DNA of 37,861 bases from Spirochaetia bacterium (lineage in GTDB: Bacteria > Spirochaetota > Spirochaetia > DAHUYW01): contig JASHNV010000035.1 of NCBI GenBank assembly GCA_030041455.1, forward strand, positions 1-37,861. The letters are read 5' to 3'. Position numbers and translations under genes: made by a program. This document shows positions 1 through 37,861 of this stretch, piece by piece (position 1 is the first letter of the stretch; each line of letters starts with the position of its first letter). Below the pieces are notes generated by a model. It was given only the letters and a program-made list of their open reading frames with translations. It did not search any database and had not been told where the DNA came from.

Positions 1-25
1 TCCGTGGCGTGGTAAGGAGGGAGCT

Positions 26-979
26 TTGGCAGTCGTCACGATGAAGAATCTGCTCGAGTCCGGTGTGCACTTCGGCCACCAGACGAAACGCTGGGATCCG
101 CGGATGAAGAAGTACATCTTCGCCGAGCGGAACGGCATCCATATCATCGATCTTCAGAAAACCATATCGGCCATCAAAGAGGCGTACGACGCCGTTCGAA
201 AGACGGTGCTCGACGGCAAATCGATCCTCTTCGTCGGCACCAAGAAGCAGGCGCAGCTCGCCGTCGAGCGCGAGGCGCAGCGCTGCGGAATGTACTTCGT
301 GAACAACCGCTGGCTTGGCGGAATGCTCACGAACTTCACCACCATCAAGAAGTCGATCCTCAGGCTCAAGAAGATCGAGAAGATGGAGATCGACGGGACG
401 TTCGAGAGCCTCACGAAGAAGGAAGTCGCGCGGCTCACCCAGGAAAAGGCCCGATTGGAGAAGAACCTCGGCGGGATCAAGGAGATGAAGGACCTCCCGG
501 GGGCCATCTTCGTCATCGATACCAAGAAGGAGGCCATCGCCGTGGCGGAAGCGATGAGGATGAGCATCCCCATCATCGCGATCGTCGACACGAACTGCAA
601 TCCGAACGGCATCACCTTCCCGGTACCGGGCAACGACGACGCCATCCGCGCCATAACGCTCTTCACCCAGATCATCGCGAACGCCGTCATCGAGGCGGAC
701 AACGAGATCGGCCTTGAGGTCATCGAGACCCTCCAGGACGAGGAGAGCGCCGAGACGCAGGCCGCCGCGGAGGCGGAGACCGGCGCCGAGCGCGAGGTCC
801 TGACCGCGCCGCTCGCCGAGCGCATCGGCGAGCCGGCGCCGGCGGTCGAGGTCGCCGTTTTTACCCAGGAAGACTACTCGAACTACAATCCCGAAGAGGA
901 GGAGGGCGAGCGCAAGAAGCCCGAGGAGGCGGAGGCGGAGCCCGGAGTGGTCGTCGACGAGGACAAGCTCTACGAATGA
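26..979 (+). CDS. rpsB: 30S ribosomal protein S2
   Basis: Protein bS2 of the small ribosomal subunit, needed for late 30S assembly and for S1 binding. The N-terminus shows the family opening [19 protein letters not shown] and later the conserved [12 protein letters not shown] segment and the IVDTNCNP stretch of the globular core. The start is TTG at 26: a strong AAGGAGG lies at 14-20 with a 5-nt spacer, and the upstream window is too short to show the promoter. At 317 residues it is longer than the usual ~240-290. Residues after about 235 form an acidic, Ala/Glu-rich tail of low complexity. It is first of a plus-strand run and is followed by tsf after 45 nt, the classical rpsB-tsf pairing. 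Confidence 0.97.
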
Positions 980-1024
980 CGCCGCGCTCACCGAGCGATA
1001 CAATTGACGGGAGGAGAGACGACA

Positions 1025-1870
1025 GTGGAAGTAACGGCAGCGGACGTAAAGAGACTGCGCGAGCGAACGGGTGCCGGCATGCTCGACTGCAAAAAAGCGC
1101 TGAGCGAGGCGGCAGGCGACTTCGAGAAGGCGGAGAAAATCCTGAAAGAGCTCGGGCTCGCCGCCGCGGCGAAGCGAAGCGGGCGCGCGACCAACGAGGG
1201 CCGCATCTTCTCTCGAATCGAGAAGCAGGTCGCCGGGCTGCTCGAGCTCACCTGTGAGACGGATTTCGTGGCCCGAAACGGGGAGTTCGTGGAGTTCGGC
1301 GACAACCTCCTCAAGCTCGCGATCGAGAAGAGCCTGCCCGCGGACAGCAAGCAGCTCACCGATCGCGTCTCGGAGATCGTCGCGCGCATCAAGGAGAACA
1401 TCACGTTGCGGAGGCTGAGGACCATGCCGATCGCGGCGAACGAGATGGCGGTCGGCTATCTCCACGGCGAGGGGAGCATCGGAGTGCTCGTCAAGGCTCG
1501 GGCGGAAAACGCGGCGCTGCTCGCCGACGAGCGGGTGAAGCTCCTCGTCTTCGACGTCGCGCTTCACATCGCGGCCTACAATCCGCTCCACCTCCGAGCC
1601 GACCAAGTGGACCCCGCGTACCTGAAGGAGCAGGAGGAGATCTTCACGAAACAGACCCAGGCGCTCAACAAGCCGGCGAACGTCATGGCGGGCATCGTCA
1701 AGGGAAAAATCGCCAAGCACCTCAACGAGATCGTGCTCCTTCAGCAGCCGTTCGTGAAGGACGACAAGCAGAGCGTCGGGCAGGTCCTCGAAAAAAAGGC
1801 CAAGGAGCTCGGCGGAAAGATCGAGATCGTCGACTACCTGTACCTGCGGGCCGGCGAAGAGATCGCCTGA
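1025..1870 (+). CDS. tsf: Elongation factor Ts
   Basis: EF-Ts catalyses GDP release from EF-Tu during translation. The N-terminal UBA-like part shows VKRLRERTGAGMLDCKKAL, and residues around 73-83 carry the signature LTCETDFVARN that contacts the EF-Tu nucleotide site. I chose GTG at 1025, giving 281 residues, because GGGAGGAG sits at 1009-1016 with an 8-nt spacer. An in-frame TTG at 1004 would place that ribosome site inside the gene and add residues that do not match the family start. It follows rpsB directly. No pyrH separates tsf from frr, unlike in Escherichia coli and many Firmicutes. Confidence 0.97.
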   Translation: MEVTAADVKRLRERTGAGMLDCKKALSEAAGDFEKAEKILKELGLAAAAKRSGRATNEGRIFSRIEKQVAGLLELTCETDFVARNGEFVEFGDNLLKLAIEKSLPADSKQLTDRVSEIVARIKENITLRRLRTMPIAANEMAVGYLHGEGSIGVLVKARAENAALLADERVKLLVFDVALHIAAYNPLHLRADQVDPAYLKEQEEIFTKQTQALNKPANVMAGIVKGKIAKHLNEIVLLQQPFVKDDKQSVGQVLEKKAKELGGKIEIVDYLYLRAGEEIA

Positions 1871-1889
1871 CCGGGAAGCGGAGAGAGCC

Positions 1890-2444
1890 ATGGACGAGGT
1901 AAAGTCGAGAACCGAAGAGAAGATGAAGAAGAGCCTCGCGGCGCTGAGGGACGAGTTCAACACCATCCGGACGGGGCGGGCGTCCGCCTCGCTCTTCGAC
2001 CGGGTGCGGGTGGACGCCTACGGCCAGAAGACTCCGCTGAATCAGGTGGCGACCGTCTCGGTGCCGGAGGCGCGGCTCGTCGTGATTCAGCCCTGGGACA
2101 AGGGACTCCTCGGCGAGATCGAGAAAGCGATCCAGACCTCGGAGCTCTCGGTGAATCCGGCAAACGACGGGAAGGTGATCCGCATCACGATCCCTCCCCT
2201 CACCGAAGAGCGGCGCAAAGAGTACGTGAAGCTTGCCAAGAGTCACGCCGAGCAGTGCCGCGTCGCGATACGGAACGTCCGACGCGACGCGAACGAGGAG
2301 CTTCGCAAGCGGCAGAAGGCGGGCGAGATCTCCGAAGACATCGAAAAGCGCGGCGTCGACGAGGTGCAGAAGCTTACCGACCACTTCGTCTCGGAGATCG
2401 ACAAGCTTCTCGATGCGAAAGAAAAGGAAATATTGGAAGTCTGA
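1890..2444 (+). CDS. frr: Ribosome-recycling factor
   Basis: RRF splits the post-termination ribosome together with EF-G. The 184-residue length is normal. It shows the family core FNTIRTGRAS near residue 25, the central beta-rich domain and the C-terminal segment RNVRRDANEELRK ahead of long helices. The ATG follows a GCGGAGAG ribosome site and lies 19 nt after the tsf stop. Its TGA ends at 2444 and the uppS ATG begins at 2445, so the two genes abut and are probably translationally coupled. Confidence 0.97.
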   Translation: MDEVKSRTEEKMKKSLAALRDEFNTIRTGRASASLFDRVRVDAYGQKTPLNQVATVSVPEARLVVIQPWDKGLLGEIEKAIQTSELSVNPANDGKVIRITIPPLTEERRKEYVKLAKSHAEQCRVAIRNVRRDANEELRKRQKAGEISEDIEKRGVDEVQKLTDHFVSEIDKLLDAKEKEILEV

Positions 2445-3185
2445 ATGCAAATCCCCGACCCGAAACGCCTCCCCACCCATGTCGGCATCATCATGGACGG
2501 AAACGGGCGCTGGGCAAAATCGCGGAACCTCCCGCGTTCGGCGGGTCACAAGGAGGGCTTGAAGGCCGCGAAGAGCGTCGTGAAGGCGGCCTCCGATCTC
2601 GGCGTGCCCTACGTGACGCTCTACACCTTCTCGACGGAGAACTGGAAGCGGGCGAAGGAGGAAATCTCCTTCCTCATGCGACTCATCCGGATGCACCTGA
2701 AGAAGGAGTGGGACTTCTACCGCGAGAACCGCATTAAGGTCGTCCATTCGGGGGACCTCTCGCGCCTGCCGCAGAGCATCCAGCGCGAGATTCAGTCCGT
2801 CGTCCACGACACGAGCGAGTTCGACCGCATGACGCTCAACCTCGCGATTAACTACGGCGGCCGGGACGAGATCGTGAGGGGAGTCAACCGCTGGCTCGCG
2901 AGCCGGGAGAACCAGGGCGCGGAGGGGCAATTCTTGACGGAGAGCATGCTTCGCGATAATCTCGACTGTCCCGCGATCCCCGACGCCGATCTCATCATTC
3001 GGACCGGGGAGGAGCAGCGGACGAGCAATTTTCTGCTGTGGCAAAGCGCCTATTCCGAGCTGTACTTCAGTGTCAAGCTCTGGCCCGATTGGTGCCCCGA
3101 CGATCTGTACGAGGCTATTTGCGCCTATCAGCGCCGCCGCCGCAACTACGGCGCGGTGCCCGAAGAGGCAGGTGGCGGCAGGTGA
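2445..3185 (+). CDS. uppS: Isoprenyl (undecaprenyl-PP) synthase
   Basis: A cis-prenyltransferase that extends farnesyl diphosphate with isopentenyl diphosphate to make the undecaprenyl carrier for peptidoglycan and other envelope polymers. All family regions are visible: IIMDGNGRWA with catalytic Asp18, the LYTFSTENWKR segment, LNLAINYGGR, the DADLIIRTGEEQRTSNFLLW block and the AYSELYF motif. Its 246 residues match the usual ~250. The ATG abuts the frr stop and the last bases overlap the cdsA GTG, indicating one transcript. The gene order uppS-cdsA-rseP is common in bacteria. Confidence 0.97.
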   Translation: MQIPDPKRLPTHVGIIMDGNGRWAKSRNLPRSAGHKEGLKAAKSVVKAASDLGVPYVTLYTFSTENWKRAKEEISFLMRLIRMHLKKEWDFYRENRIKVVHSGDLSRLPQSIQREIQSVVHDTSEFDRMTLNLAINYGGRDEIVRGVNRWLASRENQGAEGQFLTESMLRDNLDCPAIPDADLIIRTGEEQRTSNFLLWQSAYSELYFSVKLWPDWCPDDLYEAICAYQRRRRNYGAVPEEAGGGR

Positions 3186-4027
3186 ACGCGCTTCTCGCCC
3201 GAACGATAACCGTCGTGGTCCTCGTGCCGGCGCTCTTCGCGATCGTCCTCCTCGCGCCGTGGCTTCACCATCTTGCGATCAACGCCCTCGCGGCGGTCTT
3301 TTCCGTCGTGGGAGCCTACGAGGCCGCGAACTTCTTCGGCGTGAGGGGCTTCCCGACGACGCCCTGGCTCATACCGATCCTCGGGGCGGCGCTGCCGGTG
3401 ACCGTGTACCTCGAGATCGTGGGCTTCCTCGCTTCGGGCGCCGTGCTCGCGGCCGTCGTCGCGCTCGCGGGGGTCATCCTGTTGCGGGAGGTGTTCGTGC
3501 GCGACGAGAGGGACTTCGCCGAGATCCTGCCCCGGGTCGCGGTCTCCCTCGCCGTGCTCCTCTACCCGGGCCTCTTCATGACCTATTTCATACGCCTGAG
3601 CTCCCTCCCGGACAGCTCGCCGCTCATCATCGTTTTCCTTTTGATGGTGTTCGCGAACGACACGCTCGCGTACGTCGCCGGCACTCTCTGGGGAAGGACC
3701 ACCAACCGCGTGCTTCCGGTCAGTCCGAACAAGAGCGTGGTCGGCTTCGCTGGCGGCATCCTGGGCACCGCGATCGTCGCCTCAGGCGCATGGCTCCTCG
3801 CGCCTGAGGTCTTCTTCCATCGGCTCGCCCTCGCGTTTTCCGTCGGGCTTGCCGTCGCGGTCGCCGCGATCTTCGGCGACCTTGTCGAGTCGGCGCTCAA
3901 GCGGTCGAGTGAGCTCAAGGACTCCGGTTTCTTGATCCCCGGCCGCGGAGGGGTCCTCGACTCCATCGATTCGATTCTCTTCGCGGCGCCGGTCTGCTTT
4001 TACCTGATGGTCGGCTCGGCGGTTTAG
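3182..4027 (+). CDS. cdsA: Phosphatidate cytidylyltransferase
   Basis: CDP-diacylglycerol synthase, an integral membrane enzyme that activates phosphatidate with CTP for phospholipid synthesis. The protein is 281 residues with several hydrophobic segments. The C-terminal part has the family blocks FANDTLAYVAGTLWG, SPNKSVVGFAGG and GDLVESALKRSS, then KDSGFLIPGRGGVLDSIDS. The last block matches the CDP-DAG synthase signature but has Arg where PGHGG is usual and DSID where DRxD is usual. The GTG start at 3182 overlaps the uppS stop as GTGA; longer frames would run well inside uppS. dxr, often found near here, is absent before rseP. Confidence 0.93.
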   Translation: MNALLARTITVVVLVPALFAIVLLAPWLHHLAINALAAVFSVVGAYEAANFFGVRGFPTTPWLIPILGAALPVTVYLEIVGFLASGAVLAAVVALAGVILLREVFVRDERDFAEILPRVAVSLAVLLYPGLFMTYFIRLSSLPDSSPLIIVFLLMVFANDTLAYVAGTLWGRTTNRVLPVSPNKSVVGFAGGILGTAIVASGAWLLAPEVFFHRLALAFSVGLAVAVAAIFGDLVESALKRSSELKDSGFLIPGRGGVLDSIDSILFAAPVCFYLMVGSAV

Positions 4028-4044
4028 CACGGAAGGAACATGAC

Positions 4045-5436
4045 GTGATGGTCGTTCTTGATATTCTAATCGGGCTGATCGGGCTGGGGATCGTGATCAT
4101 CGTCCACGAGCTCGGTCACTTCGCCGTCGCGAAGCTCTCCGGCATCGACGTCGAGGTCTTCTCGGTCGGATGGGGACGAAAGCTCTTCTCCTTCGCCTTC
4201 CGGGGAACCGAGTACCGGCTGTCCCTGATCCCGGTCGGCGGGTACTGCAAGATGAAGGGCGAAGACCTCCTGCGGCGCGCGATAGAGAACAACGAGACGC
4301 ACATCGTGCACGAGAAGGGCTCGCTCTTCTCCGTGACGCCGTGGAAGCGCCTGCTCACCTATTTCGCCGGCCCGGCGGCCAACTTCGTCTTTTCGATCGT
4401 CGTCCTCACGATCGTCTGGCTCGTCGGTTTCACCTTCCAGACCTACGACAGCAGGATCGCGCTCATCTCGGATTATCCGGACATGGCGAGAATGAAATCC
4501 TACCCGGCGAACGAGGCGGGACTTCAGTCGGGCGACCGAATCATATCGGTCGGAGGGAAGCCGGTCTCCAATTTTCAGGATCTCGAGAACGACATCGCTC
4601 CGAATCCGGGCAAGTCGGTGGTGCTCGTCGTCCAGCGCGGAGACACGGTCGTCTCCGTCGAAGTGACCCCCCGCCTGGACACCTCCACCGGGGCCGGCGT
4701 GATTGGAGTCTCCCAGTGGGTCGATCCGGTGATCGACTCGGTCGCGAAGGGCTCGAGCGCCGCTCGGGCTGGTCTCGCGAAGGGAGACCGCATCGTGAAG
4801 GCGGGAGGCCGCGCGATTCGGAACAGCCTTGACTTCCTCACGCTCGTCGAGAGCGACGCGGCGAAGCCGTCCGGGCTCCGGGCAGGCGCGCTTCCGATTA
4901 CCTATCTCCGCGATGGCGTCGAGCACGAGACCACGATGAGGCTCGACCGCGCCGCGGGCAGCGAGGACGGAGGCGTCGCTTTCCCGATGCTCACGGTTCA
5001 TTCCGAAAGAGTCGGGCTCGCCGCGGCGATCGGGAAGGGCGTAGGGGAGACCGCGAATACCCTCGCGCTCACCGTAAAGGGAATCGGGCTCCTGTTCAGA
5101 GGCGTGAGCTTCGTGGGGGCCGTTTCCGGCCCGATCCGCATCACCTACTACGTCGGCGAGATCGCCCAGGCGGGCTTCAAGTTCGGGGTCGGCGAAGGTC
5201 TTGCCAACCTGTTCCGCTTCCTGTGCGTGCTGAGCGTCGCGCTGTTCTTCATGAACCTTCTTCCCATTCCGGCGATGGACGGCGGCCTCATCCTCCTCGC
5301 CCTGATCGAGCTCGTCACCGGACGGGCGACCCGCCCGCAGATCTTCTACCGGTACCAGGTCGTCGGATTCGCGCTCATGTTCGGCCTGATCATCCTCACG
5401 ACCTTCAGCGACGTTTCGTTCCTCATCAACAAGTGA
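4045..5436 (+). CDS. rseP: Site-2 metalloprotease RseP
   Basis: An intramembrane zinc metalloprotease that makes the second cut in regulated intramembrane proteolysis, for example of anti-sigma factors, and that also trims signal-peptide remnants. The zinc site HELGH lies at residues 21-25 inside the first membrane helix. Two PDZ-like segments follow, seen as AGLQSGDRIISVGGKPV and ARAGLAKGDRIVKAGGR. The second half of the active site is the NLLPIPAMDGG segment at about 404-414. Length 463. GTG at 4045 is 7 nt after GGAAGGA (4031-4037); the ATG at 4048 is an equally possible start. No clear substrate gene is adjacent. Confidence 0.94.
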   Translation: MMVVLDILIGLIGLGIVIIVHELGHFAVAKLSGIDVEVFSVGWGRKLFSFAFRGTEYRLSLIPVGGYCKMKGEDLLRRAIENNETHIVHEKGSLFSVTPWKRLLTYFAGPAANFVFSIVVLTIVWLVGFTFQTYDSRIALISDYPDMARMKSYPANEAGLQSGDRIISVGGKPVSNFQDLENDIAPNPGKSVVLVVQRGDTVVSVEVTPRLDTSTGAGVIGVSQWVDPVIDSVAKGSSAARAGLAKGDRIVKAGGRAIRNSLDFLTLVESDAAKPSGLRAGALPITYLRDGVEHETTMRLDRAAGSEDGGVAFPMLTVHSERVGLAAAIGKGVGETANTLALTVKGIGLLFRGVSFVGAVSGPIRITYYVGEIAQAGFKFGVGEGLANLFRFLCVLSVALFFMNLLPIPAMDGGLILLALIELVTGRATRPQIFYRYQVVGFALMFGLIILTTFSDVSFLINK

Positions 5437-5457
5437 GCTGAGGACGGGAGAGGCGCG

Positions 5458-6081
5458 ATGAGCGAGATCCGAAAGATTCCCTGCTACTGCGATAATCTCG
5501 TCGAGATCGAGGTCCCCGAGGAGGCGGATCTCTCCTCCGATCCCGGCCTGGCCGATCGGATCATCGAGGGCCGGTTTCTCTCGGCGACCTGTCCGAAGTG
5601 CGGCAAGATCTTGAAGCCCGAGTTCCCGGTTCGCGTCGTCGACTCGGCGAAGGGCTGGGAGCTGTTTCTCGTGCCGGAGCTCGACCGCGGGCCCTTTCTC
5701 CTCGGAAAGAGCGGCTACAGCCTCCGCGACCCGGCGAGGGGCCGCGCGGTCATCGGCTACCCGGAGCTCGCCGAGAAGCTCGCGATCCTCCGCTCGGGGC
5801 TCGACGACCGGGTCGTCGAGCTCATCAAGTTCTATCTCTCGGAGAAGGCGGGCGACGCGCCCGATCTTGAGATTTATTTCAAGGAGCGCTCGGAAGGCAG
5901 GCTCGTGTTCCATCTCCTCGGCTTGAAAGCCGAGGAGGTCGGAATATCCCGCCTCCCCGAGGAGCTCTACGAGAAAATGGCGCGCGAGCTTCCGGCGAGG
6001 ATGGCGGAGGAGCCCTTCAGCGAGCTCCTGCGCCCGCCCTACGTTTCGTACAAGAAGGCCGCCGACGAGGAGCGATCGTGA
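5458..6081 (+). CDS. CpXC domain protein
   Basis: A 207-residue soluble protein with the CpXC-type arrangement of cysteines: a CYC pair near residue 9 and a CPKCG knuckle near residue 44, probably a small zinc-bound fold. The rest is charged and mostly helical, with no signal peptide. The biochemical role of the family is unknown. The gene follows rseP by 21 nt with a GGGAG-type ribosome site, and its stop overlaps the start of the WD40 gene as GTGA. It is therefore almost certainly co-expressed with an envelope protease and an exported propeller protein. Family assignment is fairly confident; function is not. Confidence 0.75.
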   Translation: MSEIRKIPCYCDNLVEIEVPEEADLSSDPGLADRIIEGRFLSATCPKCGKILKPEFPVRVVDSAKGWELFLVPELDRGPFLLGKSGYSLRDPARGRAVIGYPELAEKLAILRSGLDDRVVELIKFYLSEKAGDAPDLEIYFKERSEGRLVFHLLGLKAEEVGISRLPEELYEKMARELPARMAEEPFSELLRPPYVSYKKAADEERS

Positions 6082-8162
6082 AGCGGGGCGTGATCGTGCT
6101 CGCCGCGGCGTGCGTCGCGGCCTGCTGCGCATGGTCCGAGCCGAGGCTCGTCGTCCAGAGCGGCCACACCGGCGCCGTCGACGCCCTCGCCTACGATAGC
6201 GCGGACGCGCTGCTTTTCTCGGGAGGCTCAGACGGGACGGTCCGCGCCTGGAACCCGACGACCGGAGAGGAGGTCTGCGCGATCCAGGCCGGCCACTTTC
6301 CGGTGCTCCTCCTGTCGGTCGACCCCGCCGCCTCCCGGGTAGCGGTGTTCGAGAGCGACGGAATCGGGGTGTTCCGCATTTCGGTGTGGGACTGGAAGCT
6401 CGGACGCCTCCTCTTCACCCACGACCTCTCGGAGGCTCCGCTCTTCCTCACCTACTCTCCCCGCGGAAGCTACCTCGTGTACGGAATCGCGGAGTGGCGG
6501 AGCCTCACGTTTCTCGACGCGAAGAGCGGCGAGGCGCTCCCCTTCTTTCAGTCCGGATTCGGCATCGTCACCGCGGCGATCGTCTCCGATTCGGAGCGTT
6601 CGGTCCTGACCTACAATCCCGCAGGCGAGATCGACTACTGGAGCCTGCCGTCGTGCGCGCTGAAGCGCGCCTTCCGCACGAGCCCGGAGCTCGACGGAGT
6701 GGGCTTCGCCGCCAACGCCCGGTACATGGTCGGATTCACCGACGAGGAGTTCGACGTGATCGACCTGCTCTCGGGCGCCGTCTTGGCAAGCGCGCCGCAG
6801 GAAGGGACACAGCTCCTCGCGGCCGATCCCGACGGCGCGAGCATCGTGTGCTACACCGGAGGCTCGGATCGGGAGAGCGCGAGCCCGATCGCCCAGCCGC
6901 CTGAGCTCTCGCTCTGGACCTTCTCCGGCACGCTCGACCGCGACTCGGGCGCGGTGGTCACGCCCCGACCCGCGGTCACGAGCCTCCTCTTCGCAAGCGG
7001 CACGCTGTACGCCTCGCTTGCCGACGGCACGATCTACGCCGAGCAGCCGAGCTCGGGCGGCGAGACGATCGGCGAGCGCGAGCTCGCTGACGCGACCGAT
7101 GTCGGCGTCTCAGGCGGCCGGGTGCTCGTGTCGAGCGCGAGCGGGCTTTTCTCCTTCGGCACCGACTTCCTCGGCGCGGAGGCGGGATCGGCCGGAAGCC
7201 TGGACGTGAGCGCGAACCCGTTCCCCTCGGGCGCGGGCGTCGCCGGGCTCGGAGACGGTCGGTTCGCCGTCTGGAGCACGGCGAGCGCGTCTGAGGCGGT
7301 CGACCTCTTCGAAGACGACTCCCCGGGCGGGCCGACCCTGACGAGCGTCGCCCTCCCGAGCGCGGGCGCCTCGGCTCAGGCAGAAGCTCGCCTCCTCGAG
7401 GTCGCTCCGTTCGGCTCCGACCTCGCGCTCCTCGACTCAAGCGGGCAATGCTCGATCGTCGACCCCGGCACGGGAAGCTCGCTTTTCTCCTATGCCTCCT
7501 TCGGGATCAAATCGCTCACCCCCGTCGGGTCGAGCCGCTTCATCATCGGACAGCACCGGAGCTCGGAGCTGAACTCGCCGCTCGTGCAGATCACGACGAC
7601 GACGTCGGAGACGGTTCCCATCCCCTCGGCCGATTCGCTCGTCTTCGACACCGCCTATGCACCCCCCTCCGACACCCTCTTCACCCTCGGAATCCGGAGC
7701 CAAGGGGGCTCGCTTTCCACGCTGCTTGAGTCGCACCAGGTGTCGGGCTTGACGGGCGGCACGGAGGTCCTCGCCTATCCGGGGGTCGACCTCGACGCGA
7801 CGCTCGCGGTGGACGGATCGACCGGCGACCTCTACACGACGCTCGGAATGCGGGGGGTTCGAAGGATCTCCGCGGCAAGCGGATCGGTCGCCTACCTCGA
7901 GCGCTCCGACCACCTTCCGCGGAAGCTCCTCGTCTCAGGCGGCCTGCTCATCGCGCTCAACAGCGACGGCACCTTGACGGTCTGGGACAAGCTCTCCGGA
8001 CGGCGAACGCTCGACCTGTACCTGTTCAAGGACTCCTCGTGGATCATGCTCTTCCCGGGGGGAACGTTCGCCGCCTCGCCGGGCGGGGAGCAGCACCTTC
8101 GCGCCTTCGACGGGACGAGCGAGATCTCGGACGTGAGCTCCTTTCGCTCGACGGCACGCTAG
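6078..8162 (+). CDS. Exported WD40-repeat protein
   Basis: A 694-residue beta-propeller protein. The N-terminus is a short signal peptide: Lys2-Arg3, then a hydrophobic run ending VAACCAW. V13-A14-A15-C16 would fit a relaxed spirochaetal lipobox, so it may be a lipoprotein. The clearest WD40 blade starts at about residue 27, from SGHTGAVDALAYDS through LLFSGGSDGTVRAWNP, and a second follows; later blades are degenerate. The composition is rich in Ser, Gly and Ala. GTG at 6078 overlaps the CpXC stop. WD40 propellers act as scaffolds, so partner binding at the periplasmic or outer membrane is likely, but the partner is unknown. It ends facing comFB across a hairpin. Confidence 0.75.
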   Translation: MKRGVIVLAAACVAACCAWSEPRLVVQSGHTGAVDALAYDSADALLFSGGSDGTVRAWNPTTGEEVCAIQAGHFPVLLLSVDPAASRVAVFESDGIGVFRISVWDWKLGRLLFTHDLSEAPLFLTYSPRGSYLVYGIAEWRSLTFLDAKSGEALPFFQSGFGIVTAAIVSDSERSVLTYNPAGEIDYWSLPSCALKRAFRTSPELDGVGFAANARYMVGFTDEEFDVIDLLSGAVLASAPQEGTQLLAADPDGASIVCYTGGSDRESASPIAQPPELSLWTFSGTLDRDSGAVVTPRPAVTSLLFASGTLYASLADGTIYAEQPSSGGETIGERELADATDVGVSGGRVLVSSASGLFSFGTDFLGAEAGSAGSLDVSANPFPSGAGVAGLGDGRFAVWSTASASEAVDLFEDDSPGGPTLTSVALPSAGASAQAEARLLEVAPFGSDLALLDSSGQCSIVDPGTGSSLFSYASFGIKSLTPVGSSRFIIGQHRSSELNSPLVQITTTTSETVPIPSADSLVFDTAYAPPSDTLFTLGIRSQGGSLSTLLESHQVSGLTGGTEVLAYPGVDLDATLAVDGSTGDLYTTLGMRGVRRISAASGSVAYLERSDHLPRKLLVSGGLLIALNSDGTLTVWDKLSGRRTLDLYLFKDSSWIMLFPGGTFAASPGGEQHLRAFDGTSEISDVSSFRSTAR

Positions 8163-8195
8163 CCGGGGAGCGCGCTCGTCGCGAGGCGAGCCCGG
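8163..8195. terminator. Hairpin between convergent genes
   Basis: The 33-bp gap between the WD40 gene and comFB is almost entirely a nested inverted repeat. CCGGG at 8163-8167 pairs with CCCGG at 8191-8195. Inside, GCTCGTC at 8174-8180 faces GGCGAGC at 8185-8191 across a GCGA tetraloop, sharing one base with the outer arm. There is no T-tract on either side. It is a plausible bidirectional transcript end. Confidence 0.5.
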
Positions 8196-8489
8196 TCAGT
8201 GCGACGGATTGGCGGTGATCTTGTCGATCGCGGCGCGCACGGCCTTCCGGACTTCCTCCGCGTAGCTCGTCTCGCCGATCGTGTCGGCGTACAGCTTGCC
8301 GATCAGGGACACGCGGTACAAGGGCCTCACGCTGTTGAGCGCGTACGCCGCCATATCGAGCACGCAGTCCTGGCAGCGGCATATCTTGTTCCCCGTGTCG
8401 CCGAGCAGCTCCGCCTCAAGCGCGTCGAACACCATCCGCTCGGTCTCGTTCGTGAGATTCTCGAGATCGTAATCGTCCCGTATCCCCAT
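8196..8489 (-). CDS. ComFB family protein
   Basis: A 97-residue protein of the late-competence ComFB family. It shows the typical ETERMVFDAL helix, then CRCQDCVLDMAAYALNSVRP with three closely spaced cysteines, and ends in a helical region. The ATG at 8489 follows an AAGGGGGG ribosome site. It is the last gene of the rpsF-to-dnaB operon, 30 nt after dnaB. Competence is not implied by this family alone. ComFB proteins in cyanobacteria have been described as cyclic-dinucleotide receptors, so a signalling role is possible, but no ligand residues were tested here. Confidence 0.82.
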   Translation of the reverse strand: MGIRDDYDLENLTNETERMVFDALEAELLGDTGNKICRCQDCVLDMAAYALNSVRPLYRVSLIGKLYADTIGETSYAEEVRKAVRAAIDKITANPSH

Positions 8490-8519
8490 GGCACCCCCCT
8501 TCTCAAGGGCCCGGCTCCG

Positions 8520-9866
8520 CTACTCCGGCTCCGCGCTCAGAGGCTCGAATTTGGTGTAACTCGGCAGGAACGCGATTTTCCCCATTCCGACCGGTCCGTT
8601 CCGCTGCTTCGCGATGATAAGGTCGGTCTCTACGAAGCTTCGCCTGTTCTGTTCGGCATCTTTATCACTTTCTCGCAACCGGTGGAGGAAAATGACCACG
8701 TCCGCGTCCTGCTCGATCGATCCGGACTCCCGCAGATCGGCAAGGGTGGGCTCCTTTCCCTCGACCTGCCTTCCGACCTGCGAGAGCGTCACGACGGGTA
8801 TCTCGAGCTCGCGCGCGAGCGCCTTGATCGAGCGGGAGATCTCCGCCACCTGCTCGTGACGGGGGACGTTGCCCTTCGTCTCCGGCTCGATGAGCCCGAT
8901 GTAGTCGATGAAGATGATCTCGACCCGCTCCTGGACCTTCATGCGCCGCGCCTGGGCCCGCAGGTCGAGGAGCTTCATGTTCGGGCTGTCGTCGATGAAC
9001 AGCGGCGCGTCGTAGATCGCCGCCGCCGCTTCGGTGAGCTTCGAGAAATCCGCCGGCTTGAGGATCCCGGAGCGGATCTTCTTCGAGTCGATCCTCCCCT
9101 CGGCGGCGAGGAGGCGCTGAAGCAGCGCCATGCTCGACATCTCCAGGGTGAAGAAGCCGACGGGGACCTTGAGCTTGATCGCGATGTGGGCCGCCATGGT
9201 CGTCGCGAGCGCCGTCTTTCCGATGGAGGGCCTCGCGCCGATCACGATGAACTCCGACTTCTGGAAGCCGCTCGTCATGTCGTCGAGGACCTTGAATCCC
9301 GACGGAATGCCGGTGTACTCGTCGTGCGCCTGCGAGTGCCGCTCGATGACCTCGATGGCCCGGGAAACGAGCTCGCGCGCGCTCTTGTAGCTGTTGATCT
9401 GCTGCTTGTCGGTGATCTCGAAGATTTTCCGCTCGGCTTCGTCGATGATCACGCGGCTGTCGGCCGAGTCGTCGTGCGCGGTCACGACGATCTCGCCGGC
9501 TATCCGCAGGAGCTCCCGGCGTACCGAGCCGCCCTGGACGATCCGCGCGTAATACTCGACGTTGGCGCTGCTCGGCACCGCGGAGGTGAGCGAGGCGACG
9601 TACGCGGGGCCCCCGCACGACTCGAGCTCCCCGTCGCGGCGAAGCTGCTCGGTGACGGTAAGGAGGTCGATCACCTCCCCTTTCGTGAACAGGTTGATGA
9701 TGGCCTGGAAGACCCGCTTGCTCGCCGTCTGGTAGAAATCGTCGGGGCGCAGGTACTTGAGGACGACGGCGAGCGCCGAGGAGTCGAGAAGGAGCGCGCC
9801 GAGGGTGGCGCGCTCCGCCTCGTCGTTATGGGGGGGAATCTTGTCCTTCAGGGAAAGGGACGCCAT
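8520..9866 (-). CDS. dnaB: Replicative DNA helicase DnaB
   Basis: Hexameric 5'-3' helicase of the replication fork. The 448-residue protein starts with the DnaB opening PPHNDEAERATLGALLLD, followed by an N-terminal helical domain and linker. The RecA-like ATPase has Walker A GARPSIGKTAL at about 210-220, FFTLEMSS, the Walker B strand IIFIDYIGLI, and the C-terminal block SQVGRQVEGKEPTLADLRESGSIEQDAD. No intein is present. It is sixth in the ribosomal-protein operon, 48 nt after rplI, a placement also known in spirochaetes. Confidence 0.97.
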   Translation of the reverse strand: MASLSLKDKIPPHNDEAERATLGALLLDSSALAVVLKYLRPDDFYQTASKRVFQAIINLFTKGEVIDLLTVTEQLRRDGELESCGGPAYVASLTSAVPSSANVEYYARIVQGGSVRRELLRIAGEIVVTAHDDSADSRVIIDEAERKIFEITDKQQINSYKSARELVSRAIEVIERHSQAHDEYTGIPSGFKVLDDMTSGFQKSEFIVIGARPSIGKTALATTMAAHIAIKLKVPVGFFTLEMSSMALLQRLLAAEGRIDSKKIRSGILKPADFSKLTEAAAAIYDAPLFIDDSPNMKLLDLRAQARRMKVQERVEIIFIDYIGLIEPETKGNVPRHEQVAEISRSIKALARELEIPVVTLSQVGRQVEGKEPTLADLRESGSIEQDADVVIFLHRLRESDKDAEQNRRSFVETDLIIAKQRNGPVGMGKIAFLPSYTKFEPLSAEPE

Positions 9867-9914
9867 TCTCGGTTTGCCGCCTTGGGAACGGACCCCGCAA
9901 TCGTGCGCCTGCGA

Positions 9915-10451
9915 TCAGCTCGCCGAATCGGCGCCTTCGGCTTGCGCGGGAGCGGGAGCAGGCTCAGGCGATCGAGCCTCGGGAGGGGCGGCCGGCTCTT
10001 TCTTCGAGGCGCCGACGACCGAGATCTTGAGATTCGCCACTTCGCTGCCGTAGAGCTTCACCTTCGCCGCGTGGTTGCCGATCGACTTGATGAGGTGCTC
10101 GGCAAGCTCGATCTTTTTCCGCTCGACCTGGATGCCCTGCTTGTTCAGCTCCTCGAGAATCGTCGCGGCTCCCACCGATCCGAAGAGCTTGCCGTTCTCC
10201 CCCGAGGCCATCTCGACGGTGATCGTGAGGGCCTCGATCTTCTCCTTCAGCCCGAGAGCGGCGGTGCGCTTCTCTTCCTTCCGTTTCTCGATCGCGGCCC
10301 GTCTGCTCTCGAGCGCGGCGACGTTCTGCTTCGTGTGAGGCACGCCGATCCCCCGCGGAATGAGGAAATTGCGCGCGTAGCCGCGCGCCACCTCGCACAC
10401 GTCCCCCTCCTCGCCGAGGTTCGCCTGGTCCTTGTTAAGAATGATCTTCAT
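9915..10451 (-). CDS. rplI: 50S ribosomal protein L9
   Basis: bL9 binds 23S rRNA domain V through its N-terminal domain and reaches out along the stalk base. The start MKIILNKDQANLGEEGD and the signature RGYARNFLIPRGIG at about residues 23-36 are diagnostic. A long central helix and a C-terminal domain follow. At 178 residues it exceeds the usual ~148-150 because of an Ala/Pro/Glu-rich tail after about residue 150. Its start overlaps the end of the upstream membrane-protein gene by 17 nt, so the two are coupled. Confidence 0.96.
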   Translation of the reverse strand: MKIILNKDQANLGEEGDVCEVARGYARNFLIPRGIGVPHTKQNVAALESRRAAIEKRKEEKRTAALGLKEKIEALTITVEMASGENGKLFGSVGAATILEELNKQGIQVERKKIELAEHLIKSIGNHAAKVKLYGSEVANLKISVVGASKKEPAAPPEARSPEPAPAPAQAEGADSAS

Positions 10452-11400
10452 TCACCCTGCTCCTTTCAAATCTCCCGAAATTGATCCACAACTCGGATAT
10501 CCCGATGATCGGAAGCGCGAACAGCACCACGAGGTCGGTCTCAGGCAGCAGCAAGAGCACCACGACCGCGAGTCCCGCGAGGAGCCTGATGCCTCGCGGG
10601 AGGCGCCAGCGCTCGAAAAGGTGCTGCGCGACACCGACGCCCTGGAGCGCGTAGAGGAAGGCGCCGATCAAGCCGGCATTCCAGCCCGCGTAGCCGAGGG
10701 CGCCGAGGCCGTGGAAGCGATCGACGAGCACGATCGCCCAGGCGGCGAGCACCGGCCACAGCAGCGCCTCAGGCATCGCGAAGCGCGACAGCGCCTCGCG
10801 CCGCCCGCCCGGGACGAAGGCGAGGGAAAGCCGCCACATGCCCGCGAGAAGCGCGCAATAGGCGAACAGGTAGCCCCGCTCGCAGATCGCCTCGACGAAG
10901 CCCGTCATGCTGTCGACACTCGGCGCCGCGGAGGCGTCGCCAAGTGCGTGCGAGCTCTTCGCGAGCGCGACCGCATACTCGACCTCCCGACGCACGAGCT
11001 CGTGAAACCCGCCCTCCCGCGCGACCACGACGACGAGCGGGAGGCTCGCGAGGGCGGCCACCCCTGCCGCCGCGAGGAGCCGGTACAGCCTGCGAGTCTT
11101 CCCGTCGGGAGCGATGATCGCGAGACCGGCGAGAAAAATCGCCGCGAGCAGGACCTGGGAGCCCGCGATCGCGGCCCTGCCGCCGATCGAGCCGGCGGCG
11201 GGGAGGTACTCAGCGAGCCCGAGACAGACGAGAAGCGCGAGGGAGGAGAGCAGGAAGACCCGCCTCCCGCGCCTCGCGTAGAGAACGTGCATGGGAATCA
11301 GAAAGAGAAAGAACAACACGTTGACGTAGCAAAAAACGAACGCGAGCGCGACGAGTCCCGCGACCTGCCAGCCCGCCCTCGCACGGGAACTGAGTTCCAT
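10435..11400 (-). CDS. DUF2232 (YybS-like) membrane protein
   Basis: A 321-residue integral membrane protein with roughly seven to eight hydrophobic segments, for example VALAFVFCYVNVLFFLFLIP near the N-terminus and LLAGLAVVVLLLLPETDLVV near the end. The position between rpsR and rplI matches the DUF2232/YybS family, whose function is unknown. The ATG at 11400 is 18 nt after rpsR. The C-terminus overlaps the rplI start by 17 nt. I see no catalytic motif, so only a transport or membrane-scaffold role can be imagined. Family assignment rests more on topology and gene order than on sequence motifs. Confidence 0.75.
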   Translation of the reverse strand: MELSSRARAGWQVAGLVALAFVFCYVNVLFFLFLIPMHVLYARRGRRVFLLSSLALLVCLGLAEYLPAAGSIGGRAAIAGSQVLLAAIFLAGLAIIAPDGKTRRLYRLLAAAGVAALASLPLVVVVAREGGFHELVRREVEYAVALAKSSHALGDASAAPSVDSMTGFVEAICERGYLFAYCALLAGMWRLSLAFVPGGRREALSRFAMPEALLWPVLAAWAIVLVDRFHGLGALGYAGWNAGLIGAFLYALQGVGVAQHLFERWRLPRGIRLLAGLAVVVLLLLPETDLVVLFALPIIGISELWINFGRFERSRVNEDHS

Positions 11401-11418
11401 GCACGCTCTTTCTACAGC

Positions 11419-11787
11419 CTATTTCTTCGCGTAGGGAAGCAACGCGAGGGCCCGCGCCCGCTTGATCTGCGTGGCGAGATCGCGCTGATGCTTCGCGCAG
11501 GTGCCGGTAATGCGCCGCGGAAGAATCTTCCCCCGCTCGGTGACGAAGCGCCTCAGCCCGTCGGGGTTCTTGTAGTCCACGGTCACCTTCTGGGTGCAGA
11601 ACTTGCACACCTTGCGGCGGAAGAAGGTCTTCCCCTTGCCGCCGCCGCGATAGGAGCCGCGGCCCTCCTTGTCGTCGACGCCCCGGCTCTGGTAGCCGCC
11701 GCGCTCGGCCGCGGGCCGCCTCGGCGCTCCCCCGGTATCCTCTTCTCCCTCGGTCTCGACCGCCTCTTCTCGGTTCAACTCGTCCAT
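11419..11787 (-). CDS. rpsR: 30S ribosomal protein S18
   Basis: bS18 pairs with bS6 on the 30S platform. The conserved core is KVCKFC, then [27 protein letters not shown] and a helical end reaching LALLPYAKK. Cysteines at CxxC plus a later CAKH make this the zinc-type (C+) form. At 122 residues it is longer than the usual 75-90, because of a ~55-residue acidic then Gly/Arg-rich N-terminal extension. The ATG at 11787 has GAGGAGAG just upstream, so the extension appears to be translated. It lies between ssb and the membrane-protein gene. Confidence 0.95.
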
Positions 11788-11808
11788 GCCTCTCTCCTCG
11801 CTCCGGTT

Positions 11809-12249
11809 CTAAAACGGAATGTCGTCGACGAACTCCCCCGAGCTCTCAGGGGCGTCGTCGGCGCCCTCGCTTGACGTTTGCCCGGGGCCCGAGCGCCCGG
11901 GAGCGCCCTGGGAGCCGCCGCCTCCCGGCGCGCCGAGGAGCTGGATGTTGTTCGCGTGAACTTCGACCCTGCTCCTCTGCTGCCCGTCCTGCTCCCAGCG
12001 ACTCTGCCTGAGCTCGCCGTCGACCGCGATCTGCTTGCCTTTCGTCAAATACTTCGTCAGGGACTCGGCCGTCTTCCCCCACACGACGATGTCGAAGAAG
12101 TTGGCCTCGTCGACCCACTGCTCGCCCTGCTTCCTCCGCCGATTGATCGCAAGCCCGAACTTGCTCACCGCCGATCCCGTTCCGGTATACTTCAGCTCGG
12201 CATCCCGCGTGAGGCGGCCGACGAGGACCACGTGATTGACGTCTGCCAT
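11809..12249 (-). CDS. ssb: Single-stranded DNA-binding protein
   Basis: SSB coats single-stranded DNA in replication, repair and recombination. The OB fold is clear from MADVNHVVLVGRLTRDAELK through NFFDIVVWGKTAESLTKYL to the VEVHANNIQLLG strand at about residue 105. A Gly/Ser/Pro-rich linker leads to the acidic partner-binding tip ending DDIPF. Length 146 residues. Flanked by rpsF and rpsR in the usual bacterial order. Confidence 0.97.
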   Translation of the reverse strand: MADVNHVVLVGRLTRDAELKYTGTGSAVSKFGLAINRRRKQGEQWVDEANFFDIVVWGKTAESLTKYLTKGKQIAVDGELRQSRWEQDGQQRSRVEVHANNIQLLGAPGGGGSQGAPGRSGPGQTSSEGADDAPESSGEFVDDIPF

Positions 12250-12275
12250 GAGTCCACCCTCCCCCTGAAAAAGGA

Positions 12276-12554
12276 CTACTCCCGCTTGACGACGAGATAC
12301 TTCAAGATCCCGGAGGTGAGCTTGAAGGCCCGGTCGAGCTCGCCAAGCTTCAAGGGGTCCATCTCCACCGTGTAGAGGAAATAGTGACCCCGGGTGTGTT
12401 TCTTAATTGGGTAGGCCAGGTCCCGGGCGCTCAGATCGTCCTCTTTGACGATCCTGCCCTGGACCTTGTCGAGCTCGGCCTTGACCTGCTCCTTGGCCTT
12501 CGACAGGACATCCTCTCCGGTCGTGTAGACGACGGAGACTTCGTACTCGTGCAT
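12276..12554 (-). CDS. rpsF: 30S ribosomal protein S6
   Basis: bS6, 92 residues, a ferredoxin-like protein that binds S18 and 16S rRNA helix 22. The family pattern MHEYEVSVVYTT, DLAYPIKKHTRGHYFLYTVEMDP and FKLTSGILKYLVVKRE covers the full fold. The ATG at 12554 follows GGGAGGAG. It is the first gene of the seven-gene minus-strand operon, downstream of a near-consensus promoter and a ~75-nt leader with two hairpins, where S6:S18 autoregulation could act. Confidence 0.96.
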   Translation of the reverse strand: MHEYEVSVVYTTGEDVLSKAKEQVKAELDKVQGRIVKEDDLSARDLAYPIKKHTRGHYFLYTVEMDPLKLGELDRAFKLTSGILKYLVVKRE

Positions 12555-12578
12555 CGCTCCTCCCTATGGACGTCTCGA

Positions 12579-12621
12579 GCCGTCTTCAGGACGGCCCCGC
12601 GGCCCCGGATCGAGACCGGGG
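12579..12621 (-). promoter_or_regulatory. Structured leader of the rpsF operon
   Basis: The untranslated leader before rpsF contains two short perfect hairpins. CCCCGG (12603-12608) pairs with CCGGGG (12616-12621), and GCCGTC (12579-12584) pairs with GACGGC (12590-12595). CCG trinucleotides occur repeatedly between them on the transcript strand. In many bacteria an S6:S18 complex binds a CCG-containing hairpin in the rpsF leader to repress the operon. This leader could do the same, but the exact motif was not verified. Confidence 0.4.
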
Positions 12622-12636
12622 CAAAGAGGTCGACAA

Positions 12637-12665
12637 AAACTACCACATGGCCCTATCATTGTCAA
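12637..12665 (-). promoter_or_regulatory. Promoter of the rpsF-comFB operon
   Basis: On the minus strand, a perfect TTGACA (12660-12665) is followed by a 17-nt spacer and TAGTTT (12637-12642). Transcription would start near 12630, about 75 nt before the rpsF ATG. The -35 box lies inside the odd palindrome TCATTGTCAATGA. Confidence 0.8.
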
Positions 12666-12688
12666 TGACGAGGGGCCGATTCTCGTCA
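12656..12688. promoter_or_regulatory. Paired inverted repeats in divergent region
   Basis: Two palindromes share this stretch between rpsF and the rightward gene at 12735. TCATTGTCAATGA (12656-12668) has perfect 6-bp arms around one central base and covers the rpsF -35 box. TGACGAG (12666-12672) and CTCGTCA (12682-12688) form a 7-bp inverted repeat with a 9-nt gap. Either could be a repressor site controlling both directions; no regulator is known. Confidence 0.35.
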
Positions 12689-12734
12689 ATCGCGGCGCCG
12701 CATCTTCCGATGAAATGGAGGGAGGCGGGAAGAG

Positions 12735-13181
12735 ATGAACCACTACGGCGATAACCTGTTCGTTCTCGGCGAGATGATCCGAGTCCTGAAAGACGGGCTC
12801 GAGCTCGAGCTCGATGCCTCGCTCTTCGGCGAGCGGGTGACCGGCGAGATCTTCTTCATCGACGGCGCGCTGTGCAAGCTCTTTCTCGCGCTCAACGAGA
12901 ACCCCCACCTCGTGGACCGGCCGGAGAACCTCAAAAGCCTCATGCGCTCCGAGCGGCTCTTCGTGGGGCTCCTCGAGGAGATCGGCGAGGAGCGCTTCAG
13001 CCTGTCGGAGGAGCTCAAGCCGCTCCTCGCGAAGCTCAAGGAGGCGGTCGAGGTCCATCAGCGCAACATCGGCGAGGTCCAGGCCATCCTCGCCCACACC
13101 GACGTCGCCGAAAGCGGCGACATGATCTCGCCGGCGGAGTACGAGTTTCTCCTCATGGACAAGGGAAGCCCGGAAAGCTGA
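12735..13181 (+). CDS. Conserved hypothetical protein
   Basis: A 148-residue soluble acidic protein, not recognised. It is mainly amphipathic helix, with repeated Leu/Glu patterns such as LLEEIGEERFSLSEELKPLL, and it lacks a signal peptide, membrane segment or metal-binding cysteines. The ATG at 12735 follows GGAGGGAGG (12718-12726) with an 8-nt spacer, an excellent ribosome site, so it is surely translated. It is divergent from the rpsF operon and shares its regulatory region, and converges with a HAD gene 15 nt downstream. A helical adaptor or regulator is possible, but nothing in the sequence proves it. Confidence 0.75.
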   Translation: MNHYGDNLFVLGEMIRVLKDGLELELDASLFGERVTGEIFFIDGALCKLFLALNENPHLVDRPENLKSLMRSERLFVGLLEEIGEERFSLSEELKPLLAKLKEAVEVHQRNIGEVQAILAHTDVAESGDMISPAEYEFLLMDKGSPES

Positions 13182-13196
13182 GGCTCGCGCGCTGTC

Positions 13197-13919
13197 TTAC
13201 GGAGAGCCGCCGAGCATCGCGACGAGGCCCTCCTGGTCGATCGCGCGGAGGCCCGGGCGCTCGAGCCACTCGGGCTTCACGTAGCCCCAGAGCGCGAGGT
13301 AGCCCCGGATCCGCGGATCGCGCAGCCTGTCGAGGTGGTCGATCTGATCGTCGACGAAAACGGCCGTTTCGGCGCTCCCGGCATCGAGGAGGGAGCCTAT
13401 GAGCTCGCCCTTCACCCCGGACCCCGAGTCGTGTATTCGGTCGAGCGGCCAGTCGATCCCCCATGAGGAGACGATCTCCCGGATGAAGGCGGCGCGCTTC
13501 GTCGAGAGGATCCGCGCGAGCGGGCTCGCCGCGGCGCGCTTCAAGGCGGGAAGAAGCCGCGGATAGGGCCGGTTGAGCGAGAGCCAGGAGGCCGGGTCCC
13601 GGGAGGCGAGCGCGCGGCGGGCGGCGTAGAACCGCCGGTCGAGCTCCTCCATCCGCTCCGGGCCCGCGCGCTCGATCTCCCGGTCGAAGTCCTCCTGGCG
13701 CCGGATCTCCACGCCCCCCTCGATGCAGTATTGCAGGAGCAGGTAGTCGGCACCGCGCCGAATGTAGGGTCGATAGCTCCCGAAAAGGCGCCGGGTCGCG
13801 ATGGGAATCGAGCGGGCCTCGGGGGCGAGCGCGAGCCACGAGCTCGCGAAGCACTCGTCGACCGAGTCGCAGAGCACTCCGTCGAAGTCGAGAAAGATCG
13901 CAGGCGCGCCGTTGCCCAT
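13197..13919 (-). CDS. HAD-family hydrolase
   Basis: A 240-residue haloacid dehalogenase-superfamily protein, most likely a phosphatase. Motif I is DFDGVLCDS at about 11-19 with the two catalytic aspartates. Motif II is the STKR around residue 139, motif III is a Lys in the GVKGELIG region, and motif IV is FVDDQIDHL. The sequence between motifs I and II is helical, as in C1-cap members. The substrate cannot be read from sequence. It is monocistronic, transcribed away from glk, with the start at 13919. Confidence 0.85.
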   Translation of the reverse strand: MGNGAPAIFLDFDGVLCDSVDECFASSWLALAPEARSIPIATRRLFGSYRPYIRRGADYLLLQYCIEGGVEIRRQEDFDREIERAGPERMEELDRRFYAARRALASRDPASWLSLNRPYPRLLPALKRAAASPLARILSTKRAAFIREIVSSWGIDWPLDRIHDSGSGVKGELIGSLLDAGSAETAVFVDDQIDHLDRLRDPRIRGYLALWGYVKPEWLERPGLRAIDQEGLVAMLGGSP

Positions 13920-13958
13920 GCGACAGTACTACCACGAGCGAGCCGCCGCGAAAAGCCT

Positions 13959-13974
13959 CCCGCCCCGGGGCGGG
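13959..13974. promoter_or_regulatory. Perfect 16-bp palindrome upstream of glk
   Basis: CCCGCCCC followed immediately by GGGGCGGG, 8+8 bp and perfect. It ends 3 bp before the candidate glk -35 box and lies between divergent genes. It could be an operator. As a hairpin it would have essentially no loop, which argues against a terminator. Confidence 0.4.
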
Positions 13975-13976
13975 CC

Positions 13977-14005
13977 TTGATTATTCGACGCGGCTACGCT
14001 ATAGA
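13977..14005 (+). promoter_or_regulatory. Candidate glk promoter
   Basis: TTGATT (13977-13982), a 17-nt spacer, then TATAGA (14000-14005). The predicted start of transcription near 14012 leaves a leader of only about 14 nt before the ATG at 14026, just enough to include the ribosome site. Confidence 0.5.
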
Positions 14006-14025
14006 AGGCGCGGGAGAGAATGAGC

Positions 14026-15099
14026 ATGCGAGCGACCTGGCTCTCGGCCGAAACGGATTTCGCCCACGTCATCCTCGCGGGGGACGTCGGCGGGACCAAC
14101 ACCACCCTCGCTCTCTTCGGCATGACCGACCGGCGCTTCACGATGCTCTTCAAGGCGTCCTTCGCCTCGCAGGAGGTGCGCTCGTTTCTCGACCCGGTCG
14201 CCGAGACGCTCCGGGCGGTCGCCGAGCGCGGCGAGCGGCTGAAGCCGACGATGTGCTGCGTGTGCGCGGCAGGCCCGGTGCGCGACAACGTGTGCCGCAT
14301 GACGAACACCGCGTGGGACGTCGACGGGCAGGCGATCGAGCGGCGGTTCGGTATCCGCACGGTCGTCGTGAACGACTTCGCCGGTCTCAGCTTCGGGCTC
14401 CCCCTCCTCGACCTCGAAAACCCGGCGCAGATCACGAAGCTCCCCCACTCCGACGGCACGTTCGCGCCCCCTTCAGGCGAGCGGCTCGCCGTGCTCGGCG
14501 CGGGCACCGGCCTCGGCCTCGCCTTCCTCATCGAGTCCGACGGGCGCTCCGTGGCGGTTCCCTCGGAGGGCGGCCATTCCGACTTCGCGCCCGTCGACGA
14601 GGAGAGCGCCGAGCTCTGGCGCTTCGTCATGGAGCAGTACGGGGGTCCTCCCGGCGCGGAGCCCTTCGTGTCCGGCCGGGGCATCAACAACATTTTCGAG
14701 TTCTTCAAGCGCCGCGGCATGCCCGTGGCGGGGATTCTCGCGGAGATCGACGCCGCGTCGAGCGACGAGCGGCCGGCGCTGATCTCGGCGCACGCGCAGG
14801 ACTCCCCCGACTGCAAGCGGATCATGCGGCGGTTCGTCGGGCTCTACGGAAGCTTCGCGGCGCGCGCGGCCCTCATGTTCCTGCCGACCGGGGGCCTCTT
14901 CATCGCGGGCGGCATCGTCGAGAAGAACGAGCCCCTGTTCGTCGAGGACCATCTCTTCATGAAGGCGTTCGAGTACAACTACAAGGACAACATCCGCGCG
15001 GTCCTCATGGGCATTCCCGTGTTCATCGTCAGGGACTACGCCACCTCGCTCTACGGGGCCGCGAACGCCGCGAGCTCGCTCCTGCGGCGGCCCGCTTGA
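14026..15099 (+). CDS. glk: Glucokinase (PF02685 type)
   Basis: ATP-dependent glucokinase, D-glucose to glucose-6-phosphate, in the cytoplasm. It is of the E. coli Glk class rather than the ROK class. Visible blocks: phosphate loop GDVGGTNTTLAL at about 19-30, VVVNDFAGLSFGLP with the catalytic Asp, GAGTGLGLAFL, EGGHSDFAP, SGRGINNIFEFF, and GGLFIAGGIVEKN near the C-terminus. I chose ATG 14026, because GGAG at 14013-14016 is then 9 nt away; ATG 14020 is in frame but too close. The last codons overlap the TTG of the uridylyltransferase gene, so glucose-6-phosphate and UDP-glucose production are co-expressed. Confidence 0.9.
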   Translation: MRATWLSAETDFAHVILAGDVGGTNTTLALFGMTDRRFTMLFKASFASQEVRSFLDPVAETLRAVAERGERLKPTMCCVCAAGPVRDNVCRMTNTAWDVDGQAIERRFGIRTVVVNDFAGLSFGLPLLDLENPAQITKLPHSDGTFAPPSGERLAVLGAGTGLGLAFLIESDGRSVAVPSEGGHSDFAPVDEESAELWRFVMEQYGGPPGAEPFVSGRGINNIFEFFKRRGMPVAGILAEIDAASSDERPALISAHAQDSPDCKRIMRRFVGLYGSFAARAALMFLPTGGLFIAGGIVEKNEPLFVEDHLFMKAFEYNYKDNIRAVLMGIPVFIVRDYATSLYGAANAASSLLRRPA

Positions 15100-16661
15100 G
15101 CGGCGAACGGATCGCCCCCGAGATCCTCGCGAGATTTCGCGCGCTCGGAATCGACGCGGAGCTCACGCTCAAGATCCTCGACGGCTACAACGAGGGCCGC
15201 TACGGCCGCACGCCGCCGGTGAAGGCGGCAGGGCTTCCGGCCGCCGACGGGAAAACCGTCCTCGATCTCTCGGGCGCCTTCACCTGGACGATCGGCGTCG
15301 AGGAGGCGCGCAGGAACCTCGGCCGCTTCGACCGGCTCGTGCTCGACCCGGAGAGCTTCGCCCGGAGGTCGGGGGAGCGTCTCGAGTTCGCGCGGGCGGG
15401 GCTCGAGGCGCTCGGCGTCCGGCTCTATCCGCTCCTGAGCTACGGGGTCCTGAACGGCGGATCGGCGACGAGCTACGTCGACGAGAAGAAGAACAGCGCC
15501 CTGAGCCCCGTCATCCTCGAGATCTGCGGGAAGGTCTTCGAGCGCATCGCCGCGGATTCCCGCGGGCGCGCCAAGGGGCTCACTCCGGCCTTCGTTCAGC
15601 CCGACGGCTCGCCGGGGCCGAGCTATCTCGAGCTCAAGATGCGCGCCCTCCTGATCCAGGCGCTCGGCTACCGCCGCCGCGCGCTCCCGAATCCCCGCCT
15701 CGCGCTCCATCCGCTCTTCCAGATGACGAGCGTCACGAACGACCGGGAGATCGGACAGGCGCTCCGGGGGTACCGGTCGAGCCCGATGCTCTCGGGCCTT
15801 ATCGAGGCGACGGGCATCGACGCGTGCGGAGTCCTGACCGGCGTCCAGCCCCTGATTGCGGCCTTCACCCACAGCGAGAACGGCTTCCCCAAGCGAATTT
15901 TCACCGACGCCTTCCGCCGGAAGGGGGAGGTCCTGCCGCTTCCGGGCGGCCACGGCCAAAACTTCGCGATCCTGAAGGGCGTCTACCGGGAGCTCCTCGA
16001 CTCCGGCAAGCGCTTCATCCAGCTCGGCAACGTCGACAATCTCGGCAACACCCCGGACCCCGCCGAGCTTGCGCTCCTCGCGCTCAGCGGGAAGCGGGCC
16101 GGATTCGACTTCGCGCACAAGACGCCGGTCGACGTGAAGGGAGGCGTTCTCGTCGTCGACCCGGGCGGCCGCCTCGAATGCGTCGACATCGGCCCGGCGA
16201 TCTCCTCCGAGGAGGTGGCCCGCCTCGAGTCGGCCGGCGGGAGCGTCCTCTTCAACTGCGCGACCGGGCTCTTCGACCTCGAGCGCCTCGTCGGGAGCAT
16301 CGATGCGATCGTCGAGACCCTCCCGGTGCGCTTCAGCGACCAGGACAAGGACGCGGGCCGCTACTCGCAGGCCGAGCAGATCACCTGGGAAGTCATCGGG
16401 ATGCTCGACGACGTCTTCATATTCGGCGTGGACAAGTACGAGCGCTTCCTCGCCGCCAAGCTCCTCCTCGAGTGCCTCATGACGAGCGGGATCGGCCTCG
16501 ATAACCCCGGCTACCCCACCGACGCGAGGCCCGAGCGCGATCTCAAGCTCGTGGCATCGAGGCTCCACGCGGGCCTGCGGCGCAAGCTCGAGACGGTCTA
16601 CGGCATGCGGGAGAAGGCCGGCCGCTGGGAGCCCCGCGGCGTCGAGGAATTGGTATATTAG
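15096..16661 (+). CDS. UTP-glucose-1-phosphate uridylyltransferase-like (UDPGP family)
   Basis: A 521-residue protein of the eukaryote-type UDPGP family. It is expected to make UDP-glucose, or less likely UDP-N-acetylglucosamine, from UTP and the sugar-1-phosphate. Family landmarks: LNGGSATSY at 119-127 in place of the usual LNGGLGTSMG nucleotide loop, PGGHG at 283-287, GNVDNLGNTPD at about 311-321, and VDVKGGVLV at about 345-353, each at the expected spacing. The N-terminal ~110 residues are helical. The only workable start is TTG at 15096, overlapping the glk stop as TTGA; no in-frame ATG lies near. Bacterial GalU is unrelated in length and motifs. It probably uses glucose-1-phosphate made by a phosphoglucomutase elsewhere. 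Confidence 0.75.
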   Translation: MSGERIAPEILARFRALGIDAELTLKILDGYNEGRYGRTPPVKAAGLPAADGKTVLDLSGAFTWTIGVEEARRNLGRFDRLVLDPESFARRSGERLEFARAGLEALGVRLYPLLSYGVLNGGSATSYVDEKKNSALSPVILEICGKVFERIAADSRGRAKGLTPAFVQPDGSPGPSYLELKMRALLIQALGYRRRALPNPRLALHPLFQMTSVTNDREIGQALRGYRSSPMLSGLIEATGIDACGVLTGVQPLIAAFTHSENGFPKRIFTDAFRRKGEVLPLPGGHGQNFAILKGVYRELLDSGKRFIQLGNVDNLGNTPDPAELALLALSGKRAGFDFAHKTPVDVKGGVLVVDPGGRLECVDIGPAISSEEVARLESAGGSVLFNCATGLFDLERLVGSIDAIVETLPVRFSDQDKDAGRYSQAEQITWEVIGMLDDVFIFGVDKYERFLAAKLLLECLMTSGIGLDNPGYPTDARPERDLKLVASRLHAGLRRKLETVYGMREKAGRWEPRGVEELVY

Positions 16662-16685
16662 AGGCGACCGGCAAGCGGAGGGCAG

Positions 16686-17087
16686 ATGAGCGCCATACCG
16701 GCTCTAGATTTCGGCAAGCTCGGCGGGATCGTTCCGGTGGTGACCCAGGACGCGCTGAGCGGCGAGATCCTCATGCAGGGCTTCATGGATCGGGAGGCGT
16801 GGGAGCGGACGCTCGAGGAGCGCGTCGCCTACTACTACAGCCGCTCGCGAGGAAGGCTCTGGAAGAAGGGCGAGACCTCGGGCCACCTCCAGAGGGTCGT
16901 CGAGGCGTGGGTCGACTGCGACGAGGACGCGGTGCTCCTGAAGGTGAGGCAGGAGGGCGGAGGGGCGTGTCACACCGGCTACCGTAGCTGCTTCTATCGC
17001 CGCGTGGGCTCCGAGGGCCTCGAGGTCGTCGGCGAGCGGCGCTTCGACCCCGCGAAGGTCTACGGCGAGGAGGAGCCGCCCGCCTGA
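16686..17087 (+). CDS. hisI: Phosphoribosyl-AMP cyclohydrolase
   Basis: Third step of histidine synthesis: hydrolytic opening of the purine ring of phosphoribosyl-AMP, zinc and magnesium dependent. The 133-residue protein has the full set of motifs: [43 protein letters not shown] and [15 protein letters not shown] with the zinc-binding cysteines. No HisE domain is fused. The ATG follows GGAGGG. It is the last gene after glk and the uridylyltransferase, and no other his gene lies in the window. Confidence 0.95.
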
Positions 17088-17103
17088 GAGCGGCGGCTCC
17101 TCC
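17069..17103. terminator. Perfect 12-bp inverted repeat between convergent genes
   Basis: GGAGGAGCCGCC (17069-17080) and GGCGGCTCCTCC (17092-17103) are exact inverted repeats around an 11-nt loop. The loop holds the hisI stop codon and the right arm ends on the first base of the uxaE stop codon. There is no T-tract, but the stem is strong and readable from both sides, so a bidirectional terminator is likely. Confidence 0.6.
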
Positions 17104-18644
17104 TACCGCTGCCTCGGAACGCCGAGGAGCGCGACGTGCCTCCCGATGAGCTCCTCCACCTCCGCGTAGTGGAGCTCCTCGTTCTGGCCGAGGGTCGAGA
17201 AGAACTCTCCGCGAAGCGAGGGGTCGTTCAAGAGCCCGCCGTACGTGATGTGGAGGAGCTGGCGCGAGTCGGGCTCCCGGATGAACCGCTCGAGCTCCGA
17301 GTCCGGGTAGCCGGCGGCTTGCGGGATCCGCCCGACCTCGGCGCTGATGTGGTAGAGCTTCGCCGCGTCGGGGAAGTAGTCGAACGCCTTCGCGAGAAGC
17401 CGCCTGAAGAGCGCCGGGTTCACGCGCGCGACGACCTCAAGCGAGGCGAGCCAGCTCGTGCCCGCGGTTTTCAGGTGCACGCGCATGCCCGTTTGCCGTC
17501 CGATCGCCGGGTAGACGGAGAACTTGTCGCTTCCCGAGTGGATGGAGATCTTATAGTCTCCGAACGCCCGCGCGACGTCGCAGTGAGTCTTCAGCTGGCG
17601 CTCGAACTCCTCGAGGTCTCCTCGATAGTCGATCCCCTTCTGGAACTCGCCCACGAAGCGCGGCGCGAGCGAGCTCACCACCACTCCCCGGGCCTCGAGC
17701 TCGCTTGCGATGAAGAGGTGGTGCGCGGGAAGGGTCGGCGCGGTGGTCTCGTCGATGCTGAGCTCGAGGTCATAGGCCTCGCCGCGCGTGTCCTTCAGGT
17801 GCCGGTCCACCTCGCGCGCGAAGTCGAGCGCCCGCCAGTACATGAGGGCGCAGCGCATCGCCTCGATCCGGTCGAAGACGATCGTGGAGTCCGCCATCGT
17901 GAAGGTCCGCCCTGAGTACTTCGCGAGCACCCGCTGGACGACCGCTCCGTCGAGGAGGTCGAACTCCGACTCCACCTTCGCGTCGCTCCACGCCGCGGGC
18001 TCCGCCGCCATCCGCTCGGTGAGATCGAGCGTGATCATCGGCATCCGCGCCTCGAGCGCCACGTCGATGTCCTTGATCGTTTTCAGGTGATCCCCGTCGG
18101 CTCCGTAGCCCCGCACGAACCCCTCCTGGAAGACGCCGAACGTCGCGTCGGCGACGACCTTGAGAAAGGTGCGCCGCGTGAGGGCGAGCTCGCGCACCGA
18201 CTGCTGCGCGAGAACCGGATAGCAGTCGAAGGGGCTCACCGCGCGCACGTGACCGGGCGTGGCGAGGCCGAGCCGGTCGCCGCATCCGATCGTCGTGGTC
18301 TTGTCGCGAAGGGAGACCGGCGCCGTGAAGGGAAAGACGCCGTGAAGGAGCCGGGCGTTCCCCTCCGAGAGGTCGGCGCGGAAGAGGTGGAGACCGCTCA
18401 CGCGCGCTCCGGTGCCCTCGAACTCGGGCTTGAACGACTTCTCCCCGACGAGGTAGAGGTGCTTCTCGTTGCCGTTGCTCGCGATGAAATAGAGGATCCT
18501 GTCGCGGGTGAAGAGCGACCGGCGATAGATCCGCGCGTCGCCCGAGGAGATCCAGCGGGAGTCCCCCTCCTTCAACGCCTCAAGGCGCTCCTGGTCGGCG
18601 CCCGCGAGGGCGTTCTCCCGTACGAGCCGCGCGATCGTTTCCAT
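17103..18644 (-). CDS. uxaE: Tagaturonate epimerase UxaE
   Basis: UxaE interconverts D-tagaturonate and D-fructuronate, so that galacturonate can enter the glucuronate branch without tagaturonate reductase (UxaB). The enzyme was characterised in Thermotoga maritima. This 513-residue protein shows the family blocks GDRLGLATPGHVRAV, LAQQSVREL, DATFGVFQEGF followed by GYGADGDHLK, SIDETTAPTLP, SIHSGSDKFSVYPAIG and HLKTAGTSWL. The ATG at 18644 lies 6 nt after the uxaC stop with GGGGAGG upstream. It is last in the deoR-SDR-uxaC-uxaE operon, which fits its substrate being the UxaC product. Confidence 0.92.
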   Translation of the reverse strand: METIARLVRENALAGADQERLEALKEGDSRWISSGDARIYRRSLFTRDRILYFIASNGNEKHLYLVGEKSFKPEFEGTGARVSGLHLFRADLSEGNARLLHGVFPFTAPVSLRDKTTTIGCGDRLGLATPGHVRAVSPFDCYPVLAQQSVRELALTRRTFLKVVADATFGVFQEGFVRGYGADGDHLKTIKDIDVALEARMPMITLDLTERMAAEPAAWSDAKVESEFDLLDGAVVQRVLAKYSGRTFTMADSTIVFDRIEAMRCALMYWRALDFAREVDRHLKDTRGEAYDLELSIDETTAPTLPAHHLFIASELEARGVVVSSLAPRFVGEFQKGIDYRGDLEEFERQLKTHCDVARAFGDYKISIHSGSDKFSVYPAIGRQTGMRVHLKTAGTSWLASLEVVARVNPALFRRLLAKAFDYFPDAAKLYHISAEVGRIPQAAGYPDSELERFIREPDSRQLLHITYGGLLNDPSLRGEFFSTLGQNEELHYAEVEELIGRHVALLGVPRQR

Positions 18645-18650
18645 ACCGCC

Positions 18651-20090
18651 TCACCTCCCCTCGCCGGTCTCGATGCCGAAGTACCTCGCGGCGTTCCGGA
18701 AGCAGAGGTCCTCCACCATGCCGGAGAGCAGTCCCTCGTCGCGCGGCGCCTCGCCGCGGTCGGCCCAGCCGCCGAGGAGACTGCAGAGAATCCGCCTGAA
18801 ATACTCGTGGCGGGGATAGGAGAGGAAGCTCCGCGAGTCGGTGAGCATTCCCACGAAGCGGCTGAGGAGCCCGTTGTTCGCGAGCGCCGTAAGCTGCCTG
18901 AGGATCCCGTCCCGCTGGTCGTTGAACCACCACGCCGATCCGAACTGGAGCTTTCCCGGCTCCGGGCCCTCCTGGAAGCATCCGACGAGCGAGACAAGGA
19001 GGTCGTAGTCGGAGGGATTCACGCAGTAGAGGATCGTCTTCGGCAGGCTCCCCTCGGAGGCCAGCCGATCGAGGAAGCGCGCGAGGCTCGATGCGACGGG
19101 GAAGTCGCCGATCGCGTCGAACCCCGCGTCCCGACCGATCCGCGCTCGCATCCTCGAGTTGACTCCCCGGATCGCCCCCATGTGGAGCTGCATGGTCCAT
19201 CCGGCTGCGGAGTCCATGCGGCCGAGCTCGAGGAGGAGCCTCGTGCGGAACTTCGCGACCTCCGAGGGCTCCGGGCGGACGCCCGAGCGCGCCTTCCGGT
19301 AGATCTCCTCGAGCTCCCCGGCGCCGGCCTCCTCGCAGACCGGCATGTCGATTCCGTGGTCGGAGAGACGGCCTCCGGCGGCGTGGAAGAAATCGTGCCG
19401 CGCGGAGAGCGCCTCGAGAAAGTCGGACAGGCGCGGAAGAGGCCTTCCCGCCGCGCCCTCGAGCCTTCCCGCCCACTCGGCGAAGGAGGCGGGATCCTCG
19501 ATCGCGTGGGCGCGGTCGGGCCGGAAGGCGGGGAGGACCTTGACCGGGAAGGTGCCCTCCCGCCTGATCCGCTCGTGGTGGGAAAGGGAGTCGGTCGGGT
19601 CGTCGGTGGTGCAGACGACCTTGACGTTCATGGAGACGACGAGGCCCCGGGCGCTTCGGCCGGGCTCGGCGAGAAGCGCGGCGGAGCGCTCGTAGACGGC
19701 GTCCGCCGAGCGGGGCGACAGGAGCTCTTCGATCCCGAAGTAGCGCCTGAGCTCGAGGTGGGTCCACTGGTAGAGAGGATTGCCGACCGTGCAGGGCACC
19801 GTCTCGGCCCACGCCCTGAACTTGTCGCGGTCGTCGGCGCCTCCGGTGATGCGCTCCTCGTCGATGCCGTTCGCCCGCATCGCCCGCCACTTGTAGTGGT
19901 CGCCCGCAAGCCACGCGCTCGTGAGGCTCGCGAATCGCGTGTCGGAAGCGATTTGCTCGGGGGGGAGGTGGCAGTGGTAGTCGAAGATCGGCATCTTCGC
20001 CGCGTGGTCGTGGTAGAGGAGGCGCGCCGTCTCGCCTTCGAGCAGGAAATCCTCGTCGAGGAACGCGCGCGCGGGGGTGGATCGTGCCAT
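18651..20090 (-). CDS. uxaC: Glucuronate/galacturonate isomerase UxaC
   Basis: Uronate isomerase: D-glucuronate to D-fructuronate and D-galacturonate to D-tagaturonate, in the cytoplasm. The protein is 479 residues, the normal size. The metal motif DYHCHLPPEQI is near residue 37, and FRAWAETVPCTVGNPLYQWTHLELRRYFGI and QLHMGAIRGVNSRM follow at family spacing. The ATG at 20090 has AAAGGCGG upstream and lies 12 nt after the SDR stop. With UxaE and the SDR it forms a complete path from both hexuronates to D-mannonate. Confidence 0.95.
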   Translation of the reverse strand: MARSTPARAFLDEDFLLEGETARLLYHDHAAKMPIFDYHCHLPPEQIASDTRFASLTSAWLAGDHYKWRAMRANGIDEERITGGADDRDKFRAWAETVPCTVGNPLYQWTHLELRRYFGIEELLSPRSADAVYERSAALLAEPGRSARGLVVSMNVKVVCTTDDPTDSLSHHERIRREGTFPVKVLPAFRPDRAHAIEDPASFAEWAGRLEGAAGRPLPRLSDFLEALSARHDFFHAAGGRLSDHGIDMPVCEEAGAGELEEIYRKARSGVRPEPSEVAKFRTRLLLELGRMDSAAGWTMQLHMGAIRGVNSRMRARIGRDAGFDAIGDFPVASSLARFLDRLASEGSLPKTILYCVNPSDYDLLVSLVGCFQEGPEPGKLQFGSAWWFNDQRDGILRQLTALANNGLLSRFVGMLTDSRSFLSYPRHEYFRRILCSLLGGWADRGEAPRDEGLLSGMVEDLCFRNAARYFGIETGEGR

Positions 20091-20102
20091 GTCAAACCGC
20101 CT

Positions 20103-20918
20103 TTAGATGTTGTCGACCAGGTAGCCGCCGTCCACGGGAATCGTGACGCCGGTCAGGAAGCCCGAGGCCTTGTCGCTAGCGAGAAACAGGAGCGCGCCCG
20201 AGAGCTCGGATACGTCGCCGAAGCGCCCGAAGGGGGTGTGCCTGATGACGCTCTCGCCCCTCGGCGTCAGCTTCCCGGACGCCGGGTCGACGAGGAGGGC
20301 GCGGTTCTGCTTGCCGATGAAAAATCCGGGCGCGAGGGCGTTGACCCGGATGCCGTTCGGAGCGAACTCCTTCGCCGCCGCCATCGTGAGGTTCATGACC
20401 GCCGCCTTCGCAGCGTCGTAGGCGAAGACCCCGGAGAGCGGAACGTAGGAGGCCATCGAGCAGAGGTTGACGACGCACCCGGGGCGCGAGCGCTCGACCC
20501 AGCGGCCCGCGACCACCTTCGTCGGGACCACCGCGCCGGCGATCACGTTGAGCCGGAGGACCCGCTCGAACTGCTCGACGTCGATGTCGAGGAAGCCGCT
20601 CCTGCCGCGGTTTCCGCCGGCGCAGTTGACGAGGATGTCGACCGCGCCGAAGCGCTCCTCGGTCGCTTCGAGCGCCCTGCGCACGGCGGGCTCGTCGAGG
20701 GCGTTCGCCTCAAGCGGCAGGATCCGCTCCTCGGCGCCGGTCGCCTCCGCGAGGCGCGCTCTCGCCGCGTCGGCGTTCGCCTGCGCGATATCCCAGAGGC
20801 TCACCGCGGCGCCCGCGCCGAGGAGCGCCTGCGCGAGCGCGAGCGCGATGACGCCGCCTCCGCCCGTGACGGCGGCGGTCTTCCCCGAAAGGCCGAAGAG
20901 CTCCTCGAGGTAGCTCAC
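20103..20918 (-). CDS. SDR oxidoreductase, probable fructuronate reductase
   Basis: A 271-residue short-chain dehydrogenase, best explained as NAD(P)H-dependent reduction of D-fructuronate to D-mannonate. The catalytic Ser region is VVNLCSMASYVPLSG, the YxxxK is YDAAKAAV, and the late segment HTPFGRFGDVSELSGALLFLAS with TGVTIPVDGGYL is typical of mannonate-oxidoreductase-like SDRs. The nucleotide loop reads TGGGGVIALALA: the last glycine seen in relatives is replaced by leucine. The position directly before uxaC supports the substrate. A generic sugar-acid reductase cannot be excluded. Confidence 0.8.
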   Translation of the reverse strand: MSYLEELFGLSGKTAAVTGGGGVIALALAQALLGAGAAVSLWDIAQANADAARARLAEATGAEERILPLEANALDEPAVRRALEATEERFGAVDILVNCAGGNRGRSGFLDIDVEQFERVLRLNVIAGAVVPTKVVAGRWVERSRPGCVVNLCSMASYVPLSGVFAYDAAKAAVMNLTMAAAKEFAPNGIRVNALAPGFFIGKQNRALLVDPASGKLTPRGESVIRHTPFGRFGDVSELSGALLFLASDKASGFLTGVTIPVDGGYLVDNI

Positions 20919-20958
20919 GGCGCCGCGCTTCCCGCCGCGCGCCGCCCGACGATCCCCC

Positions 20959-21723
20959 TCACGACGCCTCCCCCGCGACCACGACCTCGACGCCGAGCTC
21001 CTGCAGGCCCCGCATCCCGTCGATCCAGCGGTCGGTGATCACGATGTCGACGTCGGACGGCCGGGCGAAGACCGAGAAGGCGTCCTTGTTGAACTTGCTC
21101 GAATCGGCGAGGATGATCCTCCGCTTCGAGACCTCGAGAACCTTGCTCTTCATTTGCGACTCGATGATGTTCTGCGAGGAAAAGACCCCGGCCGCGGAGA
21201 AGCCGGTCGCGCCGACGAAGCAGGAGCCGATCTGCAGGTCGCCGAGCGTCTCGATCGCGGTGGCCCCGATGAACGAGCCCGCGTCCTTACGGTAGTTTCC
21301 GCCGATGGAAATGAGCGAGATCCCCGGCGCGTCGGCGAGGACGTTCATGGCGTCGAGGGAGTCGGTGACCACCCTCAGGTTCATCTCGACGATCTGGAGC
21401 GCGAGGAGGGTCAAGGTCGTTCCCGCGTCGATGAAGATGGTGTCCTCCTCGCTGATGAAGCCGCGCGCCCGCGAGGCGATGCGCTGCTTCTCGTCGCGGT
21501 GCTCCTCGCGCCGAATGTGGATGTCGCGCATCTCGGCGCGATCCTCCGCGAGGAGCGCGCCGCCCCGCGTTCGCACGATTTTTCCCATCTCCTCGAGGAT
21601 CGTGAGATCCTTGCGGATCGTGACCTCGGAGACCTCGAGGCGCTCGGTAAGCTCCTGGACCGTCACCGTTCGCAGCCGCGAGACGATCCTCAGGATTTGG
21701 TCGTGGCGGGGAATGTGTGCCAA
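20959..21723 (-). CDS. DeoR-family transcriptional regulator
   Basis: A 254-residue regulator: N-terminal winged helix with VTVQELTERLEVSEVTIRKDL at about 19-39, then the DeoR sensor domain with FIDAGTTLTLLA, a phosphosugar-binding-type loop, and ISIGGNYRKDAGSFIGATA. Such proteins usually repress sugar operons and respond to a phosphorylated intermediate. The start is TTG at 21723, with AAGGAAACGG upstream. It opens the leftward uronate operon and shares the 142-bp divergent control region with the HAD-larA-gnd operon, so it probably controls both and itself. Confidence 0.92.
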   Translation of the reverse strand: MAHIPRHDQILRIVSRLRTVTVQELTERLEVSEVTIRKDLTILEEMGKIVRTRGGALLAEDRAEMRDIHIRREEHRDEKQRIASRARGFISEEDTIFIDAGTTLTLLALQIVEMNLRVVTDSLDAMNVLADAPGISLISIGGNYRKDAGSFIGATAIETLGDLQIGSCFVGATGFSAAGVFSSQNIIESQMKSKVLEVSKRRIILADSSKFNKDAFSVFARPSDVDIVITDRWIDGMRGLQELGVEVVVAGEAS

Positions 21724-21746
21724 GCTTCCGTTTCCTTTCGCTCACG

Positions 21747-21775
21747 ACGATATTCCGTAAACAGCCCGATGTCAA
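21747..21775 (-). promoter_or_regulatory. Promoter of deoR-SDR-uxaC-uxaE
   Basis: Minus-strand TTGACA (21770-21775), exactly 17 nt, then TATCGT (21747-21752). A CGAAA half-site follows just downstream of the -10, a suitable place for repression. Confidence 0.75.
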
Positions 21776-21797
21776 GGGCGCGATCGAGCCGGACGCC

Positions 21798-21826
21798 TTG
21801 ACGCGGAGGGAGCTCCGCGGTATGAT
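21798..21826 (+). promoter_or_regulatory. Promoter of HAD-larA-gnd
   Basis: TTGACG (21798-21803), 17 nt, then TATGAT (21821-21826). The spacer is almost filled by the perfect inverted repeat CGCGGAG (21802-21808) / CTCCGCG (21813-21819) with a 4-nt centre, so a dimeric regulator could sit between the two boxes. Confidence 0.8.
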
Positions 21827-21850
21827 TTCGAATCGAGCTGACTTTCGAAA
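21827..21850. promoter_or_regulatory. Tandem TTCGAA sites, candidate DeoR operator
   Basis: Two TTCGAA palindromes, at 21827-21832 and 21844-21849 (the second extended to TTTCGAAA at 21843-21850), lie 17 bp apart centre to centre and begin directly after the -10 box. They would cover the transcription start. Assignment to the adjacent DeoR protein is inference. Confidence 0.45.
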
Positions 21851-21865
21851 CAAAAGGAAAGACCG

Positions 21866-22753
21866 ATGAGCGATGTCACCGGAGCGCTCAAGGCGCTTCG
21901 CCCCGGGAAGGCGTTCTTCGTGGGAATCGATTCCGACGGCTGCGCGTTCGACTCGATGGAAATCAAGCAGAAGGAGTGCTTCTGCCCGAGCTTCGTCTAT
22001 CACTTCGACCTGCAGGCGGTCTCGAAGTACGCCCGCGAGACCTGGGAGTTCGTGAACCTCTACTCGAAAGACCGCGGATGCAACCGGTTCATCGCGGTGG
22101 AGAAGGCGCTCGACCTCCTCCGTTCGCGCGGCCGGGTGAGGGCGCGGAACGTGGCGGTTCCCCGGCTCGAGGGCCTGCGCGCTTGGCTCGCGCGCGAGAC
22201 GAAGCTCGGGAACCCCGCCCTCGAGGCCGAGGTCGCCCAGGGCCGGGATCCCGACCTCGCGCGGGTCCTCGCGTTCTCCCTCGACGTGAACGCCGCCATC
22301 GCGCGGATCGTGCGCGGTGTCCCGCCCTTCCCGCTCGTGCGCGAATCGCTCGAGCGGATCGCCCGGGAGGCCGACGCGATGGTCGTCTCGCAGACGCCGA
22401 CCGAGGCGCTCGAGCGCGAGTGGAGGGAGCACGGCATCGACCGCTATGTGAGGACGATCGCCGGCCAAGAGCTCGGCACCAAGTCGGAGCACCTCGCCCT
22501 CGCGGCGCTCGGCAAGTACGAGCCCGAGCGCGTTCTCATGATCGGCGACGCGCCCGGCGACTACCGCGCCGCTGCCGACAATCGCGCGCTCTTCTTTCCC
22601 GTGAACCCCGGCCGGGAGGAGAGCTCCTGGGAACGCTTCCATCGAGAGGCCTTCGACCGGTTCCTTTCGGGAACCTACGCCGGCTCCTACGAGCGCGAGC
22701 TCATCGACGAGTTCAACGCCTGCCTTCCGGAGAAGCCCTCGTGGCCGGACTGA
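21866..22753 (+). CDS. HAD-family phosphatase in uronate operon
   Basis: A 295-residue HAD-superfamily protein. Motif I is GIDSDGCAFDS with Asp22 and Asp24, motif II is the Ser of MVVSQTP, a Lys follows in the GTKSEHLALAAL region, and motif IV is MIGDAPGD. A large helical cap of about 150 residues lies between motifs I and II. The ATG at 21866 has AAAGGAAAG at 21854-21861. It is first in the operon with the LarA homologue and gnd, so its substrate is probably a sugar-acid phosphate or a dead-end phosphorylated intermediate. That is inference; HAD substrate ranges cannot be read from motifs. Confidence 0.85.
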   Translation: MSDVTGALKALRPGKAFFVGIDSDGCAFDSMEIKQKECFCPSFVYHFDLQAVSKYARETWEFVNLYSKDRGCNRFIAVEKALDLLRSRGRVRARNVAVPRLEGLRAWLARETKLGNPALEAEVAQGRDPDLARVLAFSLDVNAAIARIVRGVPPFPLVRESLERIAREADAMVVSQTPTEALEREWREHGIDRYVRTIAGQELGTKSEHLALAALGKYEPERVLMIGDAPGDYRAAADNRALFFPVNPGREESSWERFHREAFDRFLSGTYAGSYERELIDEFNACLPEKPSWPD

Positions 22754-22760
22754 AGGCGTG

Positions 22761-24026
22761 ATGTACTACGAGCTCGCGAGGGAACGCGGCTCCCTCGCCG
22801 ACGAGGAGCTCCGCGCCGGCCTCGTCTCGGCCTTGGACCGGCTCGGGCCGCGAAGACGCGTGCTCGCCGTTCCCCCCGACATCACGCGCCTCCACTCGCG
22901 GGCCGGCCGGATCACCGAGCTCGTCTGGGAGTATTACGGGCCGAGGCTCGCCGACGTCCTTCCGGCCACCGGCACCCACCTTCCGATGAGCGACCCCGAG
23001 ATCGCGTCGATGTACGGCGCCGTGCCGAGGAGTCTCTTTCGGGTCCATCGCTTCAGGAAGGACGTCGAGACCCTCGGGCGGGTTCCCGCCGCGCTCATTC
23101 GCGAAGTCTCGGAGGGCAGGCTCGACTACGACTGGCCCGCGCAGGTGAACACCCTCGTCGCGCGCGGCGGCCACGACCTCGTCCTCTCGATCGGGCAGGT
23201 GGTGCCGCACGAAGTCGTGGGCATGGCGAGCTACACCAAGAACCTCTTCATCGGCACCGGGGGAAGCGAGGCGATCGACAAGAGCCACTACCTCGGAGCG
23301 GTCTACGGCATGGAGCGGATGATGGGGAGGCCGGACACCCCCGTTCGGAGGGTCCTCACCTACGCCGAGGAGCGCTTCGCGAGGAGCCTTCCGATCGTCT
23401 ACGTCCACACCGTGGTCGCGGCCGAGGCCGACGGGAGCCTCGCGCTCAAAGGCCTGTTCGTCGGCGACGACGTCGAGGTCTTCAGGCGAGCCGCGGCGCT
23501 GTCCCTGCGGGTGAACTTCACGATGGTCGAAGAGCCCATCAAGAAGGCCGTCGTCTACCTGAACGCCGCCGAGTTCAAGAGCACCTGGCTCGGGAACAAG
23601 GCGATCTACCGGACCCGCATGGCGATCGCCGACGGCGGCGAGCTCGTCGTCCTCGCTCCCGGCGTGAGCCGCTTCGGCGAGGACCCCGAGATCGACCGGC
23701 TCATCCGAGCCTACGGCTACCGTACCACCCCGGAAGTCCTGAGGCTCGTCGAGAGCGGGGGCGCTCTGAAGGAAAACCTCAGCGTCGCCGCCCACCTCAT
23801 CCACGGCTCCTCGGAGGGGCGCTTCGCGATCACCTACTGCCCGGGCGGGCTCACGAGGGGGGAGATCGAGAAGGCCAACTTTCAATTCGGCGATCTTGCG
23901 GGTATGATAGGACGCTACGATCCGCGGACGCTGAAGGACGGATGGAACGAGCTCCCCGACGGGGAGCGATTCTTCTACATCTCCAATCCGGCGCTCGGGC
24001 TGTGGGCGCATCGCGGACGATTCTAG
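22761..24026 (+). CDS. LarA-family nickel-pincer 2-hydroxyacid epimerase
   Basis: A 421-residue member of the LarA (DUF2088) superfamily, which racemises or epimerises 2-hydroxy acids with a covalently bound nickel-pincer nucleotide. Numbered from ATG 22761: PPDITR with Asp40 and Arg43, GTHLPMSDPE with His73, then His150, Lys160 and His176 in the PHEVVG, YTKNLFIG and SHYLG segments. The 10- and 16-residue gaps between the last three equal those of His174, Lys184 and His200 in Lactiplantibacillus LarA, so the cofactor site appears intact. ATG 22761 fits AAGG at 22753-22756 better than GTG 22758. Lying between uronate genes and gnd, a D-mannonate/D-gluconate 2-epimerase is the best guess; a gluconate 2-epimerase (GntE) is a known member. 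Confidence 0.85.
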   Translation: MYYELARERGSLADEELRAGLVSALDRLGPRRRVLAVPPDITRLHSRAGRITELVWEYYGPRLADVLPATGTHLPMSDPEIASMYGAVPRSLFRVHRFRKDVETLGRVPAALIREVSEGRLDYDWPAQVNTLVARGGHDLVLSIGQVVPHEVVGMASYTKNLFIGTGGSEAIDKSHYLGAVYGMERMMGRPDTPVRRVLTYAEERFARSLPIVYVHTVVAAEADGSLALKGLFVGDDVEVFRRAAALSLRVNFTMVEEPIKKAVVYLNAAEFKSTWLGNKAIYRTRMAIADGGELVVLAPGVSRFGEDPEIDRLIRAYGYRTTPEVLRLVESGGALKENLSVAAHLIHGSSEGRFAITYCPGGLTRGEIEKANFQFGDLAGMIGRYDPRTLKDGWNELPDGERFFYISNPALGLWAHRGRF

Positions 24027-24041
24027 CTCAAGGAGACTCAC

Positions 24042-25496
24042 ATGGATGCACGTGCGGATTTCGGCCTGATCGGCCTCGCCGTCATGGGCCAAAACCTCGT
24101 TCTCAACGTCAACGACAAGGGCTACTCGGTGGCGGTGTTCAATCGCACCGTCGAGAAGGTCGACGAGTTCATGCGCGAGGCGGCAAAGGGGCGAGCGACC
24201 ATCTACGGCTGCCGTTCGGCGGAGGAGTTCGTCGGCTCGCTGAAGCGGCCGCGCAAGATCATGCTCCTCGTGAAGGCGGGCGACGCGGTCGACCAGACCA
24301 TCGAGCACCTCCTGCCCTTCCTCGAGCCCGGCGATCTCGTGATCGACGGCGGGAACTCCCAGTTCACCGACACGATCCGGAGGACCCGCTACCTCACCGA
24401 GAAGGGGCTCCTGTTCATCGGGACCGGAGTATCGGGCGGCGAGGAGGGAGCGCGCCACGGCCCGTCGATCATGCCGGGGGGAAACCCCGCGGCGTGGCCC
24501 CTCGTGAAGGAAATCTTCCAGGCGATCGCCGCGAAAGCCGACGGCCAGCCGTGCTGCGACTGGGTCGGCGAGGACGGCGCGGGCCACTACGTCAAGATGG
24601 TCCACAACGGCATCGAGTACGGCGACATGCAGCTCATCTGCGAAGCCTACCAGTTCATGAAGGACGGGCTCGGCGCGACCGACGAGGAGATGCACGGAGT
24701 GTTCGCGGAGTGGAACAAGGGCGAGCTCGACAGCTACTTGATCGAGATCACCGCAGCCATTCTCGCGTTCAAGGACGGCGACGGAAAGCCCCTCGTCGAG
24801 AAGATCCTCGACACGGCGGGACAGAAGGGCACCGGAAAGTGGACGAGCGTGAGCGCCCTCGATCTCGGGACCCCGGTCACCCTCATCGGAGAGGCGGTGT
24901 TCGCGCGCTGTCTCTCGGCGATGAAGGAGGAGCGCGCCGCCGCGGCGAAGGTGCTCAAGGGGCCGGCCGCGAAGTTCTCGGGCGACCGGAGCGCGGCCAT
25001 CGAGGACCTCCGCAAGGCGCTCCTCGCCTCGAAGATCGTCTCCTACGCGCAAGGCTACATGCTCATGCGCGAGGCGGCGAAGGAGTACGCCTGGAAGCTG
25101 AACTACGGCGGCATAGCGCTCATGTGGCGAGGGGGCTGCATCATCCGGAGCGTCTTCCTCGGCAAGATCAAGGAGGCCTTCGACCGGAACCCGAACACCA
25201 CGAACCTGCTCCTCGACCCCTATTTCAGGAAGGTCATCGAAGGCTGTCAGGAATCCTGGAGGCGCGCGGTCTCGAAGGGCGTTGAGCTCGGCATTCCGCT
25301 GCCCGCGCTCTCGACGGCCTTGAGCTTCTACGACGGCTACCGTTGCGAGCGGCTGCCCGCGAACCTGCTGCAGGCGCAGCGGGACTACTTCGGCGCCCAC
25401 ACCTACGAGCGCGTCGACCGGCCGAGGGGCCAGTTCTTCCACACGAACTGGACCGGCCAGGGAATGGACGTCTCCGCCGGGAGCTACAACGCGTGA
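24042..25496 (+). CDS. gnd: 6-phosphogluconate dehydrogenase, decarboxylating
   Basis: Oxidises 6-phosphogluconate to ribulose-5-phosphate and CO2, normally with NADP. The 484-residue long form has the dinucleotide loop [13 protein letters not shown] near residue 9, [30 protein letters not shown], and the substrate block [18 protein letters not shown] with the catalytic Lys. The C-terminal all-helical domain ends [25 protein letters not shown] is 7 nt before the ATG. It is last in the HAD-larA-gnd operon. The placement links uronate use to the pentose-phosphate pathway. Confidence 0.95.
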
Positions 25497-25500
25497 GAGC

Positions 25501-25520
25501 GATCGCGGGCGCCCGAGATC
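25501..25520. terminator. Palindrome between convergent genes
   Basis: A 20-bp palindrome with one mismatch: GATC (25501-25504), CGGGCGCCCG (25506-25515) and GATC (25517-25520). It fills the gap between gnd and the SIS gene and covers the start of the SIS stop codon. As RNA it would lack a real loop and has no T-tract, so termination is uncertain. Confidence 0.3.
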
Positions 25521-26166
25521 ACGGCGCGGGGAAGAAATCGGCCTCGACCATCGCGCAGAGCGTATGGTAGATCGGAAGGTGGAGCTCCTGGACGAGGGAG
25601 GTGTCGCTCTCAGGCGCGCGGATCGCGACGTCGCACGCGCCTGAAAGGCGGCCGCCGCTCCTGCCGGTGAGCGCGAGGGTCGCAAGGCCGAGCGCCTTCG
25701 CGGTGGCGACCGCCGCGAGGACGTTCACGGCGTTCCCCGACGTGCTGATCCCGATCAAGAGATCGCCCTTCCTCCCGTAGCCGACGACCTGCTGCGCGAA
25801 GACGAGCGACGGATCGACGTCGTTCGCGAAGGCGGAAAGGAGCGCCGCGTGGGCGCTCAGGGCGATCGCGGGAAGCGCGCCCTGCAGGCGCTCGGCGAGA
25901 GCGAGGCCGACCCCGTCCTCCTCCGCCTGGAGCTTCGAGCGCAGATCGGCGCCCAGGCGGCGCTTCAGCCTGAAGCCCTTCATGAGCTCGCCGACGATGT
26001 GGTCGCAGTCGGCGGCGCTCCCGCCGTTGCCGCACAGGAGCACCTTCCCGCCCTCGGCGAAGCAATCGCGAAGAAGCAGGTAAGCGCTTCTGATGTCGGC
26101 CCTGCACTCCTCGAGCGAAGCCCTCCTTCGAAAAAGCTCCTCGAAAATCGCGTCACTTGTCTCCAC
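25519..26166 (-). CDS. SIS-domain sugar-phosphate isomerase (GmhA-like)
   Basis: A 215-residue single SIS domain protein resembling phosphoheptose isomerase. CGNGGSAADCDHIVGELMKGF at about 45-65 and LIGISTSGNAVNVLAA carry the sugar-phosphate-binding Ser/Thr residues, and the ending QELHLPIYHTLCAMVE fits GmhA. A helical insert of about 30 residues follows the first motif. GmhA makes heptose-7-phosphate for lipopolysaccharide, but no other heptose gene is present. It is last in an ABC sugar operon and overlaps the ROK kinase gene by 14 nt, so an isomerase acting on the kinase product is likelier. Confidence 0.8.
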   Translation of the reverse strand: METSDAIFEELFRRRASLEECRADIRSAYLLLRDCFAEGGKVLLCGNGGSAADCDHIVGELMKGFRLKRRLGADLRSKLQAEEDGVGLALAERLQGALPAIALSAHAALLSAFANDVDPSLVFAQQVVGYGRKGDLLIGISTSGNAVNVLAAVATAKALGLATLALTGRSGGRLSGACDVAIRAPESDTSLVQELHLPIYHTLCAMVEADFFPAP

Positions 26167-27139
26167 TGCCGATCCCCTCCATGGCGACGCAGAGCGCGCC
26201 GTAATCCCCGATCGCCTCGCCGAGCGCCGCCGGGACGACCGAGCAGCGCATGAGCGAGAGCGGGAGCGCCTCCTCGGCGAGCGCGCGCTCCATGCCCGCG
26301 CGAAAGAGCCCCTCCGCCCGCGCGAAGATGCTCCCGATGACGATCCGCTCGGGGTTGAGGAGATCGACGATCACGGCGAGACCCCGCCCGAGGTAGTCCG
26401 CGCTCTTTGCGACGATCCCCGCCGCGAGCGGATCGCCGCGCTCGGCGGCGAGCGCGACGTCGCGCGCGGTGAGCCGCTCCGCCTCCTCCGCCGAGGCGCA
26501 GAAGGCGACGGGCTCCCCCCGTCCCAGGCGCTCGGCGACCGCCTCGCGGGCGAGCTCCGCGATGCCTCCGCCGCTGCAGAAGCCCTCGAAGGAGCCGCGC
26601 TTGCCGTAGCCGAGCGGGCCGTCCGCGGCGAGCCTGACGTGCCCGACCTCCCCGGCCATCCCGCTCGCGCCCCGGTAGAGCCTCCCGTCGAGAATCAGAC
26701 CCGCCCCCATTCCGGTGCCGAAGGTGAGGAAGACCATGCTCCTCGCGCCCCGGCCCGCGCCCCAGCGCCACTCGGCGAGCGCGCACGCGTCGGCGTCGTT
26801 CCGGAGGGATGCCGGGATCTTGAGCCGCCTCGAAAGGATGGAGACGATCTCGACGCGGTCCCAGCCCGGGAGATTGGGCGGAGAGAGGACGACGCCGCCC
26901 TCGGCGTCGAGCGGGCCCCCGCAGCTCACCCCGAGCGAGGCGATCTCCTCAAGCGGGACGGACCGCTCGGCGCACAGCCCCGCGATCTCCCGGGCGAGGC
27001 GCTCGATCACGCCATGAGGTCCGGGCTCCGAGGCGGTCGGGAAGCTCCGCCGCGCGAGGATCTCGGGCCGGTCGGTTCCGAGGACCGCCGCGCACTTCGT
27101 GCCGCCGATGTCCACGCCGAGCAGGTAGCGGCTCTTCAC
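26153..27139 (-). CDS. ROK-family sugar kinase
   Basis: A 328-residue ROK protein without a DNA-binding domain, so a kinase rather than a repressor. ATP site GVDIGGTKCAAVL at 8-20, catalytic Asp115 in RNDADACA, GTGMGAGLIL at 141-150, and the sugar-binding GEVGHVRL with Glu164 and His167. The usual CxCGxxGCxE zinc segment reads LGYGKRGSFE at 176-185, keeping the glycines and Glu but replacing the three cysteines by Leu, Tyr and Ser. It lies 16 nt after the ABC ATPase gene. The substrate is unknown; hexoses are usual, and gluconate would be unprecedented to my knowledge. Confidence 0.9.
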   Translation of the reverse strand: MKSRYLLGVDIGGTKCAAVLGTDRPEILARRSFPTASEPGPHGVIERLAREIAGLCAERSVPLEEIASLGVSCGGPLDAEGGVVLSPPNLPGWDRVEIVSILSRRLKIPASLRNDADACALAEWRWGAGRGARSMVFLTFGTGMGAGLILDGRLYRGASGMAGEVGHVRLAADGPLGYGKRGSFEGFCSGGGIAELAREAVAERLGRGEPVAFCASAEEAERLTARDVALAAERGDPLAAGIVAKSADYLGRGLAVIVDLLNPERIVIGSIFARAEGLFRAGMERALAEEALPLSLMRCSVVPAALGEAIGDYGALCVAMEGIGSGDK

Positions 27140-27155
27140 GCTCTCGCGCCTCCGC

Positions 27156-27902
27156 TCAAACCGCCTCCGCGCCGACGATGTAGCTCACGATCTCGTCGGG
27201 GGTCGTCTCCGTGCGGATCTTCTCCGCGACCTTGCGCCCCCGGCGCATGACGACGATGCGGTCGGCGACCTTGAACACGTCGAACATCGTGTGGCTTATG
27301 AGGATGATGCCGATGCCCCGCGCCTTCAGGGTGTTCACGAGCTCGAGCACCTGGCTTTGCTGCGCCACCCCGAGCGCCGCGGTCGGCTCGTCCATGATCA
27401 GGATCTTCGCGTTCCAATAGATCGACCTCGAGATCGCGACCGCCTGGCGCTGGCCTCCCGACAGGCTCTTGATCTTCGAACGGAGCGAAGGGATCTTGAT
27501 GACCAGACCGTCGAGGACCTTCGCCGCCTCGCGATGCATGTACTCGTGGTCGAGGACCGGGAAGATCCCGGCGGCCTTGCGGGTCTTCTCCCGGCCGAGG
27601 AAGATGTTGGAATAGACGTTGAGGTTCTCCGCGAGCGCGAGGTCCTGATAGATCGTCTCGATTCCGAGGGAGAGCGCGTCCATGGGGGAGGCTATCCTCA
27701 CGGGCTTGCCCTCGAAGAGGATGGTGCCCTCCTCCGGCGCGTAGACCCCCGAGATGACCTTGATGAGGGTCGATTTCCCGGCGCCGTTGTCTCCGAGCAC
27801 CGCGACGACCTCGCCGCGGCCGACGCCCATGCTCACGTCGTTGACCGCGACGAGCCCTCCGAAGCGCTTCACGATATTGCGAACTTCGATCAAATAGTCC
27901 AT
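27156..27902 (-). CDS. Sugar ABC transporter ATPase (single domain)
   Basis: A 248-residue ATPase with one nucleotide-binding domain: Walker A GDNGAGKST near residue 37, Q-loop in IETIYQDLALA, signature LSGGQRQ, Walker B ILIMDEPTAALG and the switch His in ILISHTM. It powers sugar import at the inner membrane. Most sugar systems with this kind of permease and binding protein use a fused double ATPase of ~500 residues; a single domain is typical of FrcA-like importers and would work as a homodimer. It lies 10 nt after permease 1. Confidence 0.94.
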   Translation of the reverse strand: MDYLIEVRNIVKRFGGLVAVNDVSMGVGRGEVVAVLGDNGAGKSTLIKVISGVYAPEEGTILFEGKPVRIASPMDALSLGIETIYQDLALAENLNVYSNIFLGREKTRKAAGIFPVLDHEYMHREAAKVLDGLVIKIPSLRSKIKSLSGGQRQAVAISRSIYWNAKILIMDEPTAALGVAQQSQVLELVNTLKARGIGIILISHTMFDVFKVADRIVVMRRGRKVAEKIRTETTPDEIVSYIVGAEAV

Positions 27903-27912
27903 GGTGCGTCCT

Positions 27913-28998
27913 TTAGGGCGAGGCGCCCGATTCGGAAGAGGTGATCTCCGGGAAGAACTGATCGATGAGAACCGCGATGATGAGAATGATGCCGACGATG
28001 ATGTAGATGTTGAAGGTCGCGACGCCCAGGACCCGGAGGCCGGTCTCGAGAACCGAGAGGAGGAGCGCCCCGATGATCGTGCCGCCCGCGGTGCCGACGC
28101 CGCCGTAGAGACTCGCGCCGCCGATGACCACCGCGACGATCGAGTCGAGCAGGTAGGAGGCGCCCGCGTCGGACTTTCCCTGCGAAAACTGCAGCATGTA
28201 GAGAATCCCCGCGAGCGTCGCGAGAAGCGCCGAGATGACGTACACCCTCTCGAGATGGGCCTTCACGTCGATCCCCGAGCGCACGGCGGCGTCGGGGTTC
28301 CCGCCGATCGCGTAGGTGTGGTGGCCGAACTTCGTCATGCGGAGGAGAAAGACGAAGATGGCGACGAAGACGAAGGCCGCCACCACGACGAGCGGAATGA
28401 TCGAGTAGACCGGCGTTCCGCGCGCCACCCGCTCGTGGGTGAAGAACGAGAAGCCGTGCCCCGGGATGAAGTAGGCGATGAAGCCCGTGCCGATCACGCT
28501 CGACAGGTAGGGCAAGTTCCCGGCCTGGGACCCCTCGACGAGGAGCTCGGAGATGCCGTAGGTCACCGAGAGCATCGAATAGGTGGCGATGAACGGCGGC
28601 ACGCGGAGGCGCGCGACGAGAACGCCGTTGAAGTATCCGGGAATCATGCCGATGAGGAGCGTCGCGGCGCACCCGATGAGAATCGCGAGGCCCGGCGAGG
28701 CGCCCGCGCCCTGAAGCGCCACGATGAGCTTCGCCGAGACGACGCTCGCGAACCCGAAGACGAATCCGACCGACAGGTCGATCCCTCCGGAGATGATGAC
28801 GAACGTCTCGGCGAGCCCGAGGAGGAAGAGCGGAACGCCCGCGATGAACACGAGCTGGAAGGTGTCGAGGGTGAAGAAGCCGCGCGCGATGAAGCAGAAG
28901 GCGATCGCCTCGGCGACGAGGAACAGGAGCGCCCACCTCCGCCCCACGAAGGAGACCAACCGTCCGGTCCTTGGCCTTGCCGCTTGCCGATCGCTCAT
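27913..28998 (-). CDS. Sugar ABC transporter permease 1
   Basis: A 361-residue membrane permease of the branched-chain/ribose type. It has about nine to ten hydrophobic helices, and repeated family blocks FVIISGGIDLSVGF, PGYFNGVLVARLRVPPFIATY and AVVIGGASLYGGVGT. The ATG at 28998 is 21 nt after permease 2. The two permeases are clearly related paralogues and probably form a heterodimeric channel. The substrate is not evident from sequence. Confidence 0.93.
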   Translation of the reverse strand: MSDRQAARPRTGRLVSFVGRRWALLFLVAEAIAFCFIARGFFTLDTFQLVFIAGVPLFLLGLAETFVIISGGIDLSVGFVFGFASVVSAKLIVALQGAGASPGLAILIGCAATLLIGMIPGYFNGVLVARLRVPPFIATYSMLSVTYGISELLVEGSQAGNLPYLSSVIGTGFIAYFIPGHGFSFFTHERVARGTPVYSIIPLVVVAAFVFVAIFVFLLRMTKFGHHTYAIGGNPDAAVRSGIDVKAHLERVYVISALLATLAGILYMLQFSQGKSDAGASYLLDSIVAVVIGGASLYGGVGTAGGTIIGALLLSVLETGLRVLGVATFNIYIIVGIILIIAVLIDQFFPEITSSESGASP

Positions 28999-29019
28999 GG
29001 TTGCGCGCCTCTCTTCCTC

Positions 29020-30102
29020 TTACAGGAGGTCGGGGAACAGCTGGTCGATGACGACGGCGATGACGAGGATGATTCCCACCGCGATGAAGCGATAGAACGC
29101 CGCGACGCCCGATATGGAAAGGCCGTTGTTGAGAACCGCGAGAAGCAAGACCCCGATGACCGACCCGACGAGGCTTCCCTTTCCCCCCATGAGGCTCGCG
29201 CCTCCGATCACGACCGCGGCGATCGCGAAGAGCTCGTAGGAGGCGTTGAAGGGGGTGAAGTTCCCCACTCCGGTCTGAAAGACGTTGTACACGCCGGCCA
29301 TGCCGGCGAAGAACGACGAAAGAACGTAAATCGTCACGAGGTGGCGGCGCACGTCGATGCCCGCGCGCTTCGCCGCCTCGATGCTCCCCCCGATCGCGAA
29401 CGTGTGCTGGCCGAACCGCGTGGTCTTCAGGACGTACAACAGGATCGCGATCACGACGAGCCACAGGAGCAGCCCGTTCGGCAGGATCCTCGTGAGCTCC
29501 CTCACCTGGCTGTCGGTGACGCCCGGGGGCCACCCGAAGAAGCGGCTCCCCTTGCCGGGAAAGGAATAGAAGAGGTAGCCGTTTCCGAGCCTGACGAGGT
29601 CGCCGGGAAGCCCCGCGACCGGAAAGCCCTGGCAGATCGTGAGCGCGATCCCGTTCGTGATTCCCGACATGCCCAAGGTCGCGATGAACGGCGGGACGTT
29701 GTACCGCGAGATGAGGATCCCGCTCACGTAGCCCGGCGCGATCCCGACGACGAGGCCGACCAAGGCCCCCACCACCATGGTCGCGGCGGCGGAAGCGTGG
29801 GCGGCGTAGACCGACTGCATGACCTGGGCGCAGAGCACCGAGGAGAGCCCCATGACGAAACCGACGGAAAGGTCGATACCGCCGGTGATGATCACGAAGG
29901 TCTCCGAGGCGGCGAGGAAGACGAAGGTGGTCGAAAGGTAGAGGATGTTCTCGAAATTGGTGAGCCCGAGGAACCCTTTGCCCGTAAAGCTGAAGACGAC
30001 GAAAAGCAGAATGAGGAAGGCGAGGGCCCAGTTTCTCGCGAGGATCTGAACCCACCCGCGTCGTTCCACCTGGGCGGCTGTTTGGGTGTTCTCGGTTGAC
30101 AT
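29020..30102 (-). CDS. Sugar ABC transporter permease 2
   Basis: A 360-residue paralogue of the neighbouring permease, with FVIITGGIDLSVGF, PGYVSGILISRYNVPPFIATL and AVVIGGASLMGGKGS. I chose ATG 30102, with AAGGAAACGGAG upstream; an in-frame TTG at 30126 would put that ribosome site inside the gene. It is separated from the binding-protein gene by a strong hairpin that may lower its expression relative to the binding protein. Confidence 0.93.
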   Translation of the reverse strand: MSTENTQTAAQVERRGWVQILARNWALAFLILLFVVFSFTGKGFLGLTNFENILYLSTTFVFLAASETFVIITGGIDLSVGFVMGLSSVLCAQVMQSVYAAHASAAATMVVGALVGLVVGIAPGYVSGILISRYNVPPFIATLGMSGITNGIALTICQGFPVAGLPGDLVRLGNGYLFYSFPGKGSRFFGWPPGVTDSQVRELTRILPNGLLLWLVVIAILLYVLKTTRFGQHTFAIGGSIEAAKRAGIDVRRHLVTIYVLSSFFAGMAGVYNVFQTGVGNFTPFNASYELFAIAAVVIGGASLMGGKGSLVGSVIGVLLLAVLNNGLSISGVAAFYRFIAVGIILVIAVVIDQLFPDLL

Positions 30103-30129
30103 GCAGGCGGGCTCCGTTTCCTTCAAATC

Positions 30130-30165
30130 GGAAGGCCGCGCGAGAGCGTGCCCGCGCGGCCTTCC
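30130..30165 (-). terminator. 13-bp hairpin between binding protein and permease
   Basis: GGAAGGCCGCGCG (30130-30142) and CGCGCGGCCTTCC (30153-30165) are perfect inverted repeats with a 10-nt loop. In the leftward transcript the hairpin follows the binding-protein stop by ~40 nt and is not followed by a T-run. A partial terminator or 3'-end stabiliser that raises binding protein over permease is the usual explanation at this position. Confidence 0.6.
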
Positions 30166-30206
30166 CTAGGGTACGACGTAAGGCTCAACTGCAGCGCAAA
30201 CGCCGC

Positions 30207-31208
30207 TTACTTTGTATAGATGTACTGAGCCATGTCCGGATCGTTCACGTTGTCCTTCGTGAACAGCTCGAATCCGGTTCCGATCTTCTTCGGCACCTCC
30301 GCCTTGTCGTGGAAGTGCTTGTAGCCCCACTCGACGGCGAGGTAGCCCATGTCGGCCGGCTTCTGCGCGAGAACGAGGTCGACCTGACCCTGCTTCAGGG
30401 CGTTGATGAGGTCGGCGGTCGCGTCCCACGAGGCGATCTTGACGGCGCCGGTGAGCCCCGCGTTGACGACGGCCTGGTAGGCGCCCTCGGCGCTGTACAG
30501 GTTGGTTCCGAAGACTCCCGCGAGGTGAGGATACTGCTGGAGGATGGCCGACGTCTCCTCCTGCGCCTTCTGCTGGACGTCGAGGTTGTAGTCGACGCCG
30601 ACGACCTGAATGTTCGGGAACTCCGCGGCTCCCTGCTTGAAGCCGATGACCCGTCCGTTCACCGACGAGACGTCGGGGTTGGTCGAGTTGACGTAGACCT
30701 GGCCCTTGTCGCCGATGAGCTTGGCGAGATCCTCGGCCATGAGCTTGCCGCCGGCGACGTTGTCCGAGCCGATGTAGGAGAGCGGGAAGGAGAAGTCGCT
30801 CGCGGTGGAATAGTCGCCGTTTCCAATATAGGTGTCGACCGTGATGATCTCGATGCCGGAGTCATAGAGCTTCTTCAGGGGAGCGACGAGCGCGTCCGTG
30901 GAGGTCGGAGCAAGGAAAACCATGTCGATGTTGCCTTGCGCGACGGTCGCCTGAAGGATCGGAACCTGAACCTCGGGTCCCCACGACTTCGGATAGTCCG
31001 ACACGATGAGATTCACGCCGTACTTCGCCGCGGCCGCCCGCGCGCCCTTCTCCATCGTGTAGTAGAACGGATCGACGACCCCCGGCACGAACACGAACGT
31101 CAGCTGCTTGGAAGCAGTCGACTTTTCCGTCTGTCCGCCCGCGAACGCGGTCAAGCCGACCGCCAAGAAAACGAGCGCCGAAACTACGAACGCCAAACCC
31201 TTTTTCAT
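30207..31208 (-). CDS. Sugar-binding periplasmic protein
   Basis: A 333-residue substrate-binding protein of the ribose-binding type (Peripla_BP_4). The signal peptide is MKK, a hydrophobic run, then TAFA with predicted cleavage after residue 23, leaving GGQTEK. No lipobox cysteine is present, so it should be soluble in the periplasm. The mature part has VPGVVDPFYYTMEKGARAAAAKYG, DMVFLAPTSTDAL, and GVFGTNLYSAEGAYQAVVNAG, typical of the two-lobed fold. The ATG at 31208 has AGGAGG 4 nt upstream. It is first of a six-gene operon with two permeases, ATPase, ROK kinase and SIS isomerase. Confidence 0.92.
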   Translation of the reverse strand: MKKGLAFVVSALVFLAVGLTAFAGGQTEKSTASKQLTFVFVPGVVDPFYYTMEKGARAAAAKYGVNLIVSDYPKSWGPEVQVPILQATVAQGNIDMVFLAPTSTDALVAPLKKLYDSGIEIITVDTYIGNGDYSTASDFSFPLSYIGSDNVAGGKLMAEDLAKLIGDKGQVYVNSTNPDVSSVNGRVIGFKQGAAEFPNIQVVGVDYNLDVQQKAQEETSAILQQYPHLAGVFGTNLYSAEGAYQAVVNAGLTGAVKIASWDATADLINALKQGQVDLVLAQKPADMGYLAVEWGYKHFHDKAEVPKKIGTGFELFTKDNVNDPDMAQYIYTK

Positions 31209-31225
31209 ACGACCTCCTGAGATTT

Positions 31226-31284
31226 AGTTCACCGAATGAACTTTTCGGCCCACGGCGTCCTGTCGCGCTACGCCTCGCCGTGGG
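31226..31284 (-). promoter_or_regulatory. Two hairpins in the binding-protein leader
   Basis: Leader of the ABC operon mRNA. CCCACGGCG (31249-31257) pairs with CGCCGTGGG (31276-31284) over an 18-nt loop. AGTTCA (31226-31231) pairs with TGAACT (31237-31242); on the transcript the loop reads UUCGG. The second lies 8 nt upstream of the AGGAGG site. Stabilising or regulatory; no known riboswitch pattern was recognised. Confidence 0.4.
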
Positions 31285-31296
31285 CAAAGCACAGCC

Positions 31297-31326
31297 ATTG
31301 TAGCATGATCGGGAGCTTTCTGGCAA
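31297..31326 (-). promoter_or_regulatory. Promoter of the sugar ABC operon
   Basis: Minus-strand TTGCCA (31321-31326), an 18-nt spacer, then TACAAT (31297-31302). The predicted leader is about 80 nt. A stretch of lower GC than its surroundings covers the site and its upstream flank, as expected for a strong promoter. Confidence 0.7.
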
Positions 31327-31329
31327 TTT

Positions 31330-31769
31330 TATTCGTCGGTTTTGTACGCATCGGCCGTTTTGTGCCCGAATCGGCGAACGCTCCGTCCCCGGCTCGGGAA
31401 GGCGTACGGGACGCGCGACAATTCCGTGAGCTCGGCTATCCTCCGGCCCGCCGTTGCGAGGAGTCATCGTAGCGGCCGCCGAGCTTGAAGCACCGAGGGC
31501 ATCATGGCGCCGGCGTCCCAGGCGCCGGAGCTCGGGGTAGCGCATCCGGGGCGGTCGGTCTTCAGGTATTCGCAAGCACGTGATGGCTTCCTTGCGGTCC
31601 GAGTGCGGGTGGAGGGCCTTCACCGGAGCGTCCATGGTGCCCGCCTCACGCTCATCGCGGCGGAGCGTCGCCCGCCTCGCGCCATCTCGCTACGTGAGCG
31701 CGGACAACCGCCACGTCCTCCTCGGGCTCTGCCGCGAGCTCTCCGCGGCGGCGTAGCGCTCGCGCCGGG
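31330..31769. other. 440-bp stretch with no recognised gene
   Basis: Between the ABC operon promoter and the end of the FlgH-like gene. Frames here are short, Arg/Pro-rich and resemble no family. Two copies of GGCGCCGG (31506-31513 and 31521-31528) are the only repeat seen. It may hold the 3' end of the flgH transcript or decayed sequence. Confidence 0.4.
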
Positions 31770-32546
31770 CTACTGCGGGGCGACGGGTTGGAACAGGAGA
31801 TCGAGGAGCTGGTTGAGATATTGAAGGAGGAGCGCCTTCTTCTTCGCGTCGCTGAGGGTGTACTCGGGCTGCTGCGCCGTCGGATTGGCCGCCGGTCCAG
31901 GCTGCGCTGCCGGCGTCCCCTGCGACGCCGCGGGAGCGGCCGCAGGCGCGACAGGCGGTGCCGCGGGAGCGGCCGGTTGGGCGGCAAGCTGCCTGAGCGC
32001 CGCGACGAGGTCGGCGGAGGTGAGGACCTGGGCCTCGGGCTCGATGAAGCTCGTGTAGGAGAGCTTCGCATCGACCACCTGGGTGAAGGAAACGGTGCGA
32101 TTGTCGTGGAGCAGCCGCGGATCGACGACTCCGGTGAGGCTCAAGGTCTCCTGCTTCCCGTTCACGGCCGTGGTCCGGGAGCCCTCGATATCCAAGAGAC
32201 CGTTCGGCTCGACGCTCTCCACGCGGGTCGCGAGCGTCGTGCTCAGCGCAAGCTCCTCGCCGCCCTTCAGATTCGTCGTGCTCGACGCGGTTGCCGGCGG
32301 CAGGAACGAAAGAACGTCGGCTCCGCCGCCGCCGAGCTCGAGGGTCATCGAGTGGTCCGAGACGCTCGAGGCCGTATAGCTCAGCTTGGTGGAGGTGTCG
32401 ATCGTCACGAAAATCGTGTCGTTGACCGCGACCGCGCTGTTCCCGGCGATGTAGCCGTTGAAGCTCGGCTGCCACAGGCTCTGCGCCTGCAGACCCGCAA
32501 CGGCGAAACAGAACAGCCCAGCTGCCGCCAACCGATCTCTCACCAT
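31770..32546 (-). CDS. FlgH-like (L-ring) exported protein
   Basis: A 258-residue exported protein whose core matches the flagellar L-ring protein FlgH: SLWQPSFNGYIAGN after the signal peptide, VNDTIFVTIDTSTKLSY at 41-57, and LATRVESVEPNGLLDIEGSR then LSLTGVVDPRLLHDNRTVSF at about 105-155. The signal peptide ends LQA before QSL with no lipobox cysteine, whereas FlgH is normally a lipoprotein. Residues 187-228 are an Ala/Pro linker, and 231-253 form an extra amphipathic helix. No flgA, flgI or other flagellar gene is adjacent. The ATG at 32546 follows GGGAG. It may be an L-ring remnant or a repurposed FlgH fold. Confidence 0.7.
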   Translation of the reverse strand: MVRDRLAAAGLFCFAVAGLQAQSLWQPSFNGYIAGNSAVAVNDTIFVTIDTSTKLSYTASSVSDHSMTLELGGGGADVLSFLPPATASSTTNLKGGEELALSTTLATRVESVEPNGLLDIEGSRTTAVNGKQETLSLTGVVDPRLLHDNRTVSFTQVVDAKLSYTSFIEPEAQVLTSADLVAALRQLAAQPAAPAAPPVAPAAAPAASQGTPAAQPGPAANPTAQQPEYTLSDAKKKALLLQYLNQLLDLLFQPVAPQ

Positions 32547-32566
32547 GTCTCCCGCCCTGTCCTGCC

Positions 32567-32585
32567 AAAAAGGCGAAGCTCGCCT
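32567..32585 (-). terminator. Intrinsic terminator after the bS22-like gene
   Basis: On the transcript strand AGGCGA, a 3-nt loop GCT, TCGCCT, then a run of T (A at 32567-32571 on the plus strand, the last pairing in the stem). The stem overlaps the TAG stop of the small gene. This is the clearest Rho-independent terminator of the window, and would let only part of transcription reach the FlgH-like gene. Confidence 0.75.
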
Positions 32586-32673
32586 ACTTCCGCTTGTGGC
32601 GATTCCTTCTCAGCTTCTTCTTTCGCTTGTGAGTGGCAATTTTATGCCGCTTTCGCTTTCTTCCGCAGGGCAC
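32584..32673 (-). CDS. bS22-like mini ribosomal protein (AURKAIP1/COX24 domain)
   Basis: A 29-residue, extremely basic protein, shorter than most gene finders report. The reading is MPCGRKRKRH, then KIATHKRKKKLRR and a NRHKRK end, the pattern of the AURKAIP1/COX24 family (mitochondrial mS38). Its bacterial form, called bS22, is a tiny small-subunit protein first seen in mycobacterial ribosome structures and present in other phyla. The GTG start at 32673 is 7 nt after AAAGGAG. It has its own consensus-like promoter (32791-32819) and an intrinsic terminator overlapping its stop, so it is a separate transcription unit. Confidence comes from the sequence pattern plus perfect expression signals. 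Confidence 0.85.
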   Translation of the reverse strand: MPCGRKRKRHKIATHKRKKKLRRNRHKRK

Positions 32674-32790
32674 TGCGCTGCTCCTTTCTTATGATGCCAA
32701 AGGCAAATTCACGTATGTTTCGTCGCGTATTCTCAGGCTGATTTCCGGACGGATCGCCCGGCAGAAGGGCCACTCCGACAATCGATCCGT

Positions 32791-32819
32791 ATTATGCCCG
32801 CCGGACGGCGGGCAGTCAA
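32791..32819 (-). promoter_or_regulatory. Promoter of the bS22-like gene
   Basis: Minus-strand TTGACT (32814-32819), exactly 17 nt, then CATAAT (32791-32796). The spacer is filled by the perfect inverted repeat GCCCGCC (32796-32802) / GGCGGGC (32807-32813) with a 4-nt centre. The leader to the GTG is about 110 nt. Confidence 0.75.
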
Positions 32820-33033
32820 GAGGAGGTCGGGAAGGCCTAGAGCTCAAGCGCGAGGGCACGTGACGTCCTCTGCGCGGCCGCCACGTGCGGTCGAGACGCC
32901 GCTCGGCTGCCTCTCCCCACCCCATCCACGGTCCGGAGCGGTCGGGTATCGGGCTCGACGAGCGAGCCGGGGCGAACGGCTCACGCTCCTCCCGCGTGAA
33001 AAGGCGCGCGACCGGCGCGATATCGAAGATAGC

Positions 33034-33054
33034 GGGGAACACCAAGCGTTCCCC
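33034..33054 (-). terminator. Hairpin downstream of the DHFR-like gene
   Basis: GGGGAAC (33034-33040) and GTTCCCC (33048-33054), 7 bp perfect with a 7-nt loop, about 27 nt after the DHFR-like stop codon. No T-run follows. Except for this, 32820-33080 shows no supported feature. Confidence 0.4.
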
Positions 33055-33080
33055 CATCGCAACCGTCGTCCGACGCGCTT

Positions 33081-33647
33081 TCAGGAGGTTTTCGGCTTGT
33101 AGCAGAGTCCGATCACGCCCGACTTGAACGTCTTGGCGCTGACGAGCGTGAGAGGATGCCGGGCGTTCGGATCTAGGAAGACGGATCTGCCCGCGCCGAG
33201 CAGGATCGGGCGGACTCGGATGAAGAACTCGTCGATGAGGCCGTCGCGAAGCAGGGCCGAGAGCAACGTACCGCTGCCGACGACGACCACGTCTTCGCCC
33301 GGCTCGCTTTTGAGCTTGCCGACGGCTTTGCCGGGCTCCTCCCGGATCAACGTCGCGGGCTTCCACGTCGCATCGGCGAGGGTGCGCGAAAAGACAATTT
33401 TCGGTATGCCGTTTAATCGCTGAATCATGTAGGGGTCCACGCCCGACGATTTCGGATCGACGGTCGGCCAGAATTGCCGGAACTCCTCGTACGTCACCCG
33501 CCCGCACAGCATCGCGCCGACTCTCCGGAGGATGTCGGCCGACCACGCCCACTCCTCGTCGTCGAAGGAGAACCAATCGATTTCATTCTTGGGACTCGTG
33601 AAGTACCCATCGAGCGAGATGATCGTGTCCGCGATGAGCTTTCGCAT
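33081..33647 (-). CDS. Dihydrofolate reductase-fold (RibD C-terminal) protein
   Basis: A 188-residue RibD-C/DHFR-like reductase (YyaP type). The opening MRKLIADTIISLDGYFTSP, the central LCGRVTYEEFRQFWP, IVFSRTLAD, and DVVVVGSGTLLSALLRDGLIDEFFI with RPILLGAG fit the family. Most such proteins are uncharacterised NADPH-dependent reductases and not true folate enzymes. The start is ATG 33647 after GGAGGG; the frame extends upstream but without family resemblance. It stands alone between two non-coding stretches and its codon choice is less GC-extreme than that of neighbours, so lateral transfer is possible. Confidence 0.88.
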   Translation of the reverse strand: MRKLIADTIISLDGYFTSPKNEIDWFSFDDEEWAWSADILRRVGAMLCGRVTYEEFRQFWPTVDPKSSGVDPYMIQRLNGIPKIVFSRTLADATWKPATLIREEPGKAVGKLKSEPGEDVVVVGSGTLLSALLRDGLIDEFFIRVRPILLGAGRSVFLDPNARHPLTLVSAKTFKSGVIGLCYKPKTS

Positions 33648-34277
33648 AACCACCCTCCGCGTCTCGAGCTCCCAGGCCGGCATGCGGACCCAAGAACTCC
33701 GCCAGGCACGAGCCTTTCCGCTGCGGCAGGGCCTCGCGACTGCAGGCAGGCTCGCATGCGCGAGCGCCGAGCCTCCCGGCCGCAACGACGTCCGCCGCCC
33801 CTTCATCCGAATTGACGTCGGGATCATGCGGCGGAATCGGAGCCGACACCTCGGCAGCCGGGAACCCGATAGCCCCCGGTAGCGTGCCGTGTGACGCGTC
33901 GTTCGTCAAGCCAAACGCCATGGTAGGCGTGGAGCGTGGTGGGGGAAACCAACCGAGCCGCCCTTCACAAGCTTCTCTCGGTCGACAACGTCCGGGAGTT
34001 GCCCCGGGTGTCCGTCGTGTCCGGAGACGACGAGGGAGCCGCGGCTCTTTTCCGGTCATTCCTGCAGCTTGCGTGTCCTGCCATCCACCGCGTCGGACGG
34101 ACCGAGGATCGAGCGTCCGTGAAATCGGCCCGAACGCGGGTCGGCCTCATGGCACGAAGCGCCGGCCCGGTCTCATGCGGACGGACGAGCGCCGCCTCGC
34201 TTCCGGGAACCGATCCGCCCGTCGCGACGAGCTCGACGCCGGGAAGAATCTCCGTTTCGCCTCGCGCGGCGATTTCT
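33648..34277. other. 630-bp stretch with no recognised gene
   Basis: Between the DHFR-like gene and the promoter of the next gene. Open frames on both strands are Arg/Pro/Ser-rich, lack ribosome sites and match no family I know. One 20-bp near-palindrome occurs at 34013-34032 (CGTCGTGTCC / GGAGACGACG, one mismatch). Possibly decayed genes or a mobile remnant, but no transposase or inverted ends were seen. Confidence 0.4.
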
Positions 34278-34295
34278 CCGGCTCTCGAAAGCCGG
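34278..34295. promoter_or_regulatory. Inverted repeat abutting a -35 box
   Basis: CCGGCT (34278-34283) and AGCCGG (34290-34295) with a 6-nt centre, ending exactly where the -35 box begins. Operator or upstream transcript end. Confidence 0.4.
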
Positions 34296-34323
34296 TTGAA
34301 CCGCCCCCGCCGCGCGGTATAGA
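34296..34323 (+). promoter_or_regulatory. Promoter of hypothetical-murD operon
   Basis: TTGAAC (34296-34301), a 16-nt spacer, then TATAGA (34318-34323). Transcription would start about 7 nt before the ATG at 34337, which has no ribosome site, suggesting a nearly leaderless mRNA. Confidence 0.6.
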
Positions 34324-34336
34324 ATGACCTCGAGCA

Positions 34337-35281
34337 ATGGAAAGCGGCGCCGACGAGATCACGGTTCGGAACACGGACCCCGAGATAAACGCGGTTCTCA
34401 CGACCGCCTCCGACGCCGAGGCCGACTACAGCGCGCATTTCAATCAGAGCGAGGAGTTCTTCCTGCTCCTTTCCCGGACGTTCACGGTGCCGCCGATTCC
34501 GATTCATCACGACGTGCGGGTCGAAATGCCGAGCAGCCGCTACCGGGAGATCCTGCGCCACGTCGTCACCCAGCTTCTCTCGATCGCTCCCGACCTCTTC
34601 AAGGGGATGACCTACTTCTTCGAGCCCGGCGACGTGCTGCGGCCGGCTTTTTTCCAGCTCTTCAAGGTCGACGACCTGCGCTACCTCTACCTCCTGCGCG
34701 TCGACCTGACCTTCCGCGCCACCGAGGCGGAGCTCCTCATGCGCGGCTCGAACGACCTCACCGCGGAGTACCGGACCGACCGTCTCTTTGCCGAGGCGAT
34801 CCTCATCCCGATCGAGAGCGTGAAGGAGTCCGGCGGCGCGGTCTCCGCTCTCATCGTCAGCCAGTCGATCTCCGACACCTGGATCGGCGAGACCGGCAAC
34901 GGCTACTTCGTTCAGGGCATTTGGATGGATCGCGAGCTCACGAAGTTCTTCACCCGCCTGTTCGTGCCCCAAGGGGTGCGCTTCTATCCCTACTATCCCT
35001 TCATCTGCAAGTACCGTACCGTCTGCCACCTCGTTGCCCATCCGTCCCTCGAGGGCCGCAGGCGGCACGCGCCGATCCTCCACAAGGCCTACCGGTTTCT
35101 CCTGCCGGAGATGAGGCGGATCGAGGCCGCGCTGCGCTCGGCGGAGTTCTCCGAGGAGCTCGACGTCTTCAAGGCGCTCAAGGCGCGCGTTCCCGACTAT
35201 TGGCGCGATCTCTTCTCGAGCCTCACCGTGAAGGCGTACCTCAACGCGCACGAGCGAAAGGAGTTCCTCGTTGAGGCATGA
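34337..35281 (+). CDS. Conserved hypothetical protein upstream of murD
   Basis: A 314-residue soluble protein, not recognised. It has no signal peptide or clear membrane helix. Aromatic-rich stretches such as MTYFFEPGDVL and YPYYPFICKYRTVCHL alternate with charged helices. The C-terminal third is basic and helical. The ATG at 34337 lies right behind a promoter and lacks a Shine-Dalgarno sequence; the next in-frame ATG is ~60 residues in. Its end overlaps the murD start by 11 nt, so it is translationally coupled to a peptidoglycan enzyme. A cell-envelope or growth role is conceivable only from context. Confidence 0.8.
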   Translation: MESGADEITVRNTDPEINAVLTTASDAEADYSAHFNQSEEFFLLLSRTFTVPPIPIHHDVRVEMPSSRYREILRHVVTQLLSIAPDLFKGMTYFFEPGDVLRPAFFQLFKVDDLRYLYLLRVDLTFRATEAELLMRGSNDLTAEYRTDRLFAEAILIPIESVKESGGAVSALIVSQSISDTWIGETGNGYFVQGIWMDRELTKFFTRLFVPQGVRFYPYYPFICKYRTVCHLVAHPSLEGRRRHAPILHKAYRFLLPEMRRIEAALRSAEFSEELDVFKALKARVPDYWRDLFSSLTVKAYLNAHERKEFLVEA

Positions 35282-36674
35282 CTCAGGCGCGCTCGACCTT
35301 TCGTCGCCCGAAGGCATGAGGGTCCTCGTCATGGGTCTCGGCCTCCACGGCGGAGGCGTCGCCTCGGCGCTCTACTTCGCGCGCCGAGGCGCGGAGGTGA
35401 CGGTGACCGACCTCCGCGCCGAGCGCGAGCTCGCGCCGTCGCTTCAGGCGCTCTCGGGCTTCCGCGTGCGCTACGTGCTCGGCCGTCATGACGAGCGCGA
35501 TTTCAGCTCCGCGGACCTCGTCATCAAGAACCCCGCGGTTCCCCTCTCGTCGCCCTACCTGAAGGCGGCGCGCGCCGTCGAGACCGACGTCTCGGTGTTC
35601 CTCAGGCTCGCCGGGAACCCCGTGGTCGCGGTCACGGGAAGCAAGGGGAAGTCGACGACGGCTTCCGCCCTGCACAGGGTCCTGCTCGCGCTCGATCCCC
35701 GGACGAAGCTCGGAGGGAACATCACCGTCTCGCCGCTCAGCTTCATCGACGAAGCGAGGCGCGCCCCCCGATCTCCGATCGTCCTCGAGCTTTCCTCCTG
35801 GCAGCTCGCCGATCTCAAGGGGAAGGGCGTTCTCAGACCGCGCGTGGCGCTCCTCACCAACCTCCTTCCCGACCATCAGAACCGCTACGCGGGCATGGAG
35901 GAATACGCCGACGACAAGCGCCTGATCTTCGCCGACCAGGGCCCGGGAGACTTCACGCTGTGCAACCGCGACGACGGGTGGGGGCGGCGCTTCGCGCGCG
36001 AGACGCGCGGCGCGGTCCGCTGGTTCTCGACCGTCCCTCTCCCGTCCGGCGCCCTCGGCGCCTGGCTTGAGGGGAGCTCGGGACTCGCGCGACTCGCCTC
36101 CGACGCGCCGGTCGAGATCGTCGGCGCGGAGCTCAAGCTCCCGGGCCCGCACAACCGAGTCAATCTCCTCGCGGCGGGACTTGCCGCCCTGCTCCTCGGG
36201 GCCAAGCCCGCCGTCATCCGAGAGCGCCTGGGCGGGTTCGAGGGCATTCCGCACCGGCTTCAGTTCCTCGGGAGCAAGGCGGGCGTCGCGTACTACAACG
36301 ATTCGGCGGCGACCATCCCGGAGGCGACCGCCGCGGCGGTGAGGAGCTTCGACCGCCCGGTGCTCCTCATCATGGGCGGCACCGACAAGAGCCTCGACTT
36401 CGCCGTGCTGCGCTCGGTCCTCGACGTTCCGAAGGAGATCGTCCTCGTCGCGGGCTCCGCCACGGCGAAGGCGATCGAGGTCATCGAGGGGGCCGGACGC
36501 GCGCACCAGGGTCCGTTCGCGGACCTGAGCGAGGCGGTCGCGTGCGCGGCGCGGCTTGCCGAGCCGGGCGACGTCGTGCTCTTCTCGCCGGGAGCGGCCT
36601 CCTTCGAGCTCTTCGCGAACGAGTTCGACCGCGGCCGGCGATTCATGAGCCTCGTCGAGGAGCTTCCGGGATAG
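35271..36674 (+). CDS. murD: UDP-N-acetylmuramoylalanine-D-glutamate ligase
   Basis: Adds D-glutamate to UDP-MurNAc-L-Ala in cytoplasmic peptidoglycan synthesis, using ATP. The 467-residue protein shows the N-terminal Rossmann loop VMGLGLHGGGVASALYFARRG, the ATP loop VTGSKGKSTTA, LTNLLPDHQNRY, GPHNRVNLLAAGLAALL, YNDSAATIPEA and IMGGTDKSLDF, all typical of MurD rather than MurC, E or F. TTG at 35271 is preceded by AAAGGAG with a 7-nt spacer; an ATG at 35316 is the alternative and would shorten the N-terminus by 15 residues without losing the Rossmann loop. Confidence 0.95.
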   Translation: MRHDSGALDLSSPEGMRVLVMGLGLHGGGVASALYFARRGAEVTVTDLRAERELAPSLQALSGFRVRYVLGRHDERDFSSADLVIKNPAVPLSSPYLKAARAVETDVSVFLRLAGNPVVAVTGSKGKSTTASALHRVLLALDPRTKLGGNITVSPLSFIDEARRAPRSPIVLELSSWQLADLKGKGVLRPRVALLTNLLPDHQNRYAGMEEYADDKRLIFADQGPGDFTLCNRDDGWGRRFARETRGAVRWFSTVPLPSGALGAWLEGSSGLARLASDAPVEIVGAELKLPGPHNRVNLLAAGLAALLLGAKPAVIRERLGGFEGIPHRLQFLGSKAGVAYYNDSAATIPEATAAAVRSFDRPVLLIMGGTDKSLDFAVLRSVLDVPKEIVLVAGSATAKAIEVIEGAGRAHQGPFADLSEAVACAARLAEPGDVVLFSPGAASFELFANEFDRGRRFMSLVEELPG

Positions 36675-36679
36675 CTTGC

Positions 36680-36712
36680 GCGGGAGAAGCCGCGAACGGC
36701 AGCGCTTCCCGC
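36680..36712. terminator. Imperfect hairpin after murD
   Basis: GCGGGAGAAGC (36680-36690) can pair with GCTTCCCGC (ending 36712) with small bulges, in the 39-bp gap between murD and a convergent gene. No T-run. Weak evidence. Confidence 0.25.
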
Positions 36713-36713
36713 C

Positions 36714-37037
36714 TCAGGTGCCGAGCAGCTCCTTGAGGTCGCTGAAGGCCTGCTCGCGCTCGATGACCTTGCTCTTGCGGATTGCCTTTCGAATGATCGT
36801 CTCGCATTCCTCGCTCGGATGAACCTTCTTCATCTCCTCGAGGAGCTCGAGAATCTCGACTGAGTGTTTCGCGTTGTAAATGCGGGTTTCGTCAAAGAAA
36901 AACAGCCCGTGGAGCCGGTCGATGAAGGCGCCCACCGAAATATCGTCTTTCCTCTCGTCTCGGCCCGCAAGCCGCTCCTGCTTCTTGCGCGCCTGGCGCA
37001 ATTCCCGCTCGTTGCGGACTATGTCGGTGCGTTTCAT
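36714..37037 (-). CDS. Small conserved hypothetical protein
   Basis: A 107-residue highly charged protein, not recognised. The N-terminal 30 residues are rich in Arg/Lys/Glu (for example RQARKKQERLAGRDERK), then comes a short hydrophobic patch RLHGLFFFDETRIYN, then amphipathic helices with HPSEECETIIRKAIRK. No cysteine motif or membrane helix. The ATG at 37037 has GGAGG 9 nt upstream and a candidate promoter behind it. It lies between murD (convergent) and the RRM gene (same strand). Confidence 0.7.
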   Translation of the reverse strand: MKRTDIVRNERELRQARKKQERLAGRDERKDDISVGAFIDRLHGLFFFDETRIYNAKHSVEILELLEEMKKVHPSEECETIIRKAIRKSKVIEREQAFSDLKELLGT

Positions 37038-37063
37038 ACGAACGAACCTCCGAATCGAGGAAA

Positions 37064-37092
37064 ACCATATACGGAAACGGCAAAGAAGGCAA
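37064..37092 (-). promoter_or_regulatory. Candidate promoter of small hypothetical
   Basis: Minus-strand TTGCCT (37087-37092), 17-nt spacer, TATGGT (37064-37069), giving a leader of about 20 nt before the ATG at 37037. Confidence 0.45.
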
Positions 37093-37157
37093 GCTTTCAG
37101 GGCGGGAGGCGGAATAGGCTGTTCGTTCGGGCCGTCCGCGCCGGGGCGCTCGGCTCT

Positions 37158-37442
37158 TCAGAACCTGCGGCTGTTGCCGTTGTGCTGGCGCGGCGCCCGG
37201 TCGTGAGCCTCGTTGACTTTGAGCTCGCGACCGTCCACTTTCTGTCCGTTGAGAGCCGCGATCGCGGCGTGAGCGGCGTCGTCGGACCCCATCTCCACGA
37301 ATCCGAATCCCCTCGCGCGTCCCGTGAACTTGTCGGTGATGACGCTCACCGATTCGACCTCCCCGTACGCCGTGAACAGATCCCGCAGCGTGTCCTCCGT
37401 GGTTGAGTAACTCATGTTGCCAACGTAGATTTTCTTCGACAT
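37158..37442 (-). CDS. RRM-domain RNA-binding protein
   Basis: A 94-residue protein consisting of one RNA-recognition motif and a short basic tail. RNP2 is IYVGNM at 5-10 and RNP1 is RGFGFVEM at 44-51, with the aromatic residues that stack on RNA present. A tail rich in Arg, Asn and His ends the protein. Similar single-RRM proteins in cyanobacteria are cold-induced; in spirochaetes their role is poorly known. The ATG at 37442 follows AAAGGA; an in-frame ATG 37 codons upstream lacks a ribosome site. A leader of ~330 nt separates it from its promoter. Confidence 0.93.
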   Translation of the reverse strand: MSKKIYVGNMSYSTTEDTLRDLFTAYGEVESVSVITDKFTGRARGFGFVEMGSDDAAHAAIAALNGQKVDGRELKVNEAHDRAPRQHNGNSRRF

Positions 37443-37773
37443 CTTGCCCCATCCTTTCTTGTCGTGTTCCAGAGGGACACTCCGGAGCGTCGTGATCCTC
37501 GTTCTATCAACGATAGATTCTTCATGCTCTGCCGTTCGCTCGGACGGCATTGGACTTTCGTAGGGATTCGTGCTCGAAGAATCGGGGCGGGGACGGCGCC
37601 CTCTCCCGATAGGAGTAGCTCCTCCTTTCAAACAGTGTCGAGAACCGCGCGGGTTCGCGAAACGCCAGGAGGAGCCGGGCACCGGAAGCGCGAGGCGGAT
37701 CGTCACGACCGAGCGCGGTCCCGGTCGGCGAGGATCGCTTCGCTCAACCCCTGGCGGGTATTGGGAGCCGTTA
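37443..37773 (-). promoter_or_regulatory. Long structured leader of the RRM gene
   Basis: About 330 nt untranslated, with several inverted repeats: TCTATC/GATAGA at 37503-37517 (3-nt loop), GACACTCC/GGAGCGTC at 37476-37491 (one mismatch), and CGACCG/CGGTCG at 37706-37727. An internal AAAGGAGG followed by AGGAG-CTA-CTCCT (on the transcript) could hide a ribosome-binding-like sequence. No long frame with a good start is present. Confidence 0.5.
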
Positions 37774-37779
37774 CCGGTT

Positions 37780-37808
37780 TTTATACCATAACTCCCCTGG
37801 GTTGTCAA
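37780..37808 (-). promoter_or_regulatory. Promoter of the RRM gene
   Basis: Minus-strand TTGACA (37803-37808), exactly 17 nt, then TATAAA (37780-37785). It is among the best matches to consensus in the window. The remaining 53 bp to the window edge show no feature. Confidence 0.85.
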
Positions 37809-37861
37809 CGAAACTTATTTGTGCGAAGCAATTGCAGCGGCCATGAGCCGGAGCGGCGACC

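Follow-up and report, generated by a model that had tools for sequence, protein, structure and literature searches.

The window, i.e., the whole stretch of 37,861 nucleotides analyzed here, almost certainly carries a gene for bS22, a small and very basic ribosomal protein, as judged from homology and conservation of the translated sequence. On the minus strand, which the sequence-only reading had not specified, a frame of 29 codons runs from GTG (32673–32671) to the stop codon TAG (32586–32584) and reads MPCGRKRKRHKIATHKRKKKLRRNRHKRK. The protein family, its GUG start and its missing annotation were already described in Borrelia in 2023 (PMC10618245), and the window gene adds a member. What the present analysis adds is that the GTG start, together with a −10 box particular to the gene (CATAAT, vs. 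TATACT for bL34), is conserved across the class; no earlier report of class-wide conservation of the bS22 GTG start and promoter was found among the open-licence papers searched. The features of the locus are compiled in Table 1.

Table 1. Features of the bS22 locus and its surroundings in the window.
Feature	Position	Strand	Basis
bS22 gene, GTG start, 29 aa, stop TAG	32584–32673	−	ORF reading, homology and conservation
Shine-Dalgarno AAAGGAG, 7 nt from GTG	32681–32687	−	sequence; conserved in relatives
Inferred 5' leader, about 110 nt	32674–32784	−	no unusual fold, no Rfam match
Sigma-70-type promoter TTGACT-N17-CATAAT	32791–32819	−	motif scan and phylogenetic footprint
Probable intrinsic terminator, stem (A)GGCGA-GCT-TCGCC(T) and T run, overlapping the stop codon	32567–32585	−	fold and reading; modest
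flgH (flagellar L-ring protein), next gene downstream of bS22	31770–32546	−	gene order shared with 7 related loci from 4 families
RibD_C/dihydrofolate-reductase-like gene, between bS22 and the divergent 314-aa gene	33081–33827	−	about 400 nt upstream of bS22
Divergent 314-aa gene, no Pfam or NCBIfam family, adjoining murD	34337–35281	+	on the upstream side of bS22 in 13 related loci from 9 spirochaete families
murD, conserved bS22 neighbourhood	35271–36674	+	29 loci, 13 families

Homology of the Peptide to bS22

When the window peptide was searched against the PDB with phmmer (E up to 10), three matches were obtained, all full length and ungapped: chain 5 of 7jil (E 1.5e-8), which according to the literature stems from Flavobacterium johnsoniae; chain 10 of 9i5v (E 4.9e-8), named AURKAIP1/COX24 domain-containing protein; and chain V of 8fmw (E 7.1e-8), the bS22 of Borrelia burgdorferi. 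With a profile, E values of 2.3e-14 to 2.3e-13 were reached against the three bS22 chains, although the profile itself contained the sequences of two of them. The peptide is thus homologous over its full length to chains identified as bS22 in structures of ribosomes.

The sequence-only reading had called the gene bS22/mS38-like. The first half of this name was upheld by the three solved chains and by conservation, while the second half found no sequence match: mS38 chains were absent from the PDB matches of both peptide and profile at E 10, and PF08213 (COX24_C/AURKAIP1), the family proposed for a profile search, matched nothing in the whole genome at E up to 10, although it did match in three control genomes. 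COX24_C was rejected as the family of the peptide, and the identity rests on bS22. Against Pfam and NCBIfam as a whole, the peptide had no match at E up to 1, in agreement with the expectation that usual annotation misses the gene. Two standard family libraries therefore overlook a ribosomal protein present in nearly the whole class, a gap that the bS22 alignment supplied here would mend.

Conservation and Distribution

The conservation in relatives on which the sequence-only reading had staked its claim was found: bS22 was matched in 58 of 60 relatives and in 346 of the 393 genomes of the phylum (303/328 among good genomes), as a rule with one copy per genome. The window gene fits this pattern of a single short, very basic protein per genome that is conserved in the lineage. 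Fourteen of the 29 peptide positions were invariant across phyla.

A frame held open by chance in a GC-rich genome is a practically negligible explanation. While 91 mechanical ORFs of at least 25 aa were present in the right 10 kb of the window, the window peptide scored 149 against the bS22 consensus of relatives (ungapped, BLOSUM62) and the next best six-frame 29-mer of the window 33, which excludes chance for the peptide; the conservation in the phylum likewise refutes it. It is also highly improbable that the main role of the peptide lies outside the ribosome, as a basic nucleic-acid-binding or antimicrobial peptide. The peptide is highly basic, and in disk assays C. acnes bS22 was inhibitory to bacterial growth (PMC10085706), but full-length ungapped homology to proteins seen in ribosome structures and near-universal single-copy conservation speak against such a role, and the conserved core extends right up to the start codon, leaving no room for a signal peptide.

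Of the genomes without a match that were searched again with a profile, G080 yielded a divergent bS22 whose start is apparently TTG (PSVKKKRKTKMNKHKRKKKARRNRHKKK; locus L270) and G068 a weak bS22 match, and the others remained without bS22. Weak profile matches in G001 and G340 were inspected and discarded as chance. For G001, the one genome of the same genus among those compared, neither bS22 nor flgH nor the DNA of the region was found. Its contig C121 starts inside the neighbouring gene, at residue 187 of 314, so that bS22 would fall beyond the contig end; its absence most likely reflects an assembly gap and not a loss.

The distribution beyond spirochaetes was assessed with a degenerate DNA pattern back-translated from PCGRKRKRHKIATHKRK, the first 17 residues after the start. 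Among the matches listed, this core was exact in records of Spirochaetota, Bacteroidota, Rhodothermales, Latescibacterota, Gemmatimonadota, Edwardsbacteria, TA06 and Cloacimonadota, the last represented by Syntrophosphaera. The protein had been counted among spirochaetal mini ribosomal proteins; it is near-universal in the class but, going by this core, not specifically spirochaetal.

Comparison with Known bS22 Proteins and Proposed Role

Solved structures show bS22 as a bent helix that occupies the small-subunit pocket of 16S h2, h27, h44 and h45 and touches 23S H68, thereby making an inter-subunit contact; B. burgdorferi bS22 binds this small-subunit pocket (PMC10618245). Extrapolating from the Borrelia and Flavobacterium literature, the window protein would sit in the same pocket, where it would brace the decoding-centre neck and form a bridge to the large subunit.

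The Borrelia gene (BB0822) shares with the window gene the GUG start and the lack of annotation; it is without transposon insertions, its transcript is abundant, and bS22 was predicted to turn up elsewhere (PMC10618245). Its product (8fmw chain V) aligns over 28 residues without gaps, with the same MPCGRKRK start, THKRKKK core and NRHK end, but has LK at residues 9–10, where the window has RH, and S in place of A13. In the Borrelia-like family (f19), miaA lies upstream, whereas the window has the RibD_C/murD side. The F. johnsoniae protein and the 9i5v chain agree with the window peptide in length and core, ungapped, and carry PSG or PNG instead of PCG. According to structure papers, the same pocket of the ribosome also holds actinobacterial bS22 (M. 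smegmatis, C. acnes) and mitochondrial mS38. Actinobacterial bS22 showed no significant sequence match to the window peptide: a mycobacterial sequence gave E = 50, and none was among the profile matches. For mS38, without significant sequence match to the window bS22, the equivalence is structural and taken from the literature.

The GTG Start Codon

Start codons and upstream regions were read in 87 bS22 loci from 35 families, 77 of the loci being non-redundant. GTG was the start in 64/77 and ATG in 13/77, counts that are not independent because the loci are interrelated; as the safer figure, 26 families showed GTG only. In the same relatives, the control gene for bL36 started with ATG in 30/30 cases, and that for bL34 with ATG in 18, GTG in 3 and TTG in 3 of 24 readable cases. 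Among named genomes, bS22 started with GTG (17), ATG (5) or TTG (2) in Spirochaetota, and with ATG in 15/15 Rhodothermales. Unlike the window gene, the sampled Bacteroidota genes started with ATG (28/29, the single GTG call having an unreadable frame) and were without the spirochaetal promoter. The share of the start G was 0.83, vs. largest shares of 0.42 to 0.64 for the wobble bases of adjoining invariant codons, which were mostly more variable. However, the wobble base of Gly4 came close to the start G (0.81), and constraint may thus extend to the early codons.

The pairing of GTG with AAAGGAG at good spacing, already noted from the sequence, was confirmed: the 7 nt between them is also the commonest spacing among relatives (37/77). 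The simplest reading is that GTG is kept for tuning of the expression level. A more specific one, which we regard as doubtful, is that selection keeps GTG because bS22, located beside the decoding centre, would influence start-codon choice and regulate its own synthesis, the strong Shine-Dalgarno sequence, conserved promoter and non-AUG start together forming a feedback circuit. It is drawn by analogy with IF3, which regulates its own synthesis through an AUU start. As regulatory features, the class-wide GTG start and the gene-specific −10 box both lend themselves to testing in a spirochaete that can be cultured.

Promoter and Leader

The gene had been proposed to possess its own promoter, and phylogenetic footprinting bore this out. 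TTGAC-N17-(−10) was present within 160 nt upstream in 54/77 non-redundant loci, vs. a mean of 0.11 in dinucleotide shuffles, and, as the safer figure given the kinship of the loci, upstream of bS22 in 26/35 families. In the window, TTGACT-N17-CATAAT was the only sigma-70-like site on both strands of 32400–33100 (0.1 in shuffles). TTGAC-N18-CATAAT occurred at four sites in the 3.39 Mb genome, one being the bS22 promoter; on inspection, none of the other three preceded ribosomal genes or tRNAs. The −10 box of bS22 was CATAAT in 32 and GATAAT in 9 cases and that of bL34 TATACT in 11/13; thus, the two genes keep different, gene-specific −10 boxes. Of the 30 bL34 upstream regions (loci L088–L117), 11 carried TTGAC-N17-TATACT, whose −10 box differs from the bS22 one.

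The promoter spacer (32796–32813) forms an inverted repeat with perfect 7-bp arms, GCCCGCC-GTCC-GGCGGGC (fold z −4.3), which is single in the window and may be an operator or a remnant. Visual inspection of the spacers that were read in relatives revealed no such repeat.

The inferred leader is longer than in most relatives, where the −10 box usually lies 30–75 nt from the start. A riboswitch-like leader was considered and dropped, as no Rfam family was found in the window and the leader fold was not unusual (z +0.40, 32667–32784). Transcription would begin near 32784 and end at about 32567, giving a short monocistronic transcript of some 215 nt.

Read-through from the RibD_C-type gene upstream is a rather improbable main source of bS22 expression in place of the gene's own promoter. 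The RibD_C gene lies on the same strand, and the spacer repeat forms a strong hairpin within the promoter of the window genome; against read-through, the RibD_C gene was absent from all other bS22 loci read, being peculiar to the window's genome, while the promoter is conserved in most.

Probable Terminator

The stem and T run reported to overlap the stop codon are present (GGCGA-GCT-TCGCC followed by TTTTT), the first base of the stem being the last base of the stop. As a terminator, the structure is plausible but modest: it folds at −9.8 kcal/mol with a z of only −1.6, and a terminator scan of the region did not list it. Terminator-like sites occurred at 34/87 bS22 loci. The terminator is therefore the weakest of the bS22 signals and not universal.

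Gene Neighbourhood

The window keeps both flanks of the conserved setting, with murD and the divergent gene of unknown family on one side and flgH downstream. In other families, bS22 is accompanied by miaA upstream (14 families), dxs downstream (11) or rpsF (bS6) downstream (family f9), these three names coming from reading of the sequences and not from a profile search. Neighbours thus vary between families (miaA, dxs, flgH, rpsF, murD) whereas the promoter remains attached to the gene, in keeping with a self-contained unit.
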